Source of the DNA: Arcobacteraceae bacterium
Lineage (GTDB): Bacteria > Campylobacterota > Campylobacteria > Campylobacterales > Arcobacteraceae
Reading direction: 5' to 3'
DNA length: 64,000 nt
Assembly: GCA_021107755.1 (NCBI GenBank)
Contig: JAIOSF010000025.1
Coordinates: 1-64,000 of the forward strand
The notes under the pieces are model-generated. The model worked only from the letters and a program-made list of their open reading frames with translations. It was not told where the DNA came from and ran no database searches. The position numbers and the translations under genes are program-made. Below are positions 1-64,000 of the stretch, in pieces (the stretch's first letter is position 1; each line of letters opens with the position of its first letter).

Positions 1-1
1 T

Positions 2-73
2 AGAGAAGGTAAAAATACAAAAGGTATTAAAAGTGCCAATTATCAAAAGAGGAAGAAAAAAAGTGTTTTTTAG
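2..73 (+). other. 3' end of an open frame entering from the left edge, possibly a transposase tail
   Basis: An open frame runs from the window edge to a TAG at 71-73 and encodes a basic tail ending in RKKKSVF. It is too short to identify. Downstream, the heptamer ACTGTCC occurs twice in direct orientation (128-134 and 225-231), the first followed by CC and a T-run. Such strings flank some REP-associated or IS200-like transposase genes, so a mobile-element remnant is possible. This is a guess from position and composition only. Confidence 0.2.
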
Positions 74-251
74 GAGCTTGTAAATGCTTTAGTTATGGGC
101 TTTATTGCTTAACTTAACAGCATTGATACTGTCCCCGATTTTTAAGTTACTCTTTTTTATGGAGATTTATTATGTTATGATATTAATTAGAAATTTTAAA
201 ATTTAAAGTTTTTTTAAGGTGGCGACTGTCCGAAGATTTTCTAAGTTTGTA

Positions 252-473
252 TTATTTTAATTTTATTATTACTTCTTCTGTTGAAATCTTTATATTGAAG
301 TGTTTTTTATATTTTTCTAATTTAGAATAAATATCACATATTTCACTAACTTCTCGGCTAGAACCAGATTCATGTTTTGATTTTGTTATGTGTATTATAT
401 TATCTTTTTCTGTAATCTTTTTAAAACATACATTTTTTTCTAATTTTAGTTCTTTAAGCATTTTATCTTTCAA
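252..473 (-). CDS. Small hypothetical protein (73 aa)
   Basis: I do not recognise this protein. It is Lys/Glu/Ile-rich, has no membrane segment or signal peptide, and shows no clear domain. The likely start is TTG at 471-473, because an AAGGA-type ribosome site sits about 8 nt upstream of it; the first ATG (459-461) is too far from that site. It is transcribed divergently from the XRE-type regulator gene, and a 24-bp perfect palindrome lies between the two starts. It could be a small regulator or an antitoxin-like protein of the accessory region, but nothing in the sequence proves that. Confidence 0.45.
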   Translation of the reverse strand: MKDKMLKELKLEKNVCFKKITEKDNIIHITKSKHESGSSREVSEICDIYSKLEKYKKHFNIKISTEEVIIKLK

Positions 474-505
474 AATGATATTCCTTTTGATTTATATTAC
501 AGTTA

Positions 506-529
506 GTCATTCAGCTATAGCTGAATGAC
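506..529. repeat. 24-bp perfect palindrome between divergent small genes
   Basis: Two 10-bp arms (GTCATTCAGC and its complement) flank TATA, giving a 24-bp perfect palindrome. It is 33 bp upstream of the minus-strand small gene and about 55 bp upstream of the plus-strand XRE-type gene. There is no T-run on either side, so an operator for the HTH protein is more likely than a terminator. Confidence 0.5.
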
Positions 530-584
530 ATTAAAAGTTTATACTTATATACTTTAAAACTAAATTAACCATTAGGTGAATATA

Positions 585-854
585 TTGAATTTAATAAATA
601 ATGATGACATAAATGATGTTAATGAGGAAGTTGATAATTTTTATAAACTTGTTTCTGAAAATGTAAAATTTTTTCGTAAAAAAATTAAAAAATCACAATT
701 AGCTTTTTCAGCTGATGTTGGTTTTAATTCTGTAAGTTTTTACTGTGATTGTGAAAATAATAAAAATGGAAAACATTTTAATCTAATTCATGTAGTTAGA
801 ATTTCTCAATATTTGAATATTGATATTAATGAATTAATTAAATCTACTAGATAA
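585..854 (+). CDS. XRE/Cro-C1-like helix-turn-helix protein
   Basis: A protein of about 90 aa whose C-terminal two thirds fit a Cro/C1-type helix-turn-helix: a stretch beginning VKFFRKKIKKSQLAF, then a turn and recognition helix, then the usual closing segment SQYLNIDINELI. I prefer TTG at 585 as start because AGGTGA (574-579) is well placed before it; an in-frame GTG at 576 is the alternative and lacks a ribosome site. The second helix is unusual for the family (FNSVSFYCDCENN), so DNA binding is probable rather than certain. The neighbouring palindrome at 506-529 is its most likely target. Confidence 0.6.
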   Translation: MNLINNDDINDVNEEVDNFYKLVSENVKFFRKKIKKSQLAFSADVGFNSVSFYCDCENNKNGKHFNLIHVVRISQYLNIDINELIKSTR

Positions 855-882
855 CTTGCTATTTGACTATAACGGTTGACTT

Positions 883-906
883 CAGTGACACTTTTAGTGT
901 TCACTG
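883..906. terminator. Hairpin between convergent genes, weak terminator candidate
   Basis: Arms at 883-892 and 896-906 pair over 10 bp with one bulged base and a TTT loop. It lies between the convergent XRE-type gene and the DSR2-like gene. There is no T-run on either strand, so termination would be inefficient or factor-dependent. Confidence 0.3.
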
Positions 907-926
907 CTAGGCTTTGTTATCTAAAT

Positions 927-3695
927 CTAGAAAATTGAAATGTGCTTTCTACTTTCATAAATCTCAATAGCTTTATTTATTTTTTCTAATATACTTTTAA
1001 ACTGTTCATGAGACATATTTTTTATCAAATAATCTAATTGGTTTTGTAAGGTATATAAAATACTTGAAAAAAGATTACCATCCTCATACTGTTTCATATA
1101 CTCTTCCAGTCTAGAAATAATTTTATTATCAAAAGCTTTAAATTCTTTGATTATTAACAATAGCTCAAAAACTAAATAATTTTCTGTTTGATTCTCTTCT
1201 TGAAGGTTAATATTTAAGATAAATTCTTTAATCTCATTTTGTATGTCACTGCTTGAAATATCGTATAAACTTAATAAAAGTGATTGAGAAATATCAATCT
1301 TCTCTTTTACAGTAATGTTTTTTAGTTCTAATATTAGTCTTGTCACTAAACTTTTATTAGTAAAAATTGCTTTACTTTCTTTTGCATATCCGTAAAGATT
1401 ATCAATAGAATTGCTTGTTATTGCATGGTAATCATATCCATTATAAGTTTTATAAGCTAGTTTTTTTATAATCATTTCAATGAAATTTATTAAAAGCTCA
1501 TCATTGATTTCTGATTTAAAAAGATTGTATTGTACCCCTAAAAATTTATTGATTGTTCTATAAATGTCAATAGTGTTTTTAGCCTCAGTAATGATGTCTA
1601 AAAACATCCTCATACTTTTTTCAAGTTGTTCATTATTCATTTTTATCAATGATAATAAAAATATCACATTTTTTAAATGATTCTCATGATTATTCGAAAT
1701 GTCTTGAGCTTTTGCAAAAAGACTTCCTAAATTTGGTAATACTTTTTTAATTAACCATTCTTTATTCTCATCAGTAATTTTAAAAATATATTGTTTATCT
1801 GAATTATGAGTATAGAACTTTTTAAATAATGGTTCTAATTCTTTGTTATCAATATATTTAATACATGAATACAGTTCAAACTTGTTTAGTGAAATATAAT
1901 CGTTTTGAGTTTGTCTGATTATAGAAATTTCTACAAAATATTTATTAATTGTTTTAAATTCTATATAATCATCAATCATAATCTTATTTTGTATAAGAAA
2001 TGTAATGAGATTTATATGCTTTAAAGATGACTCTGTTCCATTATTATGAAAAATAATTCCACCATTTTCAATAGTTCTCTGTGCTTCTTGTTTCTTTTTT
2101 AATTCGCTTGAAGTATTAAATGCATATTTATATAAATAGTCAAAATTTATAAAATAATATATTGGGTCAAGTGCATTTTGTAAATCTTTGGGTAAATTAT
2201 TGAATTTTTCTTTTAAATTATATTCTTTGACACTCTGAAATTTTTCACGACTATTACTCAATGAATATTTTAATCTCTGTAAAAGAAGATTTCTATTGAA
2301 CATTGAAAGAAATAGCTGAGTATAGTTTCTTTGTCTCATACATATAATAATTAGTTCTTCTAAAATATTATAGGCATCCTCATACTTTTTGATTTGATAA
2401 TATTGATATGCCGATTCTGTCATTCTATGAATCTCATTTGTTCTTTCAAAGGATACAGTGAAGTCAAAATCGAAGCAAGTGTCTGCAAAGTTTTGTAAAG
2501 CTTGATTACTAATAAATTGGCTAATGTCAATATACGACTTATTATTACTTTTGTTATTATCAGAAATGATAATACCACTAATATTTGCTTTAACTAGAAT
2601 ATAAAATATTTTTTCAATATGGCTATGATTATATTCATCTTTCTCGTATTTGTTTAATATTGATATAAACTTCTTATGTATAAGACGTTTTTCTTCATCC
2701 AAATCAGTAGTAAGAATCGTTGTGTAAAACTCTAATAATATACGATTGTCATCTGTATAAACAAAGCCACAATTTGTTAACAACTTTCGAATTTGTTCCA
2801 GCAGTACACCATCTAAGCTATTCAGGATATTCAGTTTTTCGTATACGTAGTTTATGATTTCATCATCACTTTGATTACTATAAATTTTACTAGGATTAAT
2901 AAGTAAATCTAAAAATGTCGCTGTTTTATTTGAATACTTATCTAAATCACTATATCTTGTATCCTGATTATTTAGTACTATGGTAGTAATACCATGGTTA
3001 TTTAAGTATTTTTCTTGAGTAGAATTTTGTTTAAAAGATATTAAGTACCTAGGCGGACTAACTTTTGAATGATTTTGTAGCCACTTCATAATTTGTTTTA
3101 GATTGATATCATTATACGAATAGCCTAGAAATAAGATTGTATGAGTAGATAAAGTACTTTTTATATAATTCTCAATAATTGGAAAATTATATTGATAGTT
3201 GAGATAATCATCTTCTTTGAAAACTATATTATGGTTTTTAAAATCACCATGCATTTTAATAAGTTTTTTTTGTAATGTTGATTTGACTAAATCTTCATCT
3301 GATAATACGACATCATAGATATATGCATTATTCTCAATAGTCTTTTCTAAAATAGTATCCCAGTTTGTTGTAATAATACATTGAGGATTTATATCAAATA
3401 TTAACTTATGTACAAGCGAAGGCTCAATACTAGTGGGAAAATAACTTTTCAGCTTCTCATAATATATATATTCATCAAATTCAAGAAAGTATAACTGTGC
3501 AATCTTTAAAAAGTCATTTTCTTCTTTGGGTAGTCCAAGATCATCTTTTAAGTCTTTAATCAAATCATTCCATGTTGGAAGTTTAACGGTAGAATTTTCT
3601 GAACTTTTTGAAATCCCAGCTCCAATAAAGATAGCAAGTCTATTATCGTTATTTGCCTTAATTATATTTTGTAAATGCTTTTCTCTAAAATTCAT
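927..3695 (-). CDS. DSR2-like defence-associated sirtuin (SIR2 NADase with long helical C-terminus)
   Basis: A 922-aa protein with an N-terminal SIR2-like domain: GAGIS at residues 25-29, TTNWD at 109-113 (probable catalytic Asn111), MHGD at 148-151 (probable catalytic His149) and an LGYSYND motif near 190. The segment after the HGD motif and the helical region that follows match what I remember of Bacillus DSR2 in order and spacing (KEDDYLNY, then a T-H-T-I hydrophobic strand). The remaining ~650 residues look helical. DSR2 proteins sense a phage tail-tube protein and destroy NAD+ to abort infection. An AGAGGA ribosome site precedes the ATG. It is a single-gene unit next to a small HTH gene. 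Trigger specificity cannot be read from the sequence. Confidence 0.85.
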   Translation of the reverse strand: MNFREKHLQNIIKANNDNRLAIFIGAGISKSSENSTVKLPTWNDLIKDLKDDLGLPKEENDFLKIAQLYFLEFDEYIYYEKLKSYFPTSIEPSLVHKLIFDINPQCIITTNWDTILEKTIENNAYIYDVVLSDEDLVKSTLQKKLIKMHGDFKNHNIVFKEDDYLNYQYNFPIIENYIKSTLSTHTILFLGYSYNDINLKQIMKWLQNHSKVSPPRYLISFKQNSTQEKYLNNHGITTIVLNNQDTRYSDLDKYSNKTATFLDLLINPSKIYSNQSDDEIINYVYEKLNILNSLDGVLLEQIRKLLTNCGFVYTDDNRILLEFYTTILTTDLDEEKRLIHKKFISILNKYEKDEYNHSHIEKIFYILVKANISGIIISDNNKSNNKSYIDISQFISNQALQNFADTCFDFDFTVSFERTNEIHRMTESAYQYYQIKKYEDAYNILEELIIICMRQRNYTQLFLSMFNRNLLLQRLKYSLSNSREKFQSVKEYNLKEKFNNLPKDLQNALDPIYYFINFDYLYKYAFNTSSELKKKQEAQRTIENGGIIFHNNGTESSLKHINLITFLIQNKIMIDDYIEFKTINKYFVEISIIRQTQNDYISLNKFELYSCIKYIDNKELEPLFKKFYTHNSDKQYIFKITDENKEWLIKKVLPNLGSLFAKAQDISNNHENHLKNVIFLLSLIKMNNEQLEKSMRMFLDIITEAKNTIDIYRTINKFLGVQYNLFKSEINDELLINFIEMIIKKLAYKTYNGYDYHAITSNSIDNLYGYAKESKAIFTNKSLVTRLILELKNITVKEKIDISQSLLLSLYDISSSDIQNEIKEFILNINLQEENQTENYLVFELLLIIKEFKAFDNKIISRLEEYMKQYEDGNLFSSILYTLQNQLDYLIKNMSHEQFKSILEKINKAIEIYESRKHISIF

Positions 3696-3821
3696 GTATC
3701 CTCTTGCCTTTTTATAGATAACTATTTATTGAACATTCATTATATACAACACAGCCTGAAAATAAACAAATAACATACATAAAAATGTCGTATATTAAAA
3801 TAAAAACAACACCCTTTTTAA

Positions 3822-5195
3822 CTATTTTTTATTATCAAAAATTCTCTCAGTAAACTCCGCAAATTTCCCTCGTACTGCTTTATCTAACTCAATAGCAAAC
3901 ATTGAAAGCTCTGGGTGCTTTTGATTTGTTTGTTTCAGAAGCGTTGTAAGTCCATTGTTGTATTTATTTAAGTACAAGTTATCGATTTGTCTATTTGAAC
4001 CTATTACAATTGCACTACAACTTTCATCAAGTCTTGATAAGATAAGTTGAGTTGTATTTTCACTACTATTTTGCCACTCATCCATGATAACTATTGCATC
4101 ACTTAGTGTTCTTCCTCTTGCTTCCCCAGGCCAAAGCATCTCAATATTGTATTTTGATATAAGTTCCTCTATTTTTGACTTTATAGATTCTTGGTTCTCT
4201 TTGTTTTCACCTTTTTTAAGTCGTTTTTTTGCTATAAATTCTAGTGTATCATATAAAGCCATATTGTATATTCTAAATTTTTCATCATTTCCAGCAAGAT
4301 ACCCTACATCTGCACCTTTATCAAGTGATTCTACAGAGTTTCTTACATATACTATCTTTTCATAAGCACCCAGATCAATAAGTCTCATAGCACTTGCAAT
4401 ACTCATCAAAGTTTTTCCACTTCCAGCTTTAGCGTCAATTACCATAAGGTTGTACATATTTGAAAGCATCGCTTTTAGAAAAAACTTTTGTTTCAAGTTT
4501 GCAGGTCTTATTACAAGTGAGTTAAAAAGTGAATCTTCGATGATATCAATTTTTTCATTGATAATAACCCCATAAGTTGAGTTTCCATCACTTGATAAAA
4601 ATTTATAACAAAAGTTTTGTATATGATACTCTGGATCTATATCTTTTATATCTGTAAGATGCAATGAATTAAATCGTGATGAGTCAAGTTCTATCTCTTT
4701 TACAAACTCAAATTTTGGTATATCTGCTTTATCTTCATGGAGTGTTTCTGTTTTGATATTTGCAAACAGTGCAAAAGTTCTTGCATAGATATCAATCGAA
4801 AGGAAGATTACTTTTTCACCTGTATAATATTCTTTTGCTACTTTTGCAACCTCTATAATTCTTTTGTCATTACTCTCTGCAAGGTTATGTTCTAGCATCT
4901 CACTTTCATATTTATCTTTAGCGATGATATGAAGTTCTATATTTTCATCATAAAGTTTTACAACTTTGAACTCTTTTTTGTAGTCTATCTCTTTGATTTT
5001 TGTTTGTGCCAAAAATCTTGCGAATTGTCTTGATTGGTATCCTAGTTCATTAAAAAGTTTTTTCTTATCTTCTAGTTCTATTAAAACTGTTTCAGGTACT
5101 ACAACTATATTTGTACCATTATCAGAAATATTGAAAAGATTTTGCATGTTTTGTAGGATAACATTTGTATCAACTACATAGATTTTTTTTCCCAT
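3822..5195 (-). CDS. phoH: PhoH family PIN-ATPase
   Basis: A 457-aa protein with an N-terminal PIN domain (opening VVDTNVIL; further acidic residues near residue 45 and around 110-130) and a C-terminal PhoH ATPase domain. Walker A is AGSGKT near residue 257 and Walker B is IVIMDEWQN near 370, followed by GSNRQID. PIN-PhoH proteins are thought to be RNA-acting ATPase/nucleases; PhoH was first described as phosphate-starvation-inducible in E. coli. It is the last of four minus-strand genes that start at 6734, with a 50-bp gap to the ATP-grasp gene. The operon promoter carries four Pho-box-like half-sites, which suits the name. The exact RNA target is unknown. Confidence 0.88.
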   Translation of the reverse strand: MGKKIYVVDTNVILQNMQNLFNISDNGTNIVVVPETVLIELEDKKKLFNELGYQSRQFARFLAQTKIKEIDYKKEFKVVKLYDENIELHIIAKDKYESEMLEHNLAESNDKRIIEVAKVAKEYYTGEKVIFLSIDIYARTFALFANIKTETLHEDKADIPKFEFVKEIELDSSRFNSLHLTDIKDIDPEYHIQNFCYKFLSSDGNSTYGVIINEKIDIIEDSLFNSLVIRPANLKQKFFLKAMLSNMYNLMVIDAKAGSGKTLMSIASAMRLIDLGAYEKIVYVRNSVESLDKGADVGYLAGNDEKFRIYNMALYDTLEFIAKKRLKKGENKENQESIKSKIEELISKYNIEMLWPGEARGRTLSDAIVIMDEWQNSSENTTQLILSRLDESCSAIVIGSNRQIDNLYLNKYNNGLTTLLKQTNQKHPELSMFAIELDKAVRGKFAEFTERIFDNKK

Positions 5196-5245
5196 AAAGA
5201 AGCCTTTTTATATTTGGTTAGTATATTATTTTATATATTTTTATT

Positions 5246-6268
5246 TTACTGCAAAAATACTTTAGCAATCTCATCGCTAAGTTCTAGTTGTGTAGATATC
5301 CCTACACAAGAGCAGTTTATCTCACTTAAGACTAGTTTGTCTTTTCCCTTTTTATCATAATCAAGGATATAGTCCATAGTCCAAAGTAGGGGATAGTTTT
5401 GATTATTAAGATGTTTTTTTATATCTTTCAATGCTTTATTTGTAATCTCAACCACATCTTTGTATTGTGGATTGTCTGGTTTGTTATATTCATACTTTGC
5501 TCCACTAAACAGTGTTGCTGAAAATTCACCGTTTTGTGGTTTTTTGTGTACAATACTTACTATTTTATCGTTTACAAGTAGGGCTCTTATCTCACCTTCA
5601 TTTATTCTTGATAGATATCTACATCCTACAAAACCACTTTTCCCTTTAAAGTAAGTCTCATTTGAATCATCATGTTCAAATTTTTCTTTAAAACTTTTGA
5701 TAAATTCGTCCATATTGCTATAAAAATATTTGATATTATCAACAGCCTCAGTACAAACAATACTTTCATCATCTCTTAAATTTATAAGATAAACTCCTTC
5801 ACCGGTTGAACCATAGTTTGTTTTGAGAACTCGCACTCTATATTTTTCAAGGATTTGAGGAAACTCTTTTTTGAACTCTTTGTAGGTGTGGAAAAACATA
5901 GTTCCTTTGTCCCCTACAAGGGAGTTTTTGAGTTTTTCTAAGATATCTTTAAAATCAAGATTTATCATCACATCAGGGTGAGTATGTATATCAATACCTA
6001 CATCACTTAAAGATTTTAAAAAAACAAAATACTCATCTACCTCTTTGAGATTTCCTGGATTGATTCTACTTATAACTATAGTTGCAGTAGATTTTATATA
6101 TTTAAATAACTCTTTTTTTCTTTTTGGATTATAAAAAACAACTTCACCATCAATATTTGCTATATTTTTTAGTGACTTTAAAATAGGTTTCGTATCTGGT
6201 CTAAATCCATCAAAATTTTTGTCACTACCTTTTGCATACTCTATAATAATTGCGTATTTTTTCAACAA
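5246..6268 (-). CDS. Cj0069-family ATP-grasp-like protein
   Basis: A 340-aa protein resembling the conserved Campylobacterota protein Cj0069. It has ATP-grasp character: a central strand-turn VLKTNYGSTGEGVYLI around residue 150, where a Lys and a Gly-rich turn would hold ATP, and a C-terminal acidic Asn site in LSEINCSCVGIS that would bind Mg-ATP. It therefore probably ligates a carboxylate to an amine or similar nucleophile, but the substrate is unknown. It sits 50 bp upstream of phoH and 13 bp after a coiled-coil gene in an operon whose promoter has four tandem Pho-box-like half-sites, so a role during phosphate limitation is inferred. Confidence 0.7.
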   Translation of the reverse strand: MLKKYAIIIEYAKGSDKNFDGFRPDTKPILKSLKNIANIDGEVVFYNPKRKKELFKYIKSTATIVISRINPGNLKEVDEYFVFLKSLSDVGIDIHTHPDVMINLDFKDILEKLKNSLVGDKGTMFFHTYKEFKKEFPQILEKYRVRVLKTNYGSTGEGVYLINLRDDESIVCTEAVDNIKYFYSNMDEFIKSFKEKFEHDDSNETYFKGKSGFVGCRYLSRINEGEIRALLVNDKIVSIVHKKPQNGEFSATLFSGAKYEYNKPDNPQYKDVVEITNKALKDIKKHLNNQNYPLLWTMDYILDYDKKGKDKLVLSEINCSCVGISTQLELSDEIAKVFLQ

Positions 6269-6281
6269 TACTCCTCTATAT

Positions 6282-6482
6282 TTAATGCTTTTCTAATTCT
6301 TTTTTTATTTTTTCAATGGTTTTTTTGATAATAAGAATTTCCTCTTGGGTATCCTTATCTTTTTTACCATCGAGTTCTTTGAGTTTCTCTTTCATTTTTA
6401 AAAGTATCTCTTCATGCTTTTCTTTTTTTATATCTTTTTTTTTGAGAAGTTTTTTGATTTTTTCTCGAAGTTTTTGGAACAT
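6282..6482 (-). CDS. Small charged coiled-coil protein (66 aa)
   Basis: A very Lys/Glu-rich 66-aa protein with heptad-like hydrophobic spacing over nearly its full length, predicted to form one long helix or coiled coil. It has no signal peptide or membrane segment. It is the second gene of a four-gene operon, 3 bp after the 82-aa protein and 13 bp before the ATP-grasp gene, which argues that it is real. I do not recognise a family. Function unknown; phosphate-starvation control is inferred from the operon promoter. Confidence 0.55.
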   Translation of the reverse strand: MFQKLREKIKKLLKKKDIKKEKHEEILLKMKEKLKELDGKKDKDTQEEILIIKKTIEKIKKELEKH

Positions 6483-6485
6483 AAC

Positions 6486-6734
6486 TTATGCAGCTTCTAA
6501 CTCATAAAGGTCTATGAGTTTTTCTGTTTTATTTATAAAGTCTATAATGATAAACTTGTCCCAACCATAATCATTTGCTATTTCAAGTATATAATCTTCA
6601 TCATCAATATTATTTAAACAATAGATATCTAAATCACACTCAATAGGTATCATCACAGCTTCATAGCTATTTGCCTTTGCTTGTGATATTTCAGTTCCAT
6701 AATGTGACTTGATTTTGTTTAGATTGATTTTCAT
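6486..6734 (-). CDS. Hypothetical protein (82 aa), first gene of the phoH operon
   Basis: An acidic 82-aa protein, with two DD/DE clusters in the middle and no membrane segment or signal peptide. I do not recognise it. The ATG is preceded by AAAGGGAAG at suitable spacing. It leads the operon 82-aa, 66-aa, ATP-grasp, phoH, with gaps of 3, 13 and 50 bp, and follows the strongest regulatory site in the window: four half-sites at 11-bp period and a consensus TATAAT. Being the promoter-proximal gene behind that site suggests it is highly induced when phosphate is scarce. Confidence 0.6.
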   Translation of the reverse strand: MKINLNKIKSHYGTEISQAKANSYEAVMIPIECDLDIYCLNNIDDEDYILEIANDYGWDKFIIIDFINKTEKLIDLYELEAA

Positions 6735-6761
6735 AATCTTCCCTTTGTTTTAAGTTAGAAG

Positions 6762-6816
6762 ATTATAAGTGAAGATTATTTCAATTTGATTACTATAGGG
6801 TTACTGTTTGATTACA
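6762..6816 (-). promoter_or_regulatory. Pho-box-like promoter with four tandem half-sites (phoH operon)
   Basis: Read on the minus strand: TGTAAT (6816-6811), AGTAAC (6805-6800), AGTAAT (6794-6789) and TGAAAT (6783-6778), each 11 bp from the last. Ten bp later comes TATAAT (6767-6762). A start of transcription near 6755 would give a short leader. The upstream end abuts the stop codon of the olsF-like gene. The half-site resembles the PhoB half-site TGTCAT. Confidence 0.75.
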
Positions 6817-6819
6817 GTA

Positions 6820-8526
6820 TTACCCCATATACCTATCAAGTTTTGATTGTTTGATTTTTGCAATCTCAACAACGATAAAACTATCGATACAGTTAGAAAA
6901 ATCTGGATCGATGTTAAAATCATAAAATTTTATACCACCTTCTTCACACAATTCACTATATTGTTTATAAAGTGTAGGAATAGTTAAGTCCATACTTTTA
7001 AGTTTGTTTTTTAGAAGTTTAAAATCATCCTTATACTCTTTGTAGCTAAAAGGGTTGTCAAGTGCTATATCACTAGTTTCAAATTCAAATTCTAATTGTG
7101 CCTCAACAAGTTTGTCAGCACTACCAAAATAGTTACTATAAAAATCAACTATCAACTCTTTTGCATATTGTGGATAGTTTCCACTAAGGCTTACTGGTCC
7201 AAACATATATTTTACTTCTGGATTGTGTTTTAAATATGCACCAATTCCATACCAAAGATAATCTAAAGCACGAGTTCCCCAATATTTTGGTTGTACAAAA
7301 CTTCTCCCGAGTTCTATGGAGTTATCAAGGTATTTTACAAAAGGTTTTTTAAATCTAAAAAGGGTATTTGAATAAAAACCATATTTTCCATACTGTGCAT
7401 TAATATTTTTTCCCTCACCAATTCTGTAAGCCCCAACTATCTCTAAATCTTCATCATCCCATAAAACTATATGTTTATAGTATTGGTCATATTGGTCAAG
7501 GTCTCTTTTTTTATTGACACCTTCATTTACTTTTCTAAAACTTATCTCTCTTAATCGTCCAATTTCATTCATCACTGCACTGTTATCAACATAATCATAA
7601 AGGTAAATTTTTTTACCATCAGCTGTTTGTCCTATAAGCTGTGAAGATTTTAATTCTTTTTTGAGACTTTGTCTATTTTCTTCACGGGCAATAGTATTGA
7701 TAGTTTCAAAATATTGTTTTTTCCCTTTTTTAAGACCATAGAGGTGTTTTTTATATTGATCTACAATACTAAGTTTATCTGAGGTGCTATGAAGTATATG
7801 CTCATTTGCTATAAGTTTTCCAACTTTTATTGTGACATTTTTATCTCTTTGTTTAAACATCTCATCAGATAAAAGGATAGTTGAAAATGTTTTATTTAAA
7901 ATAGAAACAGTATAAAAAGTTTTAGAGTTTTTTGCATCAACAAGTATTGGTAAAATAGGGCTATTTGATTTTTTAGCAAACTTTAAAAAACCTTTTTGCC
8001 ACTTACCATCTTTTATACCTGTAGGAGATACACGACTCACTTCACCAGCTGGAAATATAATTACCGCCTCTTCATTGTCTAAAGCTGTATATATTTTTTT
8101 GATATTCTCTTTTGATTGTTTTGTTTTGTAGTTATCAATTTTAATAAATAGAGAGTTTAAAGAGTCAATACCTGCTAAAAAATCATTTGCAACGATTCTC
8201 ACATCTTTTCTAACACTGCTAACAAGCTTTAGTAAGCAAAGAGCATCTAATGCACCCAAAGGATGATTTGATATTATCACAACTCTACCTGATGAGGGGA
8301 TATTTTCAATATCTTTACTTGAATATGAAAAGTCAAATTTAAAATAATCCAACACTGCTTCTACAAATTCAAATCCTTTTAAATGTGAATGTTGTTTCAA
8401 AAAATCATTTATTTTATCTTCATGTACTAGTTTTTGAGCTATTTTAAATAAAGACTTTTGTAACATAGGTGTTTTTGAACTTAATTTTGGAAACTTAGTT
8501 AGTATCTCTTTTTCGATATTTATCAT
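6820..8526 (-). CDS. olsF: OlsF-like two-domain acyltransferase (PlsC-type plus OlsB-type) for ornithine lipid synthesis
   Basis: A 568-aa protein with two acyltransferase halves. The N-terminal half is PlsC-like, with the catalytic SNHPLGALDAL motif near residue 90 and FPAGEVSR near 160. The C-terminal half (from about residue 290) resembles the OlsB/hemolysin GNAT-type N-acyltransferase, with the typical YRIGEG, ELGRSFVQPKYWG and FGPVSLSG segments. This order matches Serratia OlsF, in which the C-terminal half acylates ornithine and the N-terminal half acylates the lyso-lipid. Ornithine lipids contain no phosphorus and can replace phospholipids under phosphate limitation. It has its own Pho-box-like promoter. 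The substrate amino acid is not proven by sequence; glycine or other amino-acid lipids are possible. Confidence 0.78.
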   Translation of the reverse strand: MINIEKEILTKFPKLSSKTPMLQKSLFKIAQKLVHEDKINDFLKQHSHLKGFEFVEAVLDYFKFDFSYSSKDIENIPSSGRVVIISNHPLGALDALCLLKLVSSVRKDVRIVANDFLAGIDSLNSLFIKIDNYKTKQSKENIKKIYTALDNEEAVIIFPAGEVSRVSPTGIKDGKWQKGFLKFAKKSNSPILPILVDAKNSKTFYTVSILNKTFSTILLSDEMFKQRDKNVTIKVGKLIANEHILHSTSDKLSIVDQYKKHLYGLKKGKKQYFETINTIAREENRQSLKKELKSSQLIGQTADGKKIYLYDYVDNSAVMNEIGRLREISFRKVNEGVNKKRDLDQYDQYYKHIVLWDDEDLEIVGAYRIGEGKNINAQYGKYGFYSNTLFRFKKPFVKYLDNSIELGRSFVQPKYWGTRALDYLWYGIGAYLKHNPEVKYMFGPVSLSGNYPQYAKELIVDFYSNYFGSADKLVEAQLEFEFETSDIALDNPFSYKEYKDDFKLLKNKLKSMDLTIPTLYKQYSELCEEGGIKFYDFNIDPDFSNCIDSFIVVEIAKIKQSKLDRYMG

Positions 8527-8550
8527 CTATTACTCCGTTTATAATATGAA

Positions 8551-8583
8551 ATAATAATATAGATAGATTACTTTTTGATTACA
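8551..8583 (-). promoter_or_regulatory. Pho-box-like promoter of the olsF-like gene
   Basis: Minus strand: TGTAAT (8583-8578), 5 bp, AGTAAT (8572-8567), 10 bp, TATTAT (8556-8551). It gives a predicted leader of roughly 18 nt, with a GGAG-type ribosome site before the ATG at 8526. Confidence 0.65.
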
Positions 8584-8589
8584 GATAGT

Positions 8590-10341
8590 TTATTGACTAT
8601 TTTCACTTAAAGATATACCAAGAGGATAAGGATATTTTTTTGATTCTTTTTTGATGATACCTAAAACTTTATCCAAATCAGCATGTTTTTTTTGTTTACT
8701 TATCTCTATAATTGCACTACAAACACCTAAGAGTTTAAATTTTCGAATCTCTCCAAATCTATCTTTTGTTTCTATAAATCCATTTTTTTTATCAAGTGCA
8801 TTGTATAACTCTTTAACCTGACTACAAAATTTTATTTGGATATTATTAATAACATTATATACATCCTCATAGGTACTATCTTTAAATCCGATGAAAAAGT
8901 CATCACCACCAATATGAGCTATAAACTGATCTTTAGTTAACTCTTTTTTTAATATATCAGTAAAAAGAATTATCGCTCTATCGCCTTGTCTGAAACCATA
9001 GATATCATTAAAGGGTTTGAAATCATTAAAATCAAAATATACTATATGATATGTTTTATCTTCAACACATTGTAAAGCATCAGTAATAAAAAGTTCAATT
9101 TGTCTATTACCTGGAAGTTTAGTGAGAGGATTTTGATCTTTAGCTATCTCTATATTTCTATGATAAGAGATAGAAAGAAGATTATTCACATCGATAAAGC
9201 CATAGTATTGACTATTTTTTGTTATAAAAATACCATAAGAACTATTTTTATCCATATTATATATCTCTAAAATTTTATCCACTCCCCATGTGATTTCAGA
9301 AGAGATAGTATCTTTGATAAACTTTTTTAATTTATTATTAGTTTTATCATTTTTTGCCAACGATACGCCAAATTGAGAGTAGGAGAGTTCTTTAATATCT
9401 TTTTCATAAATCACACCGTAGAGTTGACCAATTTTATCAACTATAGGTACAAAAGTATTAGTTGGATGATTTTTAAAATATTCAAAGAGGTCATTTAAAG
9501 TAGTGTCAAGTTTAAGAGGTTCAATAAATTCTATTTTACTTTTATCAACAATATTTGTTGTGTAACTTCTTTGGTCATTTTTATAAAGTTCATTTATGTG
9601 GTGATATTTCCCTTTAATTTTTGTGATATCTGTTTTAGGTTTTTGGATAAGATATCCTTGTACTAAATCCACACCAATATCTTTACAAGTGAGATACTCC
9701 TCTTTTATTTCTACACCTTCTGCTATAACTTTCATACTCATAATATGTGCCATATTAATAATAGAGCTACAAAATAATCGTTTTTTAGCATCTTTTTGGA
9801 TATTTTGAATAAAGAATCTATCTATTTTGATAAACTTTGCTTTAGCATAATAAAGAAGTTGCAGTCCAGCAATCCCTGTACCAAAATCATCTATTGCTAT
9901 ATCATATCCCTCTTGTTGATATCTTGTAACCATATTTGTTATAGCACTAGGATCTTGCAATGTTCCCCTTTCACTAAGCTCAAAGCATATTGATTTTTTA
10001 TCAAAATTTAATTTGTTTAAAATACTAGAGGTATTGCCAGTAGTAAAATCTGGCATATACATTATTCTATTATCAATATTATAAAACATCTGTAGATATT
10101 CAATATCTATTTCGGAAAATTTTTTAAGAGCAAGAGAACGCAGTTCCAAATCAAGTTGATATAGTACAGCATCGTGAAAGGCCTCATCCAAAAGATTAAA
10201 GATAGAATAAAATCCTCCCGCTTCGTGAAAATTTCTTAAAAGTGCCTCTACTGCATAAATTTTTCCACTTTTAACATTTACAATGGGTTGAAAGGCATAG
10301 TCTAGTTTTGAGACGATATCTGTCCATTTTTTATTTAACAT
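8590..10341 (-). CDS. EAL-CBS-GGDEF cyclic-di-GMP protein
   Basis: A 583-aa cytoplasmic protein with the order EAL (about 10-240), paired CBS-like region (about 265-390) and GGDEF (about 400-575). The EAL domain keeps its key motifs: EALLR, the metal-binding ELSERG and IDDFGTG, KIDR and EGVE, so phosphodiesterase activity is likely. The GGDEF half has GGDDF, compatible with cyclase activity, but no RxxD inhibitory site upstream. There is no membrane segment, so input may come through the CBS pair, which often binds adenylates. It is a single-gene unit with a Pho-box-like promoter, suggesting that c-di-GMP is adjusted when phosphate is low. Which activity dominates cannot be told from sequence. 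Confidence 0.88.
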   Translation of the reverse strand: MLNKKWTDIVSKLDYAFQPIVNVKSGKIYAVEALLRNFHEAGGFYSIFNLLDEAFHDAVLYQLDLELRSLALKKFSEIDIEYLQMFYNIDNRIMYMPDFTTGNTSSILNKLNFDKKSICFELSERGTLQDPSAITNMVTRYQQEGYDIAIDDFGTGIAGLQLLYYAKAKFIKIDRFFIQNIQKDAKKRLFCSSIINMAHIMSMKVIAEGVEIKEEYLTCKDIGVDLVQGYLIQKPKTDITKIKGKYHHINELYKNDQRSYTTNIVDKSKIEFIEPLKLDTTLNDLFEYFKNHPTNTFVPIVDKIGQLYGVIYEKDIKELSYSQFGVSLAKNDKTNNKLKKFIKDTISSEITWGVDKILEIYNMDKNSSYGIFITKNSQYYGFIDVNNLLSISYHRNIEIAKDQNPLTKLPGNRQIELFITDALQCVEDKTYHIVYFDFNDFKPFNDIYGFRQGDRAIILFTDILKKELTKDQFIAHIGGDDFFIGFKDSTYEDVYNVINNIQIKFCSQVKELYNALDKKNGFIETKDRFGEIRKFKLLGVCSAIIEISKQKKHADLDKVLGIIKKESKKYPYPLGISLSENSQ

Positions 10342-10373
10342 ATTTAATCCTTAGTTGGTTCAATATGGTTAGA

Positions 10374-10406
10374 ATTCTAGTGGAGGATAGTAACAGTACG
10401 ATTACA
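10374..10406 (-). promoter_or_regulatory. Pho-box-like promoter of the EAL-CBS-GGDEF gene
   Basis: Minus strand: TGTAAT (10406-10401), 5 bp, TGTTAC (10395-10390), 10 bp, TAGAAT (10379-10374). The site overlaps the 3' end of the preceding ndh-like gene by five bases. Confidence 0.65.
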
Positions 10407-11604
10407 TTTTAGAAGAGAGCTTATTGTAACCTTTCTTTATATATTGGATTAATGGAAGTTTATATCTGAAAAATACATATTGTTTAATTAGATGACCAAT
10501 GAAGCCTTTTACTTGTACCAGTCCATATAAATCACATACAGCATATCTCCCACCAAGAGCGATAAGAGTACCTTCTAATTTTGGGTTACAAGCTTGAAGT
10601 TGTTTATCTGTTATTTGATTTAAAATATTTTTTGCAGCACTTATTCCACTTGCTCGTGCAATAGTTACATTTGCTGGCATTATTTTTCCTGATCTATCTT
10701 TGACCTGTGCAATATCACCTGCTGCAAAGATATTTTCATATCCCTCAACTTTTAAATATTCATCAACTAAGATTTGCCCTTTTTTATTTTTTGGTAAATC
10801 AGACTTTAGGATAAGATTTGCAGCTTCAATACCACCCGCAAAGATGATAAAGGAGTAGCGTATTTTTGTCCCATTTGTGAGATAAAGATACTCTTTATCA
10901 CAACTTTGCATCTTTGTATCAGTGATAATATTAATATCCAAATCTTTTAATCTTTGGCTTGACATCTGTATCATTTTTGGATCAAAATCTGGTAATATAG
11001 TACTCCGTGAACTAATAAGAGAGATTTTGAAATTATCACAATGAAAACTTCCTCTTTTGAAAAACTGATTTGCATAGTAAGCCATCTCTGCTGCTATCTC
11101 AACACCAGAAAGACCAGCTCCTACTACTGCAATATGTGTTTTATCACATTTTTTTGCTTCATCTTCTATTTTATTAAAAAGTTGTTTCTCAAAGTTTTGT
11201 TTAAAATATAAAGCTTTATGAAGCTTTTTTAAATCATTTGTATTATTTAACCCTTCAATATTTTGTGGGAAAAAAGTTCTCGTACCAACACAAAGAAGAA
11301 GAGAATCAAATTTAATAGTTTCTTGTTCTGCTGTAGAGATTTGCTTTTGTTTATAATCAATATCAGTAACGCGTAAATTTTTATATTCTAAAAATGGATG
11401 ATCAAATCCACTACAAAGTGAAGACAAGTCAATAGTTACATCTGCAATAGTGCCTTTGTTTGCAATAAGGTCATAAACTTCTGGTTGAAGATTATGATAA
11501 GTATGTTTATCAATAAGTGTTATTTTGATATTTTTATTTTTTATGAGTTCCTTTAAAGCATAAACACCTGCGTATCCACCACCAATTATTACTATATGTT
11601 TCAA
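10402..11604 (-). CDS. Type II NADH dehydrogenase-like FAD oxidoreductase
   Basis: A 400-aa pyridine nucleotide-disulfide oxidoreductase family protein. The N-terminal dinucleotide fold has IIGGGYAGV at residues 5-13, the second is GAGLSGVE near 160, and the FAD-closing motif is FAAGD(I)AQV near 290. HNLQPEVY near residue 40 is typical of NDH-2-type enzymes. These are monotopic membrane proteins that pass electrons from NADH to quinone without pumping protons. There is no predicted transmembrane helix; the basic C-terminal segment could hold it to the membrane. It lacks the Cys residues expected of sulfide:quinone reductase at the usual positions. It has its own Pho-box-like promoter, overlapping the end of phnP. 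Confidence 0.75.
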   Translation of the reverse strand: MKHIVIIGGGYAGVYALKELIKNKNIKITLIDKHTYHNLQPEVYDLIANKGTIADVTIDLSSLCSGFDHPFLEYKNLRVTDIDYKQKQISTAEQETIKFDSLLLCVGTRTFFPQNIEGLNNTNDLKKLHKALYFKQNFEKQLFNKIEDEAKKCDKTHIAVVGAGLSGVEIAAEMAYYANQFFKRGSFHCDNFKISLISSRSTILPDFDPKMIQMSSQRLKDLDINIITDTKMQSCDKEYLYLTNGTKIRYSFIIFAGGIEAANLILKSDLPKNKKGQILVDEYLKVEGYENIFAAGDIAQVKDRSGKIMPANVTIARASGISAAKNILNQITDKQLQACNPKLEGTLIALGGRYAVCDLYGLVQVKGFIGHLIKQYVFFRYKLPLIQYIKKGYNKLSSKM

Positions 11605-11632
11605 TTTTTCTACCTATTTTAAAAATTTTGTT

Positions 11633-11665
11633 ATTGTAACATAATAAAATTTCTATTAAGTTACA
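11633..11665 (-). promoter_or_regulatory. Pho-box-like promoter of the ndh-like gene
   Basis: Minus strand: TGTAAC (11665-11660), 5 bp, AGAAAT (11654-11649), 10 bp, TACAAT (11638-11633). The same bases form a 10-bp inverted repeat (11631-11640 and 11660-11669) across the phnP stop codon, so the region may also help to end phn transcription. Confidence 0.55.
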
Positions 11666-12384
11666 ATAAGGTAAGGGTATTTAAGATTTATATTATTTTT
11701 ATTTATATAATTCAATGTTTCGTGTGAACCGTGAATGAGAAATGAACTCTTTGCATCTATTTTGTCTAAAAGTTTTGTTGCTTGCTCGTAATTTAAGTGA
11801 TTGGTATCAGGATAATGGGGTACATGACATGCATCGATATAGCATTCATCGATATTTTTTGAAAGCAAAAATTCCATAGAGTGTTTTTCTATCCCTGCAC
11901 AATCAGTTAAATATGCTATTGTTTTTTCTTCACTTTCTATAAGATAACCAGTTGTATTTTTAGAGTGTTTTAATGGAATTGGAGTAAATGCCAAGCTATT
12001 TACAATAATCTTTTCAAAAGGTTTATTTTCTTTATATTCAATAGATAACTTATGTTTAAATAGATCTGCAAAACCCTCCTTATCTTTTGGATGATAACAT
12101 ACTATTTTATCTTTTCCATATCGAAGTTTTAAAAGTCCTAAAACATGATCAGCATGAAAGTGAGTAAGAAATATAGTTTTTAATTTTTTACTATTAAATC
12201 TTTGTGATAAATCATCATTTCCTGCATCAAGTAAGATAATCTCACCATTTGAACACTCAATATAGGCACTTGTACTATTATTGAACTTACCCTCACTTTT
12301 ATAATTTTTACAAATCGTGCAATGGCAATTAAATACAGGTATTCCACTGGCATTTGCCGTACCTAAAAATTTTATATTAAACAC
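11656..12384 (-). CDS. phnP: PhnP, phosphoribosyl cyclic phosphodiesterase
   Basis: A 242-aa metallo-beta-lactamase-fold protein. It has the metal-binding THFHADH motif near residue 75, further His/Asp ligands in LKHS, LTDCAG and HGSHE, and an N-terminal zinc-knuckle-like CHCTIC near residue 20, as in E. coli PhnP. The enzyme opens the 5-phosphoribosyl 1,2-cyclic phosphate left by the C-P lyase to ribose 1,5-bisphosphate, the substrate of PhnN. It is the last gene of the phn operon, overlapping the upstream MFS gene by 8 bp. Confidence 0.9.
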   Translation of the reverse strand: MFNIKFLGTANASGIPVFNCHCTICKNYKSEGKFNNSTSAYIECSNGEIILLDAGNDDLSQRFNSKKLKTIFLTHFHADHVLGLLKLRYGKDKIVCYHPKDKEGFADLFKHKLSIEYKENKPFEKIIVNSLAFTPIPLKHSKNTTGYLIESEEKTIAYLTDCAGIEKHSMEFLLSKNIDECYIDACHVPHYPDTNHLNYEQATKLLDKIDAKSSFLIHGSHETLNYINKNNINLKYPYLIVT

Positions 12385-13585
12385 TTTTTTCCCTCCTTAA
12401 AATATATAAAGTCCCTATAGAAAATAAAGATAAAAATATCAATATACTAATAGTGATACTATTCCCTAAGTTTTCTAAAGATAAAGCAAAAGAAAATGGT
12501 GCAATTGCAGTTACTACTTTTATATATAGATTTAAATAGCCAGTATTTCTTCCAAAGTTTTCACTCCCTAAGATATACAAAGGGAGGCTCCCTCTTGCGA
12601 TATAGTTAAGTCCCTGACCCGCACCAAAAAGAATCATAAATAAAGCCACAATCCAAGAGGAATATCCACAAAATAAAAGTATAATAACACTCATAAATAC
12701 TAAACTTGTAGATATAATAGATGAAGTTACAGGAGATATCTTTTGAGCAAAAATCATCTCAAAAACTCTTGCACTAACTTGCGCTGGACCTATTAAAGCT
12801 CCCAACATAACTGCAATGGAAGCTTCAACACCAAAACTGTCTAGTATACCAATTAGATGAGTTTGAATAGAAGCAATAGGGATAGCAATAGCACACAAAG
12901 CAATACCTATTAAAACCATACTTTTTTTACTCCTTTTCTTTCTTTCAAATCTATTATAAATAGCATTATCTTCATGTTGAACTTGTTTATTTTTTAATTT
13001 GTTATTAGGTAAGGTAAACAGATGTACAGGAAATGCAATGAATAGATGAAATAGTGCTAGAATAATGTAGACATCTTGCCAACTAAAATAATTTAGTAAA
13101 ATACTTACAAGAGGCCAAAATATAGTAGAAGCAAACCCTGCTATTAATGTAATTTGTGTCATAGGAACTCTTGCTTTTTGTTTAGCGATTTGTGAAAATG
13201 CTACAAATGCTGCTTCATATAATATAAAAGTTGAAACTATCTCTATAAATACTATTGCTAGTATAAATTCAAGTTTTGTTTCTACCATTGATAGAAAAAG
13301 CAAACCTATAAATGCTAAAATAGAGCCTATACTCATAATAGTTCTTGCACCATATTGGTCTAGTTTCTTTCCAATATAGGGTGTTATTAAACCGCCAAGT
13401 AAAAGTCCAAAAGAAAAAACCCCAAATAAAAAACTTTTAGACCACCCAAAGTGATTTTCAAGTGCAACAGACATTATAGTAAAAGAGTAAAATAAAGTAC
13501 CATATCCAATTGTAGTAGTTATTCCTAAACCTAAAACAGATTTAGCTGTACCTTGTATAAAAACTTTGTTTAGTTGTTTTTTCAC
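12377..13585 (-). CDS. MFS transporter in the phn operon
   Basis: A 12-helix major facilitator protein of about 402 aa. I chose GTG at 13583-13585, four bases after the stop of the EEP-family gene; an upstream in-frame ATG (13663) would overlap that gene by 74 bp and add a hydrophobic stretch that is not family-like. It has the short basic loop after helix 2 (YIGKKLDQYGAR), typical of MFS. Substrate unknown. Lying inside the operon between an EEP-type hydrolase and phnP, it may move a phosphonate, a phosphate ester or a C-P lyase by-product. Standard phn operons use only the ABC importer PhnCDE, so this is an addition. Confidence 0.8.
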   Translation of the reverse strand: MKKQLNKVFIQGTAKSVLGLGITTTIGYGTLFYSFTIMSVALENHFGWSKSFLFGVFSFGLLLGGLITPYIGKKLDQYGARTIMSIGSILAFIGLLFLSMVETKLEFILAIVFIEIVSTFILYEAAFVAFSQIAKQKARVPMTQITLIAGFASTIFWPLVSILLNYFSWQDVYIILALFHLFIAFPVHLFTLPNNKLKNKQVQHEDNAIYNRFERKKRSKKSMVLIGIALCAIAIPIASIQTHLIGILDSFGVEASIAVMLGALIGPAQVSARVFEMIFAQKISPVTSSIISTSLVFMSVIILLFCGYSSWIVALFMILFGAGQGLNYIARGSLPLYILGSENFGRNTGYLNLYIKVVTAIAPFSFALSLENLGNSITISILIFLSLFSIGTLYILRREKSV

Positions 13586-13589
13586 GAAT

Positions 13590-14264
13590 TTACCAACTAA
13601 AATTATTTTGTAAACAATAATGATCACTATGTTTTTTAATAATAATTTCAGAGTCAATTTCAATATTTAATCTACTTTTATAAAAAATGTAATCTAAAAT
13701 CAAATTATCCTCATAAGTTGGTAATTGATTTTTTGAGTTATATCCACACCGTTTTATTATTTTTATTTCTTTAGATTCAATGGTTGCATTCATATCCCCA
13801 CAAAAAATAGATATATCACTTCTATATTCTTCTAGTGTGTATTTTATAATTCTAATTTGTTCTATTCTTTGTTCTTGATTGAGATTTGTTAAATGTGTAT
13901 TTATAAGAATGATTTTTTTATTTTCAACACTTAATTGAACAATTTGAGTACCTCTCTCATCCTCTTTATTTTTGTTAAAATATATATTTTCTAAAAGTGT
14001 AATCTCATATTTTGATAAAATTGTTAGATTTGAACTACTTTTTTCCCCATTTCTCTTTTTTTCTCTAATAGGGAGGGTTAGTTTGTTATATTGTAAAGTT
14101 TCATTAATCGTATCACTACTTGAAAAATTATTGTCATGATAATCTTCTTGGAAACAGATACAATCTATATTTTTTAAGTGATCTGCAATTTTAAAAATCC
14201 GTTTTGGAAAATCTCCACAATTTTTCCATAAGTTGTATGTTGCTATGCTAAAACTATTTTTCAT
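13590..14264 (-). CDS. Endonuclease/exonuclease/phosphatase (EEP) family protein in the phn operon
   Basis: A 224-aa protein with the EEP fold signature: YNLWKN at the N-terminus, CFQED near residue 38 (metal-binding Glu), INTHLTN near 120, FCGDMNA near 157 and a final SDHYCL motif (Asp-His pair). EEP enzymes cleave phosphodiester or phosphomonoester bonds in nucleic acids, lipids or small molecules. There is no signal peptide, so it acts in the cytoplasm. It starts 1 bp after the end of phnN and is followed 4 bp later by the MFS gene, so it is plainly part of the operon. It might trim a phosphonate ester or a cyclic or pyrophosphate intermediate; the substrate is unknown. Confidence 0.8.
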   Translation of the reverse strand: MKNSFSIATYNLWKNCGDFPKRIFKIADHLKNIDCICFQEDYHDNNFSSSDTINETLQYNKLTLPIREKKRNGEKSSSNLTILSKYEITLLENIYFNKNKEDERGTQIVQLSVENKKIILINTHLTNLNQEQRIEQIRIIKYTLEEYRSDISIFCGDMNATIESKEIKIIKRCGYNSKNQLPTYEDNLILDYIFYKSRLNIEIDSEIIIKKHSDHYCLQNNFSW

Positions 14265-14265
14265 T

Positions 14266-14778
14266 TTATATGTTTTTTAAAAGTTGTATAAATTTTTTAG
14301 ATGATTCATCTATAGAACTTGAATTATCAAACTGTATTATATGCTTTGCCTTAATTGTATTATAACTTCTATTGAGTCTATTCTGTATTTGCTCCTCGTT
14401 TTCTCTCCCTCTGTTTTTTAATCTTTGGTATAAAATATCTTTTGGTAGTGTTACCTCTATTGTTGTAACATCATCAAAATAGTTTTCAAAATCTTTTATA
14501 GTACTTCTTGAAATTGAGATAAGATTAACTCCCTCTTTGATTTGACTTTTTGCAATAGCATATTTATTTGTATGGGCTTCCCAAGTTGAGATAAAAAAAT
14601 CTTCTTGTTTTAATTTTTCAAATGCTTCATCATCAATATAATAGTTGTGTTCATTCTCATCTGGTACTCTAGTGATATATCTTTTTACAAAATTTATATC
14701 TGTTTTATCTTTTATACTTTTTAATAATGTATCTTTCCCTACACCACTTGCTCCAACTATTAATATGATTTTTTTCAT
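14266..14778 (-). CDS. phnN: PhnN, ribose 1,5-bisphosphate phosphokinase
   Basis: A 170-aa guanylate-kinase-like P-loop kinase with GASGVGKD at residues 9-16, the ITRVP segment near 40 and an Arg-rich lid (RLKNRGREN near 133). It phosphorylates ribose 1,5-bisphosphate to PRPP, closing the C-P lyase pathway. The ATG overlaps the stop codon of the hexapeptide transferase gene by 4 bp, so translation is probably coupled. Confidence 0.9.
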   Translation of the reverse strand: MKKIILIVGASGVGKDTLLKSIKDKTDINFVKRYITRVPDENEHNYYIDDEAFEKLKQEDFFISTWEAHTNKYAIAKSQIKEGVNLISISRSTIKDFENYFDDVTTIEVTLPKDILYQRLKNRGRENEEQIQNRLNRSYNTIKAKHIIQFDNSSSIDESSKKFIQLLKNI

Positions 14779-15413
14779 TTTTTATACTTTTCAATAAATG
14801 TATTGATATCTTTAAAATCATCAATAGCTATTTTGATTTTTTCATAATCCCAATCCCACCAAGATATTTGTTGTAAAGCTTGAATAGTTTGTTTATCAAA
14901 TCTATATCGTATAACTTTTGCAGGATTTCCAACTGCTATGGCAAAAGGTGGTATATCTTTTGTTACAACAGCACTACTCCCAATAACAGCTCCATCTCCT
15001 ATAGTAACATTCCCCATTACAACTACATTATGACCTAGCCAGACATCATTCCCTATTTCAACTTTTTTTTCCCTTCTCCAATCAAAAAAGATATCATCGT
15101 CAACTCCAAACCCAAACATCTCTTTTCGATATTGCATATGGTGTTGAGAAGCCCACATCATAGGATGCTGACTGGGATTTAATCGTACATAAGAAGCTAT
15201 ATTTACAAACTTTTTAATTGTACTATTCATGATTTGGCAGTTTTCACTAGTATAACTGTAGCTATCAAGTATACTTTCTTGAATATTGTTATTAGCCCCA
15301 ATCTCAACATACTCTCCAAAGGAACAATCTTTTATGAGTGATGTTTGACCAATATTTGGTTCTTTTGTTAATATTTTTTTAGATTTGGTATTAAAAGAAT
15401 CTATTTTATACAT
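14775..15413 (-). CDS. Hexapeptide-repeat transferase of the phosphonate cluster family (DapH/CatB-like)
   Basis: A 212-aa left-handed beta-helix acyltransferase. Hexapeptide turns occur at residues 20-75 and 120-165 (for example VEIGNDVWLGHNV and IGSSAVVTKDIPPF), with the closing AVGNPAKVIRYRF segment typical of CatB-like xenobiotic acetyltransferases. Proteins of this type are recurrent in phn operons (the phn-associated hexapeptide family). Acetylation of aminoalkylphosphonates, by analogy with PhnO, is a plausible role but not shown. It overlaps phnM by one base and phnN by four. Confidence 0.82.
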   Translation of the reverse strand: MYKIDSFNTKSKKILTKEPNIGQTSLIKDCSFGEYVEIGANNNIQESILDSYSYTSENCQIMNSTIKKFVNIASYVRLNPSQHPMMWASQHHMQYRKEMFGFGVDDDIFFDWRREKKVEIGNDVWLGHNVVVMGNVTIGDGAVIGSSAVVTKDIPPFAIAVGNPAKVIRYRFDKQTIQALQQISWWDWDYEKIKIAIDDFKDINTFIEKYKK

Positions 15414-16558
15414 TATATTTTAAATCCTCTAATCCCATTGTATACAACTTCTCCATCTTTAAATGTTAGTACCACTTTAGGAAAATGTGACTCATCTATG
15501 ACAACTATATCTGCTAGTTTCCCCTCTTTAATTTCTCCTCTATCTTTTAGATTTGCTAGTTTTGCAGGTGTTGAACTAATCATTGAAAAACCTTTCTCTA
15601 AAGGTAAGTCTACATCCTCTTTTAATCTATAAGGACTTAGAAGTAGTGAAGCTGGATGGTAATCACTACAAAGATAATCACAAACACCTTGTGCAATAAG
15701 TTCCTTTGCTGCTATATTACCACTTTGGCTTCCACCTCTCACCACATTTGGTGCACCCATTCCTGTACTAATACCCATACTTTTTGCTTTTTTTGCAACT
15801 TCAATACTTAAAGGAAATTCTGAAAAAGTTACGCCCAAAGCTTTGAGCGTATTAAGTTTATCTTCACAATCATCATCATGGCTTAGTACTGGAATATTAT
15901 GCTTTAAACCAAATGTTACTAAATCTTCTACAATACCAACTTTATCTTTGGAAAGCTTTTTTTCTAAATATTGTGCAACATCTTTATCATCAATAGTGTA
16001 CGCACTAAGATGGTATTTTTTCCAAGATTCAAGGGTTTTAAATTGTCCTTGACCAGGTGAGTGATCCATAATAGATAACATATCTACTTTATTTTTAGAA
16101 ATAAGTTCTTTTATAGTTTCAAGTGAACTTTCACTTGTGATTTCAAATCTGGTATGTATAAGATTGTCTACACCTAGATGCGCTTTATTAGCTTCGTAAA
16201 TTTCTTCTATTAGTTCCCGAGACTGTTCTGTACCTCTCCCTTTACTTAGCTCTTCGTCATTAAATCCAACAGCATGATACATAGTTGTAACTCCAGCCAT
16301 TGAAAGTTTTTTATCAAGTTCAATCACTGCCATTTTTGTAGGAAACTTTGCTCCAGGTCTTGGTTCTAGCTCTTTTTCTATAGCATCCCCATGGAGATCA
16401 ACAAACCCAGGTACTATTCGTCTGTCACCTAAATCTATAGCTACATCAATACTTTTATAAGGATTAACTGCTGTTATAACATCCCCTTGTATTACAATAT
16501 CAGCACTTGTAAATTCTCCATTTATAAGAATATTTGTACTTCTAATAATTGTCTGCAT
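15413..16558 (-). CDS. phnM: PhnM, ribosyl triphosphate (phosphonate) diphosphatase
   Basis: A 381-aa amidohydrolase-superfamily protein. The first metal motif is VDLHGDAIE near residue 55, with later His/Asp ligands around MDHSPGQG, SHDDD and CSDYHP. PhnM removes pyrophosphate from alpha-D-ribose 1-methylphosphonate 5-triphosphate to give the substrate for PhnJ. The start ATG overlaps the 3' end of phnL by 17 bp. Confidence 0.93.
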   Translation of the reverse strand: MQTIIRSTNILINGEFTSADIVIQGDVITAVNPYKSIDVAIDLGDRRIVPGFVDLHGDAIEKELEPRPGAKFPTKMAVIELDKKLSMAGVTTMYHAVGFNDEELSKGRGTEQSRELIEEIYEANKAHLGVDNLIHTRFEITSESSLETIKELISKNKVDMLSIMDHSPGQGQFKTLESWKKYHLSAYTIDDKDVAQYLEKKLSKDKVGIVEDLVTFGLKHNIPVLSHDDDCEDKLNTLKALGVTFSEFPLSIEVAKKAKSMGISTGMGAPNVVRGGSQSGNIAAKELIAQGVCDYLCSDYHPASLLLSPYRLKEDVDLPLEKGFSMISSTPAKLANLKDRGEIKEGKLADIVVIDESHFPKVVLTFKDGEVVYNGIRGFKI

Positions 16559-17246
16559 ATTTTTTTTCCTTCATATCATAAATCTTATCACTGATTCTTC
16601 TCATGCATTCCATATCATGAAAAATACCAATCATCGTTACCCCTTGTTTTTTTATCTCTAAAAGTTTGTCAATCACTTTATTTGTATTTGTCATATCTAA
16701 AGATGCTGTTGGTTCATCAAGGAGTAAAACTGATTTTGGTGCAATAATCCCCTTTGCTATATTCACTCTTTGTTGCTCTCCACCACTAAAAGTTAGTGGA
16801 GAGATAGCAAATAGTTCCTCTTTTATATTTAAAAAACTCAACATCTCTTTCGCTTTATCTCGTGCTACTGTTTGACTTTCCCCTTTTTCAATCAAAGGTT
16901 GAGCTACTATATCAACAGCACTAATTCTTGGTAATACTTGTAAAAATTGAGATACATACCCTAAATGTTCTTTTCGTAAATTGAGTATTTCACTTTCAAG
17001 TGCAGTTGCTATATTTAAAGATTTTCCATCATCATAGTTAAATAAAATATCACCACTTGTAGTTGTATATGTTCTATAGAGTGCTTTTAATACAGATGAT
17101 TTACCCAATCCACTTGGACCATATAAAGATAAAAACTCCCCCTTATCAAGATCAAAATTTATATCGTGATAGCCATTTATTTTAAGACCACCTCTTGTGT
17201 GTATTGTAAACTCTTTATGTAAATTTTTTACTATTATTTTTTTCAT
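16542..17246 (-). CDS. phnL: PhnL, ABC-type subunit of the C-P lyase system
   Basis: An ABC ATPase of 234 aa with Walker A GPSGLGKSS near residue 42, signature FSGGEQQR near 148 and Walker B LLLDEPTA. I chose ATG at 17244-17246 because AAAGG lies about 7 nt upstream and the start falls 10 bp after the phnK stop; the longer frame would intrude into phnK. PhnL is not a transporter subunit; it works with PhnGHI in attaching the phosphonate to ATP-derived ribose, or in core-complex remodelling. Confidence 0.92.
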   Translation of the reverse strand: MKKIIVKNLHKEFTIHTRGGLKINGYHDINFDLDKGEFLSLYGPSGLGKSSVLKALYRTYTTTSGDILFNYDDGKSLNIATALESEILNLRKEHLGYVSQFLQVLPRISAVDIVAQPLIEKGESQTVARDKAKEMLSFLNIKEELFAISPLTFSGGEQQRVNIAKGIIAPKSVLLLDEPTASLDMTNTNKVIDKLLEIKKQGVTMIGIFHDMECMRRISDKIYDMKEKKYADNY

Positions 17247-17256
17247 TCTACAACCT

Positions 17257-18096
17257 TTACAATATACTTGATACAAGAAGTTGTGTATAAGGGTGTTGTG
17301 GATCTTCAAGTATTTGATCTGTTAACCCTTTTTCAACTATTTGACCATTTTTCATAACAACAGTAATATCGGTGAGATGTTTAATAACACCTAAATCATG
17401 GGAAACGATAACCATAGAAAATCCTATCTCTTTTTGTAATACTTTGATAAGATCTAATATTTTTGCTTGTACTGAGAGATCAAGTCCAGTTGTTGGTTCA
17501 TCCAAAAGTAATAGTTTTGGATTACTTGATAACGCTTTTGATATCTGAATTCTTTGTTGTTGACCACCACTAAATCTATCTGGATAATTATCGATTCTAC
17601 TTACTGGTATCTCTGTTTTATCTAAAAAGTATTCTGCTTTTTGGCGTATCTTTTCATACGACTTATTTCCACTTCCTATAACTTTTTCGGCAATATTCCC
17701 ACCTGCACTAAATCTATAGTTTAGTCCAAGTCGTGGATTTTGATAAATCATTGACATCAATACATTTCTTAAATAGTTCATATCATTGAGATTTGCTTCT
17801 ATGATATTTTTAGGTTTTCCCTCTTTATCTTCATAGTTTTCAACAAAAACTTCTCCAAAAGTTGCTTTTTGGTCTTGATAAATAAGTTGTAAAAGTGTAG
17901 ATTTTCCACTACCACTTTCCCCTACAATACCTAGTACTTCCCCTTTTTCTAACTCTAAATTCACATTATTTACCCCAACAACTGCATTACACTTAGGACA
18001 AATTGATGAGTCAATTTTAGCCCCCGTAAGCTCTAAACAATGTGGGCAAGATGTTCCAAATATTTTTGATAAATCTTTTATTTTCAATACCATCAT
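17257..18096 (-). CDS. phnK: PhnK, ABC-type subunit of the C-P lyase complex, with zinc-ribbon-like insert
   Basis: An ABC ATPase of 278-279 aa with Walker A GESGSGKST near residue 57, signature FSGGQQQR and Walker B LLLDEPTT. E. coli PhnK is shorter; the extra length is mainly an N-terminal insert with two Cys pairs, CPHC at 17-20 and CPKC at 33-36, which could bind zinc. PhnK docks on the PhnGHIJ core and remodels it. Two ATGs are possible (18096 and 18093); the second is better spaced from AAGGG. The start overlaps the phnJ stop. Confidence 0.92.
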   Translation of the reverse strand: MMVLKIKDLSKIFGTSCPHCLELTGAKIDSSICPKCNAVVGVNNVNLELEKGEVLGIVGESGSGKSTLLQLIYQDQKATFGEVFVENYEDKEGKPKNIIEANLNDMNYLRNVLMSMIYQNPRLGLNYRFSAGGNIAEKVIGSGNKSYEKIRQKAEYFLDKTEIPVSRIDNYPDRFSGGQQQRIQISKALSSNPKLLLLDEPTTGLDLSVQAKILDLIKVLQKEIGFSMVIVSHDLGVIKHLTDITVVMKNGQIVEKGLTDQILEDPQHPYTQLLVSSIL

Positions 18097-18920
18097 TTAC
18101 CCTTACTTTCTAATGTTTTATCACAATAAGAGGTATCACTACAGTAGTAGTTGATATCACCATTGTTATCATATACTTGATCTAAAAATACTCCACTATT
18201 TCCACATCTTTGACAATGTTTATCTTTAAATGTTTCAATTTTAAACTTTCTATCTTCAAATTTTAAAGGTTGTACATCACTATAAGGTGGGATCGCATAG
18301 ATCTTTTTTTCTCTCCCTGCCCCAAAGAGTTGTAAAGCTTTAGAATCTCCAAGTTTTAAAGTATCATATTTTGGTATAGGACTTGGATCCATCGCATATC
18401 TATTCTCAACCATAACTGGATATCTATTTGATATACGACTATCTCCAAACTGAGATGTATCTTCATATAAAAGTACCCAAAGTTTTGAATAATCAGCATT
18501 TGCATGCATCACTTTAGCTTTTGCTGTATCTGGTTCTACTGTCTCTAAAACATCTGGCATTGGAACTTGAAATACTAATATTTGCCCCTCTTGTAGCTCT
18601 TCTTCTGGTATTCTATGTCTTGTTTGAATTAAAGTAGCTTTTAGTGTATCAAGTGTTGTTTTGTTGTCTGTTACTGAAGTTATAAAGTTTCTCATATTTA
18701 CAGCATTTACACTTCCGTCACAACCTTGGTCAATCACTTTTAATGTATCATCCTCTTTTATTAAAGATAATGTAAGTTGTAAACCACCGGTTCCCCAACC
18801 TCTTGCTATTGGCATCTCTCTACTTGCAAATGAGACAATATATCCAGGGATTGCAACTGCTTTTAATGTTGCTCTTCGTATCTCTTTTTTTGCATCTTCA
18901 TCTAAAAAAGCATATCTCAT
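18093..18920 (-). CDS. phnJ: PhnJ, radical-SAM C-P lyase
   Basis: A 275-aa protein, the catalytic subunit that cleaves the carbon-phosphorus bond with a 4Fe-4S cluster and SAM. The C-terminal four-Cys array is present: C-x2-C near residue 236, then a Cys 21 residues on and another six later, as in E. coli PhnJ. The N-terminal region has the family segment GYIVSFASREMPIARGWGTG and a Gly-Cys-Asp motif (DQGCDGSVNA) near residue 80. It overlaps phnI by 4 bp and phnK by 4 bp. Confidence 0.96.
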   Translation of the reverse strand: MRYAFLDEDAKKEIRRATLKAVAIPGYIVSFASREMPIARGWGTGGLQLTLSLIKEDDTLKVIDQGCDGSVNAVNMRNFITSVTDNKTTLDTLKATLIQTRHRIPEEELQEGQILVFQVPMPDVLETVEPDTAKAKVMHANADYSKLWVLLYEDTSQFGDSRISNRYPVMVENRYAMDPSPIPKYDTLKLGDSKALQLFGAGREKKIYAIPPYSDVQPLKFEDRKFKIETFKDKHCQRCGNSGVFLDQVYDNNGDINYYCSDTSYCDKTLESKGK

Positions 18921-19966
18921 TTTTTATCCTTTGCAAAATCTGAAGCGTTTGATAATACTTGTAAATCTGCTTGAAATGTAACATAGTGTGGAAGTTTGAA
19001 GTGGTTTGTAAATCCCATAGAATCTACACCATCAATATGGTGTACAATCATCTCAAAATCACTTGCAAACTCTTTTTCACCAACACTAAATTTAGCACTA
19101 TAAAGAGATAAATCTAAAATACTCATACTAATAGCTTTTGTCTCATTAAAGCCAAAACAGAAACCAAATCCAGTTGTAAGTTTTACTTCTCCATTTTCTT
19201 GTTTTTCAAAAGTACCAGCACTCTCACATGATGTAAGTTCCAAATCACCAACTTTTACCTCATTTTGAGTAAAAGGGTGTGTAAATTTTAACTCACAAGT
19301 TCCAAGTCTTAAATCACCAATAGTTGGATGAACATCACCGTATCCACGAATTGAAGTGTAAGCAAATCCTAACATACTACCAGCTTCTCCTCTTGTTAAT
19401 GTTTGCATTACTGCACTTCTTGGATAGGGTGGTTCTGGAAATACTCTTGTTATATCTGAAATCTCGCTATCTTTTTGTAAAGTTTTTACAATCCCTTGTA
19501 CTCTTAGAGGTTCTAGGGAACTTTTTATTATATTTTCGTTGTCACTAAATTTTTCCCATTTTTCATTTCTATAAGATTTATTGAGTAATAGTTTTACCTC
19601 ATAATCATTAGATGGACCTAATATTTGTCCCCCTTGAATATCTTTAAATGCTGATGAGATTCTTCGTATAAGTTTCATTTCATTTACATCTATAGGTTTA
19701 GCAATACCAATTCTTTGACAAGAGCTTCTATGAGCTCGTAAAAAAAATGCTGCATTTAGTAAATCACCTGCACTTTTTTTTATAGCAATAGAGGAGAGCT
19801 TTTTACTATATAAGGAACCCTCACTCATCACTTTATCAACAGCATATCTTAATCCATCAGTTATATCTTGTGTTTCTAATTTTTTTGCACTTTGTATCGT
19901 TTCTTCATAAAAACTCATTGAGTTTTCAATCGCTTCCTCACCACCTTTTATAGCAACATACCCCAT
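18917..19966 (-). CDS. phnI: PhnI, C-P lyase core subunit
   Basis: A 349-aa protein with the family opening MGYVAIKGGEEAIE. PhnI forms the heterotetrameric core with PhnG, H and J and, with G, H and L, exchanges the adenine of ATP for the phosphonate. The length is close to the E. coli protein (354 aa). The start overlaps the phnH stop by one base. Confidence 0.95.
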   Translation of the reverse strand: MGYVAIKGGEEAIENSMSFYEETIQSAKKLETQDITDGLRYAVDKVMSEGSLYSKKLSSIAIKKSAGDLLNAAFFLRAHRSSCQRIGIAKPIDVNEMKLIRRISSAFKDIQGGQILGPSNDYEVKLLLNKSYRNEKWEKFSDNENIIKSSLEPLRVQGIVKTLQKDSEISDITRVFPEPPYPRSAVMQTLTRGEAGSMLGFAYTSIRGYGDVHPTIGDLRLGTCELKFTHPFTQNEVKVGDLELTSCESAGTFEKQENGEVKLTTGFGFCFGFNETKAISMSILDLSLYSAKFSVGEKEFASDFEMIVHHIDGVDSMGFTNHFKLPHYVTFQADLQVLSNASDFAKDKK

Positions 19967-20502
19967 TACACTAACTCCAATTTTGTTGTTCTACTTAACG
20001 CTTTTATAGTTCCATCATTTTTATTAAGAAAATAGATCTCATTCCCTAAAGGATAGTTTTCATTATTACTATTAAATTGATTGATAAAATCTTCCTTTAC
20101 TGGATATGATTCTTCTTTTTGTTTATCAATACCTGGACCTTTTAGATTCAATAAAATTCCATCTAATGAATTTACAACACATATAATTGTTGCTGAAAAA
20201 TCCGGATTGATATGAGTCCCTTTTTTTACTATTGATAATATCTCTGTAACATCATCACAAAATATATAATCTGCATCTTCAATATTTTCTTTTTGTACAT
20301 TTGTTATTGCATCTATTGTGCTAAAATCTTCTTTTGTTTTATTGATATAACTCACTTCTGAATACAGTAATACACTAGCAACTGAGAGAACATGAGAATC
20401 AAAAAGTTTATTTACTTTTGTTGTAATCCCTGGCATTGATAATGCATCAAGCAAACTTCTAAAATTTTTTCTATTCTTTTTTTCTATATCTACACTATCC
20501 AT
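19966..20502 (-). CDS. phnH: PhnH, C-P lyase core subunit
   Basis: A 178-aa protein starting with the typical FRSLLDALSMPG segment near residue 13 and carrying the LKGPGI motif near 120. It is a structural subunit of the PhnGHIJ core. It lies 3 bp after phnG and overlaps phnI by one base. The length is slightly shorter than E. coli PhnH (194 aa). Confidence 0.92.
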   Translation of the reverse strand: MDSVDIEKKNRKNFRSLLDALSMPGITTKVNKLFDSHVLSVASVLLYSEVSYINKTKEDFSTIDAITNVQKENIEDADYIFCDDVTEILSIVKKGTHINPDFSATIICVVNSLDGILLNLKGPGIDKQKEESYPVKEDFINQFNSNNENYPLGNEIYFLNKNDGTIKALSRTTKLELV

Positions 20503-20505
20503 CTC

Positions 20506-20931
20506 TTACCCTTGCATTAAATCAAAGTTCACTCTTGTTGAATTCACTTTTTTATTTACTGTTTTTTGCTTATTTTCTAAATCTAATTTTGTTTCATTGC
20601 ATAATTTGATAATCTCATCTTTGAACTCAGCTGATTCAAAAACTGCATCACAACATGCAATATAAAGTGATAGTTTCTCGTGATCATCTTGAACCATAGA
20701 CCAACCTTTATTTTTATTTACTTCAACAATTGTTGATGTCACAAGTACCTCTCCTGCATAAAATTCACCACCACTAATAGGATCAATTACCGGAACTAAT
20801 AGTGTCTGACTACTTGGTTTGCTTACAATCATTACACCTAACTTCTCATCTATCTTTTTATACAACTTTTTTAGAGTTTCTATCTTTACATGTTGTAAAA
20901 TATAATTTAAATTTTCCCTTTTTATACTCAT
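20506..20931 (-). CDS. phnG: PhnG, C-P lyase core subunit
   Basis: A 141-aa protein. I chose ATG at 20929-20931 (MSIKREN...), one base after the phnE stop; the longer frame begins inside phnE. The GEFYAGEVLVTSTIVEV segment near residue 60 is typical of PhnG. It takes part in attaching phosphonate to ribose and is a core-complex subunit. Confidence 0.9.
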   Translation of the reverse strand: MSIKRENLNYILQHVKIETLKKLYKKIDEKLGVMIVSKPSSQTLLVPVIDPISGGEFYAGEVLVTSTIVEVNKNKGWSMVQDDHEKLSLYIACCDAVFESAEFKDEIIKLCNETKLDLENKQKTVNKKVNSTRVNFDLMQG

Positions 20932-20932
20932 A

Positions 20933-21790
20933 CTAAATAAACCTTTTTCTAATAACAGCACTTATTTTATCAAGGATCCAAACTGTGATAATGATTAATA
21001 TTAAAATAGTACATACATCACCATTTTCAAAACCTCTTAATTTATCAAATAGATAAAACCCAATACCACCAGCACCCACAAATCCTAAAATTGAAGCAGA
21101 TCTTACATCTGATTCAAACCTATATAAAACCATAGAGATAAAATGTGGCATAGTTTGAGGTACAACAGCATATGCTAATATCTTTACAAATCCAGCACCA
21201 CTACTAGTAAGTGCTTCAACAGGACCTGGATCTATAGCTTCATTTCCTTCACTTAACAACTTACTTAATACACCAGCTGTATGAATCCCTAAAGCTAAGA
21301 TACCAGCCATTGGTCCAAGACCTACAGCACTTACAAATATTAAAGCCCATACAAGTTCATTTACAGAACGAAATACATTGGCTATAAAAGTTCCAATTGC
21401 ATAGAGTGATTTTCGTAAAAGATCATGCCACCAAGATTTTCCAGGTACTAATATTAAGAGTATGTTTCTCGAGGTAATATATGATAAAGGTATTGCTAAA
21501 ATAACAGAAAGTATTAATGCAATAATTGCCATCTGTACCGTTTCAATCATAGCCCAAAAATATACTATTAAATCTCCACTATATGTATTTGGTGGAAAAT
21601 ATGAACTCCCTTCAATCTCTGGATTTCCCTGAATATATGAGACCATATAACCCCATCCATCAAGAAGTCCTGTAAAACTCATCTCTGTATCAATCCAGCT
21701 TTGAGTGATTATATATATAAATATAAAGAGTAAAACCATATTAAATATTTTGAATGGATTTGATTCTTTTTTTAAATCATTAATTGACAT
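20933..21790 (-). CDS. phnE: PhnE, phosphonate ABC transporter permease
   Basis: A 285-aa inner-membrane protein with about six hydrophobic helices and the permease EAA-type loop (VEALTSSGAGFVKILAYAVVP) near residue 185. The first transmembrane segment starts near residue 15. It forms the channel of PhnCDE. A perfect hairpin lies in the gap after phnD, so its expression may be lower than that of the binding protein. Confidence 0.92.
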   Translation of the reverse strand: MSINDLKKESNPFKIFNMVLLFIFIYIITQSWIDTEMSFTGLLDGWGYMVSYIQGNPEIEGSSYFPPNTYSGDLIVYFWAMIETVQMAIIALILSVILAIPLSYITSRNILLILVPGKSWWHDLLRKSLYAIGTFIANVFRSVNELVWALIFVSAVGLGPMAGILALGIHTAGVLSKLLSEGNEAIDPGPVEALTSSGAGFVKILAYAVVPQTMPHFISMVLYRFESDVRSASILGFVGAGGIGFYLFDKLRGFENGDVCTILILIIITVWILDKISAVIRKRFI

Positions 21791-21868
21791 TTTGTTTCCT
21801 TGTTTTAATTGAGTTTAAAAAGGGCATAAAATACTATTGTACTTTTTAAACTCAATGATTGTTTATAA

Positions 21869-21893
21869 GAATCAGCTGAAAATCAGCTGATTC
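21869..21893. other. Perfect 11-bp hairpin between phnD and phnE
   Basis: Arms at 21869-21879 and 21883-21893 are perfectly complementary with a 3-base loop. On the phn (minus) strand no long T-run follows, so this looks more like an mRNA-stabilising or processing hairpin at the 3' end of phnD than a full terminator. Confidence 0.6.
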
Positions 21894-21915
21894 ATGTTGT
21901 ATCAAAATAGAAGTT

Positions 21916-22788
21916 CTATTTCTTTTTTAATTGTTTTTTTAATTCAATAAGTTCTCTTACTGGATTATAATCGCTATCTTTTGCAGGTGCAAAACCTTTT
22001 AGTTTTAGTTTAGATAGACCAGCTTTATCGTTATATGATAAAAATGCACCCATTACAGCCATTTTAAATGATTCAGGTAAGTCTGATCTTACTGTCATAG
22101 GTGAACCAGGAATTAATTCAGATTCCCAAATTATATTAAAGTCATCTCTCTTCCAGTTTCTTCCAAGACCTCTATTGAAATCAAGGTTGTTTGTAGATGC
22201 AGCATCAACTTTTCCAGCTTTTACAGATAAAATAGAAGCTTCATGACCACCTGAGTATAATACTTTTGAAAAATATTTTTGAGGGTTAATACCTTTTTTA
22301 GAGAACATAACAGTTGGAACTAATGTACCACTTGTTGATTGAGAAGATGTAAAAGCCCATTTTTTACCTTTGATATCTTCTAAAGTTTTAAGACCACTCC
22401 CTTTTTTTGTAAGAATCATACCGTAGTATCCTGGTAAACCTGTTTCTTCCCCTACCTCTACAGCAACTGCTTGAGCTTTTGCTCTTTTTTGAGCTTCAAC
22501 ATAAGATTTTGGTCCAAAGTATGCAATTTGTACATGGTTATGTTCCATTGCCGAAATCACACCTGTATAGTCACCGGCTGTTTGCAAATTTACTTTAATA
22601 CCTAATGTTTTTTCTAAGTATGTTGATAGTCCACCAAAAGTATCTTTGATAGATGTTGCACCTGCAACAGGAACAACACCAAAGTTAACCTCTTTTGGCC
22701 AGTTTTCTGGATTTGCACTTAGTGTTTGTGCACTTATTGTTACAGCTAATGTAGCAAGCCCAAGTTTTTTAAAAAAATCTCTTCTCAT
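21916..22788 (-). CDS. phnD: PhnD, phosphonate-binding periplasmic protein
   Basis: A 290-aa solute-binding protein. I chose ATG at 22786-22788 because AAAAGG lies 9 nt upstream and it yields a proper signal peptide: MRRDFFKK (a Tat-like RR-x-F-x-K pattern), then a hydrophobic stretch and cleavage near ALSA/QTLSA. The mature part has the PhnD fold signatures VNFGVVPVAGATS, the AYFGPKSYVEA segment and FTSSQSTSGTLVP. It delivers phosphonates to PhnE/PhnC. Both flanking gaps carry inverted repeats, common around highly expressed binding-protein genes. Confidence 0.92.
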   Translation of the reverse strand: MRRDFFKKLGLATLAVTISAQTLSANPENWPKEVNFGVVPVAGATSIKDTFGGLSTYLEKTLGIKVNLQTAGDYTGVISAMEHNHVQIAYFGPKSYVEAQKRAKAQAVAVEVGEETGLPGYYGMILTKKGSGLKTLEDIKGKKWAFTSSQSTSGTLVPTVMFSKKGINPQKYFSKVLYSGGHEASILSVKAGKVDAASTNNLDFNRGLGRNWKRDDFNIIWESELIPGSPMTVRSDLPESFKMAVMGAFLSYNDKAGLSKLKLKGFAPAKDSDYNPVRELIELKKQLKKK

Positions 22789-22818
22789 AGTTTTATACCT
22801 TTTAAATTTAAAATTTGC

Positions 22819-22933
22819 TACACTACAAGTGTTTATTTTGTAGTGTAATTGTTCAATTATTTTGTAATAATTCACCAAAATAGCTCTGGTTAGCTCTTGC
22901 TTCATGATTCGCCAAAATATTCAAGTAAGAGCT
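22819..22933. repeat. Two inverted repeats and a direct repeat in the phnC-phnD gap
   Basis: The 159-bp gap holds (a) a 10-bp inverted repeat, 22819-22828 with 22838-22847; (b) an 11-bp inverted repeat with one G-T position, 22892-22902 with 22923-22933; and (c) a 13-bp direct repeat with one mismatch at 22870-22882 and 22907-22919. No Pho-box-like promoter is present. These may act as RNA hairpins that protect or separate the phnD message. Confidence 0.55.
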
Positions 22934-22947
22934 ACTGTGTTTAGATA

Positions 22948-23706
22948 TTATTCGTCATTTTCGTTTTGTATTGAGTCCCCCTCATAAATTTGTTCAATAA
23001 TCTCTTCTGTTAAGTCTGAAGGATTACCATCAAAGATAACTTTCCCACTATTAATACCAATAATTCTACTACAGTATTTTTCCGCTACTTCTAAGTGATG
23101 TAGGTTTGCAATGATTGTTACTTTTAATTCTTTATTTACTTTTTCAAGTATCTGCATAACTTTTTTTGCACTTTTTTGATCAAGTGCAGATATTGGTTCA
23201 TCTGCAAGTATTATTTTAGGATTGCTTGCCAAAGCTCGAGCTATTGCAACTCTTTGTCGCTGACCTCCACTAAGTTCATCGCATCTTTTTAAAGAATGCT
23301 TTTGAATATCAACTATCTCCATAAGCTCTTGTACTTTTTTTAACTCTTTATCTCTGTAATATTTTATAACAGCTCTCGCCATAGGGATCTCTTTTAACAT
23401 ACCACTTATTACATTATCTAAAACACTTAGTCTATCAACAAGATTATATCCTTGAAAAATTATTCCAATTTGTTCTCTTAAACTTATTAAGTCTTTTTTC
23501 TTAATATTATCCATATTGTAATTTAACACTTCAAAATGCCCATCAAATACTTTAATACCACCAACAACTGACATAAGTAGTGTTGATTTTCCAGCACCAC
23601 TTGGTCCAATTATTCCTATAAATTCTCCCTCTTTAATTTTTAAATTAAGTTTATTGAGTATTTTTTCTTTTTTATAACCTAATGTTAGGTTTTTCATTTT
23701 AATCAT
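22948..23706 (-). CDS. phnC: PhnC, phosphonate ABC transporter ATPase
   Basis: An ABC ATPase of 252 aa with Walker A GPSGAGKST near residue 36, signature LSGGQRQR near 146 and Walker B ILADEPIS. I chose ATG at 23704-23706 because GGAG lies six bases upstream; it overlaps the 3' end of phnF by 8 bp. It energises PhnDE for phosphonate import. Confidence 0.92.
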   Translation of the reverse strand: MIKMKNLTLGYKKEKILNKLNLKIKEGEFIGIIGPSGAGKSTLLMSVVGGIKVFDGHFEVLNYNMDNIKKKDLISLREQIGIIFQGYNLVDRLSVLDNVISGMLKEIPMARAVIKYYRDKELKKVQELMEIVDIQKHSLKRCDELSGGQRQRVAIARALASNPKIILADEPISALDQKSAKKVMQILEKVNKELKVTIIANLHHLEVAEKYCSRIIGINSGKVIFDGNPSDLTEEIIEQIYEGDSIQNENDE

Positions 23707-24427
23707 CTTTTGCTCCATTTTTATAATTAACTACAATTTTTGCCATATCACTTCTAAAATAAGAATAACAATAATCTATTGTATTATTTGTATTTTGATC
23801 AGTTGTTATTGTTGAAATTTTAATAAGAGGTAAATTGTTTTGTATAGCAAAAATCTCTTTTGACTTTTCATTAGAAGCGATAATATCTATTTCTGAACTT
23901 TCTCTTATTGGATCTAAATTATATTTATTGATGTACATTTCTGAGATGGATTTTGTTTTAGAGATAATTTTCTTAATCCCTTTTAGGTGAGAAATATTTA
24001 TATAATATTTTGCAAATAAAAATGGAATATTATCTACATATCTTACATTTTTAAGATATAAAATATCATCATTTTCATTTATGTTGAGTTTTTTTGCTAT
24101 TGTTGTATCAGCTTTTATGACTTTAACTTCTAGAAATTTCATTGTAGGTATTTTATTTGCTTTTAAAATCTCTTTAGTAAAAGTAGTATGTGGAGAGATT
24201 GTATACTCTATTTTACTCGGAGTTACAAAGTTTCCACTCCCTTTTTTTGAATAGATTAAACCTTCTGTTTTAAGTTTATTTATCCCTTGTCTTACAGTTG
24301 CTCTAGAGATATTAAATTTTTGAGATAACACATTTTCAGATGGTATTTTCTCATTTTCTTTAAGTTCGTTTTTTATCATTACTACAATGTGATTATAAAT
24401 TAATTCATAGTCAAATATTTTTGTCAT
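23699..24427 (-). CDS. phnF: PhnF-like GntR/HutC-family transcriptional regulator
   Basis: A 242-aa regulator with an N-terminal winged helix-turn-helix (LSQKFNISRATVRQGINKL near residue 30, then the wing GLIYSKKGSGNFV) and a C-terminal UTRA ligand-binding domain. This is the HutC branch of GntR, to which PhnF belongs. It probably represses the phn operon until a phosphonate-derived ligand or phosphate lack relieves it. It is the first gene of the operon, with a HutC-type operator and a Pho-box-like promoter just upstream. There is no strong ribosome site before its ATG, so it may be made at low level. Confidence 0.88.
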   Translation of the reverse strand: MTKIFDYELIYNHIVVMIKNELKENEKIPSENVLSQKFNISRATVRQGINKLKTEGLIYSKKGSGNFVTPSKIEYTISPHTTFTKEILKANKIPTMKFLEVKVIKADTTIAKKLNINENDDILYLKNVRYVDNIPFLFAKYYINISHLKGIKKIISKTKSISEMYINKYNLDPIRESSEIDIIASNEKSKEIFAIQNNLPLIKISTITTDQNTNNTIDYCYSYFRSDMAKIVVNYKNGAKDD

Positions 24428-24460
24428 ATTTTTATCTTTTTTTTAAATTTTTGATGTGAA

Positions 24461-24493
24461 AGTATAATAAGTGATAGTTACGAAATGATTACA
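24461..24493 (-). promoter_or_regulatory. Pho-box-like promoter of the phn operon
   Basis: Minus strand: TGTAAT (24493-24488), 5 bp, CGTAAC (24482-24477), 10 bp, TATACT (24466-24461). The predicted transcript start is about 25-30 nt before the phnF ATG. Confidence 0.72.
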
Positions 24494-24516
24494 AGTTGTC
24501 TATACAAGTTGTAATC
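24487..24516. promoter_or_regulatory. 30-bp near-palindrome with PhnF/HutC-type operator core
   Basis: A 30-bp near-perfect palindrome. Its core, TTGTCTATACAA at 24496-24507, fits the HutC-type GT-n-TA-n-AC pattern and differs at only two positions from the mycobacterial PhnF site as I remember it (TGGTCTATACCA). Its outer arms are the upstream half-sites of the two divergent Pho-box-like promoters. A PhnF dimer bound here would sit between both promoters. Confidence 0.7.
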
Positions 24517-24542
24517 ACTTTGTAATTGAATTATATTATTAT
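24510..24542 (+). promoter_or_regulatory. Pho-box-like promoter of the aldo/keto reductase gene
   Basis: Plus strand: TGTAAT (24510-24515), 5 bp, TGTAAT (24521-24526), 10 bp, TATTAT (24537-24542). It is divergent from the phn promoter. AAGGT precedes the ATG at 24565. Confidence 0.7.
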
Positions 24543-24564
24543 TGGAAAAATTATAAGGTAAAAT

Positions 24565-25557
24565 ATGAAATATAAACAGTTAGGAAAAACAGGAATACAA
24601 GTATCTGAACTATGTTTTGGAACAATGACATTTGGTGCAGAAACAAATGAAAAAGAATCAAAAAATATGTTTTCAATAGCAAAAGAAAAAGGGATAAATT
24701 TTTTTGATTGTGCCAATAAATATGCAAATGGTGAGTCTGAAAGAATTTTAGGAGAGTGTATTAAGGATTGTAGAGATGAACTGATTATCACAACAAAAGT
24801 TGCAAGTAGAGTAGGTAGTGATATAAATAGTATAGGGTTATCAAGAAAACATCTTATGTTAGAGTTAGAAAAAAGTTTGAAAAGACTAAATAGTGATTAT
24901 ATAGATATATACTATTTACATTACTTTGATCCATATACATCGATGGAAGATACAATGCGATTTTTAGATGATGCAGTGAAACAGGGTAAAATACTCTATA
25001 CAGGTGTTAGTAATTGGTCAGCATGGCAGATAATGAAAGCAATTCATATCTCAAAAACTAATTTTCTACAAGCTATTGATTGTATACAACCAATGTATAG
25101 TTTAGTTAAAAGACAAGCAGAAGTTGAATTGTTTCCTTTAGCTACTGATCAAAATTTAGCAGTAGTACCATACAGTCCCATAGGTTCTGGTCTTTTAACA
25201 GGAAAATATAAAAATAGAAATGTAGAACAATCTACAAGATTAAATGAAAAAAACTATTATAATCAAAGATATATTGATGAAAATTATCATAATATAGCGG
25301 ATAGATTTTGCTCTTTTGCTGATGAAAGGGGTTATGATAGTGCACAGTTAGCTATTAGTTGGGCCATGAATAATAAAAATGTGACCGCACCAATAATTGG
25401 AGCAAGAGATAGTAAACAACTTCAGTCCAATCTAGAAGCTGTTAATATAAATATGACTCAAGAGTTAAGAGAAGAGATATCAAACTTATCCATCACTCCA
25501 CCACCAGCACATGATAGACTAGAGGAATTTGTAGATACAAATAACAAATTAAGATAA
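24565..25557 (+). CDS. Aldo/keto reductase
   Basis: A 330-aa NADPH-dependent aldo/keto reductase of the TIM-barrel type. The catalytic tetrad is visible: Asp and Tyr in FFDCANKYANG near residue 52, Lys in ITTKVASR near 80 and His in YLHYFDP near 120. The C-terminal NADP-binding part has PIIGAR near 280. It starts with MKYKQLGKTGIQVSEL, typical of the family. It is divergent from phnF and shares a regulatory region with it, so it may reduce an aldehyde produced from phosphonates (for example phosphonoacetaldehyde-like or fragment aldehydes); this is inference. Confidence 0.88.
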   Translation: MKYKQLGKTGIQVSELCFGTMTFGAETNEKESKNMFSIAKEKGINFFDCANKYANGESERILGECIKDCRDELIITTKVASRVGSDINSIGLSRKHLMLELEKSLKRLNSDYIDIYYLHYFDPYTSMEDTMRFLDDAVKQGKILYTGVSNWSAWQIMKAIHISKTNFLQAIDCIQPMYSLVKRQAEVELFPLATDQNLAVVPYSPIGSGLLTGKYKNRNVEQSTRLNEKNYYNQRYIDENYHNIADRFCSFADERGYDSAQLAISWAMNNKNVTAPIIGARDSKQLQSNLEAVNINMTQELREEISNLSITPPPAHDRLEEFVDTNNKLR

Positions 25558-25592
25558 AAGAGTATTATTCTCTTTAATCTTTTTTCTTTTTA
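25553..25592 (+). terminator. Rho-independent terminator after the aldo/keto reductase gene
   Basis: A 10-bp stem (25553-25562 with 25570-25579, one mismatch), a 7-base loop and a long T-rich tail. It overlaps the 3' end of the convergent small gene. Confidence 0.7.
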
Positions 25593-25834
25593 GAGAATCC
25601 TGCTCCCTCTTTTGTCTTGGCAGTTAAATTTAAATCTTCAACGAGTGTTCTATAATCTACACCTGCTTGATGCATAGAAGCAAAACAAGTCACAATAACA
25701 GCAATAGCATTTGGTACATCACCTTTTTTTTTGTAAGCTTGTAAGTTTTTTTCACTTACTTTTATAAGTTTGCTAAATTTTGGGAGGCTAATATCTGCAT
25801 CTAATAAGTTTTTCTTAAATTCTATAAAAGTCAT
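25574..25834 (-). CDS. Small HTH-like conserved hypothetical protein (86 aa)
   Basis: An 86-aa protein with an N-terminal helix-turn-helix-like stretch (LPKFSKLIKVSEKNLQAYKKKGDVP), then a hydrophobic helix and a Lys-rich tail. It resembles small XRE-like proteins of Campylobacterota. It lies alone between two plus-strand genes with a terminator at its 3' end. It lacks the Pho-box-like motif; a TATAAT is present upstream. DNA binding is likely; its targets are unknown. Confidence 0.6.
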   Translation of the reverse strand: MTFIEFKKNLLDADISLPKFSKLIKVSEKNLQAYKKKGDVPNAIAVIVTCFASMHQAGVDYRTLVEDLNLTAKTKEGAGFSKKKKD

Positions 25835-25985
25835 ATGTATCCATTACATTAAATTATTTTTCGGAATTATACCATATTTTATTACTATAAGCAATATAAA
25901 GTATTCAGTTTAGTTTAAAGTAGATAATGTAATAATGTCTATAATTTATTACCAATAGTAATAAAATTAAAACTAGGAGACCAAA

Positions 25986-26174
25986 ATGGCAAAAGAACTA
26001 AAGAAAAAAGCAGTAGCTAAAGTAGCAAAAAAAGCAGTAGCAAAAGCTGGTGTTAAAAAGAAAAATACTAAAAAAGTATTAAAAGTAGTAACAAAAGCAG
26101 TAGCAAAAAAATCACCAAAAAAAGTAAAAGTAGCTAAGAAAATAGCTAAAAAAGCAGCTAAAAAAGCAGCATAG
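25986..26174 (+). CDS. Lys/Ala-rich histone H1-like DNA-binding protein
   Basis: A 62-aa protein made almost only of Lys, Ala and Val in repeating AKKA/AVAK units, like the tail of histone H1 or bacterial Hc1/AlgP-type proteins. It should bind DNA non-specifically through charge. A strong AGGAGA ribosome site 5 nt before the ATG and a perfect terminator right after the stop suggest a highly expressed single-gene unit. Its promoter has TATAAT (around 25950) but no Pho-box-like half-sites. Confidence 0.75.
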   Translation: MAKELKKKAVAKVAKKAVAKAGVKKKNTKKVLKVVTKAVAKKSPKKVKVAKKIAKKAAKKAA

Positions 26175-26179
26175 TTTTA

Positions 26180-26212
26180 TAGTATAGACTTTTGTCTATA
26201 CTATTCTTTTTA
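26180..26212 (+). terminator. Rho-independent terminator after the histone-like gene
   Basis: A perfect 10-bp stem (26180-26189 with 26194-26203), TTTT loop and TTCTTTTT tail, six bases after the stop codon. Confidence 0.88.
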
Positions 26213-26216
26213 CAAT

Positions 26217-26249
26217 TGTAACTATTATGTTACTCTTCAGCGATAACAT
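26217..26249 (+). promoter_or_regulatory. Pho-box-like promoter of the di-heme cytochrome gene
   Basis: Plus strand: TGTAAC (26217-26222), 5 bp, TGTTAC (26228-26233), 10 bp, TAACAT (26244-26249). The predicted transcript start is at or next to the ATG at 26255, so the message may be leaderless. No ribosome site is seen before the ATG. Confidence 0.55.
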
Positions 26250-26254
26250 TTCAT

Positions 26255-27895
26255 ATGTTATTATTCAAAAAGTTAATCATTTTTATTTTATTATTACAAG
26301 TTTCTATCATAGGAAAAGACTCTTTTGATATTCATAACGAAGTAATTAATAATCCAACAGCATATATTCCATCACAATGTTATACAATAACAAAAGATTT
26401 AAAAGGTGATCTACATAATCCTTGTTACAGTTGTCATCAAAAATCCCAAGAACCAAATTATATAAACGATTTTGATTTGCAAGAAAATTACTCTTTCCCT
26501 CTACAAGCGAGAGAAAATCCCTATAAAAACTTATTTAAAGACAGAACAAAAAAAATAGCAAGAATTAGTAATAAAAGTATTTTGGATTATATTCGACAAA
26601 GTAATTATTTTGATAAAAATAATGAGATTATTTTAAAGAAGAGATTACAAAATATTCCAAAAAATTGGGACTATGATAATAACAATAAATGGGATGGATA
26701 TATTCCTGATTGTTATTTTAATTTTGATAATGAGGGCTTTGATAAAGATCTAAAAAACAATTATACTGGTTGGAGAGCTTTTGCATATTATCCTTTTTTA
26801 GGAACTTTTTGGCCAACGAATGGAAGTAGTGATGATGTTTTAATACGACTTGATACTCTCTTTATGGAAGATAAAAATGGAAAATTTAATTTAGAGATTT
26901 ATAAAATTAACCTAGCAATTGTTGAGGCACTTATTAAAAGGGAAGATATATCTATAGATGAAATTGATGAAAATCTGTATGGTGTTGATTTAGATAAAAA
27001 TGGGATACTTGATAAATCAGATATTATAAAATACAAATGGGAACCTTTAAAAGGTATCAACATGTTTTATGTGGGGATGGCAAAAGAATACCAAGAAAAA
27101 AATAAAATCTTTGCAAGAGCAGGGCTTTATCCAAAAAATACAGAGTTTTTACATACAGTTCGTTATTTAGATATAAAAAATAATAGTATAGGATTATCAA
27201 AGAGATTAAAAGAGCTACGGTATGCAAAAAAAGTTTATGCACCTAATTATATGGATTTATCAACTACTACAATTCAAGCAAATATTGAAAAAGAGGATGA
27301 TGGAGATATTCACGAAGTATTTAAAATAGACCCTGAAATTGGTATTAGTAATGGAAAAGGGTGGAGATATTTAGGTTTTCTTGAGGATAAAAATGGGGAT
27401 TTACGACCATCTACAAAAGAGGAGCTTATCTATTGTATAGGGTGTCATAACAATCTAGGTGTTACAACAGATACAACTTTTGTTTTTCAAAGAAAGCTTG
27501 GTAGTGAGGAGTTTCAAAAAGGTTGGTATCATTGGAAACAAAAAAGTTTACAGGGTTTAAGTGAACCAAAACGAGCTGACGGCAAATATGAATATAGTTA
27601 TTATCTTAAAAACAATCATGCAGGGGATGAGTTTCGAGAAAATAAAGAGATTATGGAGAAGTTTTTTAATGAAAATGGTGACTTAAAACAAAATGAGATA
27701 GAAAAACTTCACAAAGATATTACACATCTTTTAATCTCATCTTTGAAAAGAGCTATAAATTTAAATAAAGCTTATAAACTAATAGTTGAGGAACAGAGCT
27801 TTATATATGGGCGAGATGCTACAATAAAGCCTTCAAAAAATATTCATAAAAAACTTAAAGAGAATCAAACTACATATTTAAAAGCGATAAATTAG
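26255..27895 (+). CDS. Secreted di-heme cytochrome c-like protein
   Basis: A 546-aa protein with an N-terminal signal peptide (hydrophobic stretch from residue 4 to about 20) and two CxxCH heme sites: CYSCH near residue 58 and CIGCH near 390. An EF-hand-like calcium loop, DLDKNGILDKSD, lies near residue 248. It should act in the periplasm or outside the cell. I do not recognise a named family. It is followed 86 bp later by a PhoX-family gene, and each has a Pho-box-like promoter, so it is probably induced by phosphate lack. The start is fixed by the signal peptide; no later Met would keep it. The electron partner is unknown. Confidence 0.75.
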   Translation: MLLFKKLIIFILLLQVSIIGKDSFDIHNEVINNPTAYIPSQCYTITKDLKGDLHNPCYSCHQKSQEPNYINDFDLQENYSFPLQARENPYKNLFKDRTKKIARISNKSILDYIRQSNYFDKNNEIILKKRLQNIPKNWDYDNNNKWDGYIPDCYFNFDNEGFDKDLKNNYTGWRAFAYYPFLGTFWPTNGSSDDVLIRLDTLFMEDKNGKFNLEIYKINLAIVEALIKREDISIDEIDENLYGVDLDKNGILDKSDIIKYKWEPLKGINMFYVGMAKEYQEKNKIFARAGLYPKNTEFLHTVRYLDIKNNSIGLSKRLKELRYAKKVYAPNYMDLSTTTIQANIEKEDDGDIHEVFKIDPEIGISNGKGWRYLGFLEDKNGDLRPSTKEELIYCIGCHNNLGVTTDTTFVFQRKLGSEEFQKGWYHWKQKSLQGLSEPKRADGKYEYSYYLKNNHAGDEFRENKEIMEKFFNENGDLKQNEIEKLHKDITHLLISSLKRAINLNKAYKLIVEEQSFIYGRDATIKPSKNIHKKLKENQTTYLKAIN

Positions 27896-27911
27896 AAGAT
27901 TCTCTGGCGAT

Positions 27912-27944
27912 AACTAAATCTTGTAACCTAAGTGTAATTTAGTT
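27912..27944. repeat. 8-bp inverted repeat around the phoX Pho box
   Basis: AACTAAAT (27912-27919) and its complement (27937-27944) flank the two half-sites. It may be a weak terminator for the cytochrome gene (followed by GTTTT) or simply overlap the promoter. Confidence 0.3.
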
Positions 27945-27954
27945 GTTTTAAACT
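27922..27954 (+). promoter_or_regulatory. Pho-box-like promoter of the phoX-like gene
   Basis: Plus strand: TGTAAC (27922-27927), 5 bp, TGTAAT (27933-27938), 10 bp, TAAACT (27949-27954). AAAGGAAG precedes the ATG at 27982. Confidence 0.68.
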
Positions 27955-27981
27955 TCTTCAAATTTTTTATAAAGGAAGAAG

Positions 27982-29826
27982 ATGTATAAAAGTCTTATGG
28001 TTAAAGGGTTATCAACAGCGTTAATTGGTCTTACCATTGTTGGATGTACAAATGAGGCATCAAAACAAAATATTAGTAAAACACACAATAGTATAGTATT
28101 TGAAAATGTACCAGCACCAGTGAGTGTTGAGGAGAAAAAATCTATCTTAGCATCATCAAAAGTGACTATCAATGGAAAATCTTATGATATAGGTTTTCAT
28201 ACAATTGCTAGAACGGGTCAGAAGTTACCAAGTTTAGATGGGAAAACTACTGAAATATTTGGGATGGTAAAAGATGAGATGGGAAATCCACTCAAACATA
28301 AAGATGGAACCCCATTTGTTTGTAGAACAAGTAAAGATGGATCGGGTCCAGATCATACAACACTCCATGAAAAAGATGGAAACCTTTTTGCTATCACACA
28401 ATTTGAGTGTGCACCAGGTGCTATTTATATCTCAAAGTTAGAAAAAACAGCTCAAGGTGGACTTAAAGCAGTAGCAACTAGTCATATCTCTCAAGCTTCT
28501 CATCATGGTGGTTGGGTACATTGTGCTGGGATGAAAACACCTTGGGGAAGTCATCTTGGAAGTGAAGAGTATGAATCAAATGCAAAAAAATTAACAGCAA
28601 ACAACCAAATAGAAGATGAAGATGGATATTACAATAATACATCACTATTTTTTAAAGATGGACAACTAAACAACAGTCCATATTATTATGGATGGACACC
28701 TGAAGTTACTATTACAAATTCAAAAGGTGAAACATCATATACAAAACACTATACTCTTGGAAGATTTGCTCATGAGTTAGCATATGTGATGCCTGATGAA
28801 AAAACAGTATACTTAACAGATGATGGAACAAATGGTGCTTTATTTATGTTTATCGCTGATAAAAAGGCTGATTTATCAAGTGGTACATTATATGCTGCTA
28901 AATTAAATCAGAAAGATGCTACTAATGGTGGAAAATTTGATATCTCTTGGATAAATTTAGGTCATGCAGATGATGCATCATTAAGAAGATTTATAGATAA
29001 AAAACCAAAGTTTTTTGAGATGTTTGATGAGGTGAAACCACAAAATGGTAAATGTGAATCTGGGTATTCATCTATTAATACAAGCTGGAAACATGAGTGT
29101 TTAAAAGTAAAACCATTTATGGATATGTATGCTTCAAGACTTGAAAGTAGAAGATATGCAGCAATCAAAGGTGCTACAACAGAGTTTAGAAAAAAAGAGG
29201 GTATCACTTTAGATAAAGCAAGAAATACACTTTATATTGCAATTAGTAGAATTCAATATGGTATGGAAGATTTTATGAAAAAAGGGAAACCAGAATCAAA
29301 ATATGATATTGGTGGAAACAATGATATTAAACTTAAAAGAAATGATTGTGGTGGTGTATACAGTTTAGCTTTAAGTGATGGACAAAAAGATACTTCAGGA
29401 AAAGTAATAGATAGTAACTATGTAACAGTTGATTTTAAAGGTGAAGTGCTAGGAAAAATGCATAAATATCCAAAAGGTGATAAGTTTGAGGGGAATAAAT
29501 GTGCAGTTGATGGACTAGCAGAACCTGATAACTTAACTTTTATAGATAACTCTGATATCTTAATCATTGGTGAAGATACAGGTGCTCACCAGATAGATTA
29601 TATTTGGGCATATGATGTTGTAAAAAAAGATTTAACAAGAATATTTACTACACCTTATGGTTCTGAAACAACTTCACCTTTTTGGTACTCTAATATTGCT
29701 GGAAATGGTTATTTAACTACAGTTATTCAACACCCATTTGGTGAGAGTGATCAAGAGAAAGCTGATAGTGAAGCCGATAAAGAATCTTGGGTTGGTGTTG
29801 TTGGACCTTTCCCTATTTTAAAATAG
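27982..29826 (+). CDS. phoX: PhoX-family (DUF839) phosphatase-like lipoprotein
   Basis: A 614-aa protein of the PhoX/DUF839 family, which includes calcium- and iron-dependent alkaline phosphatases. The N-terminus has a lipobox, LTIVGC, with Cys near residue 22, so it is likely anchored as a lipoprotein rather than exported by a Tat signal as in classical PhoX. Family segments include TPWGSHLGSEEY near residue 192, the FAHELAYVMPDEKTVYLTDD block near 258 and LAEPDNLTF with IIGEDTG near 515. It would release phosphate from organic esters outside the cytoplasm. It has its own Pho-box-like promoter and a perfect terminator. Activity is inferred; some DUF839 proteins are not phosphatases. Confidence 0.78.
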   Translation: MYKSLMVKGLSTALIGLTIVGCTNEASKQNISKTHNSIVFENVPAPVSVEEKKSILASSKVTINGKSYDIGFHTIARTGQKLPSLDGKTTEIFGMVKDEMGNPLKHKDGTPFVCRTSKDGSGPDHTTLHEKDGNLFAITQFECAPGAIYISKLEKTAQGGLKAVATSHISQASHHGGWVHCAGMKTPWGSHLGSEEYESNAKKLTANNQIEDEDGYYNNTSLFFKDGQLNNSPYYYGWTPEVTITNSKGETSYTKHYTLGRFAHELAYVMPDEKTVYLTDDGTNGALFMFIADKKADLSSGTLYAAKLNQKDATNGGKFDISWINLGHADDASLRRFIDKKPKFFEMFDEVKPQNGKCESGYSSINTSWKHECLKVKPFMDMYASRLESRRYAAIKGATTEFRKKEGITLDKARNTLYIAISRIQYGMEDFMKKGKPESKYDIGGNNDIKLKRNDCGGVYSLALSDGQKDTSGKVIDSNYVTVDFKGEVLGKMHKYPKGDKFEGNKCAVDGLAEPDNLTFIDNSDILIIGEDTGAHQIDYIWAYDVVKKDLTRIFTTPYGSETTSPFWYSNIAGNGYLTTVIQHPFGESDQEKADSEADKESWVGVVGPFPILK

Positions 29827-29842
29827 TTACTTTTCAATTTAT

Positions 29843-29878
29843 ATTATACAGGTTATTAAACCTGTATAATCTCTTTTA
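29843..29878 (+). terminator. Rho-independent terminator after the phoX-like gene
   Basis: A perfect 12-bp stem (29843-29854 with 29859-29870), 4-base loop and a CTCTTTT tail, 16 bases after the stop codon. Confidence 0.85.
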
Positions 29879-29966
29879 TAGATTCAAAAAATCATCCTCT
29901 TTATAATAATAAATTTTATGTTTAAATGTTACAATCAACAATATTCTTACTAAAGGTAAACAGTTT

Positions 29967-31430
29967 ATGTTAGATACCAGACGACATCTCACACGATTTT
30001 TTGATAAAGCATACACAATGTCTTTACAAGTTGTTTTTACAAGTTTTACAATCTCTTTTTTAGTAGCTTTCATTGTTGCTTTTATCCCCGAGTATGGGAT
30101 TGATAAAAACATGACTTATACTCTTTTTATTTTACTCTTTGCAGCTGGACTTTGGGTAACTGAAGCGATACCTGCCTTTGCAGTTTCTTTGTTAGTTATA
30201 GCTTTAGAGATGGTTCTTTTAGGATTTAATAATTTTGATTTTTCAAGTGGTAGTAAAGAGTGGCAAGTATATTTACAACCTTGGTCCTCCCCTTTGATAT
30301 TTCTATTTTTAGCTGGGTTTATTATGGCAGCTGCAGCTTCTAAAACAAAACTTGATGTATGGATGGCAAAAAAAGTTTTATTTTTTGTTGGTGGAAGACC
30401 CCATAATATTGTCACGGGGCTTATAGGTATTACCTATCTTTTATCAATGTTTGTATCAAACACAGCAACAGCTGCTATGATGATGACGATACTTTTACCT
30501 CTTTTAACACATATCAAAGAATCAAATCCATTTCAAAAAGCAGTTTTACTTTCTGTTGTTGTTGGGGCAAACTTAGGTGGTATGGCTACAATTATAGGAA
30601 CTCCACCAAATGCTATTGCTGTTGGTATATTAGGAGATAGTGCTCCATCATTTATTGGGTGGATTTTTTTAGCATTACCACCATCTTTAATAGTTGTGTT
30701 GATTTTAAGATTTGTAATTTTAAAAATCTATAAATCAACAGAGCCTTTTATAGATTTGAAATCTATAAAAGAGGTGGAGCATTTTGATGATTCTACAAAA
30801 AAGTTTTCTAAAATACCTACCGTTCCAAGTTGGAAAAAAAATGTAACTGTGATAATTTTTAGTTTAACTATTTTATTATGGCTTACAGGTCCATTGCATC
30901 ATATTCCTACAACAGTTGTATCTCTTTTACCAATAATTGGATTTACACTTTTTGGGATACTTGATGCGGATGATATTTGTAAAATACGATGGGATGTAAT
31001 AATACTAATTATTGGTGGATTAAGTCTTGGGCTTGCAGTATCTAAAACTGGTCTTGATATGTGGCTTGCAAATCTTATCTCAACAGATGGGATGTCTATA
31101 TTGTGGATTATGTTTATCTTTTCCTACTTAGTTGTTGTAATTTCAAACTTTATGAGTAACACTGCTGCAACTAATATAATGCTTCCAATAGTTATAGCAA
31201 TAGCTACAACCATATCACAAGAAGCCAGTTATTTAGCAGTTGTTGCAGTTGCATTAAGTGCTTCTTTTGCTATGAGTTTAGCGGTATCAACACCACCAAA
31301 TGCCATTATATTTTCAAGTAAAAAAGTTCAATCAAAAGATTTTTTAATTTTGGGTATAATTACGGCATTATTAGGACCAGTAATTGTAATAGGCTGGTTG
31401 TTTATGATAGATAAAATTTTTGGATTTTAA
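29967..31430 (+). CDS. SLC13/DASS-family anion:sodium symporter
   Basis: A 487-aa membrane protein with about a dozen hydrophobic segments and the two SNT signatures of the DASS family: SNTATAAMM near residue 167 and SNTAATNIM near 397. Each is followed by a TPPNA motif (GTPPNAIAVG, STPPNAIIFS). DASS proteins carry dicarboxylates or sulfate with sodium; distant relatives move phosphate. The substrate cannot be read from sequence. It lies between PhoX and the glycogen island, but its upstream region lacks the shared Pho-box-like promoter, so it may be regulated separately. Confidence 0.85.
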   Translation: MLDTRRHLTRFFDKAYTMSLQVVFTSFTISFLVAFIVAFIPEYGIDKNMTYTLFILLFAAGLWVTEAIPAFAVSLLVIALEMVLLGFNNFDFSSGSKEWQVYLQPWSSPLIFLFLAGFIMAAAASKTKLDVWMAKKVLFFVGGRPHNIVTGLIGITYLLSMFVSNTATAAMMMTILLPLLTHIKESNPFQKAVLLSVVVGANLGGMATIIGTPPNAIAVGILGDSAPSFIGWIFLALPPSLIVVLILRFVILKIYKSTEPFIDLKSIKEVEHFDDSTKKFSKIPTVPSWKKNVTVIIFSLTILLWLTGPLHHIPTTVVSLLPIIGFTLFGILDADDICKIRWDVIILIIGGLSLGLAVSKTGLDMWLANLISTDGMSILWIMFIFSYLVVVISNFMSNTAATNIMLPIVIAIATTISQEASYLAVVAVALSASFAMSLAVSTPPNAIIFSSKKVQSKDFLILGIITALLGPVIVIGWLFMIDKIFGF

Positions 31431-31441
31431 ATAAAGAAAAA

Positions 31442-31474
31442 TGTAATCAATGTGTTATTATAAATGATTATAAT
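31442..31474 (+). promoter_or_regulatory. Pho-box-like promoter of the glucan phosphorylase-pgk-mgtE operon
   Basis: Plus strand: TGTAAT (31442-31447), 5 bp, TGTTAT (31453-31458), 10 bp, TATAAT (31469-31474), a perfect -10. Confidence 0.7.
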
Positions 31475-31502
31475 GACTGATTATAAAAATAAGGAAAAAT
31501 AG

Positions 31503-33143
31503 ATGCAAATAAAACAGTATGAGTTTAGTGAGGATTATAGTAAGGCGGTTGCCTATTTTTCAATGGAGTTTGCGATACACCAAGCTTTAAAAATATATTC
31601 AGGTGGATTAGGTTTTTTAGCAGGTTCTCATATGAGAAGTGTCTATGACTTAAAACAAAATGTTGTAGGTATTGGGATTTTGTGGAGTTATGGATATTAT
31701 GATCAAGCTAGAGATGAAGATAGAAACTTACGAATAGAATTTAGAAGAAAATATTATCACTTTTTAGAAGATTTAAATATCAGTGTAACGGTAAATATCA
31801 ATGGTAAACCAGTAGTTGTAAAAGCTTTAATGGTACCTGCTGAACTTTTTGGTAGTGCACCTTTGATTTTATTGACTACAGATGTTGAAGAGAATGATTA
31901 TCTCTCACGAACAATTACCCATAAATTGTATGATATGCATGAAGAGACACGAATAGCTCAAGAGATAGTGCTAGGTATTGGCGGAGTAAAAGTGTTAGAG
32001 GCTTTACATCATCAAGTAGATATTTATCATATGAATGAAGGTCATGCTTTACCTATGGTTTTTGAACTGTATAATAAAGTAAAAGATAAAGAACAATTAA
32101 AAGAGATGATTCGATTTACAACACATACACCAGAAGCTGCTGGAAATGAGATACATAATATTCATCTTTTAAATAAAATGGGATTTTTTGACTCAACTCC
32201 ACTAGAAAAAGTGAGAGAATTAACACAAACATATGATGACAACTTTAGCTTAACAGTGGGAGCATTAAGGATAGCAAAGATTGCAAACGGGGTGTCTAAA
32301 ATGCATGCAAAAGTAGCTACAGATATGTGGAGTAGTTATGAGGGAGTGTGTGAAATTATTCCTATTACAAATGCTCAAAATAAAAGATATTGGGCTGATA
32401 AACCAATGTTAAGAGCTTTAGATGAACATGAAGGTTATGAACTTATAGCTAGAAAAAAACATCTTAAAAGGGTTTTATTTAATGAAGTTGCAAATCAAAC
32501 AGGAAAAATGTTTGACCCAGATATTTTAACAATTGTTTGGGCAAGAAGATTTGCAGAATATAAAAGACCAGGATTACTAAAATACGATTTTGAAAGATTT
32601 GAAAAACTTATTACTCGAACAAAAGAACCTATTCAAATCATTTGGGCAGGAAAACCTTATCCACACGATACAAATGCAATTAATATTTTTAATGAGTTAA
32701 CTTATATATGTAGAAGTTATAAAAGTGTGGCAGTTTTAATTGGTTATGAGTTAGAGTTATCAAGACTTCTTAAAAAAGGTGCTGATATTTGGCTCAATAC
32801 TCCAAGAATCACAAGGGAAGCTAGTGGTACAAGTGGTATGAGTGCTGCTATGAATGGAGCAATTAATTTTTCAATAGCAGATGGTTGGCATCCAGAGTTT
32901 TGTAAAGAGGAAAAGAATAGTTTTACAATTTTAGGAGCAGATGCTAGTTTAAGTGTTGAAAATCAAGATCAAGTAGACAACAAAAGTATGATGGATATAC
33001 TTGAAGAAAAAATCATCCCAACTTATTATGAAAATGAAAAAGAGTGGATAGAGTTGATGAAAAACTCTATGAGTGATGTATTATTTGAATTTGATTCAGG
33101 TTCTATGGCTCACAAATATTATGAAAAAATGTATAAATTCTAG
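31503..33143 (+). CDS. Short-form GT35 alpha-glucan phosphorylase-like protein lacking the PLP lysine
   Basis: A 546-aa protein of the short alpha-glucan phosphorylase type. It has the N-terminal YFSMEFAIHQALKIYSGGLG segment, the phosphate-site-like VWARRFAEYKRP near residue 345, WAGKPYPHD near 380 and the C-terminal EASGTSGMSAAMNGA block near 445. In GT35 enzymes that block carries the Lys that binds pyridoxal phosphate (GMK or NMK); here it is Ser (codon AGT around 32841). The protein may thus not use PLP and may not be a true phosphorylase, or it may belong to a clade with another mechanism. It is the first gene of an operon with pgk and mgtE. A role in glycogen breakdown or build-up is inferred from context. 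Confidence 0.8.
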   Translation: MQIKQYEFSEDYSKAVAYFSMEFAIHQALKIYSGGLGFLAGSHMRSVYDLKQNVVGIGILWSYGYYDQARDEDRNLRIEFRRKYYHFLEDLNISVTVNINGKPVVVKALMVPAELFGSAPLILLTTDVEENDYLSRTITHKLYDMHEETRIAQEIVLGIGGVKVLEALHHQVDIYHMNEGHALPMVFELYNKVKDKEQLKEMIRFTTHTPEAAGNEIHNIHLLNKMGFFDSTPLEKVRELTQTYDDNFSLTVGALRIAKIANGVSKMHAKVATDMWSSYEGVCEIIPITNAQNKRYWADKPMLRALDEHEGYELIARKKHLKRVLFNEVANQTGKMFDPDILTIVWARRFAEYKRPGLLKYDFERFEKLITRTKEPIQIIWAGKPYPHDTNAINIFNELTYICRSYKSVAVLIGYELELSRLLKKGADIWLNTPRITREASGTSGMSAAMNGAINFSIADGWHPEFCKEEKNSFTILGADASLSVENQDQVDNKSMMDILEEKIIPTYYENEKEWIELMKNSMSDVLFEFDSGSMAHKYYEKMYKF

Positions 33144-33152
33144 GAGAAGATG

Positions 33153-34361
33153 ATGTTAAGTAATATTGAATTGATGCAAACAGTAAAGTCTTTAAAAGAT
33201 ATAGATATAAAAGATAAAAGAGTTTTAATAAGAGTTGATTTTAATGTACCTTTAGATTCACATAACAATATAACAGATGACAATCGTATCAAAGAAGCGC
33301 TTCATACTATAAATCATTGTATTGATAATGAAGCTAAAAATATAGTTTTAGTAACACATCTTGGAAAACCAAAAAATGGATATGAAGAGAAGTTCTCATT
33401 AAAACATATAGTTAAAAGATTGGAAAGATTACTTGATAGAAAAGTTGATTTAATCGATAACTTTATGGAGCAAAAAGATACTTTAAATAGTGGAACAAAT
33501 GCAAAGATATTTTTACTAGAAAATATAAGGTTTTTTGAGGGAGAAACTAAAAATGATAATAACTTATCAAAAGAGTTAGCATCGCTTTGTGATGTATTTG
33601 TAAATGATGCTTTTGGAACAAGCCATAGAGCTCATAGTTCAACTGTAGGAATTACAAAATATGTAGATAGAAAAGTGGCTGGCTTTTTACTAAAGCGTGA
33701 AATAGATGCTTTTGCTAAAGCACTTTTTAAACCAACACAACCAATATGTTTAGTTGTAGGTGGGGCAAAAGTTTCCTCAAAAATTACACTATTAAATAAT
33801 ATCTTGCCTAAAATTGATAAGCTTATAATTGGGGGAGCTATGTCAAATACTTTCTTAAAAGCTATAGGGTATGATACAAAAGCTTCACTTGTAGAAGATG
33901 AGTTTTTAGATGAAGCAAATATGATTTTAAAAACAGCGAGAGAATCTAAAGTAAATGTATATCTTCCTGTTGATGTGGTAATAACAGATAATATAGATCA
34001 TCCAATAGATATAAAAATAGTTCCCTCTCAAGATATGCTAGATGGTTTTAAAGCTGTAGATATTGGACCTGCAACAGTGAAACTTTTTGAAGAAGCGATA
34101 GGATTATCAAATACTATTATTTGGAATGGACCTATGGGTATTTTTGAGATAGATAGATTTAGTAAAGGGACATTTAGAATAGCTCATGCTATTGCCGATA
34201 CTTATGCTTATAGTATAGTAGGTGGTGGAGATACTGCAAGTGCAGCTGAAAAAGCTGATGAGAAAGAAAATATAAGTTTTATCTCAACAGGTGGGGGAGC
34301 TAGCTTAGAACTTCTTGAGGGAAAACTACTTCCAGGATTTGAAAACTTAGAGAAAATATAA
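33153..34361 (+). CDS. pgk: Phosphoglycerate kinase
   Basis: About 402 aa, normal for the family. It has the opening RVLIRVDFNVPLD block, GTSHRAHSS near residue 155, VGGAKVSSK and IIGGAMSNTF near 200-230, the ATP-site WNGPMGIFE near 330, and GGGDT(A)SAAEKAD near the C-terminus. It makes ATP from 1,3-bisphosphoglycerate. AGGAG lies six bases before the ATG at 33153; another ATG at 33150 is closer. It begins right after the phosphorylase-like gene and its stop overlaps the mgtE start (TAATG), so the three genes are co-translated. Confidence 0.95.
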   Translation: MLSNIELMQTVKSLKDIDIKDKRVLIRVDFNVPLDSHNNITDDNRIKEALHTINHCIDNEAKNIVLVTHLGKPKNGYEEKFSLKHIVKRLERLLDRKVDLIDNFMEQKDTLNSGTNAKIFLLENIRFFEGETKNDNNLSKELASLCDVFVNDAFGTSHRAHSSTVGITKYVDRKVAGFLLKREIDAFAKALFKPTQPICLVVGGAKVSSKITLLNNILPKIDKLIIGGAMSNTFLKAIGYDTKASLVEDEFLDEANMILKTARESKVNVYLPVDVVITDNIDHPIDIKIVPSQDMLDGFKAVDIGPATVKLFEEAIGLSNTIIWNGPMGIFEIDRFSKGTFRIAHAIADTYAYSIVGGGDTASAAEKADEKENISFISTGGGASLELLEGKLLPGFENLEKI

Positions 34362-35707
34362 TGAATATAAAAGCTATCGATCTCTATCTTCAAAAGCTTA
34401 AAAATGGTGTAAAAGATGAACACAAGATTGATGATGCAGATTTAGCTGATTATTTAGAAGATGTAAAACAAAAAGATGAAGAGAAGTTTTTTGAGTATCT
34501 AAACTCTTTACCATTAAAAATTCGTGCTGAAACTTTTATTGAGTTACCTACACCTTTTCAAGTTGATTTAATTTTAAAATATGATGCACAAGGTTTGGCA
34601 GATATTATAACTGTTTTAGATAGTGATGATGCAACTGACCTTTTTATCGCAATCACGAAAACAGACAAAGAGAAAGAGGAAGAGGTATTTTCTCTTTTAA
34701 GTGATACAAAACAAAAAACTATTGAAAAGCTTATAACTTATGAAAAGGATGAAGCTGGTTCTTTGATGCAAACAGAGATACTGAAAGTTTCAAATACCAG
34801 AACTGTATTGTATGCAATAGAAAAACTTGCAAAACTAAAAGAGGATGGAATAGGAGCAGTTCAAAGTGTTTTCGTTACAGATGATACGGGTAGATTATTA
34901 AAATCAATACCAATTGATGATTTAATATTAGAAAAAAATGAACGAACTTTTGATGAGATATTAGATAAGTTTCCTCAGTCTTATTATGTTACTTCCCATG
35001 ATGCAGTAGATAGTGTTGTAAATATTATTGAAAAATATGACTTAACTACATTGGCTGTTGTAGATAGAATGGGACATCTTATAGGGAGAATCACCCATGA
35101 TGATGTTGTTGATATTATGCAAGAAAGAGCAACGCAACAAATTTATAATCTCAACCAATTAGCTGCTGATGAACATATCTCCGAAGAGTTTTCAAAAACA
35201 ACAAAGACAAGAGCAATATGGCTTACTATAAATCTAATAAATGCAGTGATCGCTTCTTTTGTTATAGGTTTGTTTGAACATACCCTTGACGCAATAGTTG
35301 CATTAGCTGTTTTGATGCCCATTGTTGCAAATATGGCAGGAACTGCATCTGTACAAACTATGACTGTAATAGTAAGACAAATGGGGATAGGGGAGATTAC
35401 TTTTGAACACTTAAAACCGGTATTAAAAAAAGAGTTAAATATCTCTTTAATCAATGGACTTTTATTTGCTGTGTTGAGTTTTTCTATAGCACAGTTTTGG
35501 TTTTCAGAAGTACTTATATCTATCTCAATAGGACTTTCAATGTTTATAAGTTTTGTGTTCGCTGGTATTTTAGGAACAACTGTACCGATGTTTCTAAAAA
35601 AAGTTCATTTAGACCCAGCAGTTGCTAGTTCAGTTGTTGTGATTACACTTGTTGATATTATTGGTTTTTTTAGCTTTTTATGGTTAGCAGAAATAATAAT
35701 GCTATAA
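34361..35707 (+). CDS. mgtE: MgtE magnesium transporter
   Basis: A 448-aa protein with the MgtE order: N-terminal helical domain, a CBS pair (about residues 130-255) and a C-terminal membrane domain of five helices (from about 285), including the PIVANMAGTAS motif near 325 that lines the pore. MgtE lets magnesium in and closes when internal magnesium is high. Its ATG overlaps the pgk stop. Kinases and enolase need magnesium, which may explain its place in the glycolysis operon; that is inference. Confidence 0.92.
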   Translation: MNIKAIDLYLQKLKNGVKDEHKIDDADLADYLEDVKQKDEEKFFEYLNSLPLKIRAETFIELPTPFQVDLILKYDAQGLADIITVLDSDDATDLFIAITKTDKEKEEEVFSLLSDTKQKTIEKLITYEKDEAGSLMQTEILKVSNTRTVLYAIEKLAKLKEDGIGAVQSVFVTDDTGRLLKSIPIDDLILEKNERTFDEILDKFPQSYYVTSHDAVDSVVNIIEKYDLTTLAVVDRMGHLIGRITHDDVVDIMQERATQQIYNLNQLAADEHISEEFSKTTKTRAIWLTINLINAVIASFVIGLFEHTLDAIVALAVLMPIVANMAGTASVQTMTVIVRQMGIGEITFEHLKPVLKKELNISLINGLLFAVLSFSIAQFWFSEVLISISIGLSMFISFVFAGILGTTVPMFLKKVHLDPAVASSVVVITLVDIIGFFSFLWLAEIIML

Positions 35708-35716
35708 TAAGAATAA

Positions 35717-35749
35717 TATAACTGTTTTGTAACTATAGTGTGTTACAAT
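35717..35749 (+). promoter_or_regulatory. Pho-box-like promoter of the DUF4912-GH57 operon
   Basis: Plus strand: TATAAC (35717-35722), 5 bp, TGTAAC (35728-35733), 10 bp, TACAAT (35744-35749). The upstream half-site is the weakest of the set. The -10 falls inside a longer open frame starting at 35738, which supports the later start at 35771. Confidence 0.6.
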
Positions 35750-35770
35750 AGCGAATATGTAGGGGGTATT

Positions 35771-36391
35771 ATGGATAATCAGTTGATAAAAGATAGTTTA
35801 GAATCAGGTAGCTTTTCTAGCAGCACTCATGCTATTGAAACAATATCATTTGATAGTGCACAAGTTGTACAAAAAGAATATTCAATACCCCAGAGGTATT
35901 ACAAAGATCAGTTAGTGCTATTACCAATAAATAGTAAAAAGTTTTATATCTATTGGGAATTTACAAATAACTTATTGGAACAATTTGAAATAGAATATGC
36001 AACACAAATACAATTTAAAGTGATAGATAATCAATCACATATCATTAAAGAGATTGATTGTCTAGGTGAAGTTGGTGAATATTTTGTAAATGATTTACAG
36101 TATACAACAAAGATAAGAGTCGTTGCTGGATATTATAAAGATGATACCTTTGTAGAGATAATGTGTTCTAATAGAATCGGTGCTTTTAATACACAAATTA
36201 ATTATAAAGAGAAAGATAAGTTAGTATATCTTAAAAAAGAAAAAGGGTTTACTGAAATTATCCGTGCATCTTTACAGCACTTTACTATTGGAATGTCATC
36301 GGCATCTTATCTAAAAGAGATAGAGAGATTACAAGAGGTTTCAAAATCATCTCAAAATATATTCTCTTCACATACTCTAGGGGGGAAATAA
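35771..36391 (+). CDS. DUF4912-domain protein
   Basis: A 206-aa protein with a central DUF4912-like region (about 50-140: LLPINSKKFYIYWEFTNN and later IRVVAGYY), which looks like a beta-rich carbohydrate-binding-type fold. DUF4912 genes often sit beside GH57 branching enzymes, as here (1 bp upstream). It may help to bind or present glucan. The ATG at 35771 has AGGGGG just upstream; an earlier frame start would lie upstream of the predicted transcript. Confidence 0.75.
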   Translation: MDNQLIKDSLESGSFSSSTHAIETISFDSAQVVQKEYSIPQRYYKDQLVLLPINSKKFYIYWEFTNNLLEQFEIEYATQIQFKVIDNQSHIIKEIDCLGEVGEYFVNDLQYTTKIRVVAGYYKDDTFVEIMCSNRIGAFNTQINYKEKDKLVYLKKEKGFTEIIRASLQHFTIGMSSASYLKEIERLQEVSKSSQNIFSSHTLGGK

Positions 36392-36392
36392 T

Positions 36393-37973
36393 ATGTTAAA
36401 AGGTTATTGGGTTCCAGTACTACATTCACATTTACCATTTGTAAAACATCCTAATTATGAATACTTTTTAGAAGAGCATTGGTTGTTTGAAGCTATTAGT
36501 GAGTGCTATATTCCTTTATTGAAAAATTTAAAAAGATTGTATGATGAGGGGATTGATTTTAGACTTACTATTTCTGTTACTCCACCACTAGCAGAGATGC
36601 TTGATGATAGACATCTTATGGAAAAATATGAAAGATATCTTGATAGACAGATTGAATTAGGAAACAAAGAGTGTCAAAGAACACAAGATGATGAGGTTTA
36701 TAAAGGGATTGCAAACTTTTATAATGACAAGTTTGTAGAGATAAAAGAGTTTTTTACAGATTTTTTGCAAAGAAATGTTCTCAATGGATATAGATTTTTC
36801 AATGATTTGGGAAAAATAGAGGTTATCACTTGTGGTGCTACCCATGGATTTTTACCACTTTTAAGTGTAAATGAAAAAGCTGTAGAGGTGCAAATAGAAG
36901 TTGCAGTTGCATCTCATAAAAAACATTTCAAAAAACCACCAAAAGGGATTTGGCTTCCTGAGTGTGCTTATTACGATAGACTTGATAAAATTTTAAAAGA
37001 GAATGGGATTGAGTTTTTCTTTGTGGATTCTCACTCTTTAGTATATGGGGAACCGACAGCTTTAAATGGTGTATATGCACCTGTATATACAGAATATGCA
37101 GTTGCCGCTTTTGCAAGAGATCCACACTCAGCCAAACAAGTTTGGAGTTCAAAAGAGGGGTATCCTGGAGATGTTAACTATAGAGATTTTTATAGAGATA
37201 TTGGATATGACTTAGAGTATGATTATATCAAAGATTATATAGACCCAGATGGTACGAGAGTTTTTACAGGCTACAAGTACCATAAAATCACAGGTGAAAC
37301 AGACTATAAAGAAGTGTATGACCCTTATGTAGCAAGTGAAATAACAAAATCACATGCAGCCGATTTTCACTATAAAAGAGAGCAACAGTTTGAGCACTTA
37401 GGAAAATATATGGATAGAACTCCTATGGTTGTATCTCCTTATGATGCAGAACTATTTGGACATTGGTGGTTTGAAGGTCCAGATTTTTTATATAATCTTT
37501 TTAAAGAGATTAGTGATAAGCATATATTTAAAGCAGTAACACCAGTGGAATACTTAACTATGTATCCACAAAATCAAGTGATAAATCCCAGTGCATCTTC
37601 TTGGGGAGATGAGGGGTATTATGATGTGTGGTTAAATGAGGGGAACTCATGGATATATAGACATCTTCATAATATGGCAGATGATATTATAAATCTTGCA
37701 AATACTTATCATAATGGTGCAGATTTTAATACCACAAGACTATTAAACCAAATGACAAAAGAGTTACTTCTCGCACAAAGTAGTGACTGGGCATTTCTAG
37801 TGACAACTAAAACAGCAGTTGAGTATAGTGAACAAAGAACAAAAGAGCATATCGCAAATTTTCAAACTCTGAAAAATATGATAAATGGAGATATTGACTT
37901 TAATTTATTAGAAGAGTTAGAGTACAAAAATTCTATTTTTAGTTTTATAGATTATAGGGTTTTTGCATCGTAG
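36393..37973 (+). CDS. GH57 1,4-alpha-glucan branching enzyme-like protein
   Basis: A 526-aa GH57 protein. The catalytic Glu is in GIWLPECAYY near residue 190 and the Asp in SPYDAELFGHWWFEGP near 350. It starts with VPVLHSHLPFVKHP, as in thermophilic GH57 branching enzymes, and ends in the DUF1957-type helical domain (about 420-520). It cuts an alpha-1,4 chain and reattaches it through alpha-1,6 bonds, shaping glycogen. It follows the DUF4912 gene by 1 bp and shares its Pho-box-like promoter. No GH13 branching enzyme is present in the window, so this is probably the working one. Confidence 0.88.
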   Translation: MLKGYWVPVLHSHLPFVKHPNYEYFLEEHWLFEAISECYIPLLKNLKRLYDEGIDFRLTISVTPPLAEMLDDRHLMEKYERYLDRQIELGNKECQRTQDDEVYKGIANFYNDKFVEIKEFFTDFLQRNVLNGYRFFNDLGKIEVITCGATHGFLPLLSVNEKAVEVQIEVAVASHKKHFKKPPKGIWLPECAYYDRLDKILKENGIEFFFVDSHSLVYGEPTALNGVYAPVYTEYAVAAFARDPHSAKQVWSSKEGYPGDVNYRDFYRDIGYDLEYDYIKDYIDPDGTRVFTGYKYHKITGETDYKEVYDPYVASEITKSHAADFHYKREQQFEHLGKYMDRTPMVVSPYDAELFGHWWFEGPDFLYNLFKEISDKHIFKAVTPVEYLTMYPQNQVINPSASSWGDEGYYDVWLNEGNSWIYRHLHNMADDIINLANTYHNGADFNTTRLLNQMTKELLLAQSSDWAFLVTTKTAVEYSEQRTKEHIANFQTLKNMINGDIDFNLLEELEYKNSIFSFIDYRVFAS

Positions 37974-38172
37974 AGTAGGGGAGTTTACAACTCTCTCTTA
38001 AATGTTTTATCTAAAATAGAAGTTTTTAATGCTTTTATGTTATTCATTTTCTTCACTTTTAGAGTTTATAATATCAATATTTCTATCAATTTAGGAATTG
38101 AACATGTAGTCTATATATTTTCATTTATGATGTAGTTATAAGTTGCTCCATCAGTTTTAGCGTATTCATTTT

Positions 38173-40197
38173 TTATTTATTGGGAATGTCTTTAAAATAC
38201 TTATTTAAAATATTTTTTTGAAGTTCATCACATTCTCTAATAAACCCAATTACTCTATCTTTATAACCTTTTAAAATTCTGTCTCCCACAAAACTTAACA
38301 TACCTTTGTTGTTATAATGCTTCAATGTTTCATCATAGTTCTTTGAAGTACACAAAGCATCCAATAATTGAATATGTTCGTCATAAAATTGCTTGGGAGG
38401 TAATTGTTTTATTTCATTTGTAAGCTGTTCTTTTAACTTTTCAGGGTCTGATGATTTGCCAACTAAACTATTCAAGATTTTATCTACTTTAAATCTTGTA
38501 TATTCCATCGCTTGCTTGTCTTTCGATTCTTGAATTTTTACAAAAATTTGTTCTTTTGCAGAATTATAATCTTTCTCAGTAGCATGAACTTGAGATTTTA
38601 TATGTTTTAATATTTCATCATCACAAAGAATATTTTCCACTTCCATTACATCAAGCGTATAAATCTTACTTCTATTCCATGCTGTAATTTCTTCAGTTTC
38701 ATAAAAATCTTTATCAATTATTGCAATTGCTCCTAGATTAAAAAGTGCATGATTTTCATTAAAAGATTTACAGTAATCTATGGCTTTTTGGTGTCCACCA
38801 GTTGGTATAATTGTAAAGTTTTTAAATAAAATAGAATACAGTTTATAATCATAACTATCTTTTTGACCTTCACAAAATAAAATATTTTTTTTACTTCCTA
38901 CAAGTTCAACTATTAACTCCTGAGGTAATACATCATCAGTCGGAATCTCAATATATTCCCAATTAGAAGGTGGAATATATTTTTTTATCCAAAGTATTTT
39001 TGCTTGAGTTCTACCTATTGCAAAACTTGGATTATGAGAGAGATATACAAATTGACAATCACTTCTTTCTCTTTCAAGTTTATCCCACAGCTTATTTACA
39101 ATAGACATATTAAGATGATTTTCTGGCTCATCAACAATAATATAACCATCTTTTTCAACCAATAATACACTTGCGATACAGTAAAATATATTTTTTTCAC
39201 CATCACTTAATCCCATAAAATTATACTCTTGCCCAGATTCTGATTTTGCTTTTATATTACCTTGCCCATCATAATCTAATTTAATATGTAATATAATACT
39301 TTGCCATATACTTATTACATCTTCTAATATAGAATTTTCTTTACTAAATCCATCCGTACTATAATTTTTATGAGTATTATTTGCAACTTCTTGATGTTCT
39401 GCTATTAAATAGTTTATCATCTGTCCAAATTCACTGTTTGCAAATCTCATATCATTTATATCTTTATATAATTTATCATGGGTATGACTCTGTGTAAAAT
39501 CAGCGTGTGCCTGAGCTTTTAAGGGGATACTGCTATTATTTTGAATACCAAATGTTTTTTGAGCAGGTATAACTGCTACAAAAGAACTGAATTGACTTTT
39601 TATATTATTTTTTATTCTACGAGAAAATGTACTTTTACCAGAACCATTAGCACCTATTAATACTAAATTTTCATTTCTATTCTTTAGTAAATCAAAAAAA
39701 TCTATTATAGATAATGATTGAGAAGTTGCATCTAAAATTTCTTTTATACCTTGAATGGATTGTAAAAAATTACTTCGTATGTTATGGTCAACATTCATAA
39801 TTTGTTCATTGTCTATTAGCTTTTGTACATCTAAATTTTTATTATAATTATTTAGATTTTCTAAGTATTGCAATTGCTGAGGTAACTTATTGTTAATTGA
39901 GAGTTGTCTGTTTAATAATTCAACATATTTTTCTATAAAAGCTGTATTTTCTAACTCATTGCTTAGTTTCTTAAGTGCTTCTTTAATTTGTTCAATTTCG
40001 ATTTTCATAATATTTTGCACTGAATTATCATAGTGAGTAGGATTTTGAGAATAGTTTTGAGAGTTTGAAAATGAAAAATAATGAGCAGTTATTTTCTTTA
40101 TAAATTCACTATTTGTATTCCAATAGTTTTTAAGTTCCACGATTTTTTCAATGTACTCAATTCTTTTTTTTATTTTCTCTAATACTTCTTTTTTCAT
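38173..40197 (-). CDS. AAA-ATPase with C-terminal DUF4435 (TOPRIM-like), OLD/PARIS-type defence protein
   Basis: A 674-aa protein. About 175 helical or coiled-coil residues precede Walker A, IGANGSGKST near residue 182. Further on come the ABC-type signature LSDGEKN near 330, Walker B YIIVDEPENHL near 350 and the switch SHNPS. After about residue 440 comes a DUF4435-like TOPRIM region: FCEGQKDSYDYKL, IPTGGHQKA and IIDKDF, with the acidic metal-binding residues kept. This layout recalls OLD nucleases and merged PARIS (AriA-AriB) proteins, but the long N-terminal extension is not typical of AriA. It lies in an insert with an Abi_2 remnant and a toxin-antitoxin pair, which supports a defence role. 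Confidence 0.72.
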   Translation of the reverse strand: MKKEVLEKIKKRIEYIEKIVELKNYWNTNSEFIKKITAHYFSFSNSQNYSQNPTHYDNSVQNIMKIEIEQIKEALKKLSNELENTAFIEKYVELLNRQLSINNKLPQQLQYLENLNNYNKNLDVQKLIDNEQIMNVDHNIRSNFLQSIQGIKEILDATSQSLSIIDFFDLLKNRNENLVLIGANGSGKSTFSRRIKNNIKSQFSSFVAVIPAQKTFGIQNNSSIPLKAQAHADFTQSHTHDKLYKDINDMRFANSEFGQMINYLIAEHQEVANNTHKNYSTDGFSKENSILEDVISIWQSIILHIKLDYDGQGNIKAKSESGQEYNFMGLSDGEKNIFYCIASVLLVEKDGYIIVDEPENHLNMSIVNKLWDKLERERSDCQFVYLSHNPSFAIGRTQAKILWIKKYIPPSNWEYIEIPTDDVLPQELIVELVGSKKNILFCEGQKDSYDYKLYSILFKNFTIIPTGGHQKAIDYCKSFNENHALFNLGAIAIIDKDFYETEEITAWNRSKIYTLDVMEVENILCDDEILKHIKSQVHATEKDYNSAKEQIFVKIQESKDKQAMEYTRFKVDKILNSLVGKSSDPEKLKEQLTNEIKQLPPKQFYDEHIQLLDALCTSKNYDETLKHYNNKGMLSFVGDRILKGYKDRVIGFIRECDELQKNILNKYFKDIPNK

Positions 40198-40208
40198 GTT
40201 TATGTTCC

Positions 40209-40580
40209 TTATCCCAGCATCTCTAAATCTTCCCAGTCATCCATAAATCCAATAGCATTTTATCTACATTTGGATAATTATGAAGTAGCTGTTGAATTTT
40301 TCTTTAAACTTAACTTCACCAATACAAGTCAATATGTACTCTATAACACTCAAAGCAAAAAATATTTTGTCGTTCATATAAACAGTGCGTGGTAAGTTGC
40401 TTTTTTCATCGACAATTGTTTTATTTATTTTTTAAAACTTTCTAGTTTATTAGGAACTACAATCTTAACACCCAATGTTTTGTTTCAACATCTACTATGA
40501 TGGGCACAAATATTTCGTAAAACAGACAATGAATGAAGCCAATTTTTAAATGCTATATTATCGATGCCTCATTTTAATAT
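40209..40580 (-). pseudogene. Abi_2 (AbiD/AbiF-like) abortive infection gene remnant
   Basis: On the minus strand three frames together give the C-terminal part of an Abi_2 protein: NWLHSLSVLRNICAHHSR, then an in-frame TGA and TAA, then NDKIFFALSVIEYIL, then frame changes to LLHNYPNV and a final MDDWEDLEMLG. The RNxCAHHSR motif followed by the NKxxG strand is diagnostic of Abi_2. At least one in-frame stop and two frameshifts break it, and the N-terminal half is missing. It lies 11 bp from the AAA-DUF4435 start. This fills most of the 500-bp stretch that otherwise has no gene. Confidence 0.75.
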
Positions 40581-40661
40581 TACAATTATTTTTATTTTAT
40601 TGATATAAATTTTATCTAAAACTCTATTTACTTTAGATTTTTAAAGAGAAGTTATAAAAAG

Positions 40662-40699
40662 TATGGTAAAATATGGTAAATAATAAAAAGGTTACCGTA
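40662..40699 (+). promoter_or_regulatory. Repeats upstream of the toxin-antitoxin pair, probable autoregulatory operator
   Basis: TATGGTAAA occurs twice 10 bp apart (40662-40670 and 40672-40680), and an inverted copy with one mismatch (TTACCGTA, 40692-40699) abuts the start codon. Ribbon-helix-helix antitoxins often bind such repeats to repress their own operon. Confidence 0.6.
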
Positions 40700-40914
40700 T
40701 GACTAAAAAAATGACAGTTACTTTAGAAGATAGTTTAATAGAAGAGTTAAGTACTCTAGCAACACAAACAGGAAAGAAAAAAGCTCAAGTAGTAAGAGAA
40801 GCTTTACAAGATTATTTTGATGTAAATGAAGTAACTACGACAGTACAAGAGTATAAAATGGGTACATTAAAAACTGTATTGCATAAAGATGTAAGAGCTT
40901 CACTTGGCTTATGA
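40699..40914 (+). CDS. Ribbon-helix-helix antitoxin
   Basis: A 71-aa protein with an N-terminal ribbon-helix-helix (MTVTLEDSLIEELSTLATQTG then KAQVVREALQDYF), as in CopG/RelB-type antitoxins. The C-terminal part would bind and block the toxin. AAAGG lies 7 nt before the ATG. It overlaps the toxin gene by 11 bp, the usual arrangement for type II pairs. Confidence 0.85.
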   Translation: MTKKMTVTLEDSLIEELSTLATQTGKKKAQVVREALQDYFDVNEVTTTVQEYKMGTLKTVLHKDVRASLGL

Positions 40915-41158
40915 TATCCAATATGATCCAAAAGCTGTAAAACAACTACAAAAATTAAATAAAAGTATAGCATCTGATATACTAGATGGTATAGAAGAGT
41001 TTGCTTCTAATCCCATACTTACAAAAATAAAAAAGTTAAAGACTCCTTTTGATGGAGCATATCGACTTCGTATTGGAGATTATCGAGTAGTTTTTTATCA
41101 AGAAGATAATTTAATGCTTATATCTAAAATTGCTCATAGAAAACAAGTTTATATTTAA
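40904..41158 (+). CDS. RelE/ParE-superfamily toxin
   Basis: An 84-aa RelE-like protein: opening YDIQYDPKAVKQLQKL, the central LKTPFDGAYRLRIGDYRVVF and the closing KIAHRKQVYI, which carry the basic and aromatic residues typical of RelE ribosome-dependent mRNA nucleases. The start is TTG at 40904, inside the antitoxin gene; no ATG in this frame would give the N-terminal strand. A perfect hairpin follows the stop. Confidence 0.85.
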   Translation: MAYDIQYDPKAVKQLQKLNKSIASDILDGIEEFASNPILTKIKKLKTPFDGAYRLRIGDYRVVFYQEDNLMLISKIAHRKQVYI

Positions 41159-41197
41159 AAGCTTAAAGTGTATTTTGACACTTTAAGCTTTTATCTT
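41159..41197. terminator. Bidirectional terminator between the toxin gene and the GH57 gene
   Basis: A perfect 13-bp stem (41159-41171 with 41178-41190) and a 6-base loop, with T-runs on both sides when read on each strand. It separates the convergent defence and GH57 units. Confidence 0.88.
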
Positions 41198-43200
41198 ATC
41201 TCTAGTTGTAGTGAGTTTTGTTCTGTTTTTGTAAATGGATGAACAAACCCAAAAGTCAGACCTTGGTTTGTTAAATCAACACCTTGTTCACTTTGACTTA
41301 CACTATTAAGAGGAAAGATGATTATCTCAATCTCTTTTTCAAAACTAAAAATCAAAGTTTTCTCTAAATAACTATCATAAATTTCTAAACATCGTGTTGT
41401 TAAAGTATATGGTTCGCTTTTAAGTTCTTCTGTAATAATCATACCATTAAAAGTAAGGTTTTCTAAGCTAGCAAAGTGAAGATTCCACTCTTGGATATAT
41501 TGTAGCGGTGTTTCAAATTCAGTATCAATAGATATATCAACACTGATTGTATTTTTAACAAATTTATATTTTTTTTCTAATGAAGTTTCATATTTTTTAT
41601 CTGTGAAAATTCCACCAGCTCTTGTAAGTGTTAATGTTTTTGCTTTATATTTTTTTAGTTTATACGGTTGATTTGCAAAATCTGATAACTCATGAAAACT
41701 ACTATTATAAAAATCTATTGCAGTAGTATCACTAGGCACTATATGATCAATAGCAGACTTCTTAAAGTACCAATCAGTGATTAAAGAGATATCTTCATCT
41801 ACTATGAGTTTATTGTCGTGAATTGTAGCTATATCATTACTAGTAGGAAGAGAAGTTGTTAATTCTTCCTCCTTATTTATTTCTATTTTACTATGATATG
41901 CTTCTTCATATCTAGTAAGGGTATTTTGAAGATTGAAATTTTTCTCTAAAATATCTAGTTCAAATATTTGTCCACCATTTTTTAAAGAGATAATAGTTAA
42001 AAGTTCACTTGTGTTGTATTTATACTCTTCATAACCATCAAAATCTATATCAAGTTTTTCTCTTTTAGATGGGATTAGTTTCTCACATTCTATGATATAT
42101 TTAAAAGCATTATCTCGTAAGTTTGGCAAATAGACACCACCAAAAACACCATGCCATAGTACATCATTACATTGAGCTTTATAGAGTGCATCTTTATATT
42201 TTAGTTGAGTATCTTGTTTTTTTGAGAGCTCAATATATCTTTTGTGTATCCAGTTACTCTCTTGATATTTTGTTAGAAAGTTTTTCCATGTTCCACCTCT
42301 GATAAACTGATGTGCTTCTGGATTATTTTCTAAAAGATGTTCTAAAGCAAGAGTATCGTTACTTGTCATTGACCACTCACCCATTTCAAAGTAAGAAACA
42401 GTAGGGAGATAACTTAAAGCTATAGGGGGATTATTTGTATAAAACTCTTCAAATGTATCTACACTAATTTTTTCATTTGCTAATGTTTGTGCAAAAAAAT
42501 CTCTCAACCAATTTTTTTCATATACTGTTTCATAAGTTTTTGGCCAGATACCAAACTTTTCACCATCATCAAAAATGATTGCTCCGTTTTTCCCATCAAG
42601 ATTTGAAAATGATTCTAAAATATTTTCTGTTTTTTCTAAACTATAAAAAGGGATTGCATATCTTAAAGCTTGGTTTATAGGAAATAGGGCGATACTCTCT
42701 CCACTATCTTCTGTTAAAAAATATCCATTAAGATTTTCAGTTTTTACACCACTTGTAAGAAGATGATAATCATCTACTACTACATATTGGATCCCACACT
42801 TTTTTAAATCTTTGATAATAGAATTATCCCACACACGCTCAGTTAGCCATAGCCCTTTTGGTTGTTGGTTAAAATGTTTTTTAATATAGTTACTGAGTTT
42901 TTTTATTTGACCAACTCTATCAACTGAAGGTATAGCACTTAAAACTGGTTCATAATATCCACCTGTAAAAAATTCTAATTGACTTGATAGAGATTTTATT
43001 AAAGAGAAAAGTTCTTCATCATGTTTTTCGATATATTCTAAAAGCCAACCACTATAGTGAATAGAGCATTTAAACTGAGGAAACTCTTTTAAAATTTTAA
43101 AGAATGGCTTATAAGATTTTTCGATTGCTTCTTCTAAAACCCAATCAAAATTATCAACTGGTTGATGGCAATGTATACCAAAGAGTAGAGATGTTTTCAT
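41191..43200 (-). CDS. GH57 4-alpha-glucanotransferase-like protein
   Basis: A 669-aa GH57 protein close in length to the Thermococcus litoralis 4-alpha-glucanotransferase (659 aa). It starts with LLFGIHCHQPVDNF; the catalytic Glu is in GLWLTERVW near residue 125, and the Asp in IIFDDGEKFGIWP near 215. The C-terminal half is beta-rich (DUF1925/1926-like). It moves alpha-1,4-glucan pieces between chains and can work with a phosphorylase. It follows the DHOD-like gene with a 63-bp gap and may be read from the PFOR promoter; no own Pho-box-like site was found. Confidence 0.88.
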   Translation of the reverse strand: MKTSLLFGIHCHQPVDNFDWVLEEAIEKSYKPFFKILKEFPQFKCSIHYSGWLLEYIEKHDEELFSLIKSLSSQLEFFTGGYYEPVLSAIPSVDRVGQIKKLSNYIKKHFNQQPKGLWLTERVWDNSIIKDLKKCGIQYVVVDDYHLLTSGVKTENLNGYFLTEDSGESIALFPINQALRYAIPFYSLEKTENILESFSNLDGKNGAIIFDDGEKFGIWPKTYETVYEKNWLRDFFAQTLANEKISVDTFEEFYTNNPPIALSYLPTVSYFEMGEWSMTSNDTLALEHLLENNPEAHQFIRGGTWKNFLTKYQESNWIHKRYIELSKKQDTQLKYKDALYKAQCNDVLWHGVFGGVYLPNLRDNAFKYIIECEKLIPSKREKLDIDFDGYEEYKYNTSELLTIISLKNGGQIFELDILEKNFNLQNTLTRYEEAYHSKIEINKEEELTTSLPTSNDIATIHDNKLIVDEDISLITDWYFKKSAIDHIVPSDTTAIDFYNSSFHELSDFANQPYKLKKYKAKTLTLTRAGGIFTDKKYETSLEKKYKFVKNTISVDISIDTEFETPLQYIQEWNLHFASLENLTFNGMIITEELKSEPYTLTTRCLEIYDSYLEKTLIFSFEKEIEIIIFPLNSVSQSEQGVDLTNQGLTFGFVHPFTKTEQNSLQLEIR

Positions 43201-43263
43201 GTTTTTCCTTATGAATTAAATAGTATCATAATAAGTTTTTTGACATATCAGTGTAATGAGAAA

Positions 43264-44262
43264 TTATATCTTAAAATGCTTCAATGCGTACATATATGAG
43301 TTTCTTTCATAAGCTGATGGATTATCTGTATGGTTAAGTGAGATACTTCCAATCATTTGATTAATTGACTCATACTCTTTCTCTACCATCCATTGTTCCA
43401 TTTCTAAAAGCATATTATAGAGATATTTTTCCCCTTTTTCTAAAAGTATAGATGCTACTGCAACACTATTAGCACCACTCATCATAGCTTTTAATACATC
43501 TTGTCCAGTTTTTATTCCTGTATTGATACAAAGATCGGCATGAATTTTTTTATAAAGAATTGCACACCATCGTAGTGATTCACTTTTATCTTTTGAGTTT
43601 GTTAGATGAGCATTTTGGATAGCACTTAACTCTTCTAAATCTATATCTACATTTATAGGATTATCAAAAAGTGTTAAACCATTTGCCCCAGCTTCTACAA
43701 ATCTTTTTGCCATACTTGCAGGATTTGTAAAATAAGAGTTCATTTTTACATTTAAAGGGATTGAGATATGCTGTCGTAAGTTTTTAACAGTTTTGATATA
43801 CATATCTTCTATCTCTGCACCACTCATATCAATAGAAGTTGGGATATAAGTGATATTAAGCTCCAAAGCATCTGCCCCAGCTTCTTGTAGTTTTGAACCA
43901 TATTTTATCCAGCCAGCATCACTTACACCATTTAAACTAGCAATAATAGGAAGATCAGTAGATTTTTTTACTTCACTTACAAACTCTAAATAGTGTTCAC
44001 TATCAAGATTGTCAAATTGCATATCAGTAGGAAAATACTCTAAAGCTTCTGCATAACTATCATTTTCTTTATATAAAAAGTGGTCTAATACTTTTTGTTC
44101 ATGATTAATTTGTTCCTCAAATAATGAGTGAAGAACAACAGCAGCTATACCATTATCTTCTAATCGTTTGATACCGCCTAAACTATTTGTAATAGGTGAT
44201 GCTGAAGCTATAACTGGATTTTTAAGTTTAAATCCTAAATAGTTTGTTGTTAAATCAATCAT
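43264..44262 (-). CDS. Dihydroorotate dehydrogenase-like flavoprotein paired with PFOR
   Basis: A 332-aa TIM-barrel flavoprotein of the DHOD-like group (opening LGFKLKNPVIASASPITN; LNVKMNSYFTN near residue 175; INTGIKTGQDVLKAMMSGA near 255). Such genes often sit next to nifJ-type PFOR genes and are not the usual pyrimidine enzyme. I chose ATG at 44260-44262, which overlaps the PFOR stop by 8 bp; the longer frame lies inside PFOR. The role is unknown; electron transfer or repair linked to PFOR is a guess. Confidence 0.82.
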   Translation of the reverse strand: MIDLTTNYLGFKLKNPVIASASPITNSLGGIKRLEDNGIAAVVLHSLFEEQINHEQKVLDHFLYKENDSYAEALEYFPTDMQFDNLDSEHYLEFVSEVKKSTDLPIIASLNGVSDAGWIKYGSKLQEAGADALELNITYIPTSIDMSGAEIEDMYIKTVKNLRQHISIPLNVKMNSYFTNPASMAKRFVEAGANGLTLFDNPINVDIDLEELSAIQNAHLTNSKDKSESLRWCAILYKKIHADLCINTGIKTGQDVLKAMMSGANSVAVASILLEKGEKYLYNMLLEMEQWMVEKEYESINQMIGSISLNHTDNPSAYERNSYMYALKHFKI

Positions 44263-47200
44263 TTTGTAATCCTTTGTTTTCAAATTGATGTTGTAAGTTG
44301 GTGTATCTTTCATAAAGTGTTTTAGCTGCATGAGTTGCTGTATCAAGATAGGTTAATGCAGAGTTTTTATCTATCTTTTCAACCATTTTAAATCGTGTTT
44401 CATTATACATATAATCTTTTACACTGATTTGTGGTCCTTTATAGTCTAAAGTAAGTGGATTTTCCCCTTTTTCTTGAAGCTCTGGATTAAATCTAAAAAT
44501 AGGCCACAATCCACACTCAACAGCTTTTTTCTGTTGCTCCATACCATATCTTAAATCATATCCATGAGCTACACAATGAGAATAAGCTATGATAATTGAT
44601 GGACCATCATATTGTTCAGCTTCCATAAAAGCTTTTACAGTTGCTTTATCATTTGCACCCATAGCAACTTTTGCTACATAAACATTTTGATAATTGATAG
44701 CCATTGAAGCTAAATCTTTTGGTAATCCAGCTTTTCCACCTGCTGCAAATTTAGCAACGGCACCTGTAAGAGTTGCTTTACTTTGCTGTCCACCTGTATT
44801 TGAATAGACTTGTGTGTCAAGTACTAAAATATTGACATTTTTACCACTTGCTAAAACATGGTCTAAACCACCATAACCTATATCATAGGCCCAACCATCT
44901 CCTCCCATAATCCATACAGATTTTTTCACTAAATAATCCACAATAGATTCTAACTCTTTGGCTTTTTCATCATTTGAGATAGTTTTAAGTGACTCTTCTA
45001 GTTGTGAAACTCTTGCTCTTTGAAGATTGATTTGCTCTTCTGTTTTTTGTTCAGCAGCTAAGATTTCATTTACTAAAGTTGTATCAAGCTTTTCTTGTAA
45101 CTCTTCAAGTAAAGTTCTCGCTTTTAAAGTATGACTATCAACAGAGAGTCTAAATCCCAAACCAAACTCTGCATTATCTTCAAATAAAGAGTTTGACCAA
45201 GCAGGTCCTCTTCCACTAGCATCTTTTTTCCAAGGAGTTGTTGGCAAGTTTCCACCATAAATAGAACTACATCCAGTAGCATTTGCTATTAGCATTCTAT
45301 CCCCAAAAAGTTGTGAAGTCAGTTTTACATACGGTGTTTCCCCACAGCCTGGACAAGCACCGCTAAATTCAAACAATGGTTCTAAAAATTGTGACTCTTT
45401 TACATTTGTATGGTCTAGTTGTTCTCTTGGTACATTTGGTAAAGAAAGAAAATAATCCCATTGCTCAATCCCTTCTTCTCTTATAGGAAGTTGTGTTTTC
45501 ATATTGATAGCTTTGAGATTTGTTTGAGATTTGTTTTTTGCAGGACAAGTTTCTACACATAGTTCACAACCAGTACAATCTTCAACGGCAACAGAGATAT
45601 TAAATACATCATTTTCCCCAAAGTTTTTCCCTTTTGCTTTTTTGTAATTAAAACCATCAGGTGCATTTTGCAGTAATGTTTTATCAAATACTTTTGAACG
45701 AATTACAGAATGTGGACAGACCAAAACACATTTGTTACATTGGATACAAGTATCAGCATCCCACACAGGAACCTCTTGTGCTATATTTCTTTTTTCATAT
45801 TGTGTTGTCCCTGTTGGCCAAGTCCCATCTGCTGGTATATCAGAAACAGGAATATCATCACCTTTATATTCTGTTATTTTTTGGATAACATTAGCAACAA
45901 AAGGAGATAACTCACCTTTGAGAACACTTTTAAGTTCAATGTCACTTGAAATTTGTGATGGAACTTTTACTTCAAAAAGATTTTCTAAACTACTATCAAC
46001 AGCAGTATAATTCATTTTTATAATAGAATCACCTTTTTTCCCATAAGTTTTATGAATTGAGTCTTTGATTTTTTCTATCGCTTCCTCTTTTGGAAGTATG
46101 CCACTTATTGCAAAAAAACATGTTTGCATAACAGTGTTGATTCTTGAACCCATGTGGCTTTTTCTAGCTACACTATAAGCATCTATTGCATAAAATTTTA
46201 GTTTTTTATTTACAATTTGTTTTTGTGTAGCTTTTGGTAATCTATCCCAAATCTTCTCTTTTGAATATGGAGTATTGAGTAAAAATGTAGCTCCATCTTT
46301 AGCAATCTCTAATAGATCCAACTTTTCTAAAAAGACCGCTTGATGTACACCTACGAAATCTGCTTTTTGAATCAGATAACTTGATTTAATAGGTTTTGCC
46401 CCAAATCGTAAATGGGAAGTTGTCATAGAACCAGATTTTTTTGAATCATAGACAAAATATCCTTGTGCATAATTCTCTGTTTCCATCCCTATAATTTTTA
46501 TAGAGTTTTTATTTGCACCTACTGTCCCATCACTTCCAAGTCCATAAAATACAGCCTCATATTGGTCACTGTTTTTCATAATAAGATTTTTATCATATTC
46601 TAAACTTGTATTGGTAACATCATCATTGATTCCTATTGTAAAGTGATTTTTAGGAAGTGATTTTCCTAATTCATCAAAAATAGTTTTTATCATACTTGGT
46701 GTAAATTCTTTTGAAGAGATACCATATCGCCCACCTATGATTTTTGGCATAGGAAATGGTAGTTTTTCTTGTGATTCAAAAAGTGCTGTAACTACATCGT
46801 GGTAGAGTGGTTCTCCTGTGCTTCCTGATTCTTTTGTTCTATCTAGAACTGCTATAGCTTGTAGTGTTTTTGGTAAGGAGTCTATAAAACTTTCTACACA
46901 AAATGGAAGTGCTAGTCTTACTTTTATCATACCAACTTTTTCTCCATCTTTTGTAAGATGTTCGATAGTTTCATCAACAGCACTCGCTCCTGAACCCATC
47001 ACAACTATAACTTTTGTAGCATCAAATGCTCCCACATAATCAAAAAGTTTGTAACTTCTTCCTGTTAAAGCAGCAAATTTATCCATCTGTTCTTGGAGGA
47101 TTTTCGGAGTTTCATTATAATATTTATTGACAGTTTCTCGTCCTTGAAAATAAACATCAGGGTTTTGACTTGTACCTCTTAAAATTGGTTTATCAGGTGT

Positions 47201-47824
47201 CATGCCTCTTTGTCTATGAGCATTTACAAGTTGGGTATCAATCATTTGCTTTAATATATTTTCGTTTAAAACCTCGATTTTATTCACTTCATGAGAGGTT
47301 CTAAACCCATCAAAAAAATGCAAAAAAGGGATTCTCGATTGTAAAGAAGCTGCTTGAGAAATAAGCGCAAAATCGTGGGCTTCTTGTACACTGTTTGATG
47401 CCATTAAAGCAAATCCTGTTTGCCTTACACCCATCACATCTTGATGATCTCCAAAGATGGATAAACCTTGCGCTGCTAAACTTCTTGCTGCAACATGAAA
47501 TACTGTAGGTGTTAATTCTCCTGCAATCTTATACATATTTGGTATCATAAGAAGTAAACCTTGAGAGGCTGTAAAAGTTGTGGTTAAACTTCCACATTGT
47601 AAAGCACCATGTACAGCACCACTAGCCCCTCCTTCACTTTGCATCTCATATACTTCTGGAATAGTTCCAAAAATATTTTTCTCTTTTTTTGCACTATAAA
47701 GATCACTAAGTTCACCCATAGGGGATGATGGAGTAATAGGATAGATTGCTATAACTTCATTTATTTTGTGGGCTACTAAAGCAACAGCTTCATTACCATC
47801 GATTGTTTTAAACTCTTTACTCAT
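44255..47824 (-). CDS. nifJ: Pyruvate:ferredoxin (flavodoxin) oxidoreductase, homodimeric type
   Basis: A 1189-aa single-chain PFOR with all domains: N-terminal pyruvate-binding part (IYPITPSSPMGE near residue 25), a central gamma-type region, two 4Fe-4S motifs (CIQCNKCVLVCP near 693 and CTGCELCVETCP near 750), and the C-terminal TPP domain (GGDGWAYDIGYGG near 965, and the Cys of the proximal cluster in GACPGCGE near 825). It turns pyruvate and CoA into acetyl-CoA, CO2 and reduced ferredoxin. It has a near-ideal Pho-box-like promoter. It would carry the carbon from the glycolytic genes of this island onward. Confidence 0.95.
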   Translation of the reverse strand: MSKEFKTIDGNEAVALVAHKINEVIAIYPITPSSPMGELSDLYSAKKEKNIFGTIPEVYEMQSEGGASGAVHGALQCGSLTTTFTASQGLLLMIPNMYKIAGELTPTVFHVAARSLAAQGLSIFGDHQDVMGVRQTGFALMASNSVQEAHDFALISQAASLQSRIPFLHFFDGFRTSHEVNKIEVLNENILKQMIDTQLVNAHRQRGMTPDKPILRGTSQNPDVYFQGRETVNKYYNETPKILQEQMDKFAALTGRSYKLFDYVGAFDATKVIVVMGSGASAVDETIEHLTKDGEKVGMIKVRLALPFCVESFIDSLPKTLQAIAVLDRTKESGSTGEPLYHDVVTALFESQEKLPFPMPKIIGGRYGISSKEFTPSMIKTIFDELGKSLPKNHFTIGINDDVTNTSLEYDKNLIMKNSDQYEAVFYGLGSDGTVGANKNSIKIIGMETENYAQGYFVYDSKKSGSMTTSHLRFGAKPIKSSYLIQKADFVGVHQAVFLEKLDLLEIAKDGATFLLNTPYSKEKIWDRLPKATQKQIVNKKLKFYAIDAYSVARKSHMGSRINTVMQTCFFAISGILPKEEAIEKIKDSIHKTYGKKGDSIIKMNYTAVDSSLENLFEVKVPSQISSDIELKSVLKGELSPFVANVIQKITEYKGDDIPVSDIPADGTWPTGTTQYEKRNIAQEVPVWDADTCIQCNKCVLVCPHSVIRSKVFDKTLLQNAPDGFNYKKAKGKNFGENDVFNISVAVEDCTGCELCVETCPAKNKSQTNLKAINMKTQLPIREEGIEQWDYFLSLPNVPREQLDHTNVKESQFLEPLFEFSGACPGCGETPYVKLTSQLFGDRMLIANATGCSSIYGGNLPTTPWKKDASGRGPAWSNSLFEDNAEFGLGFRLSVDSHTLKARTLLEELQEKLDTTLVNEILAAEQKTEEQINLQRARVSQLEESLKTISNDEKAKELESIVDYLVKKSVWIMGGDGWAYDIGYGGLDHVLASGKNVNILVLDTQVYSNTGGQQSKATLTGAVAKFAAGGKAGLPKDLASMAINYQNVYVAKVAMGANDKATVKAFMEAEQYDGPSIIIAYSHCVAHGYDLRYGMEQQKKAVECGLWPIFRFNPELQEKGENPLTLDYKGPQISVKDYMYNETRFKMVEKIDKNSALTYLDTATHAAKTLYERYTNLQHQFENKGLQND

Positions 47825-47852
47825 AGAAAATCCTCGTAATGATATTGGAAGT

Positions 47853-47885
47853 ATTATAAGAGATTACTATTACATTTTAATTACA
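47853..47885 (-). promoter_or_regulatory. Pho-box-like promoter of the PFOR operon
   Basis: Minus strand: TGTAAT (47885-47880), 5 bp, TGTAAT (47874-47869), 10 bp, TATAAT (47858-47853). This is the best match in the window: two perfect half-sites and a perfect -10. The predicted leader is about 22 nt and includes a GAGGA ribosome site. Confidence 0.78.
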
Positions 47886-48038
47886 CTTTGACAAATTAAC
47901 TGATGACTTTACTACCTCTTATTATACTTATGTGAAAGCTTTTAGATAAAAAACTTAATGTCATCATTTTACAACTAGTTTTCTTAAGAATTAAAAAATT
48001 ATATTTAGTTAATAAGTAAAATTGAATACTTAATTTGT

Positions 48039-48860
48039 TTAGTTTTTTGTATATAGAAGTTTTGAGCCTTGAAGAGAACCCTCTTGTAGTTGTGAAAGAG
48101 TAATATTTAAACTTTCTCTTTGGAAAGCACTTTTAGTGAATTGTTCTTCTAAAAAACTTTTGATATTTTCATTTTTTCCAACACTTCCACCTAAAACCAA
48201 ATTATTAAAATCAAAGAGATTTAGGCTTGAATGAAATGCATATTCTAAACCATGATAAAAATTTTCTATAATAATTTTTGCTTTATAGTCATCAAAAGAT
48301 TCTAATAAATCTAATCTTCTGTATTTTGATTCGATATTAAAATAATCACACCAATTTTCAATAGCATTTCCACTCACATAGAGTTCTAAACAGTCCTCTC
48401 TACCACAGCCACATTTAAAAGGGGATTTTTTAAAAGGGATATGTCCTATCTCTCCGCTTTTATTATTTGCACCTTTGATTAATCTATTATTATCAATAAA
48501 GGCACTGCCAAAACCTGTTCCTATATAAAAAACTGCTAGAGAACTTACTTGTAAAGCATTATGTTCAGCCAAAGCTGCACAATTTAAATCATTGTCAATA
48601 GCTAAGGGGATATTATATGTTTCTTTTATATATTTTTTCACAGCAAAGTTTTGTGTATTTGTGTTTGGAGAAGAGATGATTTTCCCATTTTGTACAATTC
48701 CTGCAAAAGATATACCAATATATGATATATCTGAATGTTTTTGTATCATCTCATCAAGAAATTTTTTTAAATCTATATTATCACTATTGAGTGTTTTGAT
48801 TTTAGAGTCATTGAGTTGATATCTAAAATGAGTACCACCAAAATCAATATAAAGATTCAT
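48039..48860 (-). CDS. ROK-family glucokinase
   Basis: A 273-aa ROK kinase. It has the N-terminal ATP loop (YIDFGGTHFRY), IDNDLNCAALAEH near residue 95 with the catalytic Asp, YIGTGFGSAFI near 117, and the zinc motif CGCGREDCLE near 150. It phosphorylates free glucose released from glycogen or maltodextrins. It follows glycogen synthase by 1 bp and is the last gene of an eight-gene run that may begin at GAPDH. Another sugar substrate is possible. Confidence 0.85.
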   Translation of the reverse strand: MNLYIDFGGTHFRYQLNDSKIKTLNSDNIDLKKFLDEMIQKHSDISYIGISFAGIVQNGKIISSPNTNTQNFAVKKYIKETYNIPLAIDNDLNCAALAEHNALQVSSLAVFYIGTGFGSAFIDNNRLIKGANNKSGEIGHIPFKKSPFKCGCGREDCLELYVSGNAIENWCDYFNIESKYRRLDLLESFDDYKAKIIIENFYHGLEYAFHSSLNLFDFNNLVLGGSVGKNENIKSFLEEQFTKSAFQRESLNITLSQLQEGSLQGSKLLYTKN

Positions 48861-48861
48861 T

Positions 48862-50289
48862 TTATGACTCGTAAAGTTCTATATACTTTTTAGAAGATTG
48901 TTTCCAAGAGTGATCAACTTTCATATTATGTTTTGATATTTTCTCAAATTTTTTATGATTTCCATAGAGTGATAATGCTTTTGCAATAGCATGCATAAAC
49001 CAAAAAATATTATGTTCTTCATAAGTGATACCAATCCCCATATAGCCTTTTAAAGCAGTATAATCAATATCTGTAAAGTCTGTTACACTATCTTTTAGTC
49101 CACCAGTTTTAGCAACAATTGGTACAGTTCCATATTTCATACAAATCATCTGATTTAAACCACAAGGTTCAAATAAAGATGGCATCACTAAAAAATCTGC
49201 CCCAGCATACATTTTTCTAGCAAAAGACTCATCATATCCCACTTTGATATACACATTTGGATAACTAACAGAGATATTATTAAATACAGTATTATAGTGC
49301 TCTTCACCACTTCCAAGAACTATAAAATTTGCTTCAAAATCTTTGAAAAAGTTAAAGTTTTCTATTAAAAGTTCAATCCCTTTTTGATGTGTAAATCTCC
49401 CTATAAATACAAAAAGAGGTTTATCACATTCTACAAATCCTATCTCTTTTAAAAGTTGTTGTTTATTTTCATCTTTACTTTCATAGGTTTTAACCCCAAA
49501 GTTTTTATAAATCATATCATCTTTTTTAGGATCAAATATCTCATAACTAATCCCATTTAAAATACCTTGCAGTTTATAGCTATTAGCTTTTAAAACATCA
49601 TCTAAATCATTTCCAAAAAGTGGTGTTTGGATTTCAGCTGCATATGTAGGACTCACTGTTGTAACATGATCACTATAAAATATACCAGCTTTTAAAAAGT
49701 TAACTTGATCATGATACTCCAAAGCTTCTGGTCTAAAACACTCTTCCCAACTTATATTTAAAGCAGACATAACATCTTTAGGAAATACACCTTGGTAAGC
49801 TAAGTTATGGATAGTAAGTATAATTTTCTGTGATAATTGATATTGAGTTTTAGCTAGCAACGCTATAAGTGAAGTTTGCCAATCATTTAAATGAATCACA
49901 TCAATATCCAAAGGCATTTGTAACATAACCTCAATACACGCATAACTAAAAAGTCCAAATCGCAAAGCATTATCACCAAAATCACCAAAATCATCAAAAT
50001 ATAAACCATCTCTATCACATAAAATTGGATTATAGATAAAAAGTTCATATTTGTTTTTAGTGTTTATAAAAAGGTCAAACTGATGCACAACACCATCTAG
50101 TGTATAATCAAAAGTTAAATTTGCATATTCAATATTAAACTTTTCTCTATTGATTGTTTGATATAAAGGAAGTAGTGTATAAACCTTCTCTTTTTTTCGT
50201 AAGGCTTCTGGTAAACTTTGAGCGACATCAGCAAGACCTCCTGTTTTTGCGTATGGATACATCTCACTTGTACAAAATAATATTTTCAT
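48862..50289 (-). CDS. glgA: Glycogen synthase (GT5)
   Basis: A 475-aa GT5 glycogen synthase. KTGGLADV at residues 15-22 binds the nucleotide sugar, and the C-terminal half has FIGRFTHQKG near 296, PSLFEPCGL near 373 and the TGGLKDSV block near 398. It adds glucose from ADP-glucose (or UDP-glucose) to glucan chains. No clear glgC is in the window, so the donor may come from the nucleotidyltransferase-PMM protein two genes upstream of the GalT-like gene. Confidence 0.93.
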   Translation of the reverse strand: MKILFCTSEMYPYAKTGGLADVAQSLPEALRKKEKVYTLLPLYQTINREKFNIEYANLTFDYTLDGVVHQFDLFINTKNKYELFIYNPILCDRDGLYFDDFGDFGDNALRFGLFSYACIEVMLQMPLDIDVIHLNDWQTSLIALLAKTQYQLSQKIILTIHNLAYQGVFPKDVMSALNISWEECFRPEALEYHDQVNFLKAGIFYSDHVTTVSPTYAAEIQTPLFGNDLDDVLKANSYKLQGILNGISYEIFDPKKDDMIYKNFGVKTYESKDENKQQLLKEIGFVECDKPLFVFIGRFTHQKGIELLIENFNFFKDFEANFIVLGSGEEHYNTVFNNISVSYPNVYIKVGYDESFARKMYAGADFLVMPSLFEPCGLNQMICMKYGTVPIVAKTGGLKDSVTDFTDIDYTALKGYMGIGITYEEHNIFWFMHAIAKALSLYGNHKKFEKISKHNMKVDHSWKQSSKKYIELYES

Positions 50290-50303
50290 TTTTAACCCCT
50301 TTA

Positions 50304-51278
50304 TTAACTCTCTTTTAAAATTTCTGCTGCTGTTTCTGGTAAAAAAGTATTCACCATTATATCTGTATCTAACTCAAATCCAGCCGTCTTATAAAGTCGA
50401 GGTAAAATTTCTATATGAAAACGATTTGAGTTTGTAGAAGATTGTATATCTCCATTTTTAATAAGCATATTAAAATCTGGTTTTCCCAAAGCAGACTTAA
50501 GTTTTAAAAAACAAAAACTGATAACTTCACTTAATGAATAGATATCCACATCAGTAAAATCAATTAATGAGGTGAGGTTTTTTTTAGCAACAATAGTTAT
50601 CTCAAAAGGATATCGAGATGCATAAGGACAATAGGCTATAAAAAAGTTATTTTCGAATAATATAGCTTTTTTAAAACTTTTTTCATCAGCAATCAAATCA
50701 TCAAAAAAATCTCTTTCTGTATCAGTTTTGTATTTTTCATAAAATTGTAATGCTTTATGTGTAGTTTTAGGAATAAATGGAGTTGCAATAAGTTGAGAAT
50801 GGGAATGATGTATAGTAGCACCACCATTTTCACCATAGTTTTTAAATATTGAAAAATATTTGATTCTGGTATCTTTTTTTAAATCTTTTAGTCGTAAGCG
50901 TATAATTGAGAAATAGTCAAAAAATTCATCTACATTAAAATCAAACATCTGTTTTGTGTGACTTGGTGTTTCGATGATAACTTCATGAGCACCAAAACCA
51001 CTTTTATTTTCAAAACAGCCATTTTTATATGATTTTGGTTCTTGTTCTATTGAAAGTGCATTGTAAAGGTTTGCAACTATTCGACATCTCCACTGTTTAT
51101 CATTCCCAATTCTTGCCAGTTCATTTGGTGTTTTTGATTCATTTCCTAACTCAAATGGACAACTTTTAATATCTTGTATAGTTGTATTAGAAGTGCTGAA
51201 GTTTGTTGGTCTTTTTGCACGGTTTGGTGCAAATAGTATCCAATGTTGCGTAAGTTTGTTATATCTAAATTCTGACAT
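50304..51278 (-). CDS. GalT-like hexose-1-phosphate nucleotidylyltransferase
   Basis: A 324-aa GalT-family (HIT superfamily) protein. The active site is HHSHSQ near residue 160, preceded by NYGENGGATI, and a second His pair occurs near the C-terminus (NRFHIEILPR). The motif reads HSH rather than the HPH of classical GalT. It sits between a GH57 amylase gene and glgA, far from any other galactose gene. I therefore think it may act on ADP- or UDP-glucose and glucose 1-phosphate in glycogen turnover, as ADP-glucose phosphorylases do. That is inference. Confidence 0.78.
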   Translation of the reverse strand: MSEFRYNKLTQHWILFAPNRAKRPTNFSTSNTTIQDIKSCPFELGNESKTPNELARIGNDKQWRCRIVANLYNALSIEQEPKSYKNGCFENKSGFGAHEVIIETPSHTKQMFDFNVDEFFDYFSIIRLRLKDLKKDTRIKYFSIFKNYGENGGATIHHSHSQLIATPFIPKTTHKALQFYEKYKTDTERDFFDDLIADEKSFKKAILFENNFFIAYCPYASRYPFEITIVAKKNLTSLIDFTDVDIYSLSEVISFCFLKLKSALGKPDFNMLIKNGDIQSSTNSNRFHIEILPRLYKTAGFELDTDIMVNTFLPETAAEILKES

Positions 51279-51286
51279 TAATCACC

Positions 51287-53371
51287 CTATATATACCAAT
51301 TATTTAAATCTAAGTCTTCTATCTCAATGGTAAAGTTACCATATAAAGGAAATGATTGAAGAGTTGAATTATTTTCTATTATAAAAAATTTAAAATCTAT
51401 TTTTTGACCTATTATAATATCTTTTTGTAAAATTTCTAATTCAATATTATCATTTACATTACATGCAAAGAGTGTTATATCATCTTTTGTTATAGTTTGT
51501 GTAGGTTTTTGTAGCTCTATTTCAAATTCAATAGTATTGATTACTATTTTTAAAATAGTATTTTTCTTTAGTTTTTTAAAACTACCATCAAAAAAGATAT
51601 ATAGCCTCTCTTTACAATACCCATATCTCACATGTTTTACAATACTTTTTGTAGAATCCATTACTGAAAACTCTTTTTTAATATCAATAAGTCCTGAGTT
51701 AAGCCATTCAAAATAATCACTTTTGAGCCCATCAATTTTAGGATAGATGAAATTTATAGGTTTTGTATAAAAACTATTTTTTTGATGTGTTTGTATTATA
51801 GGTGTTAATATTTTCTGTGGGATATCAACATTTAAATACTGAAAAATATTTATAAGATGTTTTCTAAAAAGCTCATCAAATTCTTTAGCTTGAATAGTAA
51901 AATGGTCATCCCCATACCACCAAAACCAATCACTTCCAAGTGCTATCATAAACTCGTTTTCAATTAACTCAAGAGTTTGAGGATCAAGTGTATCTTTTAC
52001 TTTATTGAATTCTTGTTGTGTGATATCAAGAAGCTCCCAAGCTTTGTTTTTCTCACCACTTCCTATCCAGATATCAAAGTTTCCATTTATCCAACTTCCC
52101 GTTGCTAATTTAGAAATATTGACAGTTGTGATTTCATTATTATTGGTTATCTCATCCATTGTAACTGTTTGTAACCATGGTGTCTTTTCAAAAAGAGTAT
52201 AAAGTTCATTAAAAAACTCCCAACCATTATTTGGAAAAAACTCCCAAGCATTTTCCCCATCTAATATAATATTCACCAATGGTGAAAAATTACAATTATC
52301 ATAAATATTTTTCAAATGTTGTACAAACTCAATAGCTGCATTTTTTGGATCTTTTTGACTATAATCAAAACCAATTGCATCACTTAAATGATGATCTCTA
52401 AATCGTACTTGAATATCACCATTTGAAGTGGATAAGTTATAGTTTTTATAAATATTGAGTTTTGTATTATTATTTAGAGTTTTGTAAAGTATCTCTTCAT
52501 CTGTACAGAACCACTGTAGATTATTTTGTGCAAAAAGCTCCGCTGTTTGAAAATTCACACTCCCCTCTGCTGGCCAAAATCCAGATGGTTTTTTCCCAAA
52601 TAGTTTTTCAAAATACTCAATAGCATATTGGGTATTTTTCACCCCAAATTCTTGAAAATCGCAAGTGATATTTGGTAAAGTTACATTTGGTTTTGCCTCT
52701 TGAGCACTTTTAGTATCAAAAAGTAAAGGAGTGATTGGGTGATAGTATGGGGTAGTACAAAGTGTAATTTTTCCATCTTTATCAAGCTCTTTATAAAAAT
52801 CTAAAATTGTTGGTAAAAAAAGTATAAGTTCATTAAGAAGTTCATGTTTATCTTCTTGAGTAAAGTATTGCTTTTTTTCTAAAAGTTTTTGTACAGTATA
52901 GTTATTTTGTCGTAAATAATTTCCACACCAAGATAATAGAAATAATACCTCTAAATCTATTAATTCATTGGATGAAAAATCAGATATAGTATTATGTACT
53001 TTATATCTAAGATATAATTCATAGTATCTTTTAAAAGGTTTTATCATGTTGTGTTCATTTGATAAAAAGAGATAACTTTGTAGATACTCTATATCATTTT
53101 TTGTTAAATTTGAAACATCAATTTTTAATGTTTCAAGAAGTTTATCATTTGCTGTATGATTTATATAAGATAGTATTTGAGATATTAAAGAGGGTACAAG
53201 ATTATATGTAGCTTTTAGGTTTTTAAATTTTGAACCATACCAAGGTAGATCGTAATAATCTTTTATAGCATGTAAAAACACCCAAGGCATAAGAGTAGTA
53301 TCCTCTTTATCATCTTTGTAGTAGGGTTGGTGCATATGCCATAAAAAGGCAAGTTTTAATGTTTTATTCAC
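51287..53371 (-). CDS. GH57 alpha-amylase-like protein
   Basis: A protein of about 694 aa with the GH57 start LAFLWHMHQPYY. The catalytic Glu is in SGFWPAEGSVN and the Asp in ILDGENAWEFFPNNG, followed by a helical domain and a C-terminal beta-rich part. I chose GTG at 53369-53371, which overlaps the stop of the upstream gene by 8 bp; the longer frame lies inside that gene. It probably cuts alpha-1,4-glucan inside the cell, since there is no signal peptide. It lies 8 bp before the GalT-like gene. Confidence 0.82.
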   Translation of the reverse strand: MNKTLKLAFLWHMHQPYYKDDKEDTTLMPWVFLHAIKDYYDLPWYGSKFKNLKATYNLVPSLISQILSYINHTANDKLLETLKIDVSNLTKNDIEYLQSYLFLSNEHNMIKPFKRYYELYLRYKVHNTISDFSSNELIDLEVLFLLSWCGNYLRQNNYTVQKLLEKKQYFTQEDKHELLNELILFLPTILDFYKELDKDGKITLCTTPYYHPITPLLFDTKSAQEAKPNVTLPNITCDFQEFGVKNTQYAIEYFEKLFGKKPSGFWPAEGSVNFQTAELFAQNNLQWFCTDEEILYKTLNNNTKLNIYKNYNLSTSNGDIQVRFRDHHLSDAIGFDYSQKDPKNAAIEFVQHLKNIYDNCNFSPLVNIILDGENAWEFFPNNGWEFFNELYTLFEKTPWLQTVTMDEITNNNEITTVNISKLATGSWINGNFDIWIGSGEKNKAWELLDITQQEFNKVKDTLDPQTLELIENEFMIALGSDWFWWYGDDHFTIQAKEFDELFRKHLINIFQYLNVDIPQKILTPIIQTHQKNSFYTKPINFIYPKIDGLKSDYFEWLNSGLIDIKKEFSVMDSTKSIVKHVRYGYCKERLYIFFDGSFKKLKKNTILKIVINTIEFEIELQKPTQTITKDDITLFACNVNDNIELEILQKDIIIGQKIDFKFFIIENNSTLQSFPLYGNFTIEIEDLDLNNWYI

Positions 53372-55856
53372 TAATCCAGTTCTCAATTTTTTCTTGGTAT
53401 TTCCAGAATATTTTACTAGCATTTTTCTCATCATCTGCTTGGATATAGATATTTAAATAATCATTGTATTCATCTGGAACCATTAGAATCCATTCATCAT
53501 CACTTATCCAAATTTTCACACCATCTACAGAGCTAGTTTTTTTATTTTTCCCATCCTCTAGAAACTTTCTCATCATCTTCCCTTTAAATTCACTAGGGCA
53601 TGCTACATTTTCACCTTTATAAGCAAAATATGGGATATGTGCAATTATATTAGAGAGTGTTTTTCCAGATTTTTGAAGTAGTTCAAGTATTTTAAAACTT
53701 GAAAATACCGCATCTCGATTCAAACCAAACTCACTAAATGCAAAATGTCCATCGGTAGTTGCTATTAAGTTATACTCTCTTAAGTCAGTAGCTTTTAGGT
53801 TGTTGAGTTTTCCTCTCGTGATATCTAAGTTATTATACTCGATACAATCAGGAGCCCATGCTGGTAAAAATATTTTTAATCTTTTTTCAGTTGTCAAATC
53901 AAGTAAACATAATATCACAAGTAAAGTGATATAGTCATAAACAAGTTCACCCTCATCATCAATAATTTGAAATTTTTGACCATTTGGATAGATTAAAAAT
54001 CCACAATCTAGATTCATAGCTTTTACCATATTTGCCATATCTTTTTGTGATTTTGTTACACAATTTGGCATTTTAGACAAACTTTTCTCATCATGATAAC
54101 CATTGAGTAGAATATTTTCAATTCCAAGATGATTCATAATTTTAGGATAGATATCTGCAGTTGAGCCAAACATCATATCTACTGCTATTTTTAAGTTATT
54201 GTTTTTAAAGATAGTTAAATCAAGTTTTTCTATTACGGCACTTAGATATCTATTGTTAATATTTTTTTTGTTTGAAATCTCACCAATCTCTGTATAGTCC
54301 ACTCGTCTGAAGTTTTCTCTAAAGAAAATTCGCTCAATAGATTTAGCTAATTTTGAATCTATAGCTAATCCTTCACTTGTGTAAAGTACAATTTCTGTAT
54401 TTGCAGGGTCTTCTACAGATTGTCTAAAATGTACCCCTGCTGCTATTTTTTCATCATTTGCTAAACAGTGTCTCATCACATTTGATGGTACATTTTCTAT
54501 ATCTATTACATCAATTCCTGTTGAGAGAATCCCTGATAAAAATGCTCTTTTTAACATTCTTGAACTTTTATGATAATCTCTTGAGATATATACTTTGCTT
54601 CCAATTGTTAAAATTGACCCAAAAGATTCTGCGAGTTTTACACTGATATCAGGAGATAGTTCAATGTTAGTTCTACCAATTACTTTCCCATCTTCAAAAA
54701 TAGAAGCTTTGTATTTATTTCCCCAAATTACATTATTACTTACAACAGAGTTAGCATCGATAATTTTATCAGGCCACATCATAATATCTTTTTCAAAGCT
54801 AACTTTTTTTCCAATCTCACAATGTTCAGCCATAATAACACCAAAATTTGCTTTTACTTCATCTTTGATGATATTGTCATTACAAATAGCACTATTGTGG
54901 ATAATCACTTTTTGTCCTACGGCGATATTATCCCAAAAAACACTATTAGATATTTCAGAATGTTTTTTTATTTTTACATTAGCACCTATTGATACATTGC
55001 TTAGTGTCACACCTTCAGCTACTTTTGAATCTTTTCCAATAATTACAGTGCCATTGATTCTTATTTTTTCATGAAGTGTTACCCCATCTTCTATATATGC
55101 AACTCCATTTTCAAAAGTTATTTTTTCACCTTTATAAGGAAGTGTAATAAGACCTTTAAAAATATCATCATATACCTCTCGATAACTTTGTGGATTTCCC
55201 ACATCTCTCCAATATCCTTGGGCACTATATCCCCAAAGTGCTATATCATTTGTCATCAATGTCGGGAAGAGGTCTTTTGCAAAATCAAAGTTTTCACCAT
55301 GTGGTATATAGTTTAAAATTTCAGGTTCAATTATATAAATACCTGTATTGATAGTATCACTAAACACTTCACCCCAACTAGGTTTTTCTAGAAATTTTTC
55401 TATTTTATCATTATCATTTGCAATTACAACACCAAACTGGAGTGGGTTTTCAACACTTGTTAGAGTGATAGTAAGTTGTGATTTTTTCTTTTCATGAAAT
55501 TTTTTAATCTTTTTAAAGTCAAAATCAGTAACCAAATCACCACTTACAATTATAAAAGTATCATCAAGAAATTCTCTAGCAAAAGCAACAGCACCAGCAG
55601 TCCCATAATCATCATCGGGTTGTACATAAGTTATATCTACACCAAAATTACTCCCATCACCAAAATAATCTTTGATAATTTCTGGTTTGAAATAAAGTAA
55701 GACGGCCATCTGTTTAATATCAAGTTCATCTCGAAGCTTGATAATAATATGTTCCATCATAGGTCGATTTAATATTGGTAACATAGGTTTTGGCATCGAG
55801 TTGGTTAAGGGTTGGATTCTTGTACCAAATCCACCTGCTAATATTATTGCTTTCAT
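53364..55856 (-). CDS. Sugar-nucleotidyltransferase fused to a degenerate PMM/PGM domain
   Basis: An 830-aa protein: an N-terminal nucleotidyltransferase (LAGGFGTRIQPLT near residue 6, KPMLPI, then VSGDLVTDF near 108), left-handed beta-helix turns (about 255-370) and a C-terminal phosphohexomutase-like domain (from about 385, with the Arg/Ser-rich YISRDYHKSSRMLKRA). The mutase part lacks the metal-binding DGDxDR loop and the usual SHNP; in their place are LDCGFLIYPNG and FRQSVEDPAN. It is probably inactive as a mutase. Similar fusions are called mannose-1-phosphate guanylyltransferases, but here, beside glgA, glucose 1-phosphate may be the substrate. Confidence 0.82.
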   Translation of the reverse strand: MKAIILAGGFGTRIQPLTNSMPKPMLPILNRPMMEHIIIKLRDELDIKQMAVLLYFKPEIIKDYFGDGSNFGVDITYVQPDDDYGTAGAVAFAREFLDDTFIIVSGDLVTDFDFKKIKKFHEKKKSQLTITLTSVENPLQFGVVIANDNDKIEKFLEKPSWGEVFSDTINTGIYIIEPEILNYIPHGENFDFAKDLFPTLMTNDIALWGYSAQGYWRDVGNPQSYREVYDDIFKGLITLPYKGEKITFENGVAYIEDGVTLHEKIRINGTVIIGKDSKVAEGVTLSNVSIGANVKIKKHSEISNSVFWDNIAVGQKVIIHNSAICNDNIIKDEVKANFGVIMAEHCEIGKKVSFEKDIMMWPDKIIDANSVVSNNVIWGNKYKASIFEDGKVIGRTNIELSPDISVKLAESFGSILTIGSKVYISRDYHKSSRMLKRAFLSGILSTGIDVIDIENVPSNVMRHCLANDEKIAAGVHFRQSVEDPANTEIVLYTSEGLAIDSKLAKSIERIFFRENFRRVDYTEIGEISNKKNINNRYLSAVIEKLDLTIFKNNNLKIAVDMMFGSTADIYPKIMNHLGIENILLNGYHDEKSLSKMPNCVTKSQKDMANMVKAMNLDCGFLIYPNGQKFQIIDDEGELVYDYITLLVILCLLDLTTEKRLKIFLPAWAPDCIEYNNLDITRGKLNNLKATDLREYNLIATTDGHFAFSEFGLNRDAVFSSFKILELLQKSGKTLSNIIAHIPYFAYKGENVACPSEFKGKMMRKFLEDGKNKKTSSVDGVKIWISDDEWILMVPDEYNDYLNIYIQADDEKNASKIFWKYQEKIENWISE

Positions 55857-55913
55857 TGTATCTCCTACTTTTTAATCTATATACTTATTATATTCTTTTT
55901 TTGTAACAAAAAG

Positions 55914-57722
55914 TTAATTTACTTTCCAAGCTTGACAAATACTAAATAGTTGTCTATTCTTTTGAAATAGTGTATGCATCTGTCTTAGAATATTTTTGAT
56001 AACTATTACAGTATCTGTTACATAAGGACCTTTATTTAACATAACACAGTCTGCCCTTTGTGCAATCGCGGCGTCTGTAACTTCTGCACGACTAGGGAGA
56101 TTATTTTTCATTTTTCCTTCAAGAATTTGAGTTGCATAAATAACTGGAGTATGGGAAGCCTCACAAATATTTAAAATCTCCTCTTGAATATAAGGGAGGT
56201 TATCAAATCCCACCTCTATTGCCAAATCTCCTCTTGCTATCATTAATGCATGATTTTCCCATTCTAAAAGTTTTTCTAAAATAAGAGGCAGATTTTTTAG
56301 AGCAGTTTTTGTTTCTATTTTTGGAGCTATTGCTATATGTTGTTTCTTTTTCATCTTTAGCATATTTTGCAATTTTTTTATATCTTCTGCAGTTTGGGCA
56401 AATGAAAGACCAATAATATCTGCAAACTCAACAATATCTTCAAAGTTTTTCTCATCAGTTGGAGTTATAGCATCGATTTGTAAATCAGTACTTGGAAAAT
56501 TTATTCCCTTTTCCTCTTTTAAAGAGGTACCATTTTCTTTGGCTAAAAATACTTCACATACTAAACCTATCTCATTTATATGTAAAACTTTACAACCAAT
56601 TTTCCCATCATCTATATAGATATCATCACCTATATTTACATAAGGGAAAATCTCTTTATTTGAACACCCAATAATAGCATTATAGACAACATTTTCATAG
56701 GAATAATCACTAGCTCCAAGTATATCTTGCTTTGTGATAATAATTTGGTTTCCTTTATAAAGTTTTATATCTTGTGGAAGTTTTTCTATATTGTAAAAAC
56801 AACTAATATATTTGTGATTTTCATCTTTTATTTCCATAGTTGTATTTTCATAAATTGTTATTTTTTTATTTACTTCTAAAAAAATCTTATCATCTTTTTT
56901 TATGATTATATAACATTGTCTAGCATCTCTTTCAAAGTCATCAATTTTAACTTTTTTGCTTGATTTACAAACTTGAAAAAAATCATGGCTTACAACAAGT
57001 GTAGCTTGAACTGGATTATTGGTGTTTTTTTCATGTTTTTTTGTAAATACTTCTTGGTTTGAAACTGGAACTATCTCTACAAGCTTTGGATTTCTCCATG
57101 AACCTATTTTGAAGGGTTTAAAAACTTTTATAATAGGTTGAGTTCTATTTTTAGGTCCAGCTAGATCTACATATATTTTTGTTTGTTTATTTTGTTTTTC
57201 ATTTTCCTCTTTTATGTAAGAAGCCATTTTATTCCAAGTAGTTGCATCATCATGAGCAGTGTTGATTCTGAAAACAGAAGTACCGTTTGTAATAAGCTTA
57301 CTTATTAGTTCAGGTGAATTTGAAGCTTCACTTGGTAATGTAACCATAACTTTTGTTTTAAAGCTTGTATCAGATTTTCCAAATACTTCACTATTTTTTA
57401 ACATAATATTTTTGGCATCATCATAATTTAAAACATCTAAATCGTTTTGTGATTGTGTATAAGGTATATGTAAAAGTTTTGATAATATAAGAATATCTTG
57501 ATTGATAGAATTTATAACACAACTTTGAGCTCTTCCTAGTGAAGATAAACCTAAATTTGTAAGATGATTTTGTAACTCCCTTAAATCTAAAGATCTTAGT
57601 TTTATATATGCTTGTAGATTTTGTATACTTTGATTTGAATTAGTTTGGTCTACACACGATAAAATTTCTTCTTTTAGTTTTTTTAGTTGCGAGTAAGTTG
57701 TTTCTATTATTTTAGATTCCAT
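55914..57722 (-). CDS. Divergent pyruvate kinase-like protein with N-terminal extension
   Basis: A 602-aa protein. About 115 helical residues precede the barrel; the PK core has RINTAHDD near residue 150, DLAGPKNRT near 185, APKIETKTAL near 478, ARGDLAIEVG near 505 and ATQILEGKM near 540. The usual C-terminal regulatory domain is missing, and a long B-domain-like insert is present (about 200-400). The Ser of the canonical NFSHG potassium/phosphate site is Ala. It may still make ATP from phosphoenolpyruvate, or act on a related substrate. It lies 14 bp after pfkA. A normal pyruvate kinase is encoded at 62296-63717. Confidence 0.75.
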   Translation of the reverse strand: MESKIIETTYSQLKKLKEEILSCVDQTNSNQSIQNLQAYIKLRSLDLRELQNHLTNLGLSSLGRAQSCVINSINQDILILSKLLHIPYTQSQNDLDVLNYDDAKNIMLKNSEVFGKSDTSFKTKVMVTLPSEASNSPELISKLITNGTSVFRINTAHDDATTWNKMASYIKEENEKQNKQTKIYVDLAGPKNRTQPIIKVFKPFKIGSWRNPKLVEIVPVSNQEVFTKKHEKNTNNPVQATLVVSHDFFQVCKSSKKVKIDDFERDARQCYIIIKKDDKIFLEVNKKITIYENTTMEIKDENHKYISCFYNIEKLPQDIKLYKGNQIIITKQDILGASDYSYENVVYNAIIGCSNKEIFPYVNIGDDIYIDDGKIGCKVLHINEIGLVCEVFLAKENGTSLKEEKGINFPSTDLQIDAITPTDEKNFEDIVEFADIIGLSFAQTAEDIKKLQNMLKMKKKQHIAIAPKIETKTALKNLPLILEKLLEWENHALMIARGDLAIEVGFDNLPYIQEEILNICEASHTPVIYATQILEGKMKNNLPSRAEVTDAAIAQRADCVMLNKGPYVTDTVIVIKNILRQMHTLFQKNRQLFSICQAWKVN

Positions 57723-57736
57723 TATTTTATATTATC

Positions 57737-58702
57737 CTACTTTGTCATATCTTCTGCCATATCTAACAAGTTTTGTTTAATGGCATATTTATTACTATTA
57801 ACATAATCAATAGTTACAAACTCAAATTTTCCCTCTGCATAAACAATCACTAAACCTTCATTTGAGTTTTCATTGATTAATTTATCAACCGCATAAGTTA
57901 CAAACTCAACAGCCATAAGACGATCATATACTGTTGGATTGCCACCTCTTTGTATATGTCCTAATATTGTTGCTCGAGTTTCAATACCAACTTCATGTTC
58001 TAACCACTCTACAAGTTCTTGAGTTTTTTTTGTCCCCTCAGCAACTACAGTTACAATATATTTTCTCCCCAAAGTGATTTGGTTTTTGAGTTTTTTTGCT
58101 AAAGAATCTAAATCGGTTTCAAGTTCAGGTATCACACAAACTTCAGCTCCACAAGTAATAGCAGAAACTAAAGCTAAATATCCACAATCTCTCCCCATAG
58201 TTTCAATAACACAACCTCTTCTAAAAGAAGCAGAAGTGTCTCGTATAGCATCAGTAGCACCTCTTATGATATTTAAAGCTGTATCAACTCCCAAACAATA
58301 ATCAGTTCCAAAGATATCGTTATCAATTGTAGATGGAATTCCAACAAACGGCACACCAAAATCTTTATAAAATTGATTTAATGCCCTAAAAGAACCATCA
58401 CCACCTAAAATAACAAGTTTATCTACTCCATGTTTTTGTAAGTTTTCAAAAGCAATTTTGCGATACTCATATTCAAAAAACCTTTTTGAACGAGATGAAC
58501 GCAACATTGTTCCACCTTCGTGCATAATACCAGCCACATCATTGTGAGTTGCTGCTTTAATATCACCATCAATAAGACCTTCTAAACCATCAAAGATGAT
58601 ATATGGTTGGATATTGTGATTAAAACAATGGTCAACAAAGTGTTTGATACCAGGATTCATTCCTGCACAATCTCCACCTGAAGTTAATATAGCTATCGAC
58701 AT
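57737..58702 (-). CDS. pfkA: 6-phosphofructokinase, ATP type
   Basis: A 321-aa PfkA. It starts with AILTSGGDCAGMN; GGDGS near residue 100 has the Gly of ATP-dependent enzymes (PPi enzymes have Asp), and PSTIDND near 123 keeps the catalytic Asp without the Lys typical of PPi enzymes. It makes fructose 1,6-bisphosphate. Many Campylobacterota lack PFK, so its presence here is notable. It follows gap after 83 bp and precedes the PK-like gene. Confidence 0.93.
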   Translation of the reverse strand: MSIAILTSGGDCAGMNPGIKHFVDHCFNHNIQPYIIFDGLEGLIDGDIKAATHNDVAGIMHEGGTMLRSSRSKRFFEYEYRKIAFENLQKHGVDKLVILGGDGSFRALNQFYKDFGVPFVGIPSTIDNDIFGTDYCLGVDTALNIIRGATDAIRDTSASFRRGCVIETMGRDCGYLALVSAITCGAEVCVIPELETDLDSLAKKLKNQITLGRKYIVTVVAEGTKKTQELVEWLEHEVGIETRATILGHIQRGGNPTVYDRLMAVEFVTYAVDKLINENSNEGLVIVYAEGKFEFVTIDYVNSNKYAIKQNLLDMAEDMTK

Positions 58703-58785
58703 AATTTTGAACCTTTTTATAATATTTAAAATTTACTAATTTTTATTATAGTATATTATAGCACCTGAAATTTTCTTGTAATATA

Positions 58786-59781
58786 TTATTTAGTTCCAAC
58801 AAATTTAACCATATCCACTAGTCTTGAACTATATCCCCACTCATTATCATACCATGCAAGTACTTTGACAGTTTTTCCATCAACGACACTTGTCATATCA
58901 GGTACAAATGTAGAACTATATGTACTTCCTATAAAATCACTTGAAACTCTTTTGTCATTATCAACTTCAATTAAACCTTTAAAAGAACCTTCACTTGCTT
59001 TTTGTATAGCTTCATTGATACTCTCTTTTGTTACCTCTTTTGTTAAGTTTACAGTTAAGTCTACTACTGATACATCAGCTGTTGGAACTCTCATAGCGTA
59101 ACCATTTAGTTTTCCTTTAAGATTTGGCATAACAAGTGCGATAGCCTTTGCAGCACCTGTGGTAGTTGGTATCATATTAATAGCAGCAGCTCTCGCTCTT
59201 CTTTTGTCACTAGCGTGTTTTACATCTAAAATATTTTGGTCATTTGTGTATGAATGGATAGTTGTCATCAACCCATTTACAATTCCAAACTCTTCATCTA
59301 AAACTTTACAAATAGGAGCTAAACAGTTTGTAGTACAAGAAGCATTTGATATTATCTCTTCACCTTTATAGTTATCTGTATTGATATTTAAAACATAAGT
59401 AGGTGTATCATCTTTAGCAGGTGCACTCATTACAACTTTCTCTACACCATCTTTGAGATATGCTTTACATTTTTCAGTCGTTAAAAATGCACCAGTACAC
59501 TCTATAACAACTTTAGCTCCACAAGCACCAAAACCTAACTCATCAGGATTTCTAGTAGAAAATATTTTTACATCTTTTCCATTGATTTTCATAGTTGTAT
59601 CATCAACGATTTGGGCTTCTACCCCTTTATGAACTGAATCATATTTTAATAAATATTGTAACATATCCATATCTGCTGTTGAATTTATTGCTACTAATTC
59701 TAAATCATCTCTTTGTGTAACTATCTTTGTTACTATTAAACCTATTCGTCCTGTTCCGTTGACTGCTACTTTTAATGCCAT
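58786..59781 (-). CDS. gap: Glyceraldehyde-3-phosphate dehydrogenase
   Basis: A 331-aa GAPDH with NGTGRIG near residue 8, the catalytic Cys in SNASCTTNCLAP near 150 and the closing WYDNEWGYSSR. In the cofactor loop, AINSTAD replaces the usual NDL/Asp, so NADP use or dual use is possible. It has a Pho-box-like promoter and is divergent from the aldolase gene. It probably heads a run of eight genes down to the ROK kinase. Confidence 0.94.
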   Translation of the reverse strand: MALKVAVNGTGRIGLIVTKIVTQRDDLELVAINSTADMDMLQYLLKYDSVHKGVEAQIVDDTTMKINGKDVKIFSTRNPDELGFGACGAKVVIECTGAFLTTEKCKAYLKDGVEKVVMSAPAKDDTPTYVLNINTDNYKGEEIISNASCTTNCLAPICKVLDEEFGIVNGLMTTIHSYTNDQNILDVKHASDKRRARAAAINMIPTTTGAAKAIALVMPNLKGKLNGYAMRVPTADVSVVDLTVNLTKEVTKESINEAIQKASEGSFKGLIEVDNDKRVSSDFIGSTYSSTFVPDMTSVVDGKTVKVLAWYDNEWGYSSRLVDMVKFVGTK

Positions 59782-59809
59782 TGTGTGTCCTTATGAAATT
59801 TATTTGAAG

Positions 59810-59842
59810 ATTGTAGAATAGTTTTATTTCTATTTGATTACA
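59810..59842 (-). promoter_or_regulatory. Pho-box-like promoter of the gap-pfkA operon
   Basis: Minus strand: TGTAAT (59842-59837), 5 bp, AGAAAT (59831-59826), 10 bp, TACAAT (59815-59810). The second half-site is weaker, with the same bases as at the ndh-like promoter. Confidence 0.55.
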
Positions 59843-59863
59843 TGTTCTACACCTAATTTGTTC

Positions 59864-59896
59864 TGTAATCAAATTGTATCTCTAAATACCTATACT
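59864..59896 (+). promoter_or_regulatory. Pho-box-like promoter of the fba-eno-pyk operon
   Basis: Plus strand: TGTAAT (59864-59869), 5 bp, TGTATC (59875-59880), 10 bp, TATACT (59891-59896). It is back-to-back with the gap promoter. Confidence 0.68.
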
Positions 59897-59930
59897 TTTG
59901 TATAACTAAATAAATAAAAGGTAAAAATTT

Positions 59931-60995
59931 ATGGGATTATTAAAGATTGTTAAAAGTGGCGTAGTAATAGGGAGTGATGTAAAAAAGGTTTTTGATTATG
60001 CAAAAGAGAATAATTTTGCAATACCTGCAATCAATGTTATAGGGAGTGAATCAATCAATGCAGTTCTTGAAGCTGCAAGCAAAGTAAAAGCACCAGTAAT
60101 TATTCAGTTTAGTAATGGTGGAGCTAAATTTAATAGTGGAAATATAGCAAATAGTCAAGCAGATGTAATAGGAGCAATTGCTGGGGCAAAACATATACAT
60201 CAAGTAGCACAGTATTATAATATTCCTGTGATTATCCATACTGATCATGCCTCAAAGAAACTTTTACCTTGGATTAATGGACTTTTAGAGGAAAGTGAAA
60301 AATATTTTGAAGCTACAGGAAAAACACTTTTTTCATCACATATGTTAGATTTAAGTGAAGAGAGTTTAGAGGATAATATTGAGATTTCATCACAATATTT
60401 ACAAAGAATGGCAAAACTTGGTATGACTTTAGAGATAGAATTAGGTATCACAGGTGGAGAGGAAGATGGTGTAGATAATAGTGAAGCTGATAGTAATGCT
60501 TTATATACTCAACCAAGTGAGATATGTTATGCCTATAAAGAATTATCACAAATATCTCCAAACTTTACCATAGCAGCGAGTTTTGGGAATGTTCATGGTG
60601 TCTATAAACCAGGGAATGTAAAGCTTCGACCACAAATACTTGATGATAGTCAAAAATATATCAAAGATACTTTGGATACCCAAATAAAACCAGTAAACTT
60701 TGTATTTCATGGTGGAAGTGGAAGTGACTTAAATGATATACGAGATGCAATAAGCTTTGGGGTAGTGAAGATGAATCTTGATACAGATATGCAATGGGCA
60801 TTTTGGGATGGGGTTAGAGCTTATGAAAAAGAAAATCATGAGTATCTCCAAGGTCAAATAGGAAATCCAGACGGGGAGGATTCTCCAAATAAAAAGTATT
60901 ATGATCCAAGAAAATGGTTACGAGCAGGGCAGGAAAGTATGGTAAAAAGGGCTATTGAAGCTTTTGAAAATTTAAATTGTACAAATAGATTATAA
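59931..60995 (+). CDS. fbaA: Class II fructose-bisphosphate aldolase
   Basis: A 354-aa zinc-dependent aldolase of the FbaA type. Metal and active-site residues are in HTDHASKK near residue 103, [14 protein letters not shown] near 170, FGNVHGVY near 220 and FHGGSGS near 260. The C-terminal [10 protein letters not shown] and YDPRKWLR segments are typical. It splits fructose 1,6-bisphosphate, or joins trioses in gluconeogenesis. It is the first gene of the fba-eno-pyk operon, 10 bp before eno. Confidence 0.95.
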
Positions 60996-61005
60996 GGAGT
61001 TTACA

Positions 61006-62283
61006 ATGAGTGGAATAATTACAGATATAAATGCATTAGAGATATTAGATAGCAGAGGAAATCCTACGGTTAGAGTTTATGTGGAATTAGAGTGTGGTAT
61101 TGTGTCATCAGCTTCTGTTCCAAGTGGTGCAAGTACAGGTGAAAATGAAGCTATTGAGTTAAGAGATGGCGATATGAAAAGATATGGTGGGAAAGGTGTA
61201 CTAAAAGCAATTACAAATGTGCAAGATATAATAGCTCCAGAATTAATAGGTATGAATGTATTAGAGCAAAGTGATATTGATTTTGCTATGATTGAACTAG
61301 ATGGGACACCAAATAAATCAAAACTTGGTGCAAATGCTATTTTAGGTGTTTCTATGGCTGTGGCAAAAGCTGGAGCTATGTATAGTGATATGCCACTATA
61401 CAGATATTTAGGTGGTAGTAATGCACGCAGAATACCTGTACCATGTATGAATATCTTAAATGGTGGAAGTCATGCTGATAATAGTGTAGATATTCAAGAG
61501 TTTATGGTTGTACCACATGGTGCTCCTACTTTTAGTGAAGGATTACGATATGCTACTGAAACATTTCATGAGTTGAAAAAACTTTTAAATGCAAAAGGGA
61601 AAGCTACAAGTGTAGGAGATGAGGGTGGATTTGCACCAAATCTTGATAGTAATGAAGAAGCTATGGAACTTATAGTTGAAGCTATTAAAAATGCTGGATA
61701 TAAACCAGGAAGTGATATAAGTTTAGCATTAGATAGTGCTGCTAGTGAATTTTTAGCTCCTAATAGTTCAAATGTATATGATTTGAAATGGTCAGGTGCA
61801 GGAATAAAAACTAGTGATGAGATGATTGTTATGGCTAAAAAATGGTGTGAAAAATATCCTATTATCTCTTGGGAAGATCCACTTGGAGAAAATGATTGGG
61901 AAGGATTTTCAAAGTTTACAAAAGAGTTTGGAGAAAGTATTGAAGTAGTTGGTGATGATTTATTTGTAACAAATACTAAATATGTGCTAAAAGGAATTGA
62001 ACAAAAAAGTGCAAATTCTGTTTTAATTAAATTAAATCAAATAGGAACAGTAACTGAAACTATAGATACCATTAGAATGTGTAAAGATGTAGGTTGGAGA
62101 ACATTCATCTCTCATAGGTCTGGGGAAACAGGAGATACTTTTATAGCAGATTTTGCGGTGGCTTTTGATGCTGGACATATAAAAACAGGTTCTGCAAGCA
62201 GAAGTGAAAGGATAGAAAAGTATAATAGACTTTTAGAAATAGAAGCACAACTTGGAGCATCAGCTCAATACTTTTGGAAATAG
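61006..62283 (+). CDS. eno: Enolase
   Basis: A 425-aa enolase: [13 protein letters not shown] near residue 11, GASTGENEA near 40, the metal ligands in [18 protein letters not shown] and VGDDLFVTN, and the closing [15 protein letters not shown] near 370. It turns 2-phosphoglycerate into phosphoenolpyruvate. AAGGAG precedes the ATG. Campylobacterota usually have a housekeeping eno elsewhere, so this may be a second copy; that needs the rest of the genome. Confidence 0.96.
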
Positions 62284-62295
62284 GATATATAAAGA

Positions 62296-63717
62296 ATGAG
62301 AAAAACAAAGATTGTAGTAACACTAGGGCCAGCAACAGATAGTTTGAAAATGATAGAAAAACTTATCAAAAAAGGGGTGAATGTATTTAGACTTAATTTT
62401 TCACATGCCACCCATGAATACCATCAAGAAGTTGCAAAAAGGATACGAAAAGCATCACAAAATGTAAATAAAGAGGTAGCTATCCTACAAGATATTGCAG
62501 GTCCAAAAATACGAATATCTCATTTAAAAAAACCAATAGAATTAAAAGCAGGAGATATTCTCACCCTTACGAAAGATAAAGTAGATGAAGATAAAAAAAT
62601 AGTAAGTTTGAGTTACCCTATTATTATAGATAGCCTTAAAGTTGGAGAACCAGTATATTTTTCAGATGGAACAATAAGAGCTAAAGTGGTAGAAAAAAAT
62701 CCAGATGAGGTTAAATGTGAAATAATAGTAGCGCAAACACTCCAATCAAAAAAAGGGATGAATCTTCCTAAATCAAAACTGGCTATCAAATCAATCACAC
62801 AAAAAGATAAAGAGGATTTAGCATTTGGTGCAAAGATTGGAGTTGATATAGTGGCATTATCCTTTGTAAGTAACAAAGAGGATATACAAGATGCAAAAGA
62901 TATTTTAGAACAACATAATTCTAACCCACTTATTTTTGCAAAAATAGAGAAAAAAGAGGCTATAGAAAATATTAAATCTATTTTAAAAGCAGCTGATGGA
63001 ATTATGGTAGCAAGAGGTGATTTAGGGGTAGAGTTAGGATTGAAAAAAGTTCCACTTATCCAAAAGAAAATTATAGCTCTTGCTTTAAAAATGGGAAAAC
63101 CAACTATAACAGCAACACAAATGTTAACTTCAATGATAAATTCGCACTACCCAACAAGAGCTGAGATATCTGATGTGGCAAATGCTGTTTTAGATGGAAG
63201 TGATGCTGTTATGTTAAGTGATGAAACAACGATAGGAAAATACCCTTTAAGTGCGGTAGAAGTTTTAAATGAAACAATAATAGAAACAGAAAAAGCATAT
63301 CCTTACTTTCAAGATACAGACCATGTCTCTTCAGATGATTCAATAGCAGCTGCAGTTACAACACTAGCAAAAAACATCAAACCAGATGCACTTATAGCTT
63401 TTACACGAGCTGGAAGAAGTGCTATATCTATGGCAAAATTTAGACCAAAAGCAAAAATTCTAGTAAGTAGTTATGATTTAAAAACTTTACGAAAACTCCA
63501 AGTTGTATGGGGAATAGAGGGTATTTATCTTTCCCATAAACTTAACGATGCAGATGAGTTAATAAAAAGTTTTTTAACTTGGGCATTGAAGAAAAAACAC
63601 ATTAACAAAAATAAAAAATATGTACTTACAATCGGTTCACCTATCAATGTAAAACATTCAACAAATGATATAAGAATTTTAGAAAAAGAGAGTATGGAAT
63701 ATATTCTAGCAAAGTAG
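62296..63717 (+). CDS. pyk: Pyruvate kinase
   Basis: A 473-aa pyruvate kinase with full domain order: KIVVTLGPA at the start, RLNFSHA near residue 33, DIAGPKIR near 67, FAKIEKKEA near 215, ARGDLGVELG near 238, ATQMLTSM near 274 and MLSDETTIG near 312, then the C-terminal domain with FTRAGRSA near 375. It makes pyruvate and ATP. It is the last gene of the fba-eno-pyk operon, 12 bp after eno. Confidence 0.95.
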   Translation: MRKTKIVVTLGPATDSLKMIEKLIKKGVNVFRLNFSHATHEYHQEVAKRIRKASQNVNKEVAILQDIAGPKIRISHLKKPIELKAGDILTLTKDKVDEDKKIVSLSYPIIIDSLKVGEPVYFSDGTIRAKVVEKNPDEVKCEIIVAQTLQSKKGMNLPKSKLAIKSITQKDKEDLAFGAKIGVDIVALSFVSNKEDIQDAKDILEQHNSNPLIFAKIEKKEAIENIKSILKAADGIMVARGDLGVELGLKKVPLIQKKIIALALKMGKPTITATQMLTSMINSHYPTRAEISDVANAVLDGSDAVMLSDETTIGKYPLSAVEVLNETIIETEKAYPYFQDTDHVSSDDSIAAAVTTLAKNIKPDALIAFTRAGRSAISMAKFRPKAKILVSSYDLKTLRKLQVVWGIEGIYLSHKLNDADELIKSFLTWALKKKHINKNKKYVLTIGSPINVKHSTNDIRILEKESMEYILAK

Positions 63718-63783
63718 CAGTTTTAAAAAATAATAAGTTTTTTTCCAGTATGATAAATTATAATTTTATTTGAGGAGTAATTG

Positions 63784-64000
63784 ATGAAAAAAATAGTAGT
63801 AGGGGTATTAGTTGTTACAGCTTTGGCATTTGCCAACCAAAATGTGAAAGAGACTGCAAAAAAAAGTATGATGATGTTAGGTTCAACTTTAAAAGGTGAA
63901 CTCAAAGCTAAGTTTAAAGAAGATCCATCTGGAATGGCTGCGATTGATTATTGTTCAAATCAAGCACAAACTATTACTGATGAGGTAAATGCAAAGTTAG
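63784..64000 (+). CDS. Secreted DUF3365-like (heme-binding Tll0287-type) protein, partial
   Basis: The first 72 residues of a protein that runs past the window edge. An N-terminal signal peptide (Lys pair, hydrophobic stretch, cleavage near AFA) is followed by a helical region and IDYCSNQAQTITDEV, which resembles the Cys-containing helix of DUF3365 proteins. GAGGAG precedes the ATG at 63784. There is a TATAAT upstream but no Pho-box-like half-site. Confidence 0.6.
   Translation, partial: MKKIVVGVLVVTALAFANQNVKETAKKSMMMLGSTLKGELKAKFKEDPSGMAAIDYCSNQAQTITDEVNAKL

Follow-up and report, generated by a model that had tools for sequence, protein, structure and literature searches.

We describe here a branch of the GT35 family whose members lack the lysine that anchors PLP. 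No description of such a clade was found in the open-licence papers that we searched. The starting point is a protein encoded in a stretch of 64,000 nucleotides from an Arcobacteraceae bacterium (the window), which belongs with GT35/TIGR02094 by sequence and by fold. Sequence comparison shows that the branch has a single origin and spans no fewer than five bacterial phyla, and that the gene is under strong purifying selection. Since the PLP-anchoring lysine is lost throughout the clade, these proteins probably work in a way that nobody has yet tested. The window protein is most likely a catalytically active GT-B enzyme with a retaining mechanism, which uses alpha-1,4-glucan as substrate in glycogen metabolism. 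For the clade, the activity that seems most likely to us is phosphorolysis in which the phosphate ligand is bound non-covalently, with a probability of about 0.4.

A serine occupies the PLP-lysine position

To our knowledge, Lys-bound PLP is regarded as universal in glycogen phosphorylase and the known GT35 phosphorylases use covalent PLP. In glycogen phosphorylases, the PLP phosphate is the acid-base group. The gene studied here and the active-site features of its product are the following:

31503..33143, + strand: Lys-less GT35/TIGR02094 protein, 546 aa, intact ORF from ATG to TAG
31599..31613, + strand: SGGLG, codons 33-37, active-site glycine-rich loop; G34, G35 and G37 in 96% of Lys-less rows, with gaps in the remainder, and in 100% of Lys-bearing ones
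32124..32126, + strand: His208 codon (rabbit His377 equivalent), 100% in Lys-less, Lys-bearing and classic rows
32391..32393, + strand: Trp297 codon (rabbit Trp491 equivalent), 100% of Lys-less rows
32544..32567, + strand: RRFAEYKR, codons 348-355, phosphate-binding Arg/Lys block (rabbit Lys568, Arg569, Lys574); R348 98%, R349 100% and K354 100% in the clade
32742..32774, + strand: GYELELSRLLK, codons 414-424, with Tyr415 (rabbit Tyr648), Glu416, Ser420 and Lys424; E416, S420 and K424 in 100% of 52 Lys-less rows
32817..32843, + strand: EASGTSGMS, codons 439-447, the PLP-Lys position; Ser447 codon at 32841-32843

The protein matches TIGR02094 (alpha-glucan family phosphorylase) with 440.6 bits (E=1e-131, cut-off 191.7) and the Pfam Phosphorylase family with 54.6 bits. 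The first-pass annotation had assigned it a GT35 short-form layout, correctly, as both the N-terminal extension and a match to TIGR02094 positions ~325-364 are absent. Its active-site motif is NTPRITREASGTSGMSAAMNG, within the block REASGTSGM-Ser447-AAMNG. Alignment with the solved enzyme of Segatella copri (9l6i) and with classic phosphorylases places Ser447 in the PLP-Lys column (rabbit Lys680), which confirms the serine already noticed after EASGTSGM. The name "glycogen phosphorylase" is thus unsuitable for this protein, because the defining PLP-lysine was looked for and Ser447 was found instead; indeed, lysine is present in 0/52 clade members.

An AlphaFold2 model built from 39 clade members (mean pLDDT 86.7, pTM 0.88; glycine loop 27-37 poorly defined) has a GT-B fold like that of solved phosphorylases. 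Its best structural match is the Segatella copri glycogen phosphorylase 9l6i (Z 31.6, rmsd 2.5, 535 residues). Next come the ADP-bound starch/glycogen synthases 6gne and 2qzs, with Z 30.3 over ~440-450 residues, as high as the other phosphorylases or marginally higher (Z 28-31.6 for phosphorylases overall). As modelled, the shared fold leaves the donor unsettled.

The lysine is absent from a whole clade

We searched 397 Campylobacterota genomes and found TIGR02094 proteins in 75, with relatives in Sulfuricurvum, Sulfurimonas, Sulfurovum and Arcobacter among others. They occur in two forms, a short one of ~550 aa, which leaves profile positions ~325-364 unmatched, and a long one of ~710 aa. The lysine is present in 16/16 long forms; in the short forms (n=69) the same column holds Ser in 39, Thr in 28, Ala in 2 and Lys in 0. 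In one genome (G053, loci L019 and L088), which is without GlgA, a TAA stop interrupts the TIGR02094 match, probably a decaying copy.

A DNA pattern, EA(S/C)GT(S)GM(S/T/A)A, was also run across bacterial and archaeal genomes. At least 119 loci match it and, among the matches listed, every motif falls within a short protein of this type, from Bacteroidota, Verrucomicrobiota (Akkermansia, Luteolibacter), Gastranaerophilales, Halopseudomonas and Campylobacterota. Because this pattern itself selects non-Lys residues, short forms were also read by family score alone. Lysine was absent in 20/20 short forms from Bacteroidota, Cyanobacteriota and Verrucomicrobiota chosen by the family HMM with the residue ignored, and in 11 further ones picked in the same way (L332, L333, L336-L344). 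Lys-less homologues were read in Akkermansia, Chryseobacterium and Sulfurimonas.

In a tree of 88 sequences, 52/52 Lys-less proteins fall on one side of a fully supported branch, with one change of state. They come from Campylobacterota, Bacteroidota, Verrucomicrobiota, Gastranaerophilales and Pseudomonadota, and we rejected a phylum-specific oddity since the clade covers these five phyla. The suggestion that a whole clade might carry Ser or Thr here was therefore right: Ser, Thr or Ala is present in 69/69 short Campylobacterota forms, and the clade is a single one.

The rest of the active site is conserved

Apart from the lysine, all mapped catalytic residues are retained, namely both phosphate sites and the two PLP-sandwiching aromatic residues. 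For the sites that bind the substrate phosphate and the PLP phosphate, and for the aromatic pair, we assume the roles established in the muscle enzyme and in E. coli MalP; Trp297 would presumably neighbour the PLP ring, a contact known from glycogen phosphorylase. The GT35 phosphate- and glucose-site residues (rabbit R569, K574, H377, N484, E672, G675, T676) are all found in the window protein. In the 52 Lys-less rows, His208, Asn290, Trp297, Arg349, Tyr353, Lys354, Arg355, Lys384, Glu439, Gly442, Thr443 and Ser444 are conserved at 100%, Arg348 at 98% and Tyr415 at 94%. For close pairs of Lys-less genes the median dN/dS is 0.055.

Several fixed residues near the cofactor site in sequence are specific to the clade: A291, V345, W346, G414, E416, S420 and K424. 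Glu416, Ser420 and Lys424 are rare or absent in Lys-bearing relatives.

Genome context

The genes around the Lys-less gene in the window are:

33150..34361, + strand: phosphoglycerate kinase (PGK), PF00162, E=4e-142
34361..35707, + strand: MgtE magnesium transporter, TIGR00400 above cut-off
35738..36391, + strand: DUF4912 protein, PF16258
36393..37973, + strand: GH57 1,4-alpha-glucan branching enzyme, PF03065 and PF09210
41191..43200, - strand: GH57 amylase/4-alpha-glucanotransferase, PF03065, PF09094 and PF09095
48039..48860, - strand: ROK-family kinase (glucokinase-like), PF00480
48862..50289, - strand: GT5 glycogen synthase GlgA, PF08323, TIGR02095 above cut-off
50304..51278, - strand: GalT-like nucleotidyltransferase, PF01087/PF02744
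51287..53434, - strand: GH57 amylopullulanase-like protein, PF03065
53364..55856, - strand: sugar-1-P nucleotidyltransferase fused to phosphohexomutase, PF00483 and PF02878/PF02879
55914..57722, - strand: pyruvate kinase, PF00224
57737..58702, - strand: phosphofructokinase, PF00365

The operon runs GT35 - PGK - MgtE - DUF4912 - GH57 branching enzyme, with adjacent genes that overlap or are separated by 1 to 30 bp; a search of this region for promoter and terminator signals gave none above chance. That the gene leads a conserved-looking operon is reasonable for the window, given the tight spacing, but in relatives GT35 is not always first. The second glycogen/glycolysis gene group lies on the opposite strand, some kilobases beyond. 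Between the two clusters, at 38173-40197 (- strand), we noted an AAA_21 ATPase with a DUF4435 domain, possibly of defence type. The pair of DUF4912 and GH57 branching enzyme recurs near Lys-less GT35 genes at several loci (L040, L046, L047, L077).

We then considered 53 neighbourhoods, the window's and those of 52 relatives. The genes seen most often no more than three positions away are the nucleotidyltransferase-hexomutase fusion and a GH57 enzyme (26 each), then PGI (17) and PFK (15). In Campylobacterota this fusion repeatedly adjoins GT35 genes, whether Lys-less or Lys-bearing. A stand-alone AMPK-type glycogen-binding (CBM48-like) protein of ~90 aa often directly follows GT35 (at L082:2557-2835 and at some ten further loci in Campylobacterota).

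The operon PGM - PGI - GT35 - CBM48 - NTP/PGM - GH57 holds the Lys-less GT35, and in genomes with only a Lys-bearing GT35 it holds that one. Outside Campylobacterota, the Lys-bearing GT35 is absent from 24/24 Lys-less carriers in Bacteroidota, 11/11 in Verrucomicrobiota and 36/38 in Cyanobacteriota (71/73 together); in these phyla the Lys-less gene usually stands in for the Lys-bearing enzyme. Ten Campylobacterota genomes have both genes, within one operon in the four loci read, and some show a single run Lys-bearing GT35 - PGM - PGI - Lys-less GT35 - CBM48 - NTP/PGM - GH57. These ten genomes, with four loci in one operon, argue against simple redundancy of the two forms.

The Lys-less gene is present in 68 Campylobacterota genomes, and GlgA above cut-off was found in 68/68 of them vs 6/329 others (the species are related, and a P value overstates their independence). 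The idea that the protein replaces a missing glycogen synthase is thus not general. Among genomes from elsewhere, only 6/40 are without recognised GT5, GT3 and GlgC, in a search that covered these three, and they may have GT4 synthases. Many Bacteroidota (genomes G398-G436, e.g. G436:C2:972889-973584) have a protein of ~270-310 aa that matches only the N-terminal half of the GlgA model (positions 2 to ~224), besides or instead of a full GlgA.

Possible activities of the Lys-less proteins

Under phosphorolysis, the reaction would be glucan(n) + Pi -> glucan(n-1) + glucose-1-phosphate. The donor-side pocket would still hold a flat ring and a phosphate, in the Trp297/Tyr415 sandwich and the Arg348, Thr443 and Ser444 phosphate site, with a ligand no longer tethered by a Schiff base. 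Pi would bind on Arg349/Lys354, and the acid-base role that covalent PLP plays elsewhere would fall to a second phosphate group, belonging to non-covalent PLP, to a nucleotide or to a free anion. Reduced, Schiff-base-free phosphorylase keeps activity and pyridoxal-reconstituted phosphorylase is rescued by free anions; the covalent PLP bond is therefore not chemically essential. Phosphorolysis comes first in our ranking for two reasons: in most lineages the gene appears to replace a phosphorylase that bears the Lys, and catalysis does not depend on the Schiff base as such. On the other side, the loss of Lys in every member read, together with the fixed changes near the cofactor site, suggests a different ligand.

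The first-pass annotation had offered a synthase-like or nucleotide-sugar-using role, or inactivity. The former is conceivable, but a GT5 GlgA is already in the genome and the Lys-less gene tends to stand in for a Lys-bearing phosphorylase; with the retained residues, this makes phosphorolysis with a non-covalent ligand at least as likely. Our choice is a slight lean, as sequence cannot separate the two. Indeed, a sugar-nucleotide-dependent alpha-glucosyltransferase (a glucan synthase or a primer/side-chain transferase) is a serious contender, only slightly less probable. The emptied PLP pocket would bind the nucleoside of NDP-glucose, where other GT-B enzymes bind nucleotides, and R348/R349/K354 and the GTSG loop would hold the diphosphate. 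The GT5-like size fits this, as does the model, which is as close to ADP-bound GT5 synthases as to phosphorylases. Some Lys-less members weakly resemble GlgA profiles: 8/10 match TIGR02095 with 27-44 bits over most of the model's length, compared with 4/10 Lys-bearing proteins with 13-29 bits, mostly local, and local GlgA HMM medians are 16.5 bits for Lys-less proteins vs 4.8 and 0.9 bits. However, by profile-profile comparison (hhalign) the Lys-less set is no closer to GT5 than the Lys-bearing set, and neither its motif nor its profile scores make the window protein a GT5 synthase (no match to TIGR02095, only 13 bits to other GlgA models). The nucleotidyltransferase-hexomutase fusion lies within three genes in 26/53 neighbourhoods, but it adjoins Lys-bearing genes too, and for this reason we no longer count it as proof that a nucleotide is used. 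Six genomes (G400, G401, G416, G422, G427, G431) have branching-enzyme homologues and are without recognised full GT5, GT3 or GlgC, as would suit a synthase, but they could still hold GT4-type synthases; and the GT5 GlgA of all 68 Campylobacterota carriers counts against it.

It is improbable that the PLP-lysine has simply moved, forming a Schiff base with Lys424 (or Lys318) in an otherwise ordinary phosphorylase. Lys424 is found in 100% of the clade, where Lys-bearing relatives have Val/Thr, and follows Glu416, the equivalent of rabbit Arg649, by two helical turns. Lys318 is likewise at 100%, with His/Arg in most Lys-bearing TIGR02094 members, but it aligns with a Lys present in classic phosphorylases too.

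A regulator or scaffold that descends from a phosphorylase and binds glycogen without catalysis would account for the lost cofactor anchor and for the ten genomes that also have a Lys-bearing form. We hold it to be slightly more improbable still, since the other catalytic residues are near-totally conserved across five phyla, dN/dS is about 0.05 and the Lys-less gene is the only GT35 in most carriers. For the same reason, that the mapped catalytic residues except Lys remain, the inactivity once envisaged seems unlikely. Decay had been thought unlikely from the start, and conservation, dN/dS (~0.05) and operon membership bear this out; we rejected a frame-shift, mis-assembly, sequencing error or single decayed copy, in favour of which we found nothing and to which we give practically no credence, as the same state occurs in 69/69 Campylobacterota and in all relatives sampled elsewhere, with low dN/dS.

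Origin and significance of the clade

In a 36-row tree the Lys-less proteins lie at the base. In a 69-row tree, rooted with GT5/GT3 and with the motif columns removed, they are sister to Lys-bearing TIGR02094 proteins, which implies loss of the lysine; the basal arrangement was not rejected by the AU test (p 0.225), long branches being involved. According to a suggestion in a 2024 review (PMC11046441), PLP took the place of a nucleoside monophosphate in a proto-GT35 that used nucleotide sugars, a proposal that also favours the nucleotide-sugar alternative. The Lys-less clade may itself use a nucleotide, as NDP-sugar donor or as PLP-replacing cofactor, and would then be a reversal of the PLP takeover or a survivor from before it; we advance this tentatively and think it somewhat unlikely.

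As reversal or relic, the clade is a natural place to test the hypothesis that PLP replaced a nucleotide. With the rest of the site kept, it offers a direct test of why PLP is present and of what the covalent bond contributes, and it bears on how phosphorylases and synthases interconvert. Moreover, a gene of broad distribution that is annotated "glgP, alpha-glucan family phosphorylase" (e.g. in Runella and Pontibacter plasmid records) may be assigned an incorrect activity in metabolic models.

Comparison with known systems

The window protein shares with the Segatella copri TIGR02094 enzyme (9l6i/20yr) the GT-B fold, 31% identity and the mapped catalytic residues except Lys. Unlike that enzyme, its clade has Ser/Thr/Ala for the PLP-Lys, lacks the N-terminal extension and the TIGR02094 ~325-364 match, and has W346, A291, G414, E416, S420 and K424. 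The compact Lys-bearing TIGR02094 forms (~570 aa; e.g. the Methylophaga and Stanieria plasmid glgP, L347 and L348) are similar in size and layout, with 34-35% identity, but they keep the Lys in 10/10 and form a separate tree group. Classic TIGR02093 phosphorylases (E. coli GlgP/MalP) share the fold and the EASGT motif, whereas they are about 800+ aa long and have the Lys, and the window protein scores weakly against them (48 bits).

GT5 GlgA resembles the window protein in its retaining GT-B fold, size and structural Z (30); in contrast, the window protein has EASGTSGM and no EPCGL motif, and stays below the TIGR02095 cut-off. The GT4 trehalose phosphorylase is a retaining GT-B phosphorylase that is not known to need PLP. 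It belongs to a different sequence family and could be a functional analogue of the Lys-less clade.
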